Source: Scheffersomyces stipitis CBS 6054
Lineage: Eukaryota; Ascomycota; Pichiomycetes; Serinales; Debaryomycetaceae
DNA: 64,000 nt
Assembly: GCF_000209165.1 (NCBI RefSeq)
Contig: NC_009044.1
Span: 1,054,001-1,118,000 of the forward strand
Direction: 5' to 3'
Position 1 is the first letter of the stretch; every line of letters starts with the position of its first letter. Under the pieces are notes generated by a model. The model was not told the DNA's origin, did no database searches, and worked only from the letters and a program-made list of their open reading frames with translations. The position numbers and the translations under genes were made by a program. Positions 1-64,000 of this stretch are shown here, piece after piece.

Positions 1-2499
1 CGAGGGAGATGGGGCCAGAGACACACGAGGACCCTGAGTGAGGCCTGGAGCAGGTGCCAGAATAGAAGGAAAACTGCCACCACCACTACCACCACCACCA
101 ATGGAGGTAGCCGACACGACAGTAGACGTCAGAGGTCTTGCAAAAGGAAAGACATTTTCCTGGAACCGAACATGAGAAGAGGTAATCACTTGTCTGGTAG
201 CGAGATCATAAACAAGATGAGCTTTCCGAAACGGATCAGATCCAAGATAAACACCCTTGATTGCACGAGCGACCAACTTCAGTTGACGGTGATTGGGTGG
301 AACATTCACAAAGGCAGCACACCCAAACACTTTAAGTTGAGATAAGATAGGCCTCGCGCCATGCCAGAGTTCAAATGGCGAGCGATTTTGGAGAACAGGT
401 GTTGGTAGCCTGTTTAGGAGAAATGCAGCATGTTGGAGTGCATGCGGGAAGAGGGGCGAAGGAAGAGAGCTCGCAGTGATCATGGTACGCGTTTTGTCAA
501 GAACGGAGCGAATCGCTCTTTCAGCACGTCCATTTTGGTGTGAGTTACCAGGCACAGTGAGCTGGGTCTGGATCCCTTCTGCCGCAAAGAATGAAGTAAG
601 CGTCAGATTAACAAACTCACCTCCATTGTCAGAACGAAAGTTACAGACACGGTAGCCACCACGACTGGAGAAGTGGTTTGTCCATGCCTTAATAACTTTG
701 ATAATGAAGTCCGCAGCATCCGATTTCTTGAGAAGAGGCCCAACAGCCTTGAAGCGAGTAAAGTCGTCAAGAAGAATACAAAAATAAAACAACGAGGAGG
801 GACCACCGGCATGAGGACCGGACAAATCACAGTGAAGAAGTTGCAAGGGAGCAGATGTGACTGGGCCGGTGGTCGTTTTGGGAATAACCCGAGTGCTCTT
901 GGAGCTAAGACATGCTTCACATGAAATCGAGTCGTGAACAGCCGTGCGAGGCATGTTCGGATATTTCAAGGCCAGACGAACGACAGTCGGGGAAGGGTGG
1001 CCAAGGCGAGCATGGACAAGAGCAGAGGCAGAAATAGGTGCCACACCAGCGTCCGCAGCAGGAGCAGCGACCGTAACAGGAGCGGGGGCCGAGTAGGCAG
1101 AGTGGTTAACCCGCGAGACAGTCGAGGGGCGGACAATTTCGAGACACAGCAAGTAAAGATTTCTCAGGTCTCTGGTAGCAAGTTGGCCATACTTAGGGTG
1201 AACAATGTCATCATGAGAGATAACAAGCTTGTCGCCCGTAGTAGTAACAGCCAGGATGGAAAGAAGATTCTGAGTACAGTCAGGAACGTAAAGAACATTG
1301 AACACCCGAATCTTCTGACCATGGAGATCAAACACAAGAGTACCACGACCGGCAATCGAGAGAGGCTCGTGACCGGCGTTCATGACAGAACCAGAGTGAG
1401 GAACGATGTCATGGAAGAGACTTCTATCGTTACAAATGTGGGTAGAAGCACCTGAATCAAAAATAAAGCTGGCAGAGGAAGAAGAAGCCAAGAGAGCATA
1501 GTGGGTGTAGTGGGCGAGATGGGCATAGTAAGCACCGGGCTGGTCAAAACCAAAGGTCAGAGCATCATCAGCGAGAGCATAATGAGCAGCAGGCTTTGGA
1601 CGAGAGCCGTGCTTCCTGCGGTGCTTTCCTGGACCGCCAGGACCGAAACGAGAAGCCATACGAGGAACTTCACCCTCACGATAGGGAGCAGGGCAGTTCT
1701 TGGCCATGTGACCACACCCATAGCAGTTGTAGCAATCAAGCTGCCAAATCAGATCCGTACCTTTAGCCTTGATCAAGTTCCTGGTGACAGGACCCGAAGG
1801 TGAAGACAAGGAGGTAAGGGCATAAGCAGATTGAGACGAGGACAGGACAAGCAAGGCGGAGGACGTGGCAGGTGGAGTAAGCTCATCATGATAAGCAAAG
1901 AAATTGAGAACTTCGTCCGCAGTCACGGTGGGAGTCAGGCGAACTTGAGAAAAGAATAGATCTCTAACCTTGGAGTTCCCCGTACCATAAAGGAAGAGGA
2001 GCGCTTTCATGGAGTCGTTATCGTACTTAGTCATAAACGCAGTCAACTTTTCAGCAATCAAGAACCCAGCTTCAGTCGTAATGGTCGGATCAGCAAGGCG
2101 ACCAAATAAGTACTTGAGATAACCGACCGCATCCCTAGAGCTGGCGATCGCATACTTGGTTTCGACAGCTTTCCAAGTTTCGACTCCCAGAGAGTAGTGC
2201 GTGAACAATGACTGAACGTCAGGCTTCATACACTTGAGAATAAGCTCACGGAGCTTGTGGCTCAACGCCTGCTGGTCCGTAAAGGTGATGGAAAGTTCTT
2301 TCTCTGAAAGATAAGCAGCAATCTCTGTAGCCAAGACACAGCTACTGAACATACCAGTCATCCAGTCTTTCCATTCCAGAAAGTTCTCACGGCCTCTGAG
2401 AAGAAGAGTATCAATGACCATGAGGCCAGAATTTAATTGGCTCATAACCTGTTGAACTGTTTGCTTTGGAAGCTCAGTAGATTGAATCGGATTATTCAT
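1..2499 (-). CDS. Ty1/copia gag-pol polyprotein (element A), 3' part beyond the window
   Basis: I read one open frame of 833 codons from the ATG at 2499 to the left edge, with no stop. Order of domains: Gag; a zinc knuckle of exact CX2CX4HX4C form at about residues 255-268; an aspartic protease with FDSGAST near residue 345; integrase with the H..H/CX2C zinc region at about 493-530; and DDE core motifs DNGGEF (about 622) and HQNGRAER (about 655). RT and RNase H must lie beyond position 1. PR-INT before RT defines Ty1/copia, and a single gag-pol frame is a Ty5-like trait. The start codon lies inside the LTR and the frame passes through the primer site. The intact frame suggests a recently active element. 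Similar elements (Tps5, Tdh5) are known in CTG-clade yeasts, but membership is inferred. Confidence 0.9.
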   Translation of the reverse strand, partial: MNNPIQSTELPKQTVQQVMSQLNSGLMVIDTLLLRGRENFLEWKDWMTGMFSSCVLATEIAAYLSEKELSITFTDQQALSHKLRELILKCMKPDVQSLFTHYSLGVETWKAVETKYAIASSRDAVGYLKYLFGRLADPTITTEAGFLIAEKLTAFMTKYDNDSMKALLFLYGTGNSKVRDLFFSQVRLTPTVTADEVLNFFAYHDELTPPATSSALLVLSSSQSAYALTSLSSPSGPVTRNLIKAKGTDLIWQLDCYNCYGCGHMAKNCPAPYREGEVPRMASRFGPGGPGKHRRKHGSRPKPAAHYALADDALTFGFDQPGAYYAHLAHYTHYALLASSSSASFIFDSGASTHICNDRSLFHDIVPHSGSVMNAGHEPLSIAGRGTLVFDLHGQKIRVFNVLYVPDCTQNLLSILAVTTTGDKLVISHDDIVHPKYGQLATRDLRNLYLLCLEIVRPSTVSRVNHSAYSAPAPVTVAAPAADAGVAPISASALVHARLGHPSPTVVRLALKYPNMPRTAVHDSISCEACLSSKSTRVIPKTTTGPVTSAPLQLLHCDLSGPHAGGPSSLFYFCILLDDFTRFKAVGPLLKKSDAADFIIKVIKAWTNHFSSRGGYRVCNFRSDNGGEFVNLTLTSFFAAEGIQTQLTVPGNSHQNGRAERAIRSVLDKTRTMITASSLPSPLFPHALQHAAFLLNRLPTPVLQNRSPFELWHGARPILSQLKVFGCAAFVNVPPNHRQLKLVARAIKGVYLGSDPFRKAHLVYDLATRQVITSSHVRFQENVFPFARPLTSTVVSATSIGGGGSGGGSFPSILAPAPGLTQGPRVSLAPSPS
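2439..2449 (-). other. Minus-strand primer binding site of element A
   Basis: On the minus strand this reads GGTTATGAGCC directly after the LTR. It is complementary to GGCUCAUAACC, the anticodon stem-loop of initiator tRNA-Met (anticodon CAU). Ty5 and Drosophila copia prime from this half-tRNA. Here the site is also coding sequence, read as Q-V-M-S. Confidence 0.85.
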
Positions 2500-2738
2500 A
2501 ATGTAGGACAGTATATTGATTAACTTATTTAAGATAGATAATTTCCATATAGAAGAAGAAAAGTTATAGAAAGTTAGAAAGGAGAAGGGGGAGTAAGACC
2601 CCCTTAAATAGATGCCAAATACAATCACAGGCTGACCCCTCATCGGGATGAAATGAAACGACATGACCAGAATTTCAGGTTAGTCGGACATAATTGATTC
2701 TCATTGGTAGATGTTATCTTATCACATTACTGTGCACA
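2450..2738 (-). repeat. 5' LTR of element A (right border approximate)
   Basis: The inner border is certain: TGTTGAACTG (plus strand) abuts the primer site. The outer border is placed at the last CA (2738), giving about 289 bp; it is uncertain because the partner LTR is outside the window. On the minus strand the LTR holds a TATTTAAG box next to an inverted repeat of G5/C5 tracts (about 2587-2604), and the gag ATG 49 bp from its inner end. Confidence 0.65.
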
Positions 2739-2739
2739 A

Positions 2740-4426
2740 TTATGTCTGAATGGCTGCAAATCCTGCATTCATAAAGTTTACGCATTGGATTAAAAATAGA
2801 ATATAGAATATGCTTTTAGGTTTGATATCAGCATATTCAACAGGATTCTCCAATAACGCTGTCTCGTTATTTTCAAGTTTCAATCCAGGCAAACCTGGTG
2901 TTGATACTGGGTTACAGTTCTCCATTCCAAACTCTTCTAGGATCTTATCAATATAATCCCCTAAGTCTGCTTTTATTCCATCACTCCCTTGAGTGATATT
3001 AATGCCTAGGAACTTCCTAGCTATTCCAAAATCTTTCATCTTGAACTGGGCACTCAACTGTCCCTTGATTTCTTTTATCTCATTCTGATTGTCTCCAGCA
3101 ATCAATAAATCATCGACATAAAGTCCAATGATCACACTTCTTCTCGTGTATAGTCCATACTCTGACAAAGACCTTTTAAAACCGATCTTCTCAAGGAAAC
3201 TATTCATTGTTTCATTCCATATCAATGGAGCCTGTTTCAATCCGTACAAGGACTTATTAAGCTGACACACCTTCTCAAAGGCACTACAATCCTGGTACCC
3301 AGATGGTTGCTTCATGTAGATCTTAAGATCAATCTTACCATTCAAAAATGCTGTCGACACATCCATCTGGTGTACCTTCTTTCCATACATGGCCGCAAGT
3401 GCAAGTAACAACTTGACACTCTCACTCCTAATTACTGGAGCAAACGTCTCTTTGTAATCAACTCCATATCTTTGTTGGAATCCTCTTACCACAAGCCTAG
3501 CTTTGTATTTTCCTCCGTCCTTGATGGTGTACACCCATCTTACTCCAAGGACCTTCGTTTTCTTTTCCGGGAGATCCACTAATGTCCATGTGTCATTTTC
3601 AGAATGAGCAGCCATTTCAGTATTCATGGCTTCAATCCATTTCTCAGCATCTGGAGCATTAATGGCTTCTTCGTATGTGTTTGGTACTTTCTTGCTCTCT
3701 GTAGATTCAACCGACATTTGATAAGCATGACCTTGGATGCAAATATTAGCTTCATCATATGTATCATCATTCGGATCATCGCTATTCGATTCTAAAATCT
3801 CGTTCCAAAACTCATTGTCATCTTCAATGTATTCATATCTCACTTTCTTTGTCATCTTCGTTGATGGCACTTTCTTTCTCTTGTTTCCAGTCCTCTGATT
3901 TTGGTCAGGACTTATCACTGGTGTCAATGAGTGTTTGGTGAGAACCTCACCCCCCGTAGAATCGGATGCGAGGAGATTAGATGGCATGCGTGCAAGTTCA
4001 GAGTCCGTGGAATCATAGGACAGAAGAGACGCAGCAGGGGACGAATGTAATGGTTGCAAATTGTGCGAAATAGATACAGGGGTCGCAGGAGAATCTTCCC
4101 TGTGCATATCAGGTGATTGTGCGCGTGAGTGATCGCTCGAGGAAGTTTCATGTTCATCACTTGAGATGTGTTCAGCTCGTGAAGTGGTGGCAACGTCTGA
4201 TGAAATGCGAGGGACACCGGACACGCCCATAGGAATAGTCGAAGCAGACGTAGTTGGCGCATGATCAGGTGAGTTTTCAAATGGGTAGATCGATTCATCA
4301 AACGAAACTTGATTGGAGCTAACTACTTTATGAGAATGTAATTCTTCTTTGAAGCCAACAATTGCTCTGAAGGAAACGAAATTGAGTAGTTGAACTTCAG
4401 GTGACGGCTCATAACCTGTTGAAATT
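2740..4426 (-). pseudogene. Copia pol relic (element B): reverse transcriptase, internally deleted
   Basis: The minus strand encodes most of a copia reverse transcriptase: WVYTIKDGGKYKARLVVRGF, then HQMDVSTAFLNG, SLYGLKQAP and the catalytic YVDDLL, ending in degraded sequence before the RNase H region. Gag, protease and integrase are missing. A gag start at 4439 reads only about 38 codons before a stop, and the pol frame begins in a different phase just beside it, so an internal deletion joined the gag start to the pre-RT linker. The left end stops at the LTR of element A, which probably inserted here. The RT stretch is still open for 496 codons from an internal Met (4230), so decay is recent or the fragment is young. 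It cannot encode a working element. Confidence 0.85.
4406..4416 (-). other. Primer binding site of element B
   Basis: Minus-strand GGTTATGAGCC, identical to the site of element A and complementary to the initiator tRNA-Met anticodon stem-loop. It directly adjoins the LTR of element B, fixing that LTR's inner border. Confidence 0.85.
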
Positions 4427-4863
4427 CAGAAGCATTCATAGTGTCTTACGTGTAATAATTGTTAACAGTAAAGGTAGAACTTGTAAGTTGTTCTAGTTAT
4501 CGTTATTAAAACATTAAGAAAGTCTATCTAACTCTGAGAGGATACCACCCTTATTTATGGTGTTGTCTCACATTCACATGCTCCACGGATTCTTGTTCTC
4601 ATGTTTCACATTTGTTTCATAGCTGTGGTATTGAAACCTTTCTCCACATCTATTTCCGTATGTCCGTGTGGGGTTCTATTATCCTCTCTGTGTACCTGCC
4701 ATTGTGTTTTCTATTACCACCATATCCTTATTATGATATATGATTGGCTCTCACAAGAGTTGCAGCCAAATCTATTAGATTATCAATATCCGGTATCTAC
4801 GATATTTTCTAGATCATGCATATTCATGCATTATCAAACTTTATCTAATACCGGATTTCAACA
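4417..4863 (-). repeat. LTR of element B, 447 bp
   Basis: The repeat is bounded by the perfect 9-bp inverted termini TGTTGAAAT and ATTTCAACA and adjoins the primer site. On the minus strand it carries a CATAAATAAG box about 120-130 bp before its inner end, and the gag ATG at 4439. Only this copy is visible. It has the same length as the LTRs of element C but no obvious similarity beyond the termini. Confidence 0.85.
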
Positions 4864-4991
4864 GTAACAACAGCATTCCTAGACTGAAAATTGACTTACT
4901 GGCATTCATGAGTCAACTAGATGCACTCAAGCAGGCGGCTAATGACTTTTTGAAAGTGTCCATTCTTATCAAGTTGCTGTGTGGTTAAAGC
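4864..4991 (+). pseudogene. Decayed copia RT fragment, left of the element C insertion
   Basis: The plus strand reads, with decay, a piece like the copia RT palm (DLLAFMSQLDA) and then KLLCG-stop-KQ, which continues across the element C target site into QPPMWDNT at 8656. Together these resemble the SLYGLKQAPxxWN motif. It is the upstream part of the relic resumed at 8656. B's LTR abuts it on the left. Confidence 0.6.
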
Positions 4992-5438
4992 TGTTGAGAT
5001 TGGAAATCTAGAGTAATCCAATAGATTGAAGTTTAGTTATATAACAAGAAACTGAGCGTGCAAGAAACTGCGAATGCAAGAAATAATATTTCAGATTAGA
5101 AGCATTATTCAGAAACGCACAGGTTGCAAATTAAGCCGCACTGATGTGCAGGCAACTCTGAGGTATAAAAGAAAGCTGAAATCCTCAAAGTCTTGAAAAA
5201 GTTTATACGTTTATAATTAATCAATTTACGATTCATTTGAGGGAGGTTATTCTAGAGATGTAGAGAATAACATATTGAACAACTGTAGGATACGCTGTAT
5301 CCATATAGACAAGTTGCGCGCCTTGTTTAAACAGTTGTATCAAGATAAAGAAGAAGACAGACAAATTACAACATGGATAGGCAATCAAGAGGTCTACATA
5401 AACTAGAGTCCATCATATCAACAATTCACATTTCAATA
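4992..5438 (+). repeat. Left LTR of element C
   Basis: 447 bp with termini TGTTGAGAT and ATTTCAATA, so it ends in TA rather than the usual CA. The target duplication and the adjoining primer site fix both borders. It contains a TATAAAA box at 5164-5170, the probable transcription start region for the genomic RNA, and a GTTATTC/GAATAAC stem at about 5247-5271. Confidence 0.92.
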
Positions 5439-5450
5439 GGTTATGAGCCC
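5439..5450 (+). other. Primer binding site of element C
   Basis: GGTTATGAGCCC starts at the first base after the LTR and is complementary over 12 nt to the initiator tRNA-Met anticodon stem-loop. It shares its first 11 nt with the sites of elements A and B, evidence that all three use the same priming machinery. Confidence 0.88.
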
Positions 5451-5889
5451 TGTTAGTGTCTGCTTTTACTGTCATCCTTCGATATTGCTCTAGTCTTTGA
5501 GCAGATCGTTGGCTTTCTGTCCGTTTGCTGAATTCGGTTGATGTGGAAGTGTTTTTCTATCCATGTTGATATCATGTGGCGTTTCATTCACCCCTTCTGC
5601 TTGTGAAAATTTTTCTTTCTCTGTGTGGCTCATTTTGCTCCATCTCCAGTGCGATTTCATGTGCGATACCCATGTCCTGTGTGTAAGAATGAATCTATCC
5701 GGTTAAATTCTATTCGTCCTATTCCTGTGTCAAATACCACAAAGAGTTCTAGTCACTTTGTCCTGTTTTCGATGCTTTCGATGTTTTTATATATATACAG
5801 AGATTATAATCTGTGTAGTATTACGGTGAGGTATATTGCCGAATACCAAGAATCCGAGCTTGTTGTTCTCTCATTTGTTTGACGAGATC

Positions 5890-6760
5890 AATTAATACTT
5901 GTCCCGAGTGACATTCTACTGATTGACAGCCTACCGAGGCTGATATCTACTTGTCCCGAGCGACTGCTTCTTATTGACGGCCCCCTTGGCTGCTCTCCAC
6001 TTGTCCCGTGCGACATCTTACTTATTAACAGCCCTCTGGCTGATCTCCTCATGTCCCGAGCGACATCTTACTTATTGACAGCCCTCTGGCTGATCTCCAC
6101 TTGTCCCGTGCGACATCCTACTTATTAACAGCCCACTGGCTGATCTCCTCATGTCCCGAGCGACATCTTACTTATTGACAGCCCTCTGGCTGATCTCCAC
6201 TTGTCCCGTGCGACATCCTACTTATTAACAGCCCACTGGCTGATCTCCACTTGTCCCGAGCGACATCTTACTTATTGACAGCCCTCTGGCTGATCTCCAC
6301 TTGTCCCGTGCGACATCCTACTTATTAACAGCCCACTGGCTGATCTCCTCATGTCCCGAGCGACATCTTACTTATTGACAGCCCTCTGGCTGATCTCCAC
6401 TTGTCCCGTGCGACATCCTACTTATTAACAGCCCTCTGGCTGATTCTACTGGTCCCGAACGACTACTTCTTATTGACGGCCCTCTTGCCTGATCTCTACT
6501 AGTCCCGAGCGACATCATACTTCTGAACGGCCCTCTGGCTGCTCTCTACTAGTCCCGAGCGACTACTTCTTATGGACGGCCCTCTTGGCGGATCTCTATT
6601 TGTCGCGAACGACATCTTACTTATTAACAGCCTGCCGAGGCTGCTTCCTTCTGGTCCCGAGTGACTACCTACTGCCCACTATCTTGGCTGATTCCTTCTG
6701 GTCCTGAGTAACTAGTTTTTGACAATCCACTGACTGATTCTCGTTAGTCCTGTGTGAATA
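5890..6760 (+). repeat. 50-bp tandem array inside element C, about 18 units
   Basis: A GTCCCG-type core recurs at 5901, 5953, 6003, 6053, 6103, 6153, 6203, 6253, 6303, 6353, 6403, 6452, 6502, 6552, 6602, 6654, 6701 and 6747. Nine consecutive cores (6003-6403) are exactly 50 bp apart and alternate between two variants (GTCCCGAG / GTCCCGTG), making a 100-bp higher-order repeat. Units diverge towards both ends. Each holds two dyads, GTCCCGWGCGAC and CAGCCCTCTGGCTG. Weak traces continue to about 7250. Confidence 0.93.
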
Positions 6761-6950
6761 GTTGCTATTGTTAGTCACTTGTGACTATGCTGCTAGTACT
6801 GTAGGACCATTTACTGTGGGTGACGAGTAATTACTTCCTGTCAGCTCTATGTGACCATTTGCAGTGGTCGTTCCCATCTGTTTACTGCAAGCTCATAATG
6901 GTTACTTGCTTTCGGTCTGTTATTACTACTTACTATTATTCCTTTGCGAC

Positions 6951-6999
6951 TAGTTATAGAAGACTGCCACTATTTATTGATGCTAGTCTTCTATAACTA
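6951..6999. repeat. 15-bp perfect inverted repeat in element C
   Basis: TAGTTATAGAAGACT (6951-6965) is the exact reverse complement of 6985-6999, with a 19-nt spacer. It is the strongest of several hairpins in the element's RNA. Confidence 0.9.
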
Positions 7000-7634
7000 T
7001 ATCATCTGATATGAGAGATCCCCGAGTGTTCTCCTATTATTTATTGCTGAGCCTGCCGTGGCTCCCTACTGTAGTCCGTTACGACTACCTCTCGTCTTAC
7101 CCAACAAACTTGGGTATTCCTTCTGTATTTTAAAGTGACACCCGGTCATTCTTAATTCTTTTACGATTAATTGCTACAGTCTACTGTGACTGTATTCTCT
7201 GTATTCTGCGAGAAACCTGATTGTGTTCTCGCTTACCTAGAATGATACACTCGCAGTCATTCCATGGTTGCGGTGGTATTTGGAACCTTATGTCGCGTTC
7301 CATTTAACCTACAATATGGTGCTCCGAGAGTCCATATTAACCATATGATTCCACGTCAGTCTGTTGGGCCCATGCAGTCTACGTGTATCATCTGAATTAC
7401 TTTCTACTCCAAATTCAAGGAGTATCTGCTAAAGATAGCAACCCTATTCTCGAATATAGAATAGTATGCGCTGTTATAAAATCTGCACAAGCGGTGCAGT
7501 ACTCACCGGTTCTGATAAGAAACATGAGTCTATGTTCTGACTGAAACTATCATCACTACCTTTATTTACTGTGAGGATGATAGTGAACATTGCGTGTGCA
7601 AACTACAAATCTGTGAATTACGAATGTTGTACTT

Positions 7635-7653
7635 TTAGATTATGGGGGAATGT
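7635..7653 (+). other. Internal copy of the polypurine tract region of element C
   Basis: TTAGATTATGGGGGAATGT is repeated exactly at 8193-8211, where it forms the 3' polypurine tract and the LTR start. The internal copy could act as a second, central plus-strand primer, as in Ty1, or be the start of an older partial LTR copy. The following bases resemble the LTR only weakly. Confidence 0.75.
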
Positions 7654-8199
7654 GAATAGATTGCTGTTCTAATCCAAGAGTACTTGATTACACAGTTGCC
7701 CTTACAAAATGTGTAAGAGTAAAATGAACGACTATTAGATTAAGAGCAGGAGTATTGAACATTGGAAATATCAAATGATCTAATCTAATAGTAATGTTGA
7801 ATTGATTCATCGTTAGATATGGTTATGTCTACAGTGTGCCGTACACACAAATAACCTCATTCTTATATCTACATTATACCATACTAACATCGTTATCGGA
7901 TATAATGTTGATCTCGATAATCACAACACAATGTGGGTATCCTACCCAACAACAATATGACCATCACGTAAGTGATGGAATACTACTCCTGGATGAAATT
8001 TAACAGGAAATTTAAGAAATAATCACTAGTGATCAAGATGCTCCAAATGGAATCTGAAAATAAGGACTATACATCACGAAGATTATTACCAGTCTATCAG
8101 GAAGTGCAAAGAGTGAAAGTTCACAAATACTTTCAAAACAGATGCTACTGATTTGAACTAAGAGCTGGATCAGATGCAAACTTCAATAACCATTAGATT

Positions 8200-8208
8200 A
8201 TGGGGGAA
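8200..8208 (+). other. 3' polypurine tract of element C
   Basis: ATGGGGGAA lies directly before the TG that opens the right LTR, the expected position of the plus-strand primer. Confidence 0.85.
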
Positions 8209-8655
8209 TGTTGAGATTGGAAATCTAGAGTAATCCAATAGATTGAAGTTTAGTTATATAACAAGAAACTGAGCGTGCAAGAAACTGCGAATGCAAGAAA
8301 TAATATTTCAGATTAGAAGCATTATTCAGAAACGCACAGGTTGCAAATTAAGCCGCACTGATGTGCAGGCAACTCTGAGGTATAAAAGAAAGCTGAAATC
8401 CTCAAAGTCTTGAAAAAGTTTATACGTTTATAATTAATCAATTTACGATTCATTTGAGGGAGGTTATTCTAGAGATGTAGAGAATAACATATTGAACAAC
8501 TGTAGGATACGCTGTATCCATATAGACAAGTTGCGCGCCTTGTTTAAACAGTTGTATCAAGATAAAGAAGAAGACAGACAAATTACAACATGGATAGGCA
8601 ATCAAGAGGTCTACATAAACTAGAGTCCATCATATCAACAATTCACATTTCAATA
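8209..8655 (+). repeat. Right LTR of element C
   Basis: 447 bp, with no difference from the left LTR that I could find. TATAAAA at 8381-8387. It is followed by the AAAGC target duplication. Confidence 0.92.
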
Positions 8656-9436
8656 AAAGCAGCCTCCAATGTGGGACAACACAAAAAGTGCGTTTCTTGA
8701 AAAGGTGAGGTTGTTAGGTCATAGGCTGAATTCAGATCATACAAAGGAACACCATGACTGACTTATAGGTCGATGAGTTATAGACAGCAAGCAGTATTAA
8801 AAATATTGCCAATTCCATCAAAGAAATGTTAAAGAAATAATTAGAAATGAAAGACCTCAGTTTTGCCGAGGAAATCCTAGGTATTAACCATCAATCTGAA
8901 AGGGCGCATTTGGGGGACTATATGGTATGATGGTGGAAGAATTCTCTATGGAAGATTGCAACCCTGTAGGATTTGCTAAAATTCCTAACCTTCAGCTCGA
9001 CAAATCAAGATGCTCGACCACCTTCAATCTACAGATCTATTGTTGGAAGGTTACTATAGACTAGAAAAATCATTAAGAGAGACATTTATTTCACAACTAC
9101 ATTGCTCAGCCTGCATTTCCAGAATCCCAGAAGAGTCATCTAGTTGCAGCAATTCTCCGTTACCTTGAAGGAGCAAAGAATGTGGTACAGGTGTATGTCG
9201 ACTCATACTGATGCGCTTCGCTGTCTGATAGAAATTCAGTAATTGATTGTGCAATTTGGTTTGGATTAGTCTAATCCATGGAAATCGAAGGAACAGCAAA
9301 AAGTCACATTACTTACAGCTAAGTGTATATAGCTCTTGCCGAAGTAATCAGGGAGTTTCTCTGATTGGTTTCTCTACTTATGGAATTTAATATTCATATA
9401 AATCTACCACTATGGTGGTATCAACTCTACAGATTT
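8656..9436 (+). pseudogene. Decayed copia RT/RNase H, right of the element C insertion
   Basis: Fragments in changing frames follow the order of a copia pol: KQPPMWDNTKSAFLEKV, then FAEEILGIN, HLGDYM, EEFSMEDCNPV, PESQKSHLVAAILRYLEGA and finally YIALAEVIREFL, the RNase H segment. Stops and frameshifts are frequent. EEFxMExCNPV and HLGDYI-type motifs also occur in element B, so it is a related but much older copy, in plus orientation. Element C split it. Confidence 0.8.
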
Positions 9437-9645
9437 TATTTTTTATTCAAATTAGTTACCGGAATTGATTCAAACCAGCTGTACAAATTTACTGTATTCG
9501 AGTGATCAGAATTTGTTCAAACCTCTCGGGAGAATTTTGGTGTAGGGGCCAGAATTGATTCATACTAAATCCCCAAAAATATTCAAACCAGTTTTGAGAA
9601 TTTTTCATACCAGTCAAAGAGATTGTTCGTACTATCCAGCTTTCA
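9437..9645 (+). repeat. Transposon end-like repeat, copy 1
   Basis: It contains the series ACCGGAATTGATTCAAACC ... CAGAATTGATTCATACTAAATCCC ... CATACCAG, then TCAAAGAGATTGTTCG. The same series, diverged, recurs at 10916-11070 and inverted at 12215-12345. Its inner end matches the inverted copy better than the second copy does (CTATCCAGCT is shared), so it may be the true left end of a larger transposon. Confidence 0.65.
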
Positions 9646-10915
9646 AATTTTATACCACGAATAATATAAATCTAATACATGAGCTAAGATATAATTTCAT
9701 TTGCTTTGCTGTTAAAGTACAATAGAATTGGAGTATCATAAAAACCTCCATTTTTGGGTCTGACATTTAACCTGTTGGAGGACTACACCTTTTTTTGTAG
9801 AGAAATAAGTCACTATGTGATTTCTAAATATATTACAATTAAAGTCCAACCTTTCTACTACATAGTACATAAATCTTCCTCTAATCCATACTGAAGGTTG
9901 GAGGAAACTCAAAGGGAAAAACATCCTCGCGATATGACGGTCATATCCTTGGGTAAAGACACTTACCAACGGTTAGATATATCTGGCTTGTTGAAAATAA
10001 AACTAACGTCTATCCAAGATGAAAGCAAAATAAAGAGGGGAAAATTTCCCTGTCCTCTGGGATTCGCTGTCAACATTTAAAATAATTAATTGCTAGATAG
10101 TTTTGATTTGAAGAGAAGATAGCTTCTCAAAATGTAAAATTGAATATACTCAGTGCCAGCCAGGGGAGGTTGCTTATCTACATTGCCCTATCCCCATGAG
10201 AGGGTTGCACTTACCTGCTGACAGTGAATTTAATATGATACCAATTAACCCAATACAGACCCAACATTGAAAACCGTTATGTTCTGTTATTTCATCGTAA
10301 GAGTACATAAACCCGTCCGGTGAACCTCAGTCAGCACAGTCATTGCAGTCCTTGTCTTTTGCCGAACATACATTTTCGTTGGCACATTGTGTACTGACAA
10401 ATCAGTCTAATACAACATTGGCTCGCTTGTCGCTGTTATAAATGTATTCGTTGATCCTAGCTTGTAATTCACGATGTTTCACTTTGTTATTCTTGATCGT
10501 AAGGATCATATCCAATTCCTTACAGTAATCGACAGTGCAATCAAACTTAACATTCACCTTCGGAAGGACACTGTTAAATAGTTCGTCGTTTGAAATGGGT
10601 TCTAACGTATCAAACGTGATTACCAAGAAAGGATAAGCTTGCTCCGTGTGATTAAGGTAATAAACTCATACGCTTAAACCCTGTCTCCCTGTTGACTGAC
10701 CACTCTCCGTACACACTAGCGAAACAGATAATCGACTCGTAGAAATTGCCTTCGGAATATAAGGAGATCGAGAGCCAATTGTGTCGTGCTGTCTGCAAAA
10801 TGCATATGCTGGCATCAAGGTAACTATGTAAACTATCGAGAACATTATCTAACTTGCCCGTAACTAAAAAAATGTACCCATGCTCTCGAATCAAATGGAT
10901 GTACAGTGATCTCTT
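9646..10915. other. Non-genic segment with possible decayed coding fragments
   Basis: No intact gene. The minus strand has two adjoining short frames (10652-10948 and 10402-10626) with coding-like composition, for example a segment ISLYSEGNFYESIICFASVY and then FDTLEPISNDELFN, in different phases. They could be parts of one broken protein gene. I do not recognise a family. Confidence 0.4.
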
Positions 10916-11070
10916 TTTTATTCTGAACAGCGACCGGAAATGGTTCAAACCATCCAGTCACAATTGTTAATACTAGTGCCCGGAATTGGCTCAAACTAGA
11001 CCCCGAAAAGTACTCATACCAGCTATTGGAGATTTTTAATACCACTCAAAGAGATTGTTAGCACAGACTA
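10916..11070 (+). repeat. Left inverted repeat of the Tc1/mariner-like element
   Basis: Contains GCGACCGGAAATGGTTCAAA, CCCGGAATTGGCTCAAACTA, CATACCAGCTATTGGAGA and TCAAAGAGATTGTTAGCAC, matching the reverse complement of 12215-12345. Confidence 0.75.
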
Positions 11071-11206
11071 GGGGGTTGAATTTCTAGCAGCTAACGGGAA
11101 ATCCTATAATGCAATAGCAAACCTCCGCTAAGTTTGAATGCAAAATGAACTTCCCTATGCACTCTATTCATATACATTTTTGTAAATTTTATGCTTTCTC
11201 AGATCA

Positions 11207-12187
11207 TTAGAAAAGCTTCTCTTCCAAACATGATGTCTTGACTTTACTTTTGCATACCGACCAAAACTCTTCGATAGCATTCGAGCTAGGAGAATATGGA
11301 GGCAAAAACACAAGTTGAAGTCCACTCAGAGCAACTAGCAGTTGCATATCACAGCTTCTGCCGTTATCAAGTATTTCAAGTCTCCTAACTCAGGGTTTTC
11401 TTTCACTTCTTGAATGATAGACTTGATGAAGTAATATAAGTGGTTCGCTGTGGTGGCTTTGCGATACATTCTTACCTCCGTCAAGTTTTTTCTTTTTATA
11501 GGACGCTGCTGGTTATTACAACCTTGAGGAGATATTGCACCAAGAAATGAAGCGTTGAGACCACGAGTCACAGGGACAGTAAAAGTTGCCTTTTCAACCA
11601 CTGGTGACCGGCCATATTTATGTCTCATGCTGATGTTAAATCCAGCTTCATCTAAAAAAATGCAGTTCAGGTTAAAATCAAGCCTGTATCTATATTTATT
11701 TGCCCATTGAAGGCTTTCTTGTCTGAGTTCACAGACTTCTTGTCCACTTCGAAATTCTTTTAAGACTGAAAAAGACCTTGGTTACGAAATTATATACTTT
11801 AGAAGCTTCGTATCTTACATTCCCGAAAGCTTGTTTGAGACCCTTCAATATGTCGTCAAGAGTTACAGTTGCGTTTTCTCTTACCATGGTTTGCACAAAC
11901 TCCTTATGTTCATCTGTGAGGAGTGGTTTAGGACCACGCTTCTTTGGCTTAGATGTCTCGCCATTCTACTCATCGACAACAGCCTTATTCCAATTCCTTT
12001 TCCACGTGTAAAAAGGAATGCTTCGCTGCCCTGTATGCTGAAACGCCTTCTTCACAAACCATTTCCCGAAGTCTTTCCTTGGTAGTGTTATCGTAATGTC
12101 TCTGTAGGGCGCTCTGCTGTGTTTACTGGCTACAGTTTCTTCAAAAAAGTTTTTTGATAGACCAATTCTATTATATTTTAACCACAA
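11207..12187 (-). pseudogene. Tc1/mariner-type transposase, broken
   Basis: Three pieces in different phases make up one DDE transposase. The N-terminal part includes a basic RGPKPLLTDEHKEFV segment of the HTH region. The middle has the first catalytic Asp in IFLDEAGFNISMRHKYGRS. The end has DNGR with the second Asp and LPPYSPSSNAIEEFW with the catalytic Glu. LPPYSPxxNPIEEFW is typical of the family. The frame is broken by a stop at 11966-11968 and by frameshifts near 11755 and 11365, and no ATG is seen at the start. It cannot make an active transposase; it may still be a fossil source of the repeats around it. Confidence 0.85.
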
Positions 12188-12214
12188 GACAAATAAAATT
12201 TTATCTTAGCTGGA

Positions 12215-12345
12215 TAGTGTGAACAATCTCTTTGACTGGTATTAAAAATTTCCAATAGCTGGTATAAGTATTTTTCGGGATTTAGTTTGAGCATTATGAC
12301 CGGATGATTCCAACCATTTCCGGTCGCTATTCCGAATATAAAATG
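12215..12345 (-). repeat. Right inverted repeat of the Tc1/mariner-like element
   Basis: Its reverse complement reads GCGACCGGAAATGGTTGGAA, then CTCAAACTAAATCCCGAAAA, ATACCAGCTATTGGAAAT and TCAAAGAGATTGTTCACAC, matching both other copies. Confidence 0.75.
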
Positions 12346-12559
12346 AAATTTCGGCCTTTTGATAGTTATATGCATACATTCTACAAACATACAATACGGA
12401 ATATTCCCAGAGTATACTGTAGCAGAAAACAACACAGCGGAAAAGAATATAAATGACTTAGATATGCTGAAAATCCAGAGGAATGCAAACTTTATCTTCA
12501 TTTCAATAGCTAGATATAAATATACAATGTCTAATTTCCAACATATGCAACTTGTTATA

Positions 12560-15427
12560 CTAGGACGTCGTTCCATTACGGGCTTGATTGACGCTTTTAG
12601 CAATTTGCCTTCTTGAACAATCGAAATTCGAAATTCTCAACCTTGTTTCTTCAATTGACCAATTCGAAATGGACCAATTTGGTTGCTGTGATTGTCTATA
12701 ATAATCGATAGGTTCCGAAATGTCGAAATCCAGCTCAAATATTCCACTTCTGTAATTAAACGAACCATCTCCAGACTTTCGAAACGTATTGTTTGTTTGG
12801 GTTCTAGATTGACGCAAATTCTCCTGCTTCTCTATCAATTCCCTTAAAACCTTTGTACGATTTATTGGATTATCGTCTATTCCCAATAGCAAACTCTTCA
12901 AAAGTGGATAATTATAATAATTAATTGTAGTTTCTGGACCTAGGCTGCTCAACATTATTTCATCAATTTCCAACTTTTGAGGCAAAAACTTCACGATATC
13001 TTGATAATGAACTTCAGAGAGGTTGTGCTTTGCGTCGATGCTCATCAAATAGGATTGCGAGTCTGTACGGTTCAAAACAGTCTTTGTGGACAAATAATAG
13101 CAGAGCAATTCAGTCCTATTGTTGAAGAAAATAACGGTTCTCATAAGCTTATGGGAAAGATTCCTTAAGAAAAAAAATTGATCCTTTGACTCCACCTCAT
13201 CAATGCCAATACGGTAGAGGTTGCAATTGAAGTCGACTTTTGGGTGTATAACATGTACAGTATCAATCAATAGCATGCTTCTAATGGGTGAGAAAACATT
13301 AAGTAATGCTCTTCCAATAGCAACATAAAACAAATAAAAAGTTTTTCTCAATGGCTTCATTTTAGAACCAATTGAGACAGCTTCGCTAGGAAATATATCA
13401 AACCAATCAGCCAACATTTCAAAAAACAAACTTGGAGAAGTGAAAATAATGTTGTCCGAATCATCGTCGACGTTGTTGACAAGCTTGTAGTAACTATTGA
13501 TGTACATGATCCTAGGGTAAACGCATTCGATGAGATTCTTCATGAACGATTCAAGCTCCAAGAAATTCCTTAATATGTGGACATTATTCGGGCTTGTTAG
13601 TGATTGATTATTAACAATGAAGGACTTGAAATGGAGAAGATCTTGATACAAATCCTTAATGACATCAAATTTGTAATCGGGAACTAAACAAGTATTCGTG
13701 TTATCATTGAATGCTTGTATTGAAATTTGCAATGTGTGAGTGATGTCGTTCACAGATTTTGCATCATTAACAATCTTCCCAAATAGAGAAGCAGTTCCAG
13801 TGAACATTAAACACAAAGTCTCCATATTAGTATGCAAATGCAAAAAGGTTGACCATGCTGCGTATAAGGAAATCTTAATAGGATACTCTATATGAATCTC
13901 TGTAATTGATTCACGAAGATCTCGTATTAACAAACCGTAATAGGTATATGATTTTTTGGTCAAAATATCCAAATCCTTCTTTGTAAATGAAGTAGAGCTA
14001 TTTCCAGTGTTGATTGCCTTATTGCAAACTTTAAGAAGTATATTTATGGATTTGTCCATAAAGAATGAATAGTATACTTTAATAATGATACTCTGATTAA
14101 AAACTGATATCCAAAATTGGTCAACATAGTCACTTCGCCAAACCGGCAAATGAGGTAGACGAAATTCGGTGTTGCTCAAGGATTTAAAACTTCTATCAGG
14201 TTGTTTTAAATACCTTTTCAAGTATCCATTCCTAAGTCTTTTAGTCTTCTTCAACTTGTTTACAGTTAAAATTTGCGATATAGCGTTCGCAAGTGGAGTT
14301 CCTGGTGGCGAAGCAGGATGCGAGGGTGGTGGATAAGGATGAAAAATACTATGATGATCCAAAGGAGTTAAATCTTCTAATTCTTCAATCTCCACATTTT
14401 CATTTGCGGTCTTGATGTGACGGCTGAGATTGAGTTGGGAATTTTCGAAGCTGTTGGAACTTGAATTGTCGTCATTATCCGAAGTTTTCAGCTGACCATT
14501 GGAATTGATCTCATCATGGTGTCCATAGTGCGGGTGTTCGTTGACAAAGGCTCCTGCAGAACTTACATCGTAACTTGTCAACTTATGAAAGGAATCCCTA
14601 TACAAAGCAACACGTAGGTCATCCCTCGTAAGACAAAATTCGTTATTTTCGAAGGAGTCCTGATTCAATGGAGATAGATCTGCAAAAATATCATGTGGAG
14701 GATTGGTTGCATTATTTGCATTGGAATTTGATGTACCATTACTGGAAGTGCTGTTGTTGTCTGAGAAGTGAATATTGTTAACTGATGGTGGTGCCAGAAG
14801 AAAGTTTGTGCTATTATTGTTGCTATTCTCATTACTGGGTTGCTGAATTGGGGTCGTAGAAAGAGGCGTAAATGGAATAATTGGTGGAGTAGCGTTCTGA
14901 GGAGGACTGCTCTCTAATGATTGGTTAGATGAAGAATGCCTCACAAGTGCAGTAGATACTGGAACTCCCATTCGAGATTGATTTATTGAAAATGATGATG
15001 GCATGAATGAAGAAGATGAAGATGGCTGGTTTGAATAGTTGAACTGATTAAACAGTTGTTGACCTTGCAGCATTTGATGCAACAGCAGCGTCTGTGATTG
15101 GCCATGACCGGATGATAAACCGTGATTTTGTTTATGAAATGCGAAGGTGGTTGGATCTGTTTGTAAATTTGATGACAGTTCTTCTTTAGTATTCTCGTCT
15201 TGTTCTTTAGATTTCTTATCATTCTTCTTTCTGATGTGGTCCAATTTCTCCTTGGGAAAATCCAAGTACCCACAACGATAGTTTTTCTTGATACAATTAT
15301 GACATGACGGTAGTTCTTCGGAACATTTTATCCTTTTGGCTTTACAGTTTGGACACCCGTCTCTAGAATTCTTATGAGTTCTCCTGCTTTTTCTTTCCGA
15401 CATTCGGGGAAAGGGAGGGTAGGACAT
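12560..15427 (-). CDS. Zn2Cys6 transcription factor
   Basis: A 955-residue protein. The N-terminal binuclear zinc cluster has the exact fungal spacing CX2CX6CX6CX2CX6C (Cys 25, 28, 35, 42, 45, 52) in a basic setting (SERKSRRTHKNSRDG), followed by a Lys-rich linker (KEKLDHIRKKNDKKSKEQ), the usual place of a dimerisation coil. Residues about 110-260 are Ser/Asn/Gln-rich. The C-terminal half (about 430-900) is rich in hydrophobic and helical segments, like the regulatory domain of this class. Such proteins bind CGG-type sites in the nucleus. I cannot name an orthologue or target pathway. The start at 15427 is the first ATG of the frame; the stop is about 215 bp from the transposon island. Confidence 0.9.
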   Translation of the reverse strand: MSYPPFPRMSERKSRRTHKNSRDGCPNCKAKRIKCSEELPSCHNCIKKNYRCGYLDFPKEKLDHIRKKNDKKSKEQDENTKEELSSNLQTDPTTFAFHKQNHGLSSGHGQSQTLLLHQMLQGQQLFNQFNYSNQPSSSSSFMPSSFSINQSRMGVPVSTALVRHSSSNQSLESSPPQNATPPIIPFTPLSTTPIQQPSNENSNNNSTNFLLAPPSVNNIHFSDNNSTSSNGTSNSNANNATNPPHDIFADLSPLNQDSFENNEFCLTRDDLRVALYRDSFHKLTSYDVSSAGAFVNEHPHYGHHDEINSNGQLKTSDNDDNSSSNSFENSQLNLSRHIKTANENVEIEELEDLTPLDHHSIFHPYPPPSHPASPPGTPLANAISQILTVNKLKKTKRLRNGYLKRYLKQPDRSFKSLSNTEFRLPHLPVWRSDYVDQFWISVFNQSIIIKVYYSFFMDKSINILLKVCNKAINTGNSSTSFTKKDLDILTKKSYTYYGLLIRDLRESITEIHIEYPIKISLYAAWSTFLHLHTNMETLCLMFTGTASLFGKIVNDAKSVNDITHTLQISIQAFNDNTNTCLVPDYKFDVIKDLYQDLLHFKSFIVNNQSLTSPNNVHILRNFLELESFMKNLIECVYPRIMYINSYYKLVNNVDDDSDNIIFTSPSLFFEMLADWFDIFPSEAVSIGSKMKPLRKTFYLFYVAIGRALLNVFSPIRSMLLIDTVHVIHPKVDFNCNLYRIGIDEVESKDQFFFLRNLSHKLMRTVIFFNNRTELLCYYLSTKTVLNRTDSQSYLMSIDAKHNLSEVHYQDIVKFLPQKLEIDEIMLSSLGPETTINYYNYPLLKSLLLGIDDNPINRTKVLRELIEKQENLRQSRTQTNNTFRKSGDGSFNYRSGIFELDFDISEPIDYYRQSQQPNWSISNWSIEETRLRISNFDCSRRQIAKSVNQARNGTTS

Positions 15428-17460
15428 TGTATGGCTTATTTATACCTATGCAGCTGAGTTCAAATATAATACAATTTCACGGTCTTAATATAATTTGCAA
15501 GCAAAAAGAATTGACCTTTCATAAGCGGTGAAGGAGTACTTTTTCGCTCCAAAGTAGCCAATGCAGTTACAATTCAGTGGTGGTGTGCACAGTGAAAATA
15601 ACTACTTCCGATGTGATATACGTGCAATGAAGTGGAAGAAGAAGATAAAACAGAATGTAGATGAGTTGAAAAAAGACAACTAGGACAGGGTTTCAGTTCT
15701 AATTTTGAGTGAGAAAAGAATTAGTGTTAGCAAATGAGGTTAAGTTAGTGACAGGACTGAAAGTATTCGAGCCGCAATCCTTCAGATGAGAACTTGTGAG
15801 ATTCAATAAAATCTATAACGACACCGTTCCCAAACAAAGTTAGGTACTGTATTACAGTGAATTGTCATTCCTGTTATTTTTAAAGTAAGTTTTTTTTCGT
15901 ATATTTTCTATTGGTTTAAATTTAAGGTTGGTTTATGATGCCTTTTGGCCAATAGCAAACAAAAAAATGGGAGATTCAAGGTCCAGACGGGATGGTGTGG
16001 AATATTTTCTAGCGCTCTTTATTACTCTCACGTGATGTTCTTTATAATCTGTTCTATGAAAAATTGGCAACCCCACAGGAATGGAGCCTCTCCGTAGCCT
16101 AATCTGCCCCACAAAATCAAATGCGGGCACCACAAAGATATTCTGTTTGACTTGCTGTTGTTAATGGAAATTTTTAGAACTCTGTAAACTTAGCTTCGTC
16201 TCAGATTCATGAATCGGTTCTTGTTATGTTGGTGTATCGGTTAAAATTTTAAAGCGTGAACCTTATCGGAAATGCTCGCGGCTTCGTTGCGCACATGAAA
16301 GTGGTCGTGCATCCTTGAACACTAACGGCATTGCAGATAAATGTTAAATTCACGTTCAGAACTTTAAATTGTGGTTGATTCTCACTGAATTAGTTATCCT
16401 CTTGAATGACCGAAGATGCCTTTTCAAATCAATTGCATTAAAATAATTAAGAGAGCTTTACAATGAGTGAAGATAGGCTCATGTTACAATGGTAAGTTGT
16501 AGTAGGCAGCTTGTAATATCGTGAGCGGATATGGAGAACAAGAGTTTCTCTCCACTCTCAGTCAATAAATTCGTAAAAGAAGGACCTGGAAGTCTCAATT
16601 GACGTTTATCCTGGATAATAATATGCATTTCATCGTTGTGACACATTGAAGTATACACACTTATTGTTGAATTGAAAATATGGAATATATCCATCGGTTA
16701 TTTTTCTGACGGCCAAAGAACAGCTACTACCCCTATTCGTTAAACTTTCTGCCATGAGAAAGTTTTCTCCTGCATATCACCTGGATAGGAAATACAGCAG
16801 AATTTCACATAGTTTCATAACTAGGTTCATACAAGAGAGTCGTATGAATTCCTAATTGGTGTTTGTGTGCAGATCATGATGTTTCCTAATCCCGTTAAAA
16901 TGTTTGCCAACGCCGCATTCTCTTATCATGTCTGCCGAAGTGTTCCTAGGTTTAGACAATATTATTTGTAGTGAAAATCTCTGATAGTAATATCGCCTTT
17001 TTCCATGTTGAGTTTGATTATCATTAGAGGCGACTGCGTTTATTAACTGTCCATTGTCTAGATCTCCTAGCTAAGCATTTGTTTTACAACCAATTGTGAA
17101 AATCACACTTCGTACCTCCCCTCTCTCATGGGGTATATGATGACTCTAATCAGAACTTGGAGAGGGTCCCTCCACAGCTCGGCAAGAATATTATCTGATG
17201 CCTTATTTTCAGGATGCGCTCCCCTCCAAACCCATCTAGGTTGCATTCTTCAATAGTGCCTCAGATCCTGGTAGGTCATTCATTATTCATCTTGATATCT
17301 AAATATCGATCTCAGATCTATTCTGCCTTGGTTGGTCAAGAAAGCTTTTGTGGATATTATGTATGTACTATACACTGCAATTTAGCAATCGCCTACCACA
17401 TAAGGAAGATCAGATGCACTTCTATACCATCAATATTCTATTTTCAGTCAGCGTCGCCTA
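15428..17460. other. 2.0-kb intergenic region
   Basis: It spans the promoter of the zinc-cluster gene and the 3' side of PMS1. I see no convincing gene, tRNA or repeat. A CACGTG box occurs at 16029-16034. The length is notable for this yeast; long promoters are common for regulatory genes. Confidence 0.5.
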
Positions 17461-19890
17461 TTATATCTCATAGTCTACACGATTGTCTCTCCAATGGTCG
17501 AACTCTACTAGATGTCTCATTGTCGGCCGGCCATGAGGACAATTCCAAGGTTTATCTAGTTGACTTAAATTCTGAACAACTTTAGTCATTCTCCCGCGGG
17601 TTAACGGCTGGCCAATCATAATACTTGAGCGACAGGCTCTCATTGCTAGTAAGTTCCGGATCTTAGAGCATTTCAAGTTCTTGTTTCGTGGATTAGTGTT
17701 GACGAGGTTGATAAGCTCCTGGAAATCGTTCAAGTCAAATACGACGCCACGCGAACTTGGCATAGTGTTCAACCTTATTCTGGATCCTGGTTTTGCTTCA
17801 AGGACCACAGTGAATTGATACCCATTGGACATAAATATTTGCTCGTGTTCAATAACAAGTAACTCATCTATAATACTTAACTCTATTGTCTGAGGGACAA
17901 TCAACCTTTGAATCTTGATCGAAAGCTCCTGGTTTAATCTTTCGAAGTTATATTTTTCATCGCTTGCATGCTGATCAATAATAAACAAGTTATTGTCATC
18001 AAGTGTTACTAGGATGAATCCAAGGTTGAATTGTCCAATGAGCTTCATCTTTAGAAAATCTTTTCTCAGTATTGTGTATGATAAACTCTGGTCATCCTGT
18101 ATCTCTAGTAGTTTTAAACTACGATTCCCGTTATTATTGAGGGAAGTATGACACATCTCTTCCTTTATCGAAGATACAATGGCATGGCTATTAGCCGACT
18201 CTACTCTGTTGTGTAACATATCAATCTTTAATCTCTTGTTGTGGCTTTCTTCGAACTCCTGTTCGTTGATTCTAATCAAACATTTTTTTTGTTGTGTAAT
18301 TTGATAGTTTTTTCTATGATCATCATATTCTGGGGCAAGAGTGTTGATCGGCGAATATTTGGAAGATGCTAAATTCTTGCTATCGTCTTCTATAATCTGA
18401 TCATTTCCCTCTTCTTTAGTATCAACATCTTCCCTACCTTCAATTGGTTGATCCTCGTCATCGTCTGGGCTGCCGATATCTTGTTCTCTTTCTTTGTTGA
18501 TTAATTCGAAAGTATTCCTCTGTTCTTGATCTATATTGCTGGTTTCTGGATCTGTAACGACTGTAACTACTTGCAAGCTTTCCTCATGCTCTGGAAGTAA
18601 GTGTTCCTGTCCATCTTCCACTACATTAGATTCTTGGTAATGCTCCTTGATGTTATCAAGTCCGGAAGCACAGCTCTCTTGTACAATTGTATCAGACTCT
18701 GTAGCGATACTACTTTCACCCATTTCCTTAGCAAGAGGTAATTTGATATCTTCAATGTCAGAATCTGGCTCTATGTTCTGAACTGATGGCTTCTTTTCTC
18801 TTTTAGTGAAAGTGGATTTGTTTAACTCATGCCGCTCTAAATTCCTAGGAATCACATTGTCTTGACTCTCAAAGAATCCAATTAAGTCTAACCGAATCTT
18901 TTCAAACAAATCTTGCTCCAGGTGGATCATTATCATCCCTTTGTCTGGAGTCAAATTAACATCTAGGGCCAGTGGATCGATAGCTATATTCAATATGAAT
19001 ATTGGATATTGCATATGGTTGAAAGATTTATACACATCATTGACAATTTTGGACAACTTTTTCAACATAACAGGTCGTTTATTTATGAACATAAATTGTC
19101 GATCAGTCACCAGGCGGCCAAGTCCAAATGAATAGCTTGATATGTACCCTTCAATTTGGATATCCTCACTAATCAACAATTTCAATTCAACCAACCCCTT
19201 TGCACCATTTGCACCAAAAACAGTGATCATGTTGTCCAAAATCGTGGACTTAGAACCACCTCTGCTACTCAAGGCCAAACTTTTCTTTGAGTTCACAACA
19301 TTGAAAACACTGAATTTGATTTCTGGGTAAATTAATAGGTATTGGGTAAGGAAATTTATTGCTTTATGAAATTCCCTCTTGGAATTCTTCACAAAATTCT
19401 TAAGTCTAACTGGTAAGTCAAAGAATATCTTCTCGATACTTACAGAGGTTCCTGTCTGTTTTGAAAAACCTCCTCCGATTTTCGACACAGATTTGCTTAA
19501 TTTTCCAGCTTTGTCATAATCCAATTCGTGATTTTTCGGGTAGTCAGTACATGTAACAATTTTGACTTTGGATGATACAGAACATATCGAATTTAGTGCC
19601 TCTCCTCTGAAGCCTAAAGTAGATAGTTTATCTAAATCTTCGAACTCAGATATCTTGGAGGTATGACTCCTAAGACAAACGAATTCAAAGTCTTCTTTTT
19701 TGATTCCCTTGCCGTTGTCAGTGACAGAAATGGAATCGATTCCATAGTTCTGGAAATTGATCTCTATCTTAGTACTGTTTGCGTCAATGGAATTTTCGAC
19801 CAATTCTTTAACTATTGACTTTAAATCAATTATAACCTGACCAGAGGTTATCTTTGAAACGTCCTTCTGATCAATACTTTTGATTGCCAT
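17461..19890 (-). CDS. PMS1: Mismatch repair MutL homologue Pms1 (PMS2 type)
   Basis: 809 residues. The GHKL ATPase motifs are at the N terminus: ELVENSIDANS, DNGKGI and TLGFRGEAL. A charged, variable linker runs from about 340 to 600. The C-terminal domain carries the metal-dependent endonuclease motif DQHASDEKYNFE (about residue 640), ACRSSIMIG and CPHGRP, the set that separates nicking MutL proteins (yeast Pms1, human PMS2) from Mlh1. Pms1 works with Mlh1 as MutL-alpha, nicking the new strand after MutS recognition. Length is close to the usual 870-900. It is divergent from REV7, only 105 bp away. Confidence 0.95.
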   Translation of the reverse strand: MAIKSIDQKDVSKITSGQVIIDLKSIVKELVENSIDANSTKIEINFQNYGIDSISVTDNGKGIKKEDFEFVCLRSHTSKISEFEDLDKLSTLGFRGEALNSICSVSSKVKIVTCTDYPKNHELDYDKAGKLSKSVSKIGGGFSKQTGTSVSIEKIFFDLPVRLKNFVKNSKREFHKAINFLTQYLLIYPEIKFSVFNVVNSKKSLALSSRGGSKSTILDNMITVFGANGAKGLVELKLLISEDIQIEGYISSYSFGLGRLVTDRQFMFINKRPVMLKKLSKIVNDVYKSFNHMQYPIFILNIAIDPLALDVNLTPDKGMIMIHLEQDLFEKIRLDLIGFFESQDNVIPRNLERHELNKSTFTKREKKPSVQNIEPDSDIEDIKLPLAKEMGESSIATESDTIVQESCASGLDNIKEHYQESNVVEDGQEHLLPEHEESLQVVTVVTDPETSNIDQEQRNTFELINKEREQDIGSPDDDEDQPIEGREDVDTKEEGNDQIIEDDSKNLASSKYSPINTLAPEYDDHRKNYQITQQKKCLIRINEQEFEESHNKRLKIDMLHNRVESANSHAIVSSIKEEMCHTSLNNNGNRSLKLLEIQDDQSLSYTILRKDFLKMKLIGQFNLGFILVTLDDNNLFIIDQHASDEKYNFERLNQELSIKIQRLIVPQTIELSIIDELLVIEHEQIFMSNGYQFTVVLEAKPGSRIRLNTMPSSRGVVFDLNDFQELINLVNTNPRNKNLKCSKIRNLLAMRACRSSIMIGQPLTRGRMTKVVQNLSQLDKPWNCPHGRPTMRHLVEFDHWRDNRVDYEI

Positions 19891-19995
19891 TACCTCGGTG
19901 TCTATCTGCTAATTGAAGATATGTTTTATGAAACGCGTATCCTAAAAATATCATAAAAAAAAATATAATCTTGTGATCACATTCCTTCTATTACC
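19891..19995. promoter_or_regulatory. Shared PMS1/REV7 promoter with an MCB (ACGCGT) box
   Basis: The 105 bp between the two divergent start codons contain ACGCGT at 19933-19938, the MluI cell-cycle box bound by MBF at G1/S in budding yeasts, where it drives DNA replication and repair genes. One site could serve both genes. Confidence 0.65.
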
Positions 19996-20727
19996 ATGAA
20001 GCTAACATCAAAATCTCTATTACTAACTTTCCGAGAGTTTCTAATAGTTTGGCTTAATCAAATATTATATTATAATGACATATACGATAGGCAAATTTAT
20101 GATAAATTCAAATCCTTTAATTTGATAGTGTATAAGAATAGACATCCTAAACTAGACGATTACATTATCTCCCTATTCAACAACTTCATAAGAAACGTGT
20201 TCTTGCATAGGACTTCAAGAAGTCTGGAATCGAAGAGTGCAACAATCTCTGGGGCTAGTCAAATTGTTTGCGTTATTTACAATACTAAGACTAGTAAAGT
20301 CCTCCGCAAGTACGTGATCAACTTTAATGAGTTGATTATCAATTTGGGAGATACCGTTGGTATTGATGATTTCCTAGATGATGATATAAATCAAGATGAA
20401 AATGACAAATCTGCTTATATCAATCTTGATGGAATAGACTGGAAAGAAATATATACCCAGTTTAATACGTTATTGTTTCATCACATTCAAGAATTGAATA
20501 AATTAGAAGCTACCAGGTATATTCCTCTGGAAGATAATGAGACATTTTTCAAGATCATCGTGGATTTAGAGGAGTCAATTAATATAGTGAATGCAAGCTG
20601 GGTAAGAATAAGAGCTTCAATTTTGAGTCAAAAATCAACTTCGACTATCAATAAATTCGTTCCTGTTGGAGACGTTAATTTGCAGTTGATCAATTTCGAC
20701 GTTCACAATGAGTACTACACCCGTTAA
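19996..20727 (+). CDS. REV7: HORMA protein Rev7, DNA polymerase zeta subunit
   Basis: 243 residues. The N terminus (FREFLIVWLNQILYYNDIY, then FNLIVYKNRHPKLDDYI) matches the start of the HORMA domain of Rev7/MAD2L2, with the typical hydrophobic helix and NRHPxLxxYI. A middle segment VCVIYNTKTSKVLRKYV corresponds to the central strands. Rev7 bridges Rev3 and Rev1 in translesion synthesis. Length is close to yeast Rev7 (245). An acidic insert (DDFLDDDINQDENDK) is probably a loop. It converges on SAL1 with 33 bp between the stops. Confidence 0.85.
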   Translation: MKLTSKSLLLTFREFLIVWLNQILYYNDIYDRQIYDKFKSFNLIVYKNRHPKLDDYIISLFNNFIRNVFLHRTSRSLESKSATISGASQIVCVIYNTKTSKVLRKYVINFNELIINLGDTVGIDDFLDDDINQDENDKSAYINLDGIDWKEIYTQFNTLLFHHIQELNKLEATRYIPLEDNETFFKIIVDLEESINIVNASWVRIRASILSQKSTSTINKFVPVGDVNLQLINFDVHNEYYTR

Positions 20728-20760
20728 TGTATACATGCAATTGTTTATTATTTACATTAT

Positions 20761-22401
20761 TCACAAAGCGTTGTTTAGACCAAAGAGTCGTTTCAAGTTC
20801 TCATACATAAAGTATGATATTGATACGGCTGGAGCAACCTTTGCTAAATTTGGCACTAAACCTTTGAACAAACCTGGGTACCCTTCACGAACAATAGTTT
20901 TTTTCAACACGTCTGAAAATCCGTCATATCTGTATGGGTGAGCGTAAGTCCCTTGGGCTTGTAATCTGGTTCTAAGTAAATTGACTGGATATACGACTGT
21001 AGCACCAAAAGTTCCAGATAATGCACCGAGTGTTAAGACCACAACATTTGCTAGTTGAACATCTTCCTCCCTTATTCCAGTTCTCTTACTTTCACGTTTA
21101 ATCAAATAGTTCTTGATGGTTGAAAATGTTCCCAAATCCAAAGCCGCATAAGGGAAGATACCACTTACTCCTACAAAAAGTCCCCTGTAGAACATCTTCA
21201 ATCCGCCTTCCCTATACATGTTTTTGGCGGTCTCGATTAACAATGCATTTCCTTTGAGCGAAGAGTCCAAATTAGAGCATTGTAGTCTGAATTTGAGAGT
21301 GTCAATTGGATATACAGTGAACTGAGCGAATACACCACCAATACCACCGGCCAAATACGTGGATACTTTCGATAATTTGGCTGTATCATCTACTCCTTCA
21401 ATTCGTGCCAAAAATCTCTTTGTTGCTTCAAAAGAACCAAATTTCATAGCAGATTCGGGGAAGACCTTAACAACATTCAAGCCATTTCCAACGTAAAATG
21501 CCTTGAAACCTCCTTGTTTCCATAACGTCCTAGCAGCTTGGATAATTGGAGATCTAATAGTCTTGGGATGGTTGTCTTGAACTTGTCTAGCCAAATCTCT
21601 TTCAGCTGACAAGAGATTTCTTCTGGCCTCTTCGATAACTTTCTGCGAGGCACCATCTGCTATTTGACGGGCAATTTCTTTTTTGGAATGTAATACAGTA
21701 GAGGATAAGTCGGTCCTTGCAATCAAGAAGACTTTTATTCTATCGAAGGGTGCAGTACATGTTCTAGACACAACACCAGACAAACCACCAGCTAAGAAAA
21801 ATCCGAAACCGTTCAAGAATTGATTAATTAGGGTCACATCACCATCAGATGACAAATCGAACTCTTCAGCGATGAAATTAAAAGCAGTCTTGATTCTGGA
21901 ACCATGCAAACGAGGCATCAATAGCAAAAACTGTCTGAATTCATCATATGTGATGTAACCATCGTTTTTGTAATCGATTTGTTTGAACAACAAATCAATA
22001 TTATAGTCACTTGGTGACAAATGTAATGATTGCTTTAAATAGTGGACAAAATCAGCTTTATTCAACTTGCCGTCATTATCCTGATCTATTTTGTTGAAGC
22101 CTTTCAAAATCTGATCGTCAGTCGCAGTAAGGTACTTCTTGAAGTCATTAAAGTCTATGACTTTATCCATATTGGCATCAAAAGAATCAAAAATAGTTTG
22201 AATCAACTCTGGATTGTCACTCATAGGGTGTTTTAATGCTCTCAACGCCTTCTTGAAATCTCGTATAGTTATTTCGCCACTATGTTGTATATCTAACTTA
22301 TTGAAGAGGGCCTCGTAATCATCGGGTCTATTATATAATGTCACATTATCTGGCTGATGTTGGCCAGAGCTCTCAGACGTGATAGGGTTGGAAGAAGACA
22401 T
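20761..22401 (-). CDS. SAL1: Ca2+-regulated mitochondrial ATP-Mg/Pi carrier Sal1
   Basis: 546 residues. Four EF-hand-like loops lie at about 37-48, 75-86, 106-117 and 143-154; the second to fourth (DANMDKVIDF, DQDNDGKLNKADF, DYKNDGYITYDEF) look best for Ca2+. Three mitochondrial carrier repeats follow with signature motifs PFDRIK, YPIDTLKFRLQ and YPVNLLRTRLQ; the third lacks the acidic residue, as is common in repeat 3. This is the SCaMC architecture: an inner-membrane exchanger of ATP-Mg for phosphate with a Ca2+-sensing domain in the intermembrane space. In S. cerevisiae SAL1 backs up the ADP/ATP carrier. A long insert in repeat 1 (about 228-275) is unusual. Confidence 0.95.
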   Translation of the reverse strand: MSSSNPITSESSGQHQPDNVTLYNRPDDYEALFNKLDIQHSGEITIRDFKKALRALKHPMSDNPELIQTIFDSFDANMDKVIDFNDFKKYLTATDDQILKGFNKIDQDNDGKLNKADFVHYLKQSLHLSPSDYNIDLLFKQIDYKNDGYITYDEFRQFLLLMPRLHGSRIKTAFNFIAEEFDLSSDGDVTLINQFLNGFGFFLAGGLSGVVSRTCTAPFDRIKVFLIARTDLSSTVLHSKKEIARQIADGASQKVIEEARRNLLSAERDLARQVQDNHPKTIRSPIIQAARTLWKQGGFKAFYVGNGLNVVKVFPESAMKFGSFEATKRFLARIEGVDDTAKLSKVSTYLAGGIGGVFAQFTVYPIDTLKFRLQCSNLDSSLKGNALLIETAKNMYREGGLKMFYRGLFVGVSGIFPYAALDLGTFSTIKNYLIKRESKRTGIREEDVQLANVVVLTLGALSGTFGATVVYPVNLLRTRLQAQGTYAHPYRYDGFSDVLKKTIVREGYPGLFKGLVPNLAKVAPAVSISYFMYENLKRLFGLNNAL

Positions 22402-23251
22402 AGTGAATGGTACTGTAAGCTGAAACCTATTGGGCAGGATATCCGCTAATGCTGAAAACGAATGAAATGCAAAAGTGTGAATATGGTATCTTAACCTTCA
22501 AGACATTCGAAAGCAGAATCTTATATATGTGCGAACCTATGTAGACGAATGTTAATAGTAGTTAAAGTTACAGACGTCGTTCACTCGAAAACAACACGAC
22601 CAATTGTATCGAGCACTTCAACTTGTAATTTCGGTACTAGATTTATATATCGCCGAGAACCACAGCGATATGATTTCAATCTTCCTTTAAAATCTTTTCT
22701 TCTCGCTTACCATGTCAGCTTTTGTTTTTGTTCGGAATTGTTTAAATCACGTGACATAAGACTATTCTCTCCGGGTTAGAAGGTACAAGGTTTGTCCTTA
22801 CTCGGATGATTAGTATGAGCTTCTTCTGATTGCTTACTATCAACTAAGCTGATCAAAACTTTGTGTTCCATATTCGAATAGACATCTTCTTCTCTATTTC
22901 TAGTTTTTTGTTGAATTCCAGGTCAATTTTGAGTATTTGTAGCTTGCTAGTATTTAGATGTCTTTTTGTACTTGTGTAATAAAGTATTAACTTTGCAGAA
23001 AGAGAGAACACGTACAAAATCACCAGAACTGTGTTATTTCAACATTGTAGTAGGTGTTAGGACTCATCTTTATACTAATTGCAGGTTATAGTTGCAAATC
23101 GTCCATCCTGTATATAAAATCAGCAACACACGACATTTTTTTCAACATCAGGACGTGTATACTGATGAATAATGCAAGGATGCCTTTTTGATCCGATCAT
23201 CATCCCAAGACTTTCTGTTTAGGTATCAAGTTACGTATCTTCTAGTTAACA
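22402..23251. other. Divergent promoter region SAL1/CCT2
   Basis: 850 bp without a gene. CACGTG at 22748-22753 is a Cbf1/bHLH-type box. Pyrimidine-rich stretches precede CCT2. Nothing else is recognised. Confidence 0.5.
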
Positions 23252-24832
23252 ATGTCTGTCCAAATCTTTGGTGATCAAGCCACGGAAGAAAGAGCTGAAA
23301 ATGCTCGTATGTCGGCCTTTGTCGGTGCAATTGCAGTCGGAGACTTGGTGAAGTCTACTTTGGGCCCAAAAGGTATGGACAAGTTATTACAAAGTGCTAC
23401 TGACACGGAGTCGTCTATGATAACAAACGATGGTGCCACTATCTTAAAATCCATTCCATTTGATAACCCAGCTGCCAAAGTATTGGTGAATATCTCAAAA
23501 GTTCAAGATGATGAAGTTGGTGATGGTACTACTTCTGTCACAGTATTCGCAGCTGAGTTGTTGCGAGAAGCAGAAAAGTTGATTGAAAAGAAGATCCATC
23601 CGCAAACTATTATCGAAGGTTACAGAATTGCTCGCAATGTTGCTATAGAAACGTTGAACAGATCTTCTGTTGACAACAAGTCCGATCCAGAAAAGTTCAG
23701 AGCTGATTTGTTGAACATTGCTAAGACCACTCTTTCTTCGAAGATTTTATCCCAAGACAAGGAGTTGTTTGCCGAGTTAGCCGTTAGCGCAATTCTCAGA
23801 TTGAAGGGATCTACTAATTTAAACAATATTCAAATTATCAAGAAAGCTGGAGGAAAATTAACAGACTCTTACTTAGATGAAGGTTTCATTCTTGAAAAGA
23901 AGTTTGGTATCAACCAGCCTAAGAAGATAGAAAAAGCCAAGATCTTAATTGCGAACACTTCCATGGATACTGATAAAGTAAAAATTTTTGGTGCTAAGTT
24001 TAAGGTGGACTCTACATCCAAGTTGGCCGAGTTAGAAAAGGCCGAGAAGGAAAAGATGAAGAATAAGGTTGAAAAAATCAAGAAGTTTGGCGTGAATGTC
24101 TTCATCAACAGACAATTAATCTACGACTACCCAGAACAATTATTTACGGATGCAAAAATAAATTCTATTGAGCATGCTGACTTCGACGGTATCGAAAGAT
24201 TGGCCTTGGTTACAGGAGGTGAGGTTGCTTCCACTTTCGACCATCCAGAGAAGGTTAGGTTAGGGTACTGTGACAGCATTGAAGAAATCTTGATTGGCGA
24301 GGACGTCTTCACCAAGTTCTCGGGAGTTGCTGCTGGTGAAGCTTGTACTGTTGTCTTGCGTGGTGCTACAGAACAAGGTTTGGATGAAGCTGAAAGATCT
24401 TTACACGATGCATTGTCAGTTTTGTCTCAGACCACAAAGGAAACCAAAACTGTTTTAGGTGGTGGTTGTTCTGAGATGATCATGTCAAGAGCTGTTGACC
24501 AGACAGCTGCCAACGAAACAGGCAAGAAGTCATTGGCCATCGAGGCATTTGCTAGAGCTTTGAGACAATTGCCAACTATTTTGGCTGATAACGCTGGTTT
24601 TGACTCTTCAGAATTGGTGTCCAAGCTAAGATCTGCTATCTACAATGGAATGGCCACTTCCGGATTGGACTTGAACAACGGTGTTGTCGCTGACATGAGA
24701 GAACTGGGTATTGTTGAATCATACAAGTTAAAGAGAGCAGTCGTCTCGTCTGCTGCTGAGGCTGCTGAAGTGTTGTTGAGAGTAGACAACATTATTCGCG
24801 CTAAGCCAAGAACATCCGATAGAAACCATTAG
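23252..24832 (+). CDS. CCT2: Chaperonin CCT/TRiC subunit beta
   Basis: 526 residues, nearly the family length. The start [20 protein letters not shown] is that of CCT2. ATPase motifs: [19 protein letters not shown] and [16 protein letters not shown] in the N-terminal equatorial domain, GGGCSEM in the C-terminal one. The C terminus ends with the usual [16 protein letters not shown] folds actin, tubulin and other proteins in the cytosol; beta is one of eight subunits of each ring. Codon use is strongly biased to TTG, as expected for a highly expressed gene. One CTG (24704-24706) lies at a position usually Leu in relatives. Confidence 0.97.
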
Positions 24833-26055
24833 ATAGAATTACCCTTTAATATCTTGTAATTGGAAGTACTTAACTTGAACAGATGTTGATTGAACAACTG
24901 ATTTTCATCAGAATGTAAAAGCCTCTTTGTAAACTGCACATATCGAAGTTCAAAATTCAATGTGGAAATTTCACAACTGCGGCGGTCAAGGAATCACCTC
25001 TAGAGCATTACGATGGCTTTTAGTTCAAAGACAACCTCAAACAATTGATTCCTGCAACGAATGTGTGTCTGAGATTGTCACACCACTCATCTTTCATCTT
25101 CTTAACAGTGATACGTCTCACGAAAGCAAATGTCTTCCGTTCCTGGATGAAGGGTTCCTATACAGAAAAGGGATTTGAGGATATAATGTACCTGAAATAT
25201 TGGAAACTTTTGTGAGGCGAGTGTTCGTACCACTTATGGGGCTGCCGAACGATCCATACAATAACAAATCGTTTCTACATTGATCATTCATGGAACTAAA
25301 CGTGAAACTCATACACAAAATAGACGTGATAGACAGGAGGCTAACCAAAAAAAACATTCAAATCTTTCTCCTCTCTATGTTGCAACCACAAAACCTGTAC
25401 TATGGGGACACATGCAGTCCTGATTTCGAGGGGGTATGTTAATGAAATATGAACGCTGGCCTTGCAAACCTTTGCTAGTGAAATTTCAACGTGTTCCACC
25501 ACATGTCATAGCGAAACGAATTTCTCCAGATTCGTGGTTGGACAATGTACATTTTTGCCATTCAGAGGTGTTTTTTCTACTTTGATTGAGTGCGACCAAT
25601 TGCACCCGTTCCACCGAAATAAGGTAGCAACTCGTGGACAACTGAGTTTATCAATGCCATTGGCCGTCTTTCTTAAGTACTTGTCAATTGAGTGGAAAGT
25701 TGATCACAAATCAAATACATAATATGGCATGTAGAGACATTGTAACTTTCTCTATGGTCGAGGGGCTGTAGGCTGCAGTAGTTCCCGTTTCAGAAGGTTT
25801 GCTTTCGTTTCATCCTCCATGACAATGGTTCTATGACTGTTTCTCTGGTTGTTCAGAGACAGTGGCGTTGAGCCCCTAATTGGATAGTTTCTTTTTTAAA
25901 TTTAGGGGGTTTAGTAGTCGTCCATTGGAATTGTGGAATTTACCTGTTAGCATATAAATATGGGTAGATCCCATCTGATCACTGAGTGGATGTCAATTGA
26001 CCTTATTCTACACTCTCTACCTCAATTACATTGATAGTTAAGAACAAATAGCAAA
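24833..26055 (+). promoter_or_regulatory. Long DDR48 promoter with four stress-response elements
   Basis: 1.2 kb without a convincing gene. STRE cores (AGGGG/CCCCT) lie at 25429-25433, 25761-25765, 25873-25877 and 25904-25908, and a TATAAATA box at 25953-25960 about 100 bp before the start codon. STREs are bound by Msn2/4-type regulators in yeasts. The clustering fits a strongly stress-induced gene; the binding factor in this species is inferred. Confidence 0.65.
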
Positions 26056-26631
26056 ATGGTTTTCGGATTCGGCAAGGACAAGGACGACGACGACAGATCG
26101 AACAGAAGAGACGATAACAACGACGACTCGTACGGATCTTCTAACAGAGGTAACAGCGACGATTCTTACGGTTCTTCCAACAAGGACTCTTCGTACGGAT
26201 CTTCTGGTTTCGGTTCTTCCAACAGAGACAACGATGACTCCTACGGCTCTTCCAAGAAGGATACCTTCGGCTCTTCTGACGACTCATACGGTTCTTCTAA
26301 AAGAGGTAACAATGATGATTCTTACGGTTCTTCCAACAAGGACTCTTCGTACGGATCTTCTGATTTCGGTTCTTCCAACAGAGGCAACGATGACTCCTAC
26401 GGCTCTTCCAAGAAGGACACCTTCGGCTCTTCCAAGAAGGACACCTTCGGCTCTTCTGACGACTCATACGGTTCTTCTAACAGAGGTAACAATGATGATT
26501 CTTACGGTTCTTCTAACAGAGGTAGCAATGATGATTCTTACGGTTCTTCTAACAGAGACGACTCTTACGGTTCTTCTAACAGAGACGACTCTTACGGCTC
26601 TTCTAACCGTGACAACAGTGACAGATATTAA
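26056..26631 (+). CDS. DDR48: Ddr48-like repetitive hydrophilic stress protein
   Basis: 191 residues, almost entirely repeats of D-S-Y-G-S-S with variable spacers (NRG, NRD, NKD, KKDTFG). A short unique head, MVFGFGKDKDDDD, precedes them. Ser-Tyr-Gly-Ser-Ser-Asn repeats define yeast Ddr48, a heat- and DNA-damage-induced protein with reported ATPase/GTPase activity; the C. albicans protein is of similar length. Nearly identical DNA blocks recur (26155-26250 versus 26307-26400), so the repeat number is probably variable between strains. The STRE-rich promoter supports stress control. Confidence 0.85.
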   Translation: MVFGFGKDKDDDDRSNRRDDNNDDSYGSSNRGNSDDSYGSSNKDSSYGSSGFGSSNRDNDDSYGSSKKDTFGSSDDSYGSSKRGNNDDSYGSSNKDSSYGSSDFGSSNRGNDDSYGSSKKDTFGSSKKDTFGSSDDSYGSSNRGNNDDSYGSSNRGSNDDSYGSSNRDDSYGSSNRDDSYGSSNRDNSDRY

Positions 26632-27004
26632 GCCCAGAGCATTAATTTCAGTCTACACTTCATTTCTATTTTGATACTTCTGATGTCTTGGACTTCAGTT
26701 TTTTAGTGCGTTATAATTTGTTAGTAAAGCTTAAAAATTCTAAATTTGCACTAGGATAGCAGTTCCATGCGGCTGTATTTGATGTATTTGATGTACTTGC
26801 ACATCTGCCGAGTGAGTGGATTACTGCTACGTATCTTGAAGCCTTCGGCTCTTCCTCTCTTAAGTTGGGCAAGCATCATATGCTATATTTTAGTCTTCGA
26901 CCTTTTTCTTAGATTTTGCTTTCATTTCGTAATATACAACGCGACTAGGATATGCCTATTTCTAAATCTCGTCTTTATCTATTCTACGAATCGTTACAAT
27001 GATT

Positions 27005-28177
27005 CTACTGAGCAGCTTGTTCTTGTTGAGGAGGAGCTGAAGTATGGGTAGCAGGCTGAAGTTGTTGCAATGGAGCATACAAAACCTGAGTAACATACTT
27101 TCTTTTATACCTTACCACAGATGCCACAGCCAATGTGTTATGCTTGATACTAGTAGTTGCCAAATGATTTAACACCACATGGTTTGGAATTGGCAAGGCA
27201 CCACCGTTATTATCTCTATCGGAGGAGTTGTAATTGTTTAAGATGACATTTTCCAAATGAGGAGGCAACTGTGGAGGGTGGAGCCAAGCTTGCTGTTGTC
27301 CATTGGACTTTGATTGCTTATCTATCGCAATGTAATACTGTTCCATAACCTTGGAGTCAGTGAAAATTGGAGGAATATCATTTATGAATTGATAATTCTT
27401 TTCGTTTGTTGCATTATCTTCATCGTGATATCGTGAATAGCCATTTCCCATATCATCGTCGTCATTGGTTAATCTCCACATGGAATCAGTTCTTCCACGA
27501 GAAACAGAAGACTTACGACTGGATGCTTGAGAAGGCTGCTCATGCACATGCTGCAGCTCATCGACCGCCTCTTGGTCCTCGAGCAGTGATAAATGTTGCT
27601 GGATATGCTCGGGAGTCACTTCCACATAATTGACAAAGTTACCCATTTGATCAGTTGCAGTTGGCAAGAAATCTGAAAATCTGAGTTCATTGTCAATGAC
27701 AAATCTAAAGCGATGAGTACCCACTGGGAGGCCCAAAGTGATAAGGAAGGAGTTATCTGGTTGCTTAGAGAGACCAATCATTTTTCTCCAGCCTGTGAAA
27801 GACCCTGTAACGTACACTTTCTCTCCACCTTGGACCCACTTTATGTCTACAGGAACCGTGATGTTCGGATCAGGTACTTGCTGGGGTTGCTGCTGGGGTA
27901 GCTGAGATGCCTGTTGTGAAAGCTGCGTTGAAGACTGGTCAACATTCATTTGGTCGCCGATGTCGTTGCTACTTAGAGGATCAGTGGAATTATTCTCCAA
28001 CTCGCCGTTCTTTTTGTCTATGTTCATTTTATCCAAATCGATATCATCGGTTAAGAGTAACGTAGACTTTCTTCTTGGGGGTTGTTCTGTTTCTCCGTTG
28101 GCGTGGTTGTTGGCATTGGATACATCCACCATGGATACATCCTTAGCACCAGAAGTGGAATCCGGCGCACTAAACAT
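27005..28177 (-). CDS. KIS1: SNF1/AMPK complex beta subunit (Gal83/Sip2/Kis1 type)
   Basis: 390 residues. A CBM48 glycogen-binding domain spans about 110-187 (VDIKWVQGGEKVYVTGSFTG, then GTHRFRFVIDNELRFSD). The C-terminal ASC/AMPKBI domain, about 280-375, has LPPHLENVILN, PIPNHVVLNHLATTSIKHN and TLAVASVVRYKRKYVTQVLY. These define the beta subunit that tethers the Snf1 kinase to the Snf4 gamma subunit and sets its location. The N terminus lacks Gly2, so no myristoylation is expected. C. albicans calls its orthologue KIS1; S. cerevisiae has GAL83, SIP1 and SIP2. The C terminus is extended by a Gln/Ala/Pro tail. Confidence 0.92.
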   Translation of the reverse strand: MFSAPDSTSGAKDVSMVDVSNANNHANGETEQPPRRKSTLLLTDDIDLDKMNIDKKNGELENNSTDPLSSNDIGDQMNVDQSSTQLSQQASQLPQQQPQQVPDPNITVPVDIKWVQGGEKVYVTGSFTGWRKMIGLSKQPDNSFLITLGLPVGTHRFRFVIDNELRFSDFLPTATDQMGNFVNYVEVTPEHIQQHLSLLEDQEAVDELQHVHEQPSQASSRKSSVSRGRTDSMWRLTNDDDDMGNGYSRYHDEDNATNEKNYQFINDIPPIFTDSKVMEQYYIAIDKQSKSNGQQQAWLHPPQLPPHLENVILNNYNSSDRDNNGGALPIPNHVVLNHLATTSIKHNTLAVASVVRYKRKYVTQVLYAPLQQLQPATHTSAPPQQEQAAQ

Positions 28178-29473
28178 TCTGATAAATAGTCAATGTCAAT
28201 AACCTTCGATATACTCCTATGCAAAAAAATACTGTAGAGAAAGCAAAACAAAATCTAGGATTGATCAGTATCGACAAAGGCAGAAAGGACCAACAATAAT
28301 AGTTTCTGCTAGGATGTTATTTTGTAGCGGAATACTTCTAGGATAGATAGAAATTAATTTCTAGTTGATTTCAAAAGCCTTATATTGAGTAGGGCACCAA
28401 GCACAGAAGCCTTGTTGTTTTCAGGACACGAATGCTTGCGGACAAAATACGAAGGCGAATTCACTTCAAAAGTTGTAAACCGAACTGTAAAGTGAATGTA
28501 TAGCGAGCTTGTTGCGATCTATATGGATGCTAGCAATCTAAAAATAAGAATGGAGTCAGAGAAACCACTTGAGAGAGAAGGTAGCCCCAACTTCCACTCG
28601 TTGAACGACCACGACAACCAAAGTTTACATGACATCAGGAAAAACTGAAATTGACTACCTGCATGCAGCTTCAAGGTCTTCAGGTCTTTCTGGAGCCGTT
28701 AACGTTTTTCATGGGGATTTAATTGACACGTGATCTATTACAGTATAAAGTGGTCCGAAAGTTAAATGCTGTTATGTGGTCACATGTTATACTGCACTTC
28801 CGAGCGAAGTCTAGATTTATCATCTGGGGCAGCGGTTTCCGATATCAACTAGAACTTTAGAAGGGCTCCTGGGGTCAAGATGATTAGCAATGTATGAATG
28901 AAGTTAAGAAACATATTATTACTATAATGAGGTGAATCTGTGAATTGAGCAGTGGTGTACCGATTTGAACTGTTGAACTAGGTCTTGTTTGGTCTCGAGT
29001 GGTTGAGATATAGCCTACATTGTAAATTGTCTGCGGTGATGATTTACTTGCCAGGCTTCTAATATATTAATGGCTTGTGGAGCACATCCTAGCCTAATCT
29101 GAAGTAAGAAACCACCTTCAAGCGAGGAGCTGTCTATTTCGTGTAGTTTTTGGTGTAGTTTCAGTGAAACCGTGAGGACAATATTTCACTTCTCTAGATT
29201 TATAGTGTCGATCGACTGACTAACTTAATACTTTATCACTCTGATACTACATTTGCTACTGCACTAGTGCTTTCCTTTACTCTGTGCTCTCCGTTTAAAC
29301 GCGATGTATATTCAACTTCTCGTCATACTATGGTACATTTAGATAAATTGCAGAAACCACTTTATTGGCAAATATGAAACCAATTGAAACGTACAAAACT
29401 ATAGTCAACTAAGGGATATGTATCGTTTCTCCAGCGTCGCAAGCTTCTGGGCTCGTATAATCAACTTTCAATT
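28178..29473. other. 1.3-kb intergenic region
   Basis: KIS1 promoter and downstream side of OST4. CACGTG occurs at about 28729. No other gene or clear RNA is recognised. Confidence 0.5.
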
Positions 29474-29587
29474 CTAGTTGTTATAGTTTCTGACATTAGT
29501 TGAAATGGCATGGTAGATCAAAATCAAAACGACTGAGGCAAAACCAAAAGCCAAGACGATGTTGTTCAATTGCGTATCGGTAATCAT
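29474..29587 (-). CDS. OST4: Oligosaccharyltransferase subunit Ost4 (37 residues)
   Basis: The minus strand encodes a 37-residue protein starting MITDTQLNNIVLAFGFA with one membrane helix (about 9-26), LIYHAIST and a polar end. Yeast Ost4 is 36 residues, starts MISDEQLN and has IYHA at the same place. Ost4 holds Ost3/Ost6 in the oligosaccharyltransferase, which N-glycosylates proteins in the ER membrane. The ATG is 29585-29587 and the TAG 29474-29476. The gene is too short for most gene finders. A CACGTG box lies at 29729-29734. Confidence 0.93.
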   Translation of the reverse strand: MITDTQLNNIVLAFGFASVVLILIYHAISTNVRNYNN

Positions 29588-30080
29588 TTTATATCTATGT
29601 GATTGCTTTGATGATGAATACGTGTGTCCTACTTTTTAAGAATCTTAGTACTTCTTAATTAATGCAACGAATCGGTTTTGTTCACAGTGGAAGACACGAC
29701 TAGCATATAATTTCCGGTGTTTATAATCACGTGAATTAACCGTATTAAATATTATGCAGTTCGTGAAGTTAGATCTATGCCTTGGATAACAATCTATCCC
29801 AACTAGCCATAAAGAGCCAAATTAATAACTAATTTGTACATGACGAGGATGGTATTTTATGGAATGTAGGTTTATTACCTCGAGATCACCCTGACTAGAC
29901 AAAATTGAAATTTTGTCTCATTGCCATGACGCCCATGTCTACTCAAGTATATGAAAATACTGCAATCTCGCAGAATTTGAATCATGTGACCAGATGCCTC
30001 AACTAATACTTCTCTACTCTATTAGAGCAAATTGATTCAACTTCCAAATTCACGGAAGAAAGCTTATAGTTGACAATATC

Positions 30081-30749
30081 ATGTTGAGACTCGTGCAGCT
30101 GAATACTGGTTTTCGGTCACTATCCTGTAGACTATTGCTGTCAACAAAGTTGGTAACACCGAGATTTTGGTACTCACAAGACAATTCAAAGGCAGAAGAA
30201 ATTTTCAAGAGGAAGCTCATTGCTCGAGAAAAGGAGTTTCGGAGCCGTCTCCCTCAGTGGGAGAAAAGGGACATATCGTTGAAAAAGAGGTATGGAGTTT
30301 GGAATCCTACTAAGAAAGTATCTCGTGTACAAATGCAAGATATCAGAAGTTTGAAACTTCAAATGCCAAATTTGAAAACGGTAGATATGGCCAATATGTT
30401 CGGTGTTTCACCGGAATCTATACGAAGAATCTTAAACTCCAAGTGGCAACCGTCGGAGAATGATATGAAGAAACTTGAAAAAAGGGCGGAGAGACGAAAG
30501 GCAGAAAGTAGAGAACGTAAAGAACAGTCCGAACAAGACTTGAAGGATGGGGTAAGAAGAATTCACAGAGCCAAGACTATAAAACTTCAAAATGTTCGAT
30601 ACAAGGAAACAGATGCAATTAATGAGAAAGATACTAGTAAAAAGACAGCGTCGAAGCGGCAGCTGCATGCGGTGACTGGTAAACAAGGAAAGATGAAGAC
30701 CACAATAGACAAGCCTTTCGTTCCTAGTGTTGCGGACTTGATTAAATAA
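30081..30749 (+). CDS. RRG9: Mitochondrial Rrg9 (neugrin family)
   Basis: 222 residues. The basic, Ser/Leu/Arg-rich N terminus (MLRLVQLNTGFRSLSCRLLL) looks like a mitochondrial presequence. The core, about 60-135, contains LKTVDMANMFGVSPESIRRI followed by LNSKWQPSE, typical of Rrg9/neugrin, and the remainder is highly basic and helical. Rrg9 is needed for respiratory growth and mitochondrial genome maintenance in S. cerevisiae; its molecular role is unsettled, though vertebrate neugrin acts on mitochondrial 16S rRNA. Divergent from OST4. Confidence 0.85.
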   Translation: MLRLVQLNTGFRSLSCRLLLSTKLVTPRFWYSQDNSKAEEIFKRKLIAREKEFRSRLPQWEKRDISLKKRYGVWNPTKKVSRVQMQDIRSLKLQMPNLKTVDMANMFGVSPESIRRILNSKWQPSENDMKKLEKRAERRKAESRERKEQSEQDLKDGVRRIHRAKTIKLQNVRYKETDAINEKDTSKKTASKRQLHAVTGKQGKMKTTIDKPFVPSVADLIK

Positions 30750-31270
30750 ATCAATCAGACGTCATTTACGAATTAACGAGATCCAACATGTGTATATATA
30801 CAGACAAATAACAGTACATAGAACAAGTCAAACTTTGACAATGCACAACTTCAACTGCACAAGCGTTAGTGTCTCCACTAACAGTATTTCACATAAAGAG
30901 TGTCTTCTTAATATTTGCATGCATTACAAACTTTTATTTTAAGTTTTGTTTCTACAATTGCTTACTTTTGATCAGAATTCTAACAAATATTGTCCAATTT
31001 TATGAAAAATTCTAAGTATCCAATTAAGAACATTAAGAAGAATACTGATGCAAATGAAAAATCCCGGATAATAGTAAATCCATAAACTTTAACCCTGTAC
31101 TTCGTTGTATTCAAAACTATATAATATCAACTTACATAAGCAGTGTAGATTTCGCACAGTAAGCCTTTGAACCGAGGAAGATTTATTTCCCCAGAAATAT
31201 AATCTCATTCACTCACACTTTCCTTTTCATTTTCATATCCCATTGGACATCCATATTTATTACTATTGAC

Positions 31271-31966
31271 ATGCCTGGCATTCCCATACTCACAATTCCA
31301 GAGGGTGCTTATAATCCTAATGCATACACTTTGTCTCCAGCCCTGAGGCAATCCAGAATAGTGGTATATTTGATAAAATTGACTCATGGATCTGCCGTAG
31401 CGTTAGTTCTTGCTTATGCGGTGGGATTCTTTGTGTTGAAGCCGCTTCTAGAGACCAATGCTGTACGTCGTTTAGAGCTCTTGGAGCTTTTCAGAGGAAA
31501 ATTGCGTGATTGCTACCTCAATTTGATCGGAAGAGTATCTTATATCCCAATAGTAGCAAAGAAGAAGAATAATGATGGAAAATTGTATGCTGATGCCGTG
31601 ATACAGACCGACGATTCATTCTTGGACAAGAATAGACATAGAAACAAAGCCGAAGAAGAAGAGGAAGAGCTTGCAAAGGACAAGTTATATCAGAACAGAA
31701 TGGTGAAAAAGTTGAATAAACTTTCTGAAAAGTTGAATGAATGCATTCCTTATTCGACTGAGAAGTTGAGTTACTACAAAAGTACTAATTTCTCTATTAA
31801 GGATTTCCAGAACAAGGCAGATTTGAAATACTTCAACTATTCCGAGTTCATTTCCACTGAGATACCGGCTGAAGGTGATAAGCCCGCCAGAAAGAAGAAT
31901 ATTGCTGTCGAGACTCAGAATGAGATCAGAAGTATCAAGGGATTATATATGAGTGGACAGGTTTGA
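31271..31966 (+). CDS. PEX17: Peroxisomal docking-complex protein Pex17
   Basis: 231 residues. One membrane segment at about 40-60 (SAVALVLAYAVGFFVLKPLL) is followed by a coiled, charged region, IQTDDSF and a closing SIKGLYMSGQV. S. cerevisiae Pex17 (199 residues) has the same layout: a TM near the N terminus, a QTSDD-type motif and an EIKGWFxxGQ end. Pex17 joins Pex13 and Pex14 in the docking complex for import receptors at the peroxisome membrane. Sequence similarity is modest, so the call rests on layout and end motifs. Confidence 0.75.
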   Translation: MPGIPILTIPEGAYNPNAYTLSPALRQSRIVVYLIKLTHGSAVALVLAYAVGFFVLKPLLETNAVRRLELLELFRGKLRDCYLNLIGRVSYIPIVAKKKNNDGKLYADAVIQTDDSFLDKNRHRNKAEEEEEELAKDKLYQNRMVKKLNKLSEKLNECIPYSTEKLSYYKSTNFSIKDFQNKADLKYFNYSEFISTEIPAEGDKPARKKNIAVETQNEIRSIKGLYMSGQV

Positions 31967-32329
31967 ATGGGGTTGTATGGTGAACTGTAGAATTAGTACA
32001 CTCGATAGTTCAAGTGAGTAATTAGAAGAGCAAATTTGAACAAGTTTACTATGGAAATTTACATCTAAGGACAATGTAGGCAAACAATGTAGTCGAATAA
32101 TTAGTCCTCTATTAGCACCCACGGCCAATAGCTATCATAATTGGGTTGCTAATCTAATGCAATGAATTTTTCATTTCTTCATACTTAACAAAACTTGCCC
32201 GTACAAAGTACATGCCATTTCGCAAGTAAAAAGGTGCGACCAATTTTCAGATATAGAAGAGTGAAATGAGATTTGACTATATTTTAGCTTAATTACTATT
32301 CAGTACGATATATCAGAGTAGAAAAAACA

Positions 32330-33517
32330 ATGGCTCGTCCAATGATAGTTGACAGTGATGAAGAGGGCTCTTCAGAAGGTAATAATTCTGCCATCCGCAA
32401 CCAAAGCGACGAGGAAGAGGGTGAACAGTTGAATAACTTGAACTCCAGGTACAACAACGACAGCGATTCAGACATGTTGTCTGAATTAAGCGACGCGCCA
32501 AATATCAACGAAGAAGTAGACATTGGAGAAGATGAAGATGATGACGAGGACGATGATGAAGAAGAAGAAGAAGATGGATCCAGTGAAGTTGATGAAGCTG
32601 GAGATAGAACTATTCATAATGCTGACGAAGAGGACGAAGAAGATGAGGAAGACGAGGAAGACGAAGAATTGGACTCAGAGGAGGAAGAAGAAGACATTCC
32701 TGCTATTAGTGATGATGAAGGAACGTACAAGATCGAAGATCCGGATGATATGGATGAAGATTTGGAACTAAGAGATGAAGATGAGGAGCCACAACCAAAA
32801 AAGACTTCACCTAGAAAGATAAATATCACTGTAAAACCACCTACGAAGGTGACAAAGGCAGCTCCCAAAAGGGGACATCCGACTCCTTCGACGAGAGAGA
32901 CAAGAAAGCGTCAACTCACTTATTATGAAGAGGACGAGGAAGATGAAGAAGAGGAAGAGGTTGATGAAGAAGAAGAAGAGTACGCTTCTTTAAAGAAAGC
33001 CAAGAAGACAAAGCTCCCTCAGCCAAAGACACAGCCGCAAGAGCTAGATGAAGATTTGTTATTAACTGACGAAGAGCAAGAGTACAATCCCCATGCGCAT
33101 CCCGATTTGTCGAAGATGACAGAGAGACAAAGAGCCAGGTACTTGGAAGAAGAGACCGAGAGTAAGCAGTTCATAGAGTTGGACGACAACTACACCACAG
33201 CCAAGAAGAGTAGGCTTAAGAAGACCGAGACAGAAGAGCAAACAGCATTAAAAAAGGCCGAGAGTGCTAGAAGAAGGCAGGACTACAAGATGAAGGCATT
33301 AGAGGAAGAAAAACGAGACACATTGAACAAACTATTGAAGAGAAGAGCCACCAAGACTCGAGAGGTACAAGACAAGGAAGGTACAGTGGAGGTGGTGAAG
33401 CTGGCCACAAAGGCCCGGAGACCTGTCCTTCAGCATCCAGCCTTATTCCGCTATGTCAGCAACATTACAACATTGGGCGGAAACTCTGTTCTAGCAGTAA
33501 ATCAGAGCACGTCGTAA
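32330..33517 (+). CDS. IES2: INO80 chromatin-remodelling complex subunit Ies2
   Basis: 395 residues. Residues about 1-250 are extremely acidic with long Asp/Glu runs (about 65-125 and 195-215). A PAPA-1-type domain follows: LSKMTERQRARYLEE at about 262-276, basic coiled region RRRQDYKMKALEEEKRDT, then RRATKTR. Ies2 activates the Ino80 ATPase through this conserved region. The C terminus ends RYVSNITTLGGNSVLAVNQS, like the YxSN...GNS end of fungal Ies2. It acts in the nucleus on nucleosomes. Confidence 0.88.
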   Translation: MARPMIVDSDEEGSSEGNNSAIRNQSDEEEGEQLNNLNSRYNNDSDSDMLSELSDAPNINEEVDIGEDEDDDEDDDEEEEEDGSSEVDEAGDRTIHNADEEDEEDEEDEEDEELDSEEEEEDIPAISDDEGTYKIEDPDDMDEDLELRDEDEEPQPKKTSPRKINITVKPPTKVTKAAPKRGHPTPSTRETRKRQLTYYEEDEEDEEEEEVDEEEEEYASLKKAKKTKLPQPKTQPQELDEDLLLTDEEQEYNPHAHPDLSKMTERQRARYLEEETESKQFIELDDNYTTAKKSRLKKTETEEQTALKKAESARRRQDYKMKALEEEKRDTLNKLLKRRATKTREVQDKEGTVEVVKLATKARRPVLQHPALFRYVSNITTLGGNSVLAVNQSTS

Positions 33518-34552
33518 GAAGCACGAAGCAGCCTTGAAAGCAAAATTATGTCTTGTGCCTGGAAATTGCCATTAGGGTTGGAACCCGTTGCTAGATAGAG
33601 GTGGTATTGTACAGAAGTAGACAAATGCAAAAAATAGGTTGGTAGGTAGGTAGGTATGGAAGTACTTACGACGAAATATGGGGCTAGTGTTTACAAGTAG
33701 AGATAGAGAGACAACACAGAGCCATGTAGTCTATTGTATGCTTATATAATATTGTTCATATGTACTATCACTTGAGACAGAAGCGGATTTAGGAAAAAAC
33801 CATCCCAAAATACCATCCCAAAAAACCGAGTCATAGTAGACCGATCCCTCTATATCCAGAGATGCTAAAGGGGAGAGCGTTATAAGAGTGTCGAAAATCT
33901 AAGTCGCATTAGAAGTTAGACGACACAGAAAATCACTTCTATCTGCAGGAGATAATCCTCAGTGAAATCGAAGGACTTTGAAGTAGATTTTCGAAGGTAG
34001 AAGAACACACAGAGTAAGTTGGTGTAAAACATTAATATATAATCTTCAAGACCGATACGGTTGTTAGTTGAATCCATCCTGTCACCCCATACAGCCACCA
34101 TCGCACCACAGTACCTGTCACTAGCCTCCCCGCTTTGTCTTCCGCCTGATCTGTCCATCGCAGAGATCAGAATTGGACTTGTCGAGCTTCTGTTGTCTAT
34201 CTTTATACAGCCAGTTACTGATTATTTTGCAAAGATAACCTGCAAGGAAGCCAGATATATATGCTTAGAGATCAAGACATTGAGCTGATAGGGAACCTCA
34301 AACAACCACTACATTGTTTATCTATCGTAGATCACATAGGATCATCAGGTCATTTTCATTTTTCGCATCGTCTATCTTCATTTTCATAACCATCTCCATC
34401 TTTCTATCGCACACAACTATTGAATTTTTCACAATTTGAAATTCACGAAAACTAAGGTAATAGAAAAACTTAAAATACAACCTTATTAGCAGCATCATTA
34501 TTTTTCACTAATATCACAACAGCAGTCATCATAGCTATTCATAGACTTTATC
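33518..34552. other. 1.0-kb intergenic region IES2/MFG1
   Basis: A (GGTA)n-like microsatellite at about 33638-33658 and a short CCATCCCAAAA direct repeat near 33802-33825. Otherwise a long leader or promoter for MFG1; no gene seen. Confidence 0.5.
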
Positions 34553-36559
34553 ATGAACGGTAACACCAACATGAATGTCGTCAATATGACTGGAATGAAC
34601 ATTAATATGGCTGGACTAAACAACCAACGACTGGCTGCAATGGCAGCGATGATACAAAACCAAAACTTCAACAACCCCATGGTACAACAGCAACCCCAGG
34701 GCCAGAGCCAACAGACACTGGGCCAGGCTGGACAACAACCGCAATCAATACCGGGCCAAAATCCACAACAAGTGTTTGGTCAGAACCGAATTCCTTTCCA
34801 ACAGCAGCAACAGCAGCAGCAGCAGCAGCGAATGACCATGAATCCGAATGGTACAACTCATGTCAACGGTATTCCTCAGCAGATAAGTCATCAGCAGATG
34901 CTTGCACAACAGCAGCAAGCAGCACAACAGCAGCAGCAACAACAGCAACAGCAAGCAGCACAACAGCATCAACAACAGCAGACTGCCCAACAAGCTGCAC
35001 TGCAACAACAGCCACCACGCCCTGGTATAAGTAGAGCGACGACTTTACAAAGCGGAACTCCTGTTCAGCAGAAAGATCCTCATAATACCAACTTGATGTC
35101 TGCTCCATCGTCGGCTCCATTACCAACTAATAACAGCACTTCTGCTGGAAATACTCGTGGCCATACTCCACAGATGGCTGTTCAGCTGCAGCCCACTCTG
35201 TTCAACCCACAGCTTCAACAAGGACAGCAGTTGCAACCTGGCCAGAAGGTGAATGGACTTCTTCCAAATAACGTAACGCCGATAATGGCGCTGCAGCAAC
35301 AGCCAACTCCTGGCGGACAAAGAGCAGCACTTATAAGCCAGCAGCAGTCACAAGGACAGTCCCAATTTCAGCCTGCTGGTCAGCAAGCCATAGGAGGACA
35401 GAGACCACAGGGACAACAGACGCCTTTGCCACAGCTGGGTACACATAGAAAGCTGACGGCTGCATCTCCACTTCTGCAACCGTCAACAATCCCTGCTAGC
35501 AATGCCGGACTAGCCCACGAACAAGACCAGATACAGAATGAAATGAATTCAAGAGTCCTCAAGCGCAATTTAGGAAATGCTGGCGCCATGAGGGTTCTCG
35601 AATTTATCGAGCAAATCAGCAACGAATCGCCTGAAAACTTGACTAGTATAGAATACTGGCAACGTTTAATCCATACTTATTGTATGCCCACATCGATCTT
35701 CAGAATTTCCACTGCTGCCACCTTGCCGTCAAGCTCTGGAATTTTTTCACATGGAGCAGCCATGAAGCCGAACTTATTCAATGTCTCATTTTTAGATGCA
35801 AATTTAGATACGACTTCGGGTGTATCATCCAAGTTCTTCGAACTTACTACTGCATTTGCTGCTCGATTTTTTGTTACAAATGTTATCATTGGAAATGTAG
35901 CTAAATTCTACGTAGCATTGCCTGGCTTAAAATTCCAGGTGATGAACAATGGTTCCATCTTCCTAATTTCCAGATTGCAACAACAGTACATCTACAACGA
36001 TGGGTCAATAGCCAACCTCACCGGAAATGTAAAGCTAGTCATGAATCGTGATTTAAGGATAGAGTCAGTTGATATCCAGTATTTGAGCTACCAGCCTTCG
36101 ATCAGTTTTCCTGCCCTTGAGGCTGGATGGAAATTATACATGGAGTCCAAGTCCAAAGAAATGAACAAAGGTCCATATGACCTGAAGGAATTTCTTTCCC
36201 AGATTCACAGAACCGCAGAAGCTATCAGAAACACACCGGGATCTGGCATGCACGAAAATGTAATGAGAATCTTACAAGTTGGTGACGTGATGTCTCAATT
36301 GAAACCATTGATGGGGTTTTCCACCATAAACAGTATAAATTCTCCATTAAAGTCATTAGAACTATTTTTGGCTACCAATAACCAACAAGCACAGGGACAG
36401 CTACAAGCTGCGGCAGGTGTTCAGCAACATCTGGCACAGCAACAACAAAAGTCAGCTTCTTCACCATCACCTCACACAGTTCATTCCGAGGATCCAAAAC
36501 TCAAGAAACGAAGACTCAGCAGCGTTCAGAGCGCTGATGGCAACAAGAGGAGAAAGTAG
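34553..36559 (+). CDS. MFG1: LIM-binding-domain transcription cofactor, Mfg1/PtaB type
   Basis: 668 residues. The first 320 are Gln/Pro/Asn-rich with several pure Gln runs encoded by CAG/CAA tracts (about 34801-34830 and 34905-34990). From about 335 to 570 there is an LDB1-type LIM-binding domain (RVLEFIEQIS, IEYWQRLIHTYCMP, FFVTNVIIGNVAKFYVALPG, LRIESVDIQYLSYQPSI). The tail is Gln-rich and ends in a basic KLKKRRLSS/NKRRK nuclear signal. In C. albicans and S. cerevisiae Mfg1 works with Flo8 and Mss11 to promote filamentous and invasive growth; PtaB is the Aspergillus equivalent. The gene has a long upstream region, common for morphogenesis regulators. Confidence 0.8.
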   Translation: MNGNTNMNVVNMTGMNINMAGLNNQRLAAMAAMIQNQNFNNPMVQQQPQGQSQQTLGQAGQQPQSIPGQNPQQVFGQNRIPFQQQQQQQQQQRMTMNPNGTTHVNGIPQQISHQQMLAQQQQAAQQQQQQQQQQAAQQHQQQQTAQQAALQQQPPRPGISRATTLQSGTPVQQKDPHNTNLMSAPSSAPLPTNNSTSAGNTRGHTPQMAVQLQPTLFNPQLQQGQQLQPGQKVNGLLPNNVTPIMALQQQPTPGGQRAALISQQQSQGQSQFQPAGQQAIGGQRPQGQQTPLPQLGTHRKLTAASPLLQPSTIPASNAGLAHEQDQIQNEMNSRVLKRNLGNAGAMRVLEFIEQISNESPENLTSIEYWQRLIHTYCMPTSIFRISTAATLPSSSGIFSHGAAMKPNLFNVSFLDANLDTTSGVSSKFFELTTAFAARFFVTNVIIGNVAKFYVALPGLKFQVMNNGSIFLISRLQQQYIYNDGSIANLTGNVKLVMNRDLRIESVDIQYLSYQPSISFPALEAGWKLYMESKSKEMNKGPYDLKEFLSQIHRTAEAIRNTPGSGMHENVMRILQVGDVMSQLKPLMGFSTINSINSPLKSLELFLATNNQQAQGQLQAAAGVQQHLAQQQQKSASSPSPHTVHSEDPKLKKRRLSSVQSADGNKRRK

Positions 36560-36793
36560 ATTTCGATTTCCGATTAGAGCCCCATTCCTGGTTCATAAAA
36601 GTTTGCTGTTATATAATTCCAAAGTATCAAGTCTTTTTACAGTTACCCCCCAGAAACTTACGATTGTATCTGTCTTGTCTATTTTCACTTCTCCTTAGCA
36701 TTATTACTATCTGTTGCTTTATTTTTCTTCACAACTACAACTACAAGTTTGCTACTGAGCAACATCCTAGTAACATCGTTGTCAATTGTAAAA

Positions 36794-36816
36794 TTATATA
36801 TATATATATATATATA
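36794..36816. repeat. (TA)n microsatellite
   Basis: About 11 TA units, around 100 bp upstream of the Mgs1-like gene. Confidence 0.9.
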
Positions 36817-36914
36817 CATGTATTTATCTTTAAATACACACCAAGCGAGTATTGATTCTCCAGAGAAAAAATTATTCCTGAACAGTTGACAATCGACATT
36901 AGAGTTATTCTCAA

Positions 36915-36932
36915 ATGAGTGGAAATGGATAA
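36915..36932 (+). promoter_or_regulatory. Overlapping upstream ORF before the Mgs1-like gene
   Basis: ATG AGT GGA AAT GGA TAA (5 codons) starts 10 bp before the main ATG at 36925 and ends 5 bp after that codon, in another frame. If the mRNA starts upstream, scanning ribosomes would meet this ATG first and translation of the main frame would drop. Confidence 0.5.
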
Positions 36933-38628
36933 TGAAGAGAGCCCTACTTCAAACACTTCATCAAATGCATTAAGTATTCTTTCACTTCCATTGGCTGAAG
37001 CCATTAGACCAAGATCTCTAGATGAATATATTGGCCAGAAACATCTTATAGATCCGGACAATGGAGCCATCACCAACTTCATGAGACTAAGATACTTACC
37101 TTCAATGCTACTATATGGACCTCCAGGAGTTGGAAAGACCACCATGGCGTCAATTATTGCAGAAGAGTGTGGCTATGTATTTGTAGAGTTATCAGCTACT
37201 GCTGCGACTGTTGCTGATCTTCGAGATTTGCTGACTACAATCATGGCAGAAAATAGGAAACGTGCAAGCCGGGGAGAAGAAGAATTGAAAGTAGTGGTAT
37301 TCATTGACGAAATCCACAGATTCACCGTATCCCAACAGGATTTCTTATTGCCTTATGTAGAGGAAGGAAACTTTGTCTTCATTGGAGCAACTACAATTGA
37401 TCCAAGAAAGAGAATACGACGAGCCATCTTATCGCGGGTACAGTGCTTCAGCTTGAATACTCTCAATAATAATGAAGTTCTTGAAGTTTTGAAGCGTGCA
37501 ATGCGTTTTGAGAACATCCGAAGAAAAGCTGTTCATGGTCTTCGTTGCATTGACCTCGACGACCAAAGTCTTTCTTTGATCATAAAGACTGCTGGCGGAG
37601 ACACGAGAAAGGCTATAAACTTGATAGAGTTGCTAAACACAAAGTATACAGATAGTCCTTACAAGGAGGGTGACAATGACGTACCCATCGTCATGGACTT
37701 TTTGACTCTCAAAAAGAACATTAGGGACATGAGATATTGTCAGTCTGGTCTTCAAGATCCACGAAATATATCCTTACTTCTAAACATGTTTGATACAATG
37801 AGACAGCTTCCGAATAGAAGAGAGGTTTTACCCTGTTCACATGAGAAAATAGATGAACTGGAACCTTCTGAATCGAATTCGTTCTCAGAAAGAATGACTT
37901 CTGATTTGGAAAATAAATTATACAATGAGAAAGAAGCTGAAAATGACGATTTTTTTTTCAAGGAACAGTTTAAGACATCGAAATTCGACCCATGTGATAC
38001 AAATCTAAATTACTTAGAACAAATGCAAGTATCGGACGACAGCGATGTCGAAAGTGCCCCACTTTACAGTGACACGGAAGATGAAACACCCCTTCTTAAC
38101 CCCGTCCTATCATCAATAGAAGAGTTCAGTATTCTCTCATCAGTATATAGTATGGAGTTGCTTTTGAAGAGAGGGGAATCCCCGATCTTTATCTGTAAGC
38201 AATTGCTTTTATTCTCGGTATTATTCTTGGACTGCGATGTTCTTACGATTAGGAAAGCCTTGTCCTTTTGGAAATCGCTCAAGAGTACCAATTTAGATAC
38301 ACATATGCTTTTGGCTAATTTTGTTGAGTGGCTCACCAGACATTCAAAATTGAAGTCGAATGCAGATAACGATCTCATCAAACAGATGAGACTATCCAAA
38401 AGATATCTAACAAGACGAAACTATCAGTGCCAGAGCCCACATAGTGTTAACATTGAATTCGATATTTCGTATGATGATGAGCTTGTCAAATCTCTTGAAA
38501 CAGATATAATGACCATGGATATGAATGCGAGCCAGAATGCTGGCTTCGTAATTTCTAGCATGGATGAATTCACTTATGAGGACGATTTCTGTCTTGGTGA
38601 ATATTTTGAAAGTATAGAACTGTGGTAA
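36925..38628 (+). CDS. Mgs1/RarA/WRNIP1-like AAA+ ATPase, divergent
   Basis: 567 residues from the first in-frame ATG. The N-terminal half is a clear Mgs1/RarA clamp-loader-like ATPase: PRSLDEYIGQKHL, Walker A GPPGVGKT (about 65-72), Walker B VVFIDEIHRF (about 125), sensor 1 FIGATT, arginine finger ILSRVQCF and GGDTRKAINLIELL. The family maintains stalled forks. Two things differ: there is no N-terminal ubiquitin-binding zinc finger as in yeast Mgs1, and the C-terminal half lacks the usual ALHKSVRGSDPDA-like tetramerisation motif, with an acidic insert at about 320-390 instead. It may be MGS1 itself diverged in this clade or a second paralogue, so no symbol is given. Confidence 0.8.
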   Translation: MDNEESPTSNTSSNALSILSLPLAEAIRPRSLDEYIGQKHLIDPDNGAITNFMRLRYLPSMLLYGPPGVGKTTMASIIAEECGYVFVELSATAATVADLRDLLTTIMAENRKRASRGEEELKVVVFIDEIHRFTVSQQDFLLPYVEEGNFVFIGATTIDPRKRIRRAILSRVQCFSLNTLNNNEVLEVLKRAMRFENIRRKAVHGLRCIDLDDQSLSLIIKTAGGDTRKAINLIELLNTKYTDSPYKEGDNDVPIVMDFLTLKKNIRDMRYCQSGLQDPRNISLLLNMFDTMRQLPNRREVLPCSHEKIDELEPSESNSFSERMTSDLENKLYNEKEAENDDFFFKEQFKTSKFDPCDTNLNYLEQMQVSDDSDVESAPLYSDTEDETPLLNPVLSSIEEFSILSSVYSMELLLKRGESPIFICKQLLLFSVLFLDCDVLTIRKALSFWKSLKSTNLDTHMLLANFVEWLTRHSKLKSNADNDLIKQMRLSKRYLTRRNYQCQSPHSVNIEFDISYDDELVKSLETDIMTMDMNASQNAGFVISSMDEFTYEDDFCLGEYFESIELW

Positions 38629-38695
38629 ACATAATTTTCGCAGCCTATTTTAGCGCCTTGTAAATATTTGAATTTTATTATACAACTTATACACT

Positions 38696-39421
38696 ATGGT
38701 AGATGAAATGACAAATGAAACCAAGCAAACAAAGGTTACCAAGAAACGCTCTTCCTTTCTTCGTCAACATATCCAATTCTGGAGGAACAACTGTGCCATA
38801 CTTTTCCTGGAAATTGGAAGATTTGCCGTTAATCTACTCGTCTATGAAATCATTCTCCTATTTGAAATTAACGATGGGATTGCCTTTGTAGTTAGAGGAC
38901 TCTTATCTGGAGTTTTGTACTTCATCGAATTCATTATCGTAATGAATATATTGTTGGTGTGTCTTGTTTCCAATGGAAATTTTTCTAATACTTCTGGGCA
39001 GTTCTCAGAGATTCACGATTTATTCTGGAACAAGAAGAAAGTACTATCCACAGCTACAATCAATGCCGCTTCCAACCAAGAGAATAGCCCACAGTATTCT
39101 TCTGCAATTCAAATACAACGCTCATCAGTTGATCTCACTCCACACTCTTCTTTTATCCCCGAAGAAAGGGTAGAACAACAAAAGAGTGCAACTATGGAAT
39201 CTATGGAATACTCCAAAATCAAGACCGATTTTGCCCAATTTAAAGAAAATGTATACAACCAAGTTGTAAAGGGCAAAGGACGACTAGCTTCTCTCGAAGA
39301 TTTGCAAGATACAAGAAGTGAAATTGATCCTATTGAGAGTACAGCAGACCTTTCTTTGGATAATATCAAGAAACCTCTGCTGAGAACTTCGTCCATGTTC
39401 AAGTTTCACAGACACAGATAA
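38696..39421 (+). CDS. Unrecognised membrane protein
   Basis: 241 residues, family not recognised. The basic N terminus (KQTKVTKKRSSFLRQH) leads into two or three hydrophobic segments at about 33-57 (AILFLEIGRFAVNLLVYEII) and 64-93 (FVVRGLLSGVLYFIEFIIVM and on). A polar Ser-rich tail follows, perhaps cytosolic, with a possible short coil (about 167-200) and RTSSMFKFHRHR at the end. It starts 67 bp after the Mgs1-like stop on the same strand and converges on TIF4631 (stops 274 bp apart). Composition is coding-like and the frame is long for chance. It may be a clade-specific gene. Confidence 0.7.
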   Translation: MVDEMTNETKQTKVTKKRSSFLRQHIQFWRNNCAILFLEIGRFAVNLLVYEIILLFEINDGIAFVVRGLLSGVLYFIEFIIVMNILLVCLVSNGNFSNTSGQFSEIHDLFWNKKKVLSTATINAASNQENSPQYSSAIQIQRSSVDLTPHSSFIPEERVEQQKSATMESMEYSKIKTDFAQFKENVYNQVVKGKGRLASLEDLQDTRSEIDPIESTADLSLDNIKKPLLRTSSMFKFHRHR

Positions 39422-39695
39422 ATATCAATATGATTTATTTATAAATATCAACTGGACGTATATAAAAGTGACGAATACAAATTACCTCTACGGTACCCAT
39501 TACAGTAGCAAGAAACTACACCTTGAGAATACGTAGTAAAATTCTTGCACCCGTTGTTAAAATGATAAGATGAAAGATTACTATAGTACAGAAATGATTT
39601 TATTATGCAAGAAAGAAAGACAAGCGTACGAATGAATATCTAAAGAAAGAATTGGATATGATGTCCCTCTTTTTAGTCTATTTCCATCGCCACGC

Positions 39696-42600
39696 CTACT
39701 CTTCATTTTCACCGTCGTTGTTATCTTCATCATCGCCTAATGCAGCAAATCTATTGACATGGGTAGATTCAGATCTTTTAGAAGTCTCTCTTTGAAGGCC
39801 CTGATCAGAGCTGTTACTGTTGTTGGGACCATTGGATGGAGCTCTACCAGCAGAAAACTTCATATTGTTGAGGAAGTTGCTAGACCCACTGTTGTTCCAG
39901 TTGGATCCACCTCTAGAGGAATTAGATCTGCCTTCATTTATTCTTCTTTGCTTCTTCTCATTACTGGCTCTTTGATCTTCCATTCTCTTAATCTCCGCAT
40001 CTCTGTGAATTTCTTCGATTGTCTTTGGACCAGCGTCAGCCTTGGTAGAAATCCACTTGGACTTTCTCAAATCTTGGAGATCCATCAACATGAACATGAT
40101 TCTGGAAGAGAGCTTGACATTCTTCAAGATTTCATCAATCTTGTCGAAAACAATCTTCAATATAGCTCTTTTTCTTTCATCAGCATCCAATTTAGGACCA
40201 ACAGTCTTGACCAATTGGACCAAGTTTTCCAAGCTATCTTCAGAAGGATCAACAGTGTTCTTACATTGATCTCTCAAACAAACGAAGATAACTTGATCGT
40301 TCAACATGTTTAAGTTGTACAAGTGACCGATAAACTTGACCAAACCAAGACCTCTTCTCTTGGCAGCTGCCATGGCATAATATTCATCAGACATCATTTC
40401 GGGTTCCAACGGGGATCCATCTTCGTTTGTTGGTAATTTATCAACCCAACCCTTTTCATATTCGGTTTGGCAAGTGGTGATCAAAATTCTTCTCGCCAAA
40501 TCACCACCAGATGGATGACCATCGTTAATAGTTATAGATTCATCAACGACTTCTGCCGGTATACTGGTACACATCTTTGCACAGAACTTAGCGTACATTT
40601 CCGACCAGTATGGTTCATCACAAGCCTTTGCAAAGGTCAAGGAAACGATACTTCTTAAGGTAACAGCATCCTTTTCCCACTTTGATTGGAACGCGATCTT
40701 CAACATATCATCAGTAATTTGTGCGAACATTTCCAAAGTCAACTTGTTCAATAAGGACTTCACCTTTCTCTCTACATCTTCCGGTTCCAAAATTTCGGTA
40801 CCATCTTCAGCAACCTTAGTCTCCTTCTTACTTTGTCTGGACCTTGGAACCCATCTGTTAGCAGATTGTTCCAAAGGCTTAACGTCTTCGGCAGGCTTAG
40901 GAGGTTCTTCTTCAGTTTTATCTCTGAAGTCTCTTCCACCTCTCTTGGATTGGTTACCCTTTCTAGTAGATTTTTCTCTAGAAGAGCCAGAAGTACCTCT
41001 TCTCTTGGAGCTGTTTCTGGAGTTTTGTCTGCCATCATTGAATTGGCCCCTCCCCTGCATTTGACCGTTGAATCTGTTTGGCAAAGCGTTTCCACCAAAC
41101 TTGTTCAAGTTTCTTGAAGAACCAGATTGCCCACTCTTCTTGGAAACGTTGGTGCTAATGTCAACTTTTTCCAATTGACTCTTGAATTCGGCATCTATTG
41201 GGTATTGAACAACTGCACGGAATTGGATCAAGAAGCCTGGATCGTATCTATATTTCTTGCTTTCCAATTTCTTAGATGAGTCTGGAGCAACAATGTTCTC
41301 TGGATATTTAGTGGTAAAAGGATCTTCAATGACTTCAGCAGTCTCTAACCTGGTCAAAAAGTTGGAAATAGTAAAGCTGGATTCTGGTTCCTGTGGTTCT
41401 TCTGATTCTTCTTCGCCTTCCTCGCCAGTGGCAGTGGTGTCAGCAGAAGCAATTTCTTCAGTGGTGTCAGCAGAAGCAATTTCTTCAGTGGTATCATCTT
41501 TAATCTCGTCTTCTTCCTTTGAAACAGGTTCAGGTTCAGATTCTGCAGGTTCAGCTCCAACAACTTCTTCCGCGTTGATTTCAGCTTCAGGAGTTTCTAT
41601 ACTATCTATCTTCGATTCTTGTTGAGAAGCAATAGCTTCAGCTTCAGCATCAGCAGCAATCTTCGCAGCATCGGCAGCTTCAGCAGCTTGAGCTTCTTGT
41701 TTAGCTTTTTCCTCTGCTTCTTGTTCCTTCTTTACTCTTTGAAGTTCTGCCTTTTCCTTTTCTTCCTCAGCCTTTTGCTGAAGCTCCTTTTCCTTTTCCT
41801 TAGCTGCGAGTCTTTCCGCGATTTTTCTCTTGAACTCTTCTACAGCGGCATTGGAGGATGCAGATTTGGCTGGGGCTATGGCAGCAGATGCAGTGGTGGT
41901 AGTCTCCTTAGCCCCAGAATCGGAGGAAGTGGAAGAAGAGGTCACTACAGGAGACTTGATAGAGACTACAGGAGAAGCTACAGAGGCACCAGGCGAAGAG
42001 ACAGGCGTTTCCGACGAGGTCTTCTTCTTCTTTTCTTCCAAATCAACAGGCTTTCCATCCTTGGTGGTCAATTTGACCTTGGTGGGAGTCGGAGTCAACT
42101 GGTGGGGAACGGGCACGTACTGTTGTGGAGGCATGGCACTGTAAGTCATAGGCATGTTGGGCAACACTTGGTATCCGTAGGGAATGTAGCTGTACTGGTA
42201 CATGTTTGCAGCAGCAGCCTGGGCCTGGGCCTGGTATGCGTTGTAATAGTTGTTCTGGTTGTTATTGTTGTGGTGGTTCAACTTCTGAGGATTACCTGAA
42301 GGGTTGGAGTTGGAGTACTTTCTGGGATGAGGCCCGGAGCCCTGACCATAGTGTTGTCTGTTGGTGTGGGGGCCTGAACCGGAGCCGCTGTAACTGCCCT
42401 GTCTATTTCCCTGGTAGTTTTTGTTGTAGTGTTTGCCCGAGGAATTGCCCTGGTAATTAGGGTTATTGGAGTTATTGTTATAGTATTGGTTCTGGTTCTG
42501 GTTTCCGTGATAAGAAGAGGAGTTCGAGTTGGCAGCAGCCGATTGGCTCACAGCTGCTGGTACATCCGAATTGGCGGCAGAATTGTCACCAGCAGTAGTG

Positions 42601-42776
42601 GATGCGTCGACAATGACATTGGCAGCATTGTCGGACGAGTCTGCAGCTGCGGTAGGCTGTTGAGTGGCTCCAGTCTGACTCTGGATCTGACTCTGTGGAG
42701 CTGGAGCAGCGTCCGCGGCTTCAGCCGTGCGGACAGGAGCCGACGAGGTGTCGGCAGCTACGGTATTATCAGACAT
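39696..42776 (-). CDS. TIF4631: Translation initiation factor eIF4G
   Basis: 1026 residues. A low-complexity Asn/Gln/Tyr/Ser-rich N terminus with RNA-binding character (about 85-230), a charged Glu/Lys/Ala coil (about 312-400), the eIF4E-binding motif YDPGFLI at 511-517 (consensus YxxxxL-hydrophobic), an RG/Ser-Arg-rich segment near 575-625, and the MIF4G HEAT domain from about 660 (VERKVKSLLNKLTLEMFAQI) to about 920, which binds eIF4A. eIF4G bridges cap-bound eIF4E, Pab1 and eIF4A. A 27-bp unit coding for EEIASADTT is tandemly duplicated (41434-41460, 41461-41487). Budding yeasts have one or two copies; I use the name of the main S. cerevisiae gene. Confidence 0.95.
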   Translation of the reverse strand: MSDNTVAADTSSAPVRTAEAADAAPAPQSQIQSQTGATQQPTAAADSSDNAANVIVDASTTAGDNSAANSDVPAAVSQSAAANSNSSSYHGNQNQNQYYNNNSNNPNYQGNSSGKHYNKNYQGNRQGSYSGSGSGPHTNRQHYGQGSGPHPRKYSNSNPSGNPQKLNHHNNNNQNNYYNAYQAQAQAAAANMYQYSYIPYGYQVLPNMPMTYSAMPPQQYVPVPHQLTPTPTKVKLTTKDGKPVDLEEKKKKTSSETPVSSPGASVASPVVSIKSPVVTSSSTSSDSGAKETTTTASAAIAPAKSASSNAAVEEFKRKIAERLAAKEKEKELQQKAEEEKEKAELQRVKKEQEAEEKAKQEAQAAEAADAAKIAADAEAEAIASQQESKIDSIETPEAEINAEEVVGAEPAESEPEPVSKEEDEIKDDTTEEIASADTTEEIASADTTATGEEGEEESEEPQEPESSFTISNFLTRLETAEVIEDPFTTKYPENIVAPDSSKKLESKKYRYDPGFLIQFRAVVQYPIDAEFKSQLEKVDISTNVSKKSGQSGSSRNLNKFGGNALPNRFNGQMQGRGQFNDGRQNSRNSSKRRGTSGSSREKSTRKGNQSKRGGRDFRDKTEEEPPKPAEDVKPLEQSANRWVPRSRQSKKETKVAEDGTEILEPEDVERKVKSLLNKLTLEMFAQITDDMLKIAFQSKWEKDAVTLRSIVSLTFAKACDEPYWSEMYAKFCAKMCTSIPAEVVDESITINDGHPSGGDLARRILITTCQTEYEKGWVDKLPTNEDGSPLEPEMMSDEYYAMAAAKRRGLGLVKFIGHLYNLNMLNDQVIFVCLRDQCKNTVDPSEDSLENLVQLVKTVGPKLDADERKRAILKIVFDKIDEILKNVKLSSRIMFMLMDLQDLRKSKWISTKADAGPKTIEEIHRDAEIKRMEDQRASNEKKQRRINEGRSNSSRGGSNWNNSGSSNFLNNMKFSAGRAPSNGPNNSNSSDQGLQRETSKRSESTHVNRFAALGDDEDNNDGENEE

Positions 42777-44139
42777 GCCTGCGGATGAATGATAATGACG
42801 GTTGGGAATGGGGAAAGGAAAAAAGGGCCAGGATCAAAAGTCGAATGGAAGAATGAAAAATATTTGAGACATGGTCAAAAAAAATTTTCCTGTAGAGTGC
42901 GAGGATCAAAATCAGTGAAAAATGCATAGTGTGTGGTGGGAATGTGAGACGTTGCGAGATTAGGTTAGGGAGGCTAGGGAGCACTGGCGAGAAGTGAGAC
43001 TGTTTGTGGAGAGCGCCTGCCCAGTTTCTTACTTCTGCGAAATCTAGCTTAGCGAGACAAGAAATGAACAGCCGTAGAAGTATCGTAAGGCGAAACTGTC
43101 CAGTCAAACATGGATAGGATACGGGAATAGTTAGAGGTAGACAGAACTGTGATACAGCATGATTGTGAGAACGTGAGAGTGCAAGATCGCATTCACTGAG
43201 TTGAGACGATAAAGCTAACTACATGGATACGTACTTTCAACTTAAAAGTATGTAACTACAGTTTGTATACTCAGAGAATCAATAGAGAACAATGTACCAT
43301 CCAGCGAACTAGACTACAAACATTATGTGAATATCAGCGGCATTGTATTTCATTCTAGTCGCTGAATGATTGTATCTTCGAAATGAAGATTCACATCTAT
43401 TAGTGTACATCTCTTGGCTGATTTCTTGTCTGCACATTCCCATCAGCCTCGCTATTTCCAATTTGTGCAGCGTTTTCTCTCTTTATCTCTCCCTAAGATC
43501 CCCATGGCTGAGCACTATCTAGCGACAACCTCTCCTCACTACAGTACGCACCAACAAACTATCACCCTCTATTATGTATTTACAAATAGGATACTTATCG
43601 GATACACACAAGAGTAGATATACTATCGACCAAGTATAATATAGATGGTCCACAGTACACGAAGATACTGTCTAGTACAGTGTCGTTCTAGCTGGAGCTG
43701 GATTTGGATCTAGCGCCTGACATCTATCTGTCAAAGTGGAGACACACCCGCTATCTATGTTCTCTGGACTCTTCTAGATATCCTTCCCAATGCTCCCCAC
43801 TTGAGTTGCGAATAACAGTTCCGCTCTATATCTCTATTACACTACTCATCGCTACACAAAATCAATGGTCATCTTTGAAGAGCTTCACCATTCAGTCCAT
43901 TTAGTAGAGGTTGTATTCATACAGGTCGCGGTTACAATGGAATTTGTTGGATTGCTGCTGGTTGCAATTGTGATTTCAACTGTTATACTCTTGTATCCAT
44001 TTTTATGGCGCTGGAAGTATACTGAATTTCACTGCGCTTCACAGAACACAATTTTTTTGTGGTGTTACAAAACACTAGTTGTCTACAAGCATGCCAATGA
44101 TTTACTTCACTGTTCTAACTATTATTCTTGACCAGAGTC
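42777..44139. other. 1.36-kb intergenic region upstream of TIF4631
   Basis: No convincing gene. A short plus-strand frame at 43937-44131 could encode 64 residues with one hydrophobic helix (FVGLLLVAIVISTVILLYPF), but it has no recognisable relative and I do not call it. Confidence 0.45.
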
Positions 44140-44481
44140 TCATTGACTATACATCCTGAATAAAGCATAGCCAAGCAAACCAAGAACTAGTGTTGTAAAC
44201 AGATATATAACCAACGAGTCCTTGTACGATTCAATCTGGAAACAATACATTATCACCTGGCCCTCAGTTGGGTCAGGAATGCCCTTCTCATCCTCTTTCT
44301 TCTCACAAAGTGCTTTATCCAAACCAAGACAGAAATCTTTCGTGCAAAGTCCACATCGATCGACTTTGGTCACTATTGACTTGTCATTGCAGCTGCAACG
44401 ACAATATTGTTGGAAAGCATTACATGTAGCAAGCAATGTTAGCACCATTAAGGTGAAATTGGTATAATTTGTGACTCTCAT
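44140..44481 (-). CDS. Small Cys-rich single-pass membrane protein
   Basis: 113 residues from the ATG at 44481. Signal peptide (NYTNFTLMVLTLLATCNAF), then a compact Cys-rich domain (YCRCSCNDKS, RCGLCTKDFCLG, ALCEKK, MYCFQ; nine Cys after the signal peptide), then a C-terminal membrane helix (SLVIYLFTTLVLGLLGYALF) and short tail. This predicts a type I protein with a disulfide-bonded luminal domain in the secretory route or cell surface. The frame is open upstream to 44682 but without another ATG at the head, so I use 44481. I do not recognise the family. Retrotransposon D begins 270 bp upstream, in its promoter. Confidence 0.75.
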   Translation of the reverse strand: MRVTNYTNFTLMVLTLLATCNAFQQYCRCSCNDKSIVTKVDRCGLCTKDFCLGLDKALCEKKEDEKGIPDPTEGQVIMYCFQIESYKDSLVIYLFTTLVLGLLGYALFRMYSQ

Positions 44482-44751
44482 ATGTAATGTTGTGATGCAA
44501 ATATTGGTAATCGTAATAGTAATAATACAAACAGAAGACTTGAAAGGTACCGTTCTGAATATGTATATAGGTCTTGAAATTGGTTCGATGTCAATAATGA
44601 TTGGATCGTTGGAATAGTAAGATTTAATGGACACCTGGAGTCTCGAAGTTAACGCTGAAACGATATCTACAACACCGCTCAAAGACTATACTCCAATTCC
44701 ATAACTGAGAGGCTAAAACCATAAAATGCCATAATGTAAAAGCTGAAGATT

Positions 44752-45036
44752 TGATGGAAAATAAGATACAGGATCTCTAATAATGGTTTCCGAGGTGACC
44801 AACCTCGGATTGGATCCGATAAATATCCGAAACAGAAATTCTACATTTCTTTTGTTGAATAACGCAACAAACTACAGAGATGAGATGAGGATGAAGAATA
44901 TATAAAGCCCAGAGGATTCCCTCTAGTTTAAACAGATTTTAAATAGTTCTTCAGTGATTAATATAACTCCATATCCATTAATCCATTTCTAAGTCCAAAA
45001 GGAAAACCGGCCTACCCATATACAGGTTTCCCGTCA
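44752..45036 (+). repeat. 5' LTR of element D
   Basis: 285 bp from TGATGG to CCGTCA. TATA-like ATATATAAAG at about 44898-44907. A CCGAGG/CCTCGG dyad lies near 44789-44807. Identical to 50597-50881. Confidence 0.95.
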
Positions 45037-45047
45037 GATTAGAAGTC
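45037..45047 (+). other. Primer binding site of element D (half tRNA-Arg UCU)
   Basis: GATTAGAAGTC directly follows the LTR. Its complement GACUUCUAAUC has the form of an anticodon stem-loop with anticodon UCU (loop CUUCUAA, closing GA/UC), so the primer is probably a tRNA-Arg cut in its anticodon loop. As I recall, Tca2/pCal of C. albicans uses the same kind of primer. Confidence 0.75.
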
Positions 45048-45079
45048 AAAATTGCAACCATTTTTAAGCCAACCCAAAA

Positions 45080-46285
45080 ATGTCCTCCACTTTAGCTGCT
45101 GAAGTTTACGACAAGTTCGAAAATGAATTCGTTGATTGTCAATCTCCAACTGAACCCAAGGCCTTGACTGATGAATCATTAGTCCCTGTCCTGAAGGGTG
45201 AGTTTGATAAAAAATTCAACGAAATCGACGAAAGGTTCAATGAGGTAAACAAAAACCTTACGAACTTAATTAACAAGCTTAATCTCGGAGAAGTTCCAAA
45301 CAAGGAACCAAAGGGTAAGGAAAAGGCTGATGCTACAAATGCTGGTAATGGATCAGAGTCCCAATCAGATTCGGAGTCATCGCTGGATTCTGACGAAGAC
45401 CTGCTGGAAAATATTAACACTCCTATATCCGAGACCCTTGAAAGAGGTAAGGGATATAGTACTTCGAATTCTAAAGAAGAAATTAGAAGGTCGGTATGGA
45501 GACTAATTGATAAATATGAAGACCAACTTCAAAAGTTGCCAGAATTGGATACAAGCCCTGAGACTATAGCCAAGTATAAGACCACACTCAAACGCGTCTA
45601 CACTCGGATTCCGCCATTAAAGGAGATCGTATTGAATGACTTTAACCTCAAATCAACCTCAAAAGATACGGTTTTTCTTGACGGTCATAGTACAGCCAAT
45701 AAGGTATACTTCTATAAATTAGTGGCCGAAAATATAGCAAGTATCCTAAGCGAAAACACAGCAACAGCTTTTGAAAACGAAGCTGGAAATGTTACATTGA
45801 AGAAAATCATCGGATACATCGAAACTCACGATGGTAATGATTGTTCAGCACAGATCATTGAATATATCAAGAAGTTTAAAAAGATCGAAAGACTCACCAA
45901 TACTTCAGATATTGAGAATCATCTTGTACGTATAACTTCCGTTACCGATCGTCAGATTACCCAGTTCTTAAAAACATTAAACTCCCGCGATGCTATTGCC
46001 TACTTCATATATGTCAACAACAGTAACGAATCAAATGTCAAAGCTTTAGGTAGACAACTAAATGAACAATACCAAGCTTTTAAAAATGATTCATCAAAGG
46101 TTGCAGCTCCACTCAGACATACATTTCTTAAAATGAGATCCGATTCAAATTTTATTGATATGCCTCTGAATTCGTCGGATAAACAACTTCAAAATAAGAA
46201 AAGTCATACACATGGATACAAAAAGAACCAAAATTACACTGAATCACAAAAGAACAGTGGAAATAAGAACTTCGCCAACAATTAA
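45080..46285 (+). CDS. Gag of element D
   Basis: 401 residues, ending at UAA (46283-46285). N-terminal coil-like region (KKFNEIDERFNEVNKNLTNL), an acidic Ser/Asp linker near 95-115, then a mostly helical body from about 125. The end is basic and Asn/Lys-rich (KNQNYTESQKNSGNKNFANN). No CCHC zinc knuckle is visible, unlike element A; the basic tail may bind RNA instead. It forms the virus-like particle. Readthrough of its stop would give Gag-Pol. Confidence 0.88.
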   Translation: MSSTLAAEVYDKFENEFVDCQSPTEPKALTDESLVPVLKGEFDKKFNEIDERFNEVNKNLTNLINKLNLGEVPNKEPKGKEKADATNAGNGSESQSDSESSLDSDEDLLENINTPISETLERGKGYSTSNSKEEIRRSVWRLIDKYEDQLQKLPELDTSPETIAKYKTTLKRVYTRIPPLKEIVLNDFNLKSTSKDTVFLDGHSTANKVYFYKLVAENIASILSENTATAFENEAGNVTLKKIIGYIETHDGNDCSAQIIEYIKKFKKIERLTNTSDIENHLVRITSVTDRQITQFLKTLNSRDAIAYFIYVNNSNESNVKALGRQLNEQYQAFKNDSSKVAAPLRHTFLKMRSDSNFIDMPLNSSDKQLQNKKSHTHGYKKNQNYTESQKNSGNKNFANN

Positions 46286-46307
46286 TGGTTTGGTGGTCAC
46301 CCAAATC
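46283..46307 (+). promoter_or_regulatory. Probable stop-codon readthrough site, gag/pol of element D
   Basis: UAA (46283-46285) is followed after one base by GGUUUGG (46287-46293), a 7-nt loop, and CCAAAUC (46301-46307). These pair over 7 bp with one G-U. Gag and pol are in the same phase, so suppression of one stop joins them. A stop with a structure just downstream is the arrangement in Tca2 and in murine leukaemia-type viruses, though spacing there is usually longer. Confidence 0.65.
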
Positions 46308-49300
46308 GTCAAATCTTTTACTTAGGTGACGAACCACTGCTGTCAAATGTACTATTTCTATACGATTCAGGTTGTTCAAGAACGTGTGTTAATTCCACAA
46401 AATTATTGCATGATATAACCTATGAGCCTAAAGGCCAAGGTACATCATTTCGTGTTGCTGACGGAAGAACCGTACGAGCTATTGCAAAAGGTACGCTTGA
46501 CATACATCTAGACCCAAAGGTATCTATCTCCAACGTTATGGTCGTCCCTGAAATCTCTTGTAATCTCATATCAGTTGGCCAACTACTTGAACAAGGATGG
46601 ACAACCGTGCTCACAGACGACGGAGCCTATATTGCCAATAGTGAACACATGCTCAAAGTTGCTAATAGAAAGAATAATCTTTTCATTTCTAAACTTTCTG
46701 CCAAAAATAATATCGAATCACTTCATTTTTTTGAAGAGGAATATTCCACAATACATAATATTCCTGCTGAAGTTGCCGAACTACACGGCCCCCAAGACTG
46801 GTTTTATCACCATCTACAATGCAGTCATATGGCAATTTCAAATTTACAATCCCTTGCAAAAATGGGATTTATTAAGGTAGTTGATACGGAAGAGAGTATC
46901 CGTAGGGTGAAAGAATGTCGCCTATGTCACGCCGTGAACATTAGACAAGCATCACATAACCACACCACCCAAAGACCTGCCACACGTCGGTTAGAAAGAG
47001 TTAGTAGTGACACGATGGGACCCTTCCTCATCGGCCACAAAAAATACTTTATCACTACACTCATTGATCATTTCTCCCGATTTACCGAACTTATCTTTAC
47101 ATCTCATAAGCAAGTCATGGATGATGTTCTCCTTCTCTTGCACATATGGAACAATAGATTTCCAGAAAGGATAGCGCATTTTAGAGCAGACAATGCCAAA
47201 GAACTACCTGACACCGAACTGCTTGCCAAACTTGGCATAAAACGAGATAAGATTGCTAGCTACTCTCCGGAATTGAATGGACTTGCTGAATCCCACAACC
47301 GTACGATCTTGCGAAATATATACAAGATTATCCTTCAATTTCCGAATTACACAGACAAGGTTCTTTGTCTTTTTGACCACATCATTGAATATGTGCTGTA
47401 CATTAAGAACCATACGCCCAACAAGGCTCTCAAAGGTAGGACTCCTTATGAAGTCTTTAATAAGCTCGATGCATACAGACCGACATATATTCAATTTGGC
47501 TTGGACGTGTCAGTTAAAGCATCTTCGCCAGAGGAATTTAAAAAATTGCATATTCCTCTACCCAATGCACCAGCTAATCCAAATAATAAGCAATACCCGA
47601 TGACATTCTTTGGTACTTTTATTGGTTTCTGCGAAGACAACTACACATATAAAATCCTCGTCAGTACGAAAAACTTCCCAGTTATTCAGACAGTAAATGT
47701 CAAGTTCATGAGTTCCATGGCACATATTAACTCATACTTCAAATCGCTTGATTTCTCTCAAATTCAGGAGGCGAACGAAGTTAAAGCGACCTTGAATGCC
47801 CAAGTCGCTGCTGCTCAATTTAAACTTAATCAAGAAGCCCATGACTATGATACTTTTGAATCCGTTCGACAGGAAAATGTACCTTCCACATCAGCGGGCA
47901 TCCACGAAAAATCAGCCGTGATGACCCGTGGTATTTCAGAAGCAAGGAGGGATCCGTCGCCCACGGATAATTGTTCAACTGATCCTCAACCCTCTTTCCT
48001 GATCTTAGCCAAGAAACATCCCGAAGTGTACACGAACGTTACTAACAAATTTCCTTGGATGACAAATCCTGAACATCCAAAACCTATTACTACTACAGAT
48101 AAGACTCATAGAGAGAGCACGAGCACTGCAATTAATTCGTCCACATTAGTGGGGGGGACAAACGTACGAATACCTACCCCAGTCAATAAACAGGTAGCTC
48201 CTGTATCCGGAGAGGATATCCAGAGAGATACTCCACTGGGCTATAAATCCGACTCAGGCATAACTTCTACTCAAAGAGAGCAGAAGGCTGATGAAACCAA
48301 ATATGAACTCATTAATGAAGATGCACCCGTTGCAACATTAAAAGAATCTCAAAATCCTGCCTCAAAGCAAATTATTGTTAAAGATCATAACAATAAAAGC
48401 GATAATGCAAATGATAAGCACATCCCAGCTGCAATTGAAATTACCGAACTCAATTCAGATACGAAATCGTCTAAAGACACTGGTAACGTCAAGACGAAAC
48501 ATGGCATTGTTCAACCGATTGACAATCAAGGGGAGAGCACAACTATCAAGAATGAGCCAGAGATGATTCAAGCACCTTCAAACAGAGACGTCCGAGCTTT
48601 GAAACGTCAAAGAATGCAAGAGGGACTCACACCAGAACCATCAGTTAAATTAAAGCGGTCACCCAATTTTACTCCGGAAAGTAAGACACTTAAAACAAGG
48701 ACAAAGACGCATCCGGGCCAAAAGAGCAGCGTCTATTCTGTATCAGCTAAAACTAAAACTGATACAGAAGGGGGCGACAATAAAAGACAGAGGAAAACAT
48801 CACCAGACTTCCTGAGTATAAGCACAATCAACCTTATGGCCAGTTTGATTGAGTCTAGATCAACTGACGTATGTACAAATATCGAAGGTGCACATTGCTT
48901 ATTCTCATTGATCGATCAAATTGAAGAAGACTCGGATGATTTACCAATCAATGTTATAAATGCTGTTATCGAAAACATTGATTACAACGATAAAAATTGG
49001 ATAGAATCCATGGATCGTGAAATAGACAAATTCATTAAATTGAACGTTTTTGAAGTCGTTGATATTCCGAAAGGCAGGAAAGCCATATCCACCAGATGGG
49101 TACATACATCTAAGGATGGAGGAATAAAAGGCGTTAAATACAAAAGCAGATGTGTCGTTAGAGGTTTTCTACAACAACCCGGCCGGGATTTCGATCCATC
49201 AAAAATATCATCCCCCGTTGTAGACCTATTGACCATCAGATTACTAGTTTCTATTGCCACCACTAACAATTATATTATCCACCAGCTCGATATTGAATCT

Positions 49301-50590
49301 GCGTATCTAAACGCGCCATTATCGAACAATGAGCCAATCTACATCCGTCCACCGAAAGGATACGAATTGCCAAAGAATAAATGCTGGTTGGTTAAAAAGG
49401 CAATATATGGTATGCGACAAAGTGGGTACGAATGGTACCACACATTACTCAAGGTTATTCAAAACTTCGGTTTTGAGGAATCATCATTCGCTTCAGGATT
49501 GTTCCACAAAAAGAACAAAGGTGACATAATCATCATTGCTGTTTATGTTGATGACTTATTCATGGTGTCATCAAGCGAAAGGATGCTTAAAGAATTCAAA
49601 CGAGACCTACAAAAGCATTTCGACATGAAGTACCTTGAAGAAATCAAGGAATACCTTGGGGTTAAATTTCATAAGACCGAGAACGGTTATATTATGTCCC
49701 AGACAGAATACTTACAAAATATTGTAAAGCAATTCAAACTTGAAGAATCATATGGAAAGTATATTCCAATGATCAAAGACAAGTCGAAGTACAATAATGC
49801 ATCCACCACTGTTAAAGATCACTTTATCGAGGACAATCCGATAAACAACCAAACATTATTGGATGCAAAAGGTAAAGAGCTATATCAAAAGGGAGTAGGA
49901 TTATTGCTTTGGGCAAATCGAAATACTCGTCCTGATATATCTTTTGCTGCCAATCAGTTGGGTAGCAAAGGTGCCAACCCAAATATAAATGATTTTCAGA
50001 AATTATTATACTGCATTCGTTACCTCAAGCTGAACATAGATTATGAATTAAAATATGAGAGCAACCAATCATCAAACAAGAAATTAGATTTTAACATAGT
50101 TGCTTACACAGATGCTTCCTTCGCTCCAGAGAAGGATAGAAGATCAATTACTGGAAATGCCATTTATCTCAACGGACATTTGGTTAGCTGGACCACTAAA
50201 CGTCAACATAACATTACTACAAGTTCTGCTAGTTGCGAATTGGTCGCTTTAAAGCTGACTGCAGAGACGTCGATCCGTATAAAGAACATCTTAAGAGAAC
50301 TTGGATTCATAGTGTCAAGCGTACAAATCTATGAAGATAATCAAGCTGTAATCGCCAATTGCAAAAACGAAAATATCTCCCATAGTAGGAGAATGGTGGA
50401 CATCGATATCAAATTGTTGAGACAATTGATTAAGGATAAAGAAATCCTACTTGACTATGTCAAGACATCAGTAAACACGGCTGACATGTTTACTAAAGCG
50501 CTATCTAGAGCGCAATTTATTACTCTTAGGGATCATCTAGTTTCCAATGTCAGAAACGCTTCTACATTTGATTCACGTACAAAGCGTTAA
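46286..50590 (+). CDS. Pol of element D (PR-INT-RT-RNase H), readthrough product
   Basis: 1434 sense codons in the gag phase after the UAA; the first internal ATG (46406) lies after the protease active site, so it is not the real start. Protease: FLYDSGCSRTCVN. Integrase: zinc region HHLQCSHM...CRLCHAV, catalytic SDTMGPF, RADNAKEL and SPELNGLAESHNR. A long, low-conservation linker (about 47800-48900) precedes RT with RWVHTSKDGG, HQLDIESAYLNAPL and YVDDLF. RNase H: AYTDASFAPEKD, SASCELVAL, YEDNQAVI and DIDIKLLRQLI. The order PR-INT-RT makes it Ty1/copia. No disabling change seen. Confidence 0.92.
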   Translation, partial: WFGGHPNRQIFYLGDEPLLSNVLFLYDSGCSRTCVNSTKLLHDITYEPKGQGTSFRVADGRTVRAIAKGTLDIHLDPKVSISNVMVVPEISCNLISVGQLLEQGWTTVLTDDGAYIANSEHMLKVANRKNNLFISKLSAKNNIESLHFFEEEYSTIHNIPAEVAELHGPQDWFYHHLQCSHMAISNLQSLAKMGFIKVVDTEESIRRVKECRLCHAVNIRQASHNHTTQRPATRRLERVSSDTMGPFLIGHKKYFITTLIDHFSRFTELIFTSHKQVMDDVLLLLHIWNNRFPERIAHFRADNAKELPDTELLAKLGIKRDKIASYSPELNGLAESHNRTILRNIYKIILQFPNYTDKVLCLFDHIIEYVLYIKNHTPNKALKGRTPYEVFNKLDAYRPTYIQFGLDVSVKASSPEEFKKLHIPLPNAPANPNNKQYPMTFFGTFIGFCEDNYTYKILVSTKNFPVIQTVNVKFMSSMAHINSYFKSLDFSQIQEANEVKATLNAQVAAAQFKLNQEAHDYDTFESVRQENVPSTSAGIHEKSAVMTRGISEARRDPSPTDNCSTDPQPSFLILAKKHPEVYTNVTNKFPWMTNPEHPKPITTTDKTHRESTSTAINSSTLVGGTNVRIPTPVNKQVAPVSGEDIQRDTPLGYKSDSGITSTQREQKADETKYELINEDAPVATLKESQNPASKQIIVKDHNNKSDNANDKHIPAAIEITELNSDTKSSKDTGNVKTKHGIVQPIDNQGESTTIKNEPEMIQAPSNRDVRALKRQRMQEGLTPEPSVKLKRSPNFTPESKTLKTRTKTHPGQKSSVYSVSAKTKTDTEGGDNKRQRKTSPDFLSISTINLMASLIESRSTDVCTNIEGAHCLFSLIDQIEEDSDDLPINVINAVIENIDYNDKNWIESMDREIDKFIKLNVFEVVDIPKGRKAISTRWVHTSKDGGIKGVKYKSRCVVRGFLQQPGRDFDPSKISSPVVDLLTIRLLVSIATTNNYIIHQLDIESAYLNAPLSNNEPIYIRPPKGYELPKNKCWLVKKAIYGMRQSGYEWYHTLLKVIQNFGFEESSFASGLFHKKNKGDIIIIAVYVDDLFMVSSSERMLKEFKRDLQKHFDMKYLEEIKEYLGVKFHKTENGYIMSQTEYLQNIVKQFKLEESYGKYIPMIKDKSKYNNASTTVKDHFIEDNPINNQTLLDAKGKELYQKGVGLLLWANRNTRPDISFAANQLGSKGANPNINDFQKLLYCIRYLKLNIDYELKYESNQSSNKKLDFNIVAYTDASFAPEKDRRSITGNAIYLNGHLVSWTTKRQHNITTSSASCELVALKLTAETSIRIKNILRELGFIVSSVQIYEDNQAVIANCKNENISHSRRMVDIDIKLLRQLIKDKEILLDYVKTSVNTADMFTKALSRAQFITLRDHLVSNVRNASTFDSRTKR

Positions 50591-50596
50591 GGGGAG
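50591..50596 (+). other. Polypurine tract of element D
   Basis: GGGGAG between the pol stop and the TG of the 3' LTR; plus-strand primer. Confidence 0.85.
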
Positions 50597-50881
50597 TGAT
50601 GGAAAATAAGATACAGGATCTCTAATAATGGTTTCCGAGGTGACCAACCTCGGATTGGATCCGATAAATATCCGAAACAGAAATTCTACATTTCTTTTGT
50701 TGAATAACGCAACAAACTACAGAGATGAGATGAGGATGAAGAATATATAAAGCCCAGAGGATTCCCTCTAGTTTAAACAGATTTTAAATAGTTCTTCAGT
50801 GATTAATATAACTCCATATCCATTAATCCATTTCTAAGTCCAAAAGGAAAACCGGCCTACCCATATACAGGTTTCCCGTCA
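50597..50881 (+). repeat. 3' LTR of element D
   Basis: 285 bp, no difference from the 5' LTR found. Followed by the AGATT target duplication and, 191 bp later, the RPT6 start codon. Confidence 0.95.
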
Positions 50882-50964
50882 AGATTGAAAAAACACGTGA
50901 TACAAGTACTACAATATGCAGTACTATTATTCAACACCAACATTGAAACTGTTTCCAGAGAGCG

Positions 50965-50974
50965 GGAGGCAAAA
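50965..50974 (+). promoter_or_regulatory. PACE-like proteasome promoter element of RPT6
   Basis: GGAGGCAAAA, 99 bp before the RPT6 ATG. It resembles the Rpn4 site (GGTGGCAAA in S. cerevisiae; a GAAGGCAAAA form is reported for C. albicans). A TATATATATAAAC box follows at about 51040. Rpn4 control is inferred. Confidence 0.6.
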
Positions 50975-51072
50975 TGAACACGACCAGTTCCATCAAGCCT
51001 TCATAGTTAGTACCAGATTTGGCTAAATAAACCTTTTTATATATATAAACGATATAAAAGAACAGAAGCAAA

Positions 51073-52281
51073 ATGTCTGTCGTATCAATCGGCAAGCCTT
51101 ACGTGCACGAAGGTGGGATTCGTCCATACTTTGAACAACAGATACAAGACACAGAGATCAAGATACAGCAAACGACACAGAACTTGAGACGGTTGGAGGC
51201 ACAGAGAAACAAGTTGAATAACAAAGTAAGACAGTTAAAAGACGAGTTGAGATTGTTGCAAGAACCGGGCTCTTATGTTGGGGAAGTTGTCAAAGTGATG
51301 GGATTGAAGAAGGTATTGGTGAAGATTCATCCTGAGGGTAAATACATTGTCAATGTAACCAAGGATATCGACATCAAGAAGTTGACTCCATCTATCAGAG
51401 TGTGCTTGAAGTCAGACTCGTACGACTTGCACAAGATTTTACCCAACAAAGTGGATCCGTTGGTTTCATTGATGATGGTGGAGAAGGTTCCCGACTCCAC
51501 TTACGATATGGTGGGTGGCTTAGATAAGCAGATCAAAGAGATCAAAGAGGTGATTGAGTTGCCAGTGAAGCATCCAGAGTTGTTTGAGAGTTTGGGAATT
51601 GCCCAGCCTAAAGGTGTTATTCTTTACGGTCCTCCTGGAACCGGTAAGACATTGTTGGCCAGAGCGGTGGCTCATCACACCGAGTGTAAGTTCATCAGAG
51701 TTTCTGGTTCTGAGTTGGTGCAAAAGTATATTGGTGAAGGTTCGCGTATGGTTCGTGAGTTATTTGTAATGGCTAGAGAACACGCCCCATCTATCATATT
51801 TATGGACGAAATCGATTCCATTGGTTCGTCACGTGTAGAAGGCTCATCTGGAGGAGACTCCGAGGTGCAGAGAACTATGTTAGAATTGTTAAACCAGTTG
51901 GACGGGTTCGAAAGCTCCAAAGACATCAAGATCATCATGGCTACTAACAGACTTGATATCTTGGACCCTGCATTGTTGAGACCTGGTAGAATCGACAGGA
52001 AGATCGAGTTCCCAGCACCTACAGTAGCTGCCAGAACCGACATCTTGAAGATTCATTCTAGATCCATGAACTTGACGAGAGGCATTGACTTGAGAAAGAT
52101 AGCCGAGAAGATGAACGGGTGTTCAGGTGCAGATGTCAAGGGTGTTTGTACCGAAGCTGGTATGTACGCATTGAGAGAAAGAAGAATCCACATTACGCAA
52201 GAAGACTTTGAGTTGGCTGTTGCCAAGGTGATGTCGAAGAACGACGAGGGAGCTGTGTCGTTGGCTAAGTTATTCAAGTAG
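51073..52281 (+). CDS. RPT6: 26S proteasome regulatory ATPase Rpt6
   Basis: 402 residues, the family length. N-terminal coiled coil (about 22-68), OB-type segment [15 protein letters not shown]...PEGKYIVNV, then the AAA module: [20 protein letters not shown], Walker A GPPGTGKT, pore loop KYIGEG, Walker B IIFMDEID, sensor [20 protein letters not shown], and an end ...SLAKLFK. The first half and the C terminus match Rpt6 (Sug1) rather than Rpt1-5. It is one of six ATPases that unfold substrates into the 20S core. The frame contains no CTG codon at all among dozens of Leu codons. Confidence 0.97.
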
Positions 52282-52717
52282 TCAATGTATCAATATAAAT
52301 TATCTCGAAAAGAAAGCGTAGGTGAGAGTATAAACTTCATAGCAGAGTACTTATTTAAATAATTAACTAAAATTAAGCGACTGTAAGCTGACAATTACGA
52401 CAGACAAAGTTATTTTGACACCTCATATAGATTAGTAGTCTCATAAATTAGACTAGTACAGTTAGTGAATATGAGAATAGAATAGAGTATCCAACTGAGA
52501 TTGTATGCAGTAAACCACTAAACACGTCTAGTTTAGCGACTCTGAGCCGCACTCTGTAGCGAAAAAGTTCCAGCTAATCAATTATGAATGGAAAACTATT
52601 CCGGCTCATTCTCAAGTTTGACCATTTGACTATCTTTAAATTCTAATTATTTAAGCCGTTTGTAACATATAACCATTTACCTTATTGGTTGTGAAAGCAG
52701 AAAAACAGCACAAAAAA

Positions 52718-54652
52718 ATGAAGGTGTCCACGTTGATAGTGTTGGTAGCCTTGAGCATATTGAATTTGGCTGGAGCTTCGAAGCTGGAACTTCTACAGCG
52801 AATCGAAACAGTAGACTCGCTTTTTTCGCATGAAGGTCCCACTTCGAATGTTCTTCAAGAATATCAATGGGTGGTAAACGATATCGAGCTGAGGGAGGCT
52901 AGAGATGTAGCCTTGCCAGAATTGGAAGCCATAGTGAGAGATTACCTCCCACAGCTATACTTCAAAAAGGCTCTAATAGAGCTCAATTTGAATAAAGATG
53001 CTGCAGCCATAGGAGACTTGAAGAAAGTTTTGCAACTTGATCCTACAAAGAAGCCAGCGAAGATAAAATTGGTGGAGATTTTGCTTGAAAAAGGTGACGT
53101 TGTCACTCTCAAACAGTTTCTTAATCTCAAGGAAGATTCCGAGACTATTGAAAAGATTCAGCATTGGGAGAAATCGATAGAAGATGCCGAGAGACTCTTT
53201 TTGAATAATGACTTTCTTTCCTGTGTCAGACTACTAGAAGAAGACGTTTTGCTGTTAACCCCGCTGAACGGCCAAGCTCACGAATTGCATTACCAGTCTA
53301 TTCTTCGTTTGTACCATAATGATCCGACACTCGTGTTGGAAAGTAGAGGAGAAAAGATTGCCGTAGCAAAAATAATTATCAGGGACATCCAGACTCTTAT
53401 CAAGCTACAACCTTTGGCAAACTTGAAGCTCTACGATACGTTATCGAATTTCTTCTTGTTCACAGAAAGTCAGTTTGACATCGCCAGAAGCTACATCAAA
53501 AATTGCTTGAGAATAGACAACGACTTTAAACCTTGTGGATCCATTTCGAAATTCTTGACTAAATTTCAAGACTTCTTGCGGCTATTTGAAGAGTATTCCA
53601 TCATCATTGGCCATTATTATGTGACTTTGGAAGGGTCTAGTTCCCTGAATCTCAATGACGAACTCGTAGATCCAGGCATAAATTTCAAGTTTGTCAATGA
53701 TTTTTTGTTTCACTCTGAGATCAAGGTTTCTAAATTGGAAAAGAGGCTATTACCACCGAATATCAAGAACAACTACGACTACTTGTTGCATCGTGCTTCG
53801 ACGTTTCTTGTAGAACATGCAGGAAGCGATGTTGCGATTGGTGAACTCAAGTTCACCAATGATTTGAACAAAATCTCATGCGAATCGTTCATTAGAATGA
53901 ATGACGTCAAGAGAGCTGGTCCATACTGTGCGAAGGTAAAAGATGCCTTCTTGCCCAAGAGTTTACCAGACGTCGACAAGTTGCTTCAGGCTAAGAAGTT
54001 TGGAGAAGCGCAAGCAATTCTTGATCAGTTCAACGCTAATGTCAAACAGACGAAGATGTTTCTGGACAGATACCATAAGATTGAAGAAGTATTGAAAAGT
54101 CAACAACAACAGCAGCAACAACGACAACAGCAACACTTCCGTCAGCAGCAGCAGCAACAAAGACAATACCAGCAACAGCAGCAACAAAGACAACAATCCA
54201 ACGCCAAACCAGCCAACGATTACTATAAGATTTTAGACATTTCGCGTGATGCTGACGACAAAACAATCAAGAAAGCTTACCGTGCACAAACGTTGAAGTA
54301 TCACCCTGACAAATTCATGAAGAGTGGATTAAGCAAGGAAGAGATTGAAACAAAGATGCAAGACGTCAATCAAGCGTACGAAGTGTTGTCCAACAAGGAA
54401 TTGAAAGAAAGATACGACAGAGGAGATGATCCCAATGTTCCAAATGGAGCCGGAACCGGAGGAGGAAATCCATTCGGCAATGCTTTCAAAGGAGGCAATT
54501 TCAATTTCGGGCAACAATTTTCACACCAGTTCTTCCAGAATGGTGGAGGGGCAGGGGGTTTCGGATTTGGTGGATCAAGCCAGTTTGGAGGATTTGGAAA
54601 GGGACACAGACACAAAGTAAAATTCAGCAAGAACAAGAAAAAGAGGAGTTGA
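52718..54652 (+). CDS. JEM1: ER-lumenal J-domain protein Jem1
   Basis: 644 residues from the ATG at 52718, which opens a signal peptide (MKVSTLIVLVALSILNLAGA); the frame is open a little upstream but without ATG. TPR-like helices fill about 60-450. A Gln-rich stretch (about 464-495) precedes the J domain (DYYKILDISRDADD, HPDK, then NQAYEVLSNKELKERYD) and a Gly/Phe-rich tail. S. cerevisiae Jem1 has the same order: signal, TPR-like region, QQQ tract, J domain, GF tail. It assists Kar2/BiP in folding, ERAD and nuclear fusion. No HDEL-type retention signal; the tail is basic (KKKRS). Confidence 0.87.
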   Translation: MKVSTLIVLVALSILNLAGASKLELLQRIETVDSLFSHEGPTSNVLQEYQWVVNDIELREARDVALPELEAIVRDYLPQLYFKKALIELNLNKDAAAIGDLKKVLQLDPTKKPAKIKLVEILLEKGDVVTLKQFLNLKEDSETIEKIQHWEKSIEDAERLFLNNDFLSCVRLLEEDVLLLTPLNGQAHELHYQSILRLYHNDPTLVLESRGEKIAVAKIIIRDIQTLIKLQPLANLKLYDTLSNFFLFTESQFDIARSYIKNCLRIDNDFKPCGSISKFLTKFQDFLRLFEEYSIIIGHYYVTLEGSSSLNLNDELVDPGINFKFVNDFLFHSEIKVSKLEKRLLPPNIKNNYDYLLHRASTFLVEHAGSDVAIGELKFTNDLNKISCESFIRMNDVKRAGPYCAKVKDAFLPKSLPDVDKLLQAKKFGEAQAILDQFNANVKQTKMFLDRYHKIEEVLKSQQQQQQQRQQQHFRQQQQQQRQYQQQQQQRQQSNAKPANDYYKILDISRDADDKTIKKAYRAQTLKYHPDKFMKSGLSKEEIETKMQDVNQAYEVLSNKELKERYDRGDDPNVPNGAGTGGGNPFGNAFKGGNFNFGQQFSHQFFQNGGGAGGFGFGGSSQFGGFGKGHRHKVKFSKNKKKRS

Positions 54653-55461
54653 ACATAGTATAATAGACACAGCAAATTTATATAGCTGTTTAGAATGGAA
54701 TGTAACAATACATGGGTAGATCTACGAACCCCAAATGGGAACCGAATGGTGCATATTTACTACTTTTAGCATGGGCTAATTGATTTTGTTGATAATCAAT
54801 ATGCAAGCAATTTGTAATTATGTCAGTGTCTAACAAAACAAGTCAAATATTAAGTCAAACAGTTACTTCTTTTGCATATATTTTGAAAATAATATTATTG
54901 ACATCAAGTGGTTGCAATCTTGCGATAAACTTCTTCTGCTATATGTACAGTTATGTCACAAAAGGATCTGAGATCCTCGAGCGCCGTTTTGGGATGGGGC
55001 ACAACGTCTAACGGTCACATGACTCTTATCAGCCACTCTAATCAGATTGTTGGGGATGGCGTTTGGTCTCTGTGGTTCAATCCAGAGAAATTGTATTTCA
55101 ATTATTTCTTTTCTACAACTCTTTTTTCTATTTTCGAGAATAGTTGCTAATTGAATATTCCTTTCTTTCTCTATATTAAGTTGCTTGATTGAATTTCGTT
55201 GTTTGACTTCACCATTGACTACTCCTTTGCTTCTTACTAATTGTCGCTCTTTCTCGTCTGGTACTGACACAAATTCGAAGAAGAGTCATCTTGGAATTAG
55301 AAATCTTACAATTGATAACCACTGTTCTTGTTCATTGTAGCAGTTGATTCTAATATCGTTGTCTGTCTTTATTAGTTGTTATCATTACTGTTATTTGTCT
55401 CTCTCAAGATCCTATTGGAAATTGTTTGAATAGTTATCATTCTTTATCACTATACTTAAAA
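54653..55461 (+). promoter_or_regulatory. APE3 upstream region with nitrogen-control-like motifs
   Basis: About 800 bp without a gene. TGACTC (Gcn4-type core, 55020-55025) overlaps CTTATC (GATA-type, 55025-55030). A GGATCTGAGATCC dyad lies at 54963-54975. The promoter before APE3 is T/C-rich. Control by Gcn4/GATA factors would suit a vacuolar peptidase but is inferred. Confidence 0.4.
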
Positions 55462-57063
55462 ATGAAGATCAACACTTTAACGCTCTCAGCTTCGTTGTCG
55501 ATCTTGACAGCCATCAATTCTTTGCCTTTCGACCTGAAACAACTCCAGCAATCGTTCCAATTGAATGTTCCCGGTTTAGAATTAGACGGTACTCCATTAA
55601 AGGATGCACCTGAATTCTCGAAACAAGACTTCAACGCTTTGCCAGAAATCGACACTGAGCAATTGCAGGCGTTGATCAACGAGGCTGGTTTGAAGTCGCG
55701 TGCCGAAACTTTGTTTTCGATTGCTGAACGCTCCAAAGCCGACTACGGACATCCTACCAGAGTCATTGGCTCTGCTGGTCATTGGGGAACCATCGATTAC
55801 ATCAAGGCCGAGTTGGCCAAGTTGAGAGGCTACTTCACCTTTGACGTCCAAGCATTCTTTGCTGTAGACGGAAAGGTCAACTCGTACTCATTGCTTGTCG
55901 ATGGCACAGAGCCGAAATCCTTGCTTCCTTTAAGCTTGACTCCTCCTACTCCTAACGGAAGACCAGTTCACGGTAAATTGGTGTTGGTGGAAAACTTCGG
56001 CTGTTCCGTCGAAGACTTTCCCAAATACACCAAGGATAACATTGCGTTGATCAAGAGAGGAGAATGTGCCTTCGGAGATAAATCCATCAATGCTGGACTT
56101 GCTGGAGCTGCAGGTGCCATCATCTACGATCCTGAAGGAGCTTTGCACGGTACCTTGGGATCTCCAACTGGTAAGGAGGTTCCTACGCTTTCTATCTCTG
56201 AAAAGGACGCAGCACATTTTGTCAAAGTGTTGTCTAAGCATCCTCATCATAAGTTCAAAACCACTTTATATGTAGACTCGTATGTCAAGAACATCAGAAC
56301 TTTAAACGTTATCGCCGAAACTAGATTTGGCGATCATGACAATGTCGTTTCCTTGGGAGCACACTCAGATTCTGTTACTGAAGGTCCTGGTATCAATGAC
56401 GACGGTTCTGGTACCATTTCGTTGTTAGAGGTTGCAAAATACTTGTCTCAGTTTAAGGTCAACAACGCTGTAAGATTCGCCTGGTGGGCTGCCGAGGAAG
56501 AGGGCTTGCTTGGTTCTGATCACTATGCCAACTCGTTAAGTCCCGAAGAAAATTCTAAGCTCAGATTGTTCATGGACTACGACATGATGGCATCTCCTAA
56601 CTACGAATATGAAGTGTACGATGCCAACAACAAGGACCACCCCAACGGTTCTGGAACCTTGAAGGACTTGTACATCGATTGGTATACCCAACACGGGTTG
56701 AACTACTCTTTGGTTCCATTTGACGGCAGATCAGACTATGTTGGTTTTATCGATAACGGCATTCCAGCTGGCGGCATTGCTACTGGTGCTGAAGGTGTAA
56801 AGTCTCCCGAGGCTCAAAAGAAGTTTGGCGGTGAAGCTGGTAAGTGGTTTGACCCATGTTACCATCAATTGTGTGACGATTTGTCGAACCCAGACTATGA
56901 AGCTTGGGTGATCAACACTAAATTGATTGCACACTCCGTTGCTACCTATGCCAAAACTTTCGAAGGTTTCCCAGAAAGAGAAAACGCTACTGAAGCCTCC
57001 ATCTCTGAAGCTGGCAAGAAGAAGTCCAACTTCAAGTTCCACGGTTCCAACTTGATCATGTAG
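55462..57063 (+). CDS. APE3: Vacuolar aminopeptidase Y (Ape3)
   Basis: 533 residues from the ATG at 55462. Signal peptide (INTLTLSASLSILTAINSLP) then a propeptide-like segment. A PA domain lies at about 155-270 (LVLVENFGCSVEDFP, IALIKRGECAFGDKS). The M28 zinc peptidase follows with ligand motifs GAHSDSV, NDDGSG, EEEGLLGS, MDYDMM and CYHQLCDD. Several N-glycosylation sequons are present. S. cerevisiae Ape3 is 537 residues, delivered to the vacuole as a proenzyme through the secretory route and cleaved there. All catalytic residues are present. Confidence 0.95.
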   Translation: MKINTLTLSASLSILTAINSLPFDLKQLQQSFQLNVPGLELDGTPLKDAPEFSKQDFNALPEIDTEQLQALINEAGLKSRAETLFSIAERSKADYGHPTRVIGSAGHWGTIDYIKAELAKLRGYFTFDVQAFFAVDGKVNSYSLLVDGTEPKSLLPLSLTPPTPNGRPVHGKLVLVENFGCSVEDFPKYTKDNIALIKRGECAFGDKSINAGLAGAAGAIIYDPEGALHGTLGSPTGKEVPTLSISEKDAAHFVKVLSKHPHHKFKTTLYVDSYVKNIRTLNVIAETRFGDHDNVVSLGAHSDSVTEGPGINDDGSGTISLLEVAKYLSQFKVNNAVRFAWWAAEEEGLLGSDHYANSLSPEENSKLRLFMDYDMMASPNYEYEVYDANNKDHPNGSGTLKDLYIDWYTQHGLNYSLVPFDGRSDYVGFIDNGIPAGGIATGAEGVKSPEAQKKFGGEAGKWFDPCYHQLCDDLSNPDYEAWVINTKLIAHSVATYAKTFEGFPERENATEASISEAGKKKSNFKFHGSNLIM

Positions 57064-57851
57064 GTGTATTTTGGAAAAGAAGTGGACATTTATCCGATTT
57101 ACTAGAATCCTACTTGTTTAAAAGTGGTCCGATCCATTCAAATTTAAGTCTTTTACTCTATTTAACAATATAAGCAACTAGATATAAGTCAGACCAATAA
57201 CTAAATGTTTATGAAAACGTAGTAAGAATATACGCTCACTATGAAAGTTTAGTGAAGTATATTTTGGATACTATTGTAAGTAGATCGTATATTATATATT
57301 GTAATTTGTAGTGATTGGAAGCCCTGTGCTTGAATCCTCCACCAGATATAGTTTAACTGGGAATCCCCCACAACAGTACTTACATATATAGATCCCCCAC
57401 GCATCCCCCACTCTAATAGTGCTAATCTTTCCGAATCTTCGGCGGCAGAAGCTAGTCGGAAGTTGAAGAAATAGCAGTCGGAAATGTTTTCGCTCGTGCG
57501 GATCAACTTAGGTAGACTTGAGCTATGTCTATCAATAGAGCCTGACTTCAAATAGGAATTGTGATTGTACATAGCTTCGATACATTACCGGAAAAACCCC
57601 AGATCCATTTGTGGCAGCCTTCCCGCGTACCTGGTGTGCAATTGCTGAAGAATAATTCGCTATACCCTGACTGTGGAGCTTTACGCACGTTATCTAGTAG
57701 ATAATATTGAGTAGTGGGGGAATAGTATACCCTCGTAAATGCGGTCGGTTGTACCTTCAGAGTCGGATCCACACCATCTCCTCCCCATATCTGAAATATT
57801 GGTTATAAAAGAGATAGGATATCCTATAGTAACATCAGTCGTGGTCTAAGA
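57064..57851 (+). promoter_or_regulatory. GOR1 upstream region with GTGGGG motifs
   Basis: CCCCCAC occurs at 57365-57371, 57394-57400 and 57405-57411, and GTGGGGG at 57714-57720. GYGGGG is the core bound by Mig1/CreA-type glucose repressors. TATAAAA at 57804-57810, about 45 bp before the ATG. The four sites suggest carbon-source control; other C2H2 factors could also bind. Confidence 0.5.
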
Positions 57852-59063
57852 ATGATTTTGAACAAGCACGGCTCTTTTCGTATTTCAGCCTGTTCTCGAA
57901 CTTCGCTGTCTTCCTATAGTTTGATTTACCCATCAAAAGCTCACCGCCACAGTATAGCTTCAACTATTTTTTCCACAGCTACCTCCACCTCAAAATTATC
58001 AATGACTACTTCAACTTCGACACCTAGATCTTCTAAGCCCAAGGTCTTGCGAGTAGGGAAAATCGATTTTGCTCAAGAAAAATGGGCTCAATTGGCCCAA
58101 GTAGCAGAAATCGTTGACTGTGATTCTCCAAATAGAGAACAGTTCTTCGAAGACTTGAAGACAAAATACTCAGATGTAGTAAGCATCGCCAGAACATTTT
58201 ATAGCGTAGAACAAACCGGAAGATTCGATGCGGAGTTGGTCTCGCACTTTCCTGACTCTGTTAGATCTGTGAGTCACAATGGCGCTGGCTACGACCAAGT
58301 AGATGTGGAACCATTGACAGCAAGAGGCATCCAGCTCTCGAATGTTACTGTGCCGGTGGAAGCCCCCACGGCCGATACCGCAGTCTACTTACTTTTGTCT
58401 ACACTTCGTAATTTCCAAATTGGCCACGACTTGGCTGTCAAGGGCCAATGGCCCACAGCAAAATGTGGTGGTGCTGCCTTGGGCCATTTGCCTGAGAGTC
58501 AGACTGTAGGTATCCTTGGAATGGGTGGTATCGGAAGAGCTATTCGCGACAGATTGAAGCCATTTGGTTTCAAAAAAATCATCTACTACAATCGGAAACA
58601 GCTCACTCCTGAATTGGAGGCTGGAGCTGATTATGTGTCGTACGACGAGTTGATCTCTCAGAGCGACATTATCTGCATCAGTATTCCCTTGAACGCCAAT
58701 ACCAGACATAGCATCAATAAGGAAGTCATCTCCAAGATGAAGGACGGTGTCATATTGGTCAACACTGCCAGAGGTGCCGTCATCAATGAAAGCGAGTTGC
58801 TTCAGGCATTGAAGGATGGAAAAATTGGAGCCTTTGGATCTGACGTGTTTGAACACGAGCCCCAAGTTCCTCAGGAATTGCTTGATTTGCCTAACGTGGT
58901 CAGTTTGCCTCATATGGGAACGCATGCTGTAGAAGCCATGAAAAACATGGAAGAGTTTGTAGTTGACAATATCTTGCAATTCTTGACAACTGGGAAGGTG
59001 AAGACCATCGTCCCAGAACAGTATAGCATGGATATTGCTTTGGAGCCATTGGTCAAGACATAG
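57852..59063 (+). CDS. GOR1: Glyoxylate/hydroxyacid reductase Gor1
   Basis: 403 residues. D-isomer-specific 2-hydroxyacid dehydrogenase: Rossmann motif GILGMGGIGRAI, catalytic Arg in NTARGAVI, Glu in FEHEPQVP and His in LPHMGTHA. S. cerevisiae Gor1 is about 350 residues; the extra about 50 at the N terminus are Ser/Thr/Arg-rich without acids (MILNKHGSFRISACSRTSLS), like a mitochondrial presequence. A second in-frame ATG (codon 51, 58002) would give the short cytosolic form. It reduces glyoxylate and related acids with NAD(P)H. Confidence 0.9.
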   Translation: MILNKHGSFRISACSRTSLSSYSLIYPSKAHRHSIASTIFSTATSTSKLSMTTSTSTPRSSKPKVLRVGKIDFAQEKWAQLAQVAEIVDCDSPNREQFFEDLKTKYSDVVSIARTFYSVEQTGRFDAELVSHFPDSVRSVSHNGAGYDQVDVEPLTARGIQLSNVTVPVEAPTADTAVYLLLSTLRNFQIGHDLAVKGQWPTAKCGGAALGHLPESQTVGILGMGGIGRAIRDRLKPFGFKKIIYYNRKQLTPELEAGADYVSYDELISQSDIICISIPLNANTRHSINKEVISKMKDGVILVNTARGAVINESELLQALKDGKIGAFGSDVFEHEPQVPQELLDLPNVVSLPHMGTHAVEAMKNMEEFVVDNILQFLTTGKVKTIVPEQYSMDIALEPLVKT

Positions 59064-61155
59064 TTAGCATAACTCCTACTAGAATGGCAGGAATATTAGG
59101 TATTACAATATCAGCACTAACGGAGTAGTTTCTAGACCTATGCACGAAGCAGAACACCAGATAAGCATGATAAAGACACACATTATAGATATATGCACAA
59201 TATACAAGTTTATGCAGATTTCTATTAAAGTTGCAGCCATGAATATTTTGCGGCAATTGCAACTTACATTCAGTAGCCACATAATCAGAACAGACGAGAT
59301 GCAGATCCACAGTTTCGTATTTGAGTGCTGTATCAAAGCTATCATATCTCCGTTCACCTTGCAGGAATACCACAATACAGATCCAAATATAGAACCGATG
59401 TTACAGTTCAATTGAAGCTTATATGAGAATATTATTCAGTTAATGACCTTATAGTTATATGAGTGCAAGTATATATTCTCTTCCTGCTGAACAAAACGGC
59501 CCTTCTCCATCCTTCTTCAAGTTTCTACTAATATACATTAGTACTAATGCCTCGTACTTTTGCTCTTTTTTACACACAATTAAGCATTTCTTCAAAATAT
59601 CCGAACAATAAGCAGCCCAGTATCACCAGGACTGCGCTTCTGTTCAAGCCAGCTCGTCAACAGCAATCACCACTTTGCTCGCTAGTGACGTAGCGTATTG
59701 TGTCATCAAGCGCCTGTCTACAAATGGTTGCAACTTGTGAGCCTAGTCCGTATTTCGGGTTTCTAAGCGGTCGTGCATAACTCATGGGAGCCGTGTCAGC
59801 AATGAAGACTAGATTTATGGCTCCAACTGCTCTTATTGTGGAGGTCTACAAAGCAGAAATTAATGGGGATGTTGTTTCCGAAACATGGGATTCTGTTGCT
59901 GGATTTTTAAGGATGGCGATGTAGAGTTCTCAAGATGTAGCTGTAGATTTTTGCTTATCGTCGATGAATTCCTCGGATTAAATAGTTGCAAAATTTAATT
60001 CTCCGCAATTCTTGCAACCGAAGTACATACGTTTCTTGTTTTCTGCCCAAGTTCCCACTGTGCCGTAGATTACGAGCATGTTATGACAAACTCATCTCAA
60101 ACTTACTCATACTTTCGATACCGGATTTCGGCCTGGGCTGGAGTTTATATACATTGCATTTTTTCATCACTCTGGCCTGGAATAATATTTATTTAGCAAT
60201 TTTCTATTATATTAGGAAGCCACGAACACAGGTAGATTTCAATCCTTCTACGGCATCTTCTAACAATATCATCGTTGTAACAACAGCCTGACAAAAGCGC
60301 AGCTTGCATAGTTTGTCTTTCTGTCAAAACTTGATATTCCCCGTAATTCCAGATTCCACGCGCAAGTGCTCTAGTTTCACCCTCGTCGGCGTTTCCATTG
60401 TCCTTCTATCTCACTCAGCTTCCTCAAAGCTACAACTAGGTCGGACTACGAATATCTACAGCAATTGCTACGAATACAGCTTTACCTCAGCACAGCAGTA
60501 GTTTCTAGAAGACAACGACTGCTCTTGAATCACTATTTGAACCTATTTTCTTCCGTCTACCCCATCTTATAACGGAGCCGGAGCACACGCCGAATCTCAA
60601 GCGCTAACCGAACAAAAAATTGGAGAGCCTAGACCAGAAGAAACAAGTGCCAGATAACGTTACCAGAACCCTCTAAAATATCCAACAACTGTATCTACAG
60701 ACTGTTATCTCGGGCTGCAGCTTAGTACAGAGCCTCATACCGGCTTCCATTCTCCTCCCGCCGCCCATCCCATCTGAAAAATTCATATTCAGATTCTCAT
60801 TTATTACTCGCAAAATTTTTAGATTTTTTTCCACTGCGAGCCATTCTCACAGGAAATTTCTAGGGCCGATTTTTCACTTTCACTCCGCTGGTTTTTAGAA
60901 ACTTTGTTCGTACTAGTTTAGTTGCTTTTACCACCGTTCGTGCTTCACCCGCTGTTCTGGTGCTCCTGTGCTATTCCCGTTGCTACTGTTTCCTTGACGA
61001 ATTCCGAATTCGGGCCATCCAACCTGCAAAACTATAGAAGTCCGTCTTTTTCAATCTCATCCACTCCAGAATTCAAAACGAATTCAACAATTCAAGAAAG
61101 CATTCTGAAACAAGAATCCCAAAAGAGCTATTATAAATTATCATTTCCAGTAGCA
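59064..61155. other. 2.1-kb intergenic region GOR1/mitoferrin
   Basis: No gene recognised. The last 300 bp are pyrimidine-rich. The frame in front of the mitoferrin ATG is open from 60922 but lacks an ATG. Motifs of the CACCC type occur near 60379 and 60946; too short to interpret. Confidence 0.45.
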
Positions 61156-62127
61156 ATGGAACACCAAATCCAATTCCTCCAGAAGGAAGCCATCGAAATA
61201 GACTATGAAGCCTTGCCAGAAGACGCTTCGCTCGCTGCCCATCTTGGGGCAGGTGCGTTGGCAGGAATCATGGAACACACAGTCATGTTCCCCATCGATT
61301 CATTGAAGACCAGAATGCAAATCGCCACTCTGAAACAGGAGTTATCTAGAGGTGTTGTAGCGGCTATCTCAAAGATTTCGTCATCTGAAGGTGCGTATGC
61401 CTTATGGAGAGGTGTCTCCTCGGTCGTTTTGGGCGCTGGTCCAGCACATGCTGTATATTTCTCAGTGTTTGAAGCTTCGAAGACGATGTTGGTGCAGAGA
61501 TTGACCAATTCTCCTCACTCCACCAAAATAGTTACTGACGAAAACCACCCGTTGATTGCATCTGCTGCTGGGATTGCTGCAACTACAGCTTCCGATGCCT
61601 TGATGACTCCGTTCGATGTTTTGAAACAGAGAATGCAGGCCAGCCCAGCTTTGAGCGGAGGAGGTCAATCAACTTCCGTCAAGTTATTCCATACAGCTGC
61701 CCAGATATACCGTACAGAAGGGCTCTCAGCATTCTACATCTCGTACCCTACGACGCTTTTCACAAACATACCTTTTGCCGCATTGAACTTTGGCTTCTAT
61801 GAATATTGTTCCTCGGTGTTGAACCCGTCACATTCCTACAACCCATACTTGCATTGTGTCAGTGGAGGCATTGCCGGTGGTGTGGCTGCCGCCTTGACCA
61901 ACCCGTTGGACTGTATCAAGACGGCCTTACAAACTAGAGGGATTTCTCAAAGCGAGACATTGAGAAATATCAACGGTTTCAAATCAGCTGCCACAGCCTT
62001 ATATAAACACGCGGGTATATCGTCGTTCACAAAGGGTTTGAAGCCGAGAATTATCTTCAACGTCCCCAGTACTGCTATCTCCTGGACCGCGTATGAGATG
62101 GCCAAGGAAGTATTGTTGAGAAAGTGA
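61156..62127 (+). CDS. MRS3: Mitochondrial iron carrier (mitoferrin)
   Basis: 323 residues from the ATG at 61156. Three carrier repeats with signatures FPIDSLKTRMQ, TPFDVLKQRMQ and NPLDCIKTALQTRG. The N-terminal YEALPEDASLAAHLGAGALAGIMEHTVMFPID and the GAGPAHAVYFSVFE segment are mitoferrin hallmarks. The protein brings Fe2+ through the inner membrane for heme and Fe-S synthesis. S. cerevisiae has the pair MRS3/MRS4 and CTG yeasts usually one gene, so either symbol could apply. Upstream the frame is open for 78 codons without ATG; I treat that as leader. Confidence 0.93.
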   Translation: MEHQIQFLQKEAIEIDYEALPEDASLAAHLGAGALAGIMEHTVMFPIDSLKTRMQIATLKQELSRGVVAAISKISSSEGAYALWRGVSSVVLGAGPAHAVYFSVFEASKTMLVQRLTNSPHSTKIVTDENHPLIASAAGIAATTASDALMTPFDVLKQRMQASPALSGGGQSTSVKLFHTAAQIYRTEGLSAFYISYPTTLFTNIPFAALNFGFYEYCSSVLNPSHSYNPYLHCVSGGIAGGVAAALTNPLDCIKTALQTRGISQSETLRNINGFKSAATALYKHAGISSFTKGLKPRIIFNVPSTAISWTAYEMAKEVLLRK

Positions 62128-62390
62128 ACTCTCTAACTGCTGACGATTTACGAAAAAGGATGCTACCTCTACACCTCTCATTTACATTTAGCTGTGTATT
62201 ACTTGTACATATGTTTGCTTGAATCGAATCGTTCGGGCTGCTTTAGAGCTGTCTATCATCGTTGTAGTCGTGTAGTCGTTAATTCGTAAAATTATATGAG
62301 ATTGCATGAGATATGAAAAGTATACTTTTCCATGAGCACAGATCGAATTCATATTAATTCACAATTCGCAATCCATTTTCTTGCTTCTAT

Positions 62391-62615
62391 TCATGTCTGT
62401 ATTGCCCGGATTAGGGCGTTCGCACGAGCAATATGGGCAATCTCTCTTGGCTGGCGTGAAAGTCTTTGGGCTACAAACAGAAATATCACACAAGATCCCA
62501 AGAAGCCTAAGAGATTGAAAAATGCTTTTCTTGAGTACAAACGTTCTTCTTCCTCTGTTCGAAACAGAGCAAAGATACGTCTGATGCTGGCTACAATCAT
62601 CTTGTATATCCTCAT
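62391..62615 (-). CDS. Small single-pass membrane protein beside mitoferrin
   Basis: 74 residues with a proper ATG: basic N terminus with FRTEEEERLYSRKAFFN, one hydrophobic helix (LLGFLGSCVIFLFVAQRL) and a polar end. It converges on the mitoferrin gene. From memory, S. cerevisiae has the 74-codon mitochondrial gene YJL133C-A beside MRS3 (YJL133W), also on the opposite strand, so this may be its orthologue by position and size. The sequence match itself I could not check. Confidence 0.6.
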   Translation of the reverse strand: MRIYKMIVASIRRIFALFRTEEEERLYSRKAFFNLLGFLGSCVIFLFVAQRLSRQPREIAHIARANALIRAIQT

Positions 62616-62830
62616 GAGCCCGTCAAGTTGTTGTTGGTGCCTGCCGCAAAAAGAACAAAGATTGATTTTTTATATTTATGTTGATAAAGTTGATTTTGAT
62701 TGAGCCGCACCGCGAACCAAGTTAGGAACGGAAATGTAGAACATTAGGAAGACAAGAAGTTCAGTATCAAAGATGACCGATTAGTCTTTGCCACAACGAC
62801 CAAATCAACTATAGAACCAATTTGTTTGCC

Positions 62831-62840
62831 AAAAAGAAAA
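62831..62840 (-). terminator. Pol III terminator of RPR1
   Basis: The minus strand reads TTTTCTTTTT just after the 3' end of the RNase P RNA, the T-run expected for RNA polymerase III. Confidence 0.75.
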
Positions 62841-63235
62841 CCTAACTCATAACGATGATCGGTATCGGGTGCCTGGTCCAGAGAACCAAGTTCGCATATT
62901 GCACTCAATAGCCCTTCCTCTTAGCGAAGGACCAACCATCCGCAGTGCCTTCCCATAACCGTTGCGAGCCTAAGCCCGCTACGATTGCTATTTCTGATGG
63001 CACCGCCCAGCGTTTACACGCCTGGAAGCTCTCAGGAGCAGTTGGTCGGTACCGACAATCTCTCGTTAACGAAAGTTGCAAGTACCGTGGATGGGGAGAA
63101 CCACCGAATTTCCCACCAGCGCTGACGACAATTTTAGCGAGAAAACGTCCTTTTGTGAGCTGGTAAACGCGAAACGGTACGAGAAAAGTCCACAGCAACT
63201 GTGCCAGATCGGCACATGCCACTTGCTCTAGAGTC
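62841..63235 (-). ncRNA. RPR1: RNase P RNA (ends approximate)
   Basis: The minus strand carries the conserved pieces of yeast RPR1 in order: GGTGGGAAATTCGGTGG (63117 down to 63101; CR-I), CTGCTCCTGAGAG (63041-63029), ATCAGAAAT (about 62998-62990), GAGTGCAAT (62906-62898; CR-V region) and ACCCGATACCGAT (62870-62858). The same blocks occur in this order in the S. cerevisiae RNA. The segment is more GC-rich than its surroundings. The 5' end is uncertain: about 63200 for the mature RNA if the spacing before CR-I is as in S. cerevisiae. The RNA is the catalytic part of RNase P, which trims tRNA 5' ends. A 105-codon frame over it (62905-63222) is not a gene. Confidence 0.93.
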
Positions 63236-64000
63236 GCAAAATATACTAGTTTAAACTGAAGAGACGATTTAATGGAATCCGTTTTTTTAAGGTTATCACC
63301 CAGATTCTAGATAGTTTCAACTGGAAATAACCGGAGATTTTAACCTTGGGCACTCTCCAAACGTTGGGTATGAAATCACAGTAAGATTTATACACTTTGC
63401 GATAAAGAGGTTAGGCTTCAATCGCAATAAGTGCCATTTCGCAAAACAAAATATGTACATATTTCAATGTGGTCTATTCATCAAATGTCCCCTATGCAAT
63501 TACTGGTTCTACCAATTTTCAGGTTCTTCAGGAACTAGAAAACTATTCAGAATCGTGATAGTGAATTCACGCAATTCTTCTCATACCGTCAAGTGAGTCT
63601 GCCAATCTCTTACGAATAGTGGCAACAGCAGGAAAGAAGCACAGCCCAGTTCGTATCCATTCAGAAAACTAGCAATCTACAGACTGCAACAGTAGTAAAC
63701 ATTATGACCATGGAAGCTATTATGTCATTTTCCGTCTTAGTTTATCTTGTTAAAAATTACACTTAGAGCCCAAATAACTGCGAAAGGTTCTATTATTCTC
63801 TGCGTCTGAACAATTGCCATTTGGATACCTATACAGAAATTTATAGCGCATTCTCAACAAATACTACCCTTCCAAGCTATAATAAATTTACAGTCTTGTT
63901 CTAAATGGCGACGAGCCAGAAAAGGAAAAAAATTACCCCATAGTAGTCGAGAGGGGTTGGGCTCATCTTCATATGCTGGATGCAAAAAAAAAATAAAGAG
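63236..64000. other. Right-end non-genic segment
   Basis: 765 bp; TATATTTTGC on the minus strand just upstream of RPR1 could be its TATA-like promoter element. I see nothing else I can support. Confidence 0.45.

Follow-up and report, generated by a model that had tools for sequence, protein, structure and literature searches.

A recently mobile noncoding LTR retrotransposon of Scheffersomyces stipitis, very probably a copy of the centromeric LARD moved by Ty5-like proteins

A stretch of 64,000 nucleotides of Scheffersomyces stipitis CBS 6054 (contig NC_009044.1, positions 1,054,001 to 1,118,000, forward strand; hereafter the window) contains a complete, gene-less LTR element 3,664 bp long. 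With high confidence, this element represents the noncoding LARD (large retrotransposon derivative) known from the S. stipitis centromeres, moved by Ty5-like proteins, and it would be the same element as that of Coughlan and Wolfe (2019). The comparison of its sequence with the rest of the genome supports its interpretation as a recently mobile noncoding LTR element. It is a clear-cut example of an element that carries no genes and parasitizes centromeric Ty5-like elements; young, near-identical copies as well as old relics are available, making the question of the helper testable in a yeast.

The features of the window element are collected in Table 1. Its two LTRs are the same at 447 of 447 positions, the target duplication (TSD) stands on either side of the element (in the flanks GGTTAAAGC and AAAGCAGCC), and the polypurine tract (PPT) directly adjoins the 3' LTR. 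The primer binding site (PBS) is complementary over 14 of 14 nucleotides to a segment spanning the anticodon stem and loop in three genomic tRNA-Met(CAT) genes; these genes are taken as initiator-Met, and an initiator-Met PBS is called diagnostic for the Ty5-like group of Pseudoviridae in the account given by PMC12711049. The LTR depart from the TG...CA rule of Ty5-like LTRs in their ends, which read TA in five complete copies of the element and AA in a sixth (on C7; C1 to C8 denote the contigs).

Table 1. Features of the noncoding LTR element and its target, in window positions
Feature	Position	Strand	Evidence or remark
TSD, left copy, AAAGC	4987..4991	.	flank reading
Target, left half: decayed family-c-like pol	4864..4991	+	72%, c interior 3392-3518
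5' LTR, 447 bp, TGTTGA...TCAATA	4992..5438	+	same as 3' LTR; at least 18 near-full genome copies
LTR nt 163-352, TATA-like GAGGTATAAAAG and downstream sequence	5154..5343	+	homology to subtelomeric block, 68-80% identity
PBS GGTTATGAGCCCTG	5439..5452	+	complementary to 14 nt of tRNA-Met(CAT)
Noncoding interior, 2,770 bp	5439..8208	+	frame and homology analysis
Tandem array, 50-bp unit, ~14.7 copies	5897..6632	+	
Chain of 14 non-overlapping short perfect inverted repeats, stems 6-15 bp	6633..7640	+	without covariation support
Second, internal PPT copy TTAGATTATGGGGGAATGT	7635..7653	+	
PPT ATTAGATTATGGGGGAA	8192..8208	+	
3' LTR, 447 bp	8209..8655	+	same as 5' LTR
TATA-containing block of 3' LTR	8371..8560	+	aligned on 5' LTR; both LTRs identical
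TSD, right copy, AAAGC	8656..8660	.	flank reading
Target, right half: decayed family-c-like pol	8669..9387	+	69%, c interior 3530-4314

The longest stop-to-stop frame of the interior (read with the CUG-Ser code) comprises 91 amino acids, and a frame of at least this length occurred in 201 of 300 dinucleotide shuffles of the interior (shuffle mean 101 aa). Long frames from one representative of each Ty5-like family (a, b and c) were compared with the element by tblastn, yielding, as the best result, a single 25-aa match (E 0.25); in a control, the frames of a and c detected the interior of b with an E value of 0.0. Gag-Pol is not encoded by the window element, as expected for a non-autonomous partner, and the element is therefore filed as a LARD rather than as a Ty5-like element proper. 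The original prediction, which had described identical 447-bp LTRs, an AAAGC duplication, a primer site and a PPT around an interior without Gag or Pol, is confirmed to the base in each of these structural features, and its statement on the interior is borne out by the shuffle and tblastn tests.

A search of the whole genome (15,441,179 bp in 8 contigs) with the LTR returned at least 41 matches, namely 18 near-full LTRs, 5 partial matches in clusters, and 18 partial matches near contig ends (within about 10 kb of the end). Twelve of the at least 18 near-full LTRs are the pairs of six elements and the other six are single, so that every near-full LTR found (18/18) is accounted for by noncoding pairs and singles, and no full-length relative combining the same LTR with gag-pol was present among them. 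Counting copies across the genome thus yielded at least six complete elements, two on C4 and one each on C2, C1, C8 and C7. Each of the six is flanked by a 5-bp TSD of its own (AAAGC, TGAAA, TGAAG, TACGT, GCTAG and, for the C1 copy on the + strand, GTACG), and in all six the two LTRs of the pair are identical. The PPT was read in five complete copies, and its 14-mer is present in the sixth (C1). Pairwise, the five full-length copies (3,664 bp) differ at 0 to 9 positions, with no difference between the copies in the window and on C2. All three private LTR variants observed in these five copies (one in C4:1044518, two in the C1 copy) are found in both LTRs of their copy, as reverse transcription of a single RNA requires. 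The C7 copy has LTRs of 431 bp (a 16-bp deletion), both of which end in CAAAA and not in CAATA, and an interior shorter by 100 bp. Among the six single LTRs, a TSD was recognized in two (C8:290935 and C8:329025) and none at the borders taken in four.

All complete copies are inserted in other Ty5-like sequences: a decayed c-like pol for the window copy, family c for the C4:1044518 and C2 copies, family a for the C8 copy, family b for the C7 copy, and, for the C1 copy, an RVT_2 domain that is split in two. The copy at C4:1044518-1048181 is younger still, being nested in a family-c element that itself has two identical LTRs (361 bp).

In the proposed mechanism, an RNA would start in the 5' LTR and then be packaged, the initiator-Met tRNA would prime reverse transcription at the PBS and the plus strand would be primed at the PPT, and integration with a 5-bp duplication would be carried out by proteins that an autonomous Ty5-like element (Tps5) in the same genome encodes. 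A supply of proteins in trans, and specifically of Tps5 proteins, would account for the centromeric addresses of the copies. Within the annotated stretches, the LTR elements comprise the window-type element and the three families a, b and c, taken to be Tps5a-c, the copies read having long stop-to-stop frames of 1,419 (a), 1,842 (b) and 1,524 aa (c). A TGTTGA start and an 11-nt PBS are common to all six a, b and c elements with examined borders, and the PPT context of the same six is of the ATTAGATTA or ATTGGATTA type. The LTRs of the a, b and c copies read end in CA, and an LTR ending in TA or AA is evidently accepted by the integrase. In a side observation, a 14-nt PBS is also seen at two rearranged family-c junctions (C3:1424624 and C5:656216), as compared with the 11 nt of the a, b and c elements read; the extra length looks as if it had been copied further from the tRNA, and microhomology explains the C5 case equally well.

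The identity of the helper may be approached via the PPT. The 14-nt PPT sequence TTAGATTATGGGGG has 17 occurrences in the genome (vs. 0 for a reversed control pattern), of which 12 fall in the window-type element (two per complete copy) and 4 at annotated family-c ends or remnants; none was seen at the annotated a or b elements. The seventeenth (C6:908350) lies in the chromosome 6 cluster, outside the annotated stretches; next to it is an RVT_2 frame of 1,532 aa, the same length as in the family-c copy annotated at C2:1682902. Over the 22 nt of the PPT-LTR junction the window element differs from c at 1, from b at 3 and from a at 4 positions. The distribution of the 14-mer points to c rather than a, and family c appears to be the likeliest helper, a proposal to which we give about an even chance of being correct. 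A role of family a, which we take as the A of the original prediction, seems unlikely to us: it has the 11-nt PBS in common with the window element, and RVT_2 frames of 1,428-1,429 aa, a length as in the annotated family-a copy, occur at several places, whereas the same PBS is equally common to b and c, the junction of a is the most divergent of the three, and the 14-nt PPT is unseen at annotated a elements. Thus, from the original prediction we retain copying in trans by Ty5-like proteins, which we likewise infer, and not the choice of family A as the specific helper, since the 11-nt PBS is common to all three families alike and the PPT favours c.

A genome search for RVT_2 gave at least 62 matches, forming one dense cluster per chromosome in addition to scattered copies; Tps5 clusters served to place the S. 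stipitis centromeres in the work described in PMC8546629. Centromeric stretches were annotated on C2, C4, C5, C7 and C8 and over 10 kb of C3, the clusters of C1 and C6 and the rest of C3 lying outside. A neighbouring PMS1-like protein has its best named relative in S. xylosifermentans (59%). Each of the 18 near-full LTRs recovered falls within an RVT_2-rich cluster or at its margin, and 7 of the 8 chromosomes carry such LTRs. This confinement to centromeric clusters would be expected if the element had been domesticated for a function in the centromere (e.g., as a noncoding RNA made there or as a sequence that loads Cse4), as would an interior rich in inverted repeats, and Ty5-like LTRs as centromere sequence are a matter of published debate (PMC12711049, as presented there). 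We nevertheless regard domestication as quite improbable: chromosome 6 is without a near-full LTR among the matches listed, copy numbers vary between isolates according to PMC8546629, and a comparison with the decayed relic on C5 brought out no compensatory changes in the hairpins.

The inverted repeats at 6633-7640 are indeed in excess relative to 60 shuffles (z 7.4 for stem bp), and so are those in the interiors of the coding families a, b and c (z 4.1, 5.7 and 2.9; 20 shuffles each). In the comparison of these hairpins with the C5 relic, the counts of unchanged pairs (113 vs. a null of 110), one-sided changes (19 vs. 18.5), double changes (3 vs. 4.5) and broken pairs (51 vs. 53) are all close to the null. 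With covariation at the null level and coding interiors likewise repeat-rich relative to shuffles, a functional hairpin chain in this region is not claimed. In the 50-bp array, the outer pairs of one hairpin fit in 34 of 46 cases vs. 22 for shuffled partners (reached in 0 of 2000 shuffles); on the 8 distinct unit types, a fraction of 0.096 of the shuffles match. The fold of the 5' leader is unremarkable (z -1.06), a search of the element against Rfam gave no match, and the PPT-LTR junction has no exact match in viral contigs.

Old copies of the same sequence were also recovered, as decayed interior pieces at C5:667628-668377 (72-80% identity), in a short piece from 667613 (68%) and at C8:327989-328337 (61%), and as decayed LTRs at C4:1033008 (80%), C3:1419524 (84%), C3:1457235 (79%) and C2:1668852 (68-71%). 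Relics of the interior at 61-80% identity indicate that the noncoding sequence is old and not a recent deletion product. They weigh against an origin by simple deletion, in which an existing autonomous element would have lost its gag-pol, a reading which could draw on the PBS and PPT context common to a, b and c and on the presence of internally deleted elements in the genome (family c at C3:1424263-1428154). The LTR of the window element is, moreover, unrelated to those of the three families (E 0.35 for the best matches), and its interior has no homology to theirs, at the DNA or protein level, beyond the PBS and the PPT or PPT-like sites (some of the PPT-like sites match the PPTs of c and a). 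Such an origin is therefore very improbable and, as far as families a, b and c are concerned, mostly refuted; the interior may conceivably once have been carried by an ancient autonomous element. An old LTR of family b directly borders the interior relic on C5, and family-b-like sequence occurs ~0.5 kb from the one on C8. A separate candidate, C5:657181-668377, in which a LARD LTR is followed by an RVT_2 frame and then by a LARD-like interior, was considered as an autonomous element with the window LTR and rejected, annotation having resolved it into a solitary LARD LTR within a fragment of family c, a family-a element, fragments of family b and a decayed LARD relic. Finally, a spread of copies among centromeres via recombination or gene conversion instead of retrotransposition, suggested by the repeat-filled centromeric clusters, by the identity of the window and C2 copies and, for some sites, by the four single LTRs lacking a TSD at the borders taken, is hardly credible given that each of the six complete copies has its own TSD and that private variants occupy both LTRs of a copy.

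Returning to the LARD reading, its LTR has an additional relation outside the centromeres. Nucleotides 163-352, starting just 5' of the TATA-like sequence, align with a subtelomeric block (five stretches were aligned in addition to the C4 start), the match taking in neither LTR end. LTR matches lie within 2 kb of 13 of the 16 contig ends, a fourteenth being 9.5 kb in from the C5 start, and the subtelomeric repeat that bears the block is matched across the block less than 1.6 kb from all 16 ends, always oriented toward the end. Telomere repeats were present at the three ends examined (the C4, C7 and C1 starts, with a 24-nt unit at the C4 start), and the other ends are taken as telomeric. The block was found neither in the LTRs of a, b and c nor in the LARD interior, in a comparison with three ends. 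Common descent of LTR nucleotides 163-352 and the telomere-facing block appears well supported by these alignments; either the LARD would have captured a telomere-facing promoter or it would have seeded the chromosome ends with its own. A block promoter so placed would transcribe into the telomere repeats. It is tempting to go further and to view the LARD promoter/leader and the telomere-facing block as co-regulated parts of one descent, LARD RNA and telomere-directed (TERRA-like) RNA making up one noncoding RNA circuit, although we consider this extension doubtful. Two chromosome domains are thereby linked, through the homology of a putative promoter region to a block present at every contig end, and our literature searches turned up no report of an LTR-subtelomere homology.

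As a kind, the window element is already known. The original prediction had suggested a new non-autonomous family, and this does not stand, noncoding, non-autonomous LARDs at S. stipitis centromeres being already described in PMC8546629 (citing Coughlan and Wolfe 2019), with numbers that differ between two isolates. In the descriptions given by PMC8546629 and PMC12711049, the S. stipitis LARD resides in centromeric clusters with three Tps5 families; three autonomous families and one noncoding element are likewise seen here, and a comparison by description revealed no difference. The window element resembles its Ty5-like neighbours a, b and c in the TGTTGA start, 11-nt PBS, PPT context, 5-bp TSD and centromeric site, and differs from them in that they have long frames and CA-ended LTRs of unrelated sequence. 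Plant LARD and TRIM elements are, as outlined in PMC9033089, non-autonomous LTR elements moved in trans; the size given there for a LARD interior (>4 kb) exceeds the 2,770 bp of the window element, to which the term LARD would not apply under that definition. A further parallel in arrangement is Ty5.L of Wickerhamomyces anomalus, described in PMC12711049 as two LTRs around 2.4 kb of noncoding centromeric DNA (vs. an interior of 2.77 kb here), with an initiator-Met PBS common to its autonomous Ty5-like neighbours and LTRs unlike theirs, as in the window element. Ty5.L is probably moved by the proteins of these neighbours, according to the same source, and the reasoning behind the original prediction agrees with that published for Ty5.L. 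The host of Ty5.L, a yeast from another order than Scheffersomyces, is only distantly related, and the likeness is one of arrangement, by description, which suggests that this arrangement recurs.

The LTR of the LARD element, the noncoding LTR retrotransposon of the window, shares sequence with the chromosome ends: direct comparison revealed that nt 163-352 of the LTR are homologous, at 68-80% identity, to the telomere-facing block of a subtelomeric repeat, which a genome search matched at all contig ends (16/16). The 3' terminus of this LTR is TA (window 8655), or AA in the copy on C7 (genomic stretch L013), instead of the usual CA, and despite these termini regular 5-bp duplications flank the LARD copies. 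Within the interior, two further versions of the polypurine tract are present (see table), and the 14-mer of the second copy recurs in each of the six complete LARD copies.

Coordinates of the features described in this part (L024 and L048, genomic stretches outside the window)
Feature	Location	Details
TATA-containing part of LARD LTR	window 5154-5343 and 8371-8560	homology to subtelomeric block
Telomere-facing subtelomeric block	L024:682-796 and contig ends	homology to LARD LTR
Second, internal polypurine tract copy	window 7635-7653	558 bp inside LARD element
Family-a-like polypurine tract version	window 7734	inside LARD element
Family-c element with internal deletion	C3:1424263-1428154 (L048:4264-8155)	
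Complete LTR element of chromosome arm	window 44752-50881	LTR pair 285 bp
Inverted repeat pair	window 10989-12292	arms 76 nt, 89% complementary; spacing 1,152 nt

In the deleted family-c element, the LTR and a 14-nt tRNA-type primer site are fused directly to the mid-interior. LTR copies identical to those of the chromosome-arm element occur at many sites on C1, C4 and C8, and the sequence that follows its 5' LTR differs from the initiator-Met site. Separately, a 191-aa frame (window 26073-26554) contains repeats spaced 156 bp.

Between the arms of the inverted repeat pair lie broken frames, one with an above-cut-off DDE_3 match (E 9.5e-10) and another with a weak, below-cut-off match to HTH_32, while the domain search returned no match for two other pieces. 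This region resembles the decayed remains of a DNA transposon of the Tc1/IS630 type, in contrast to PMC8546629, which reports no DNA transposons in S. stipitis.
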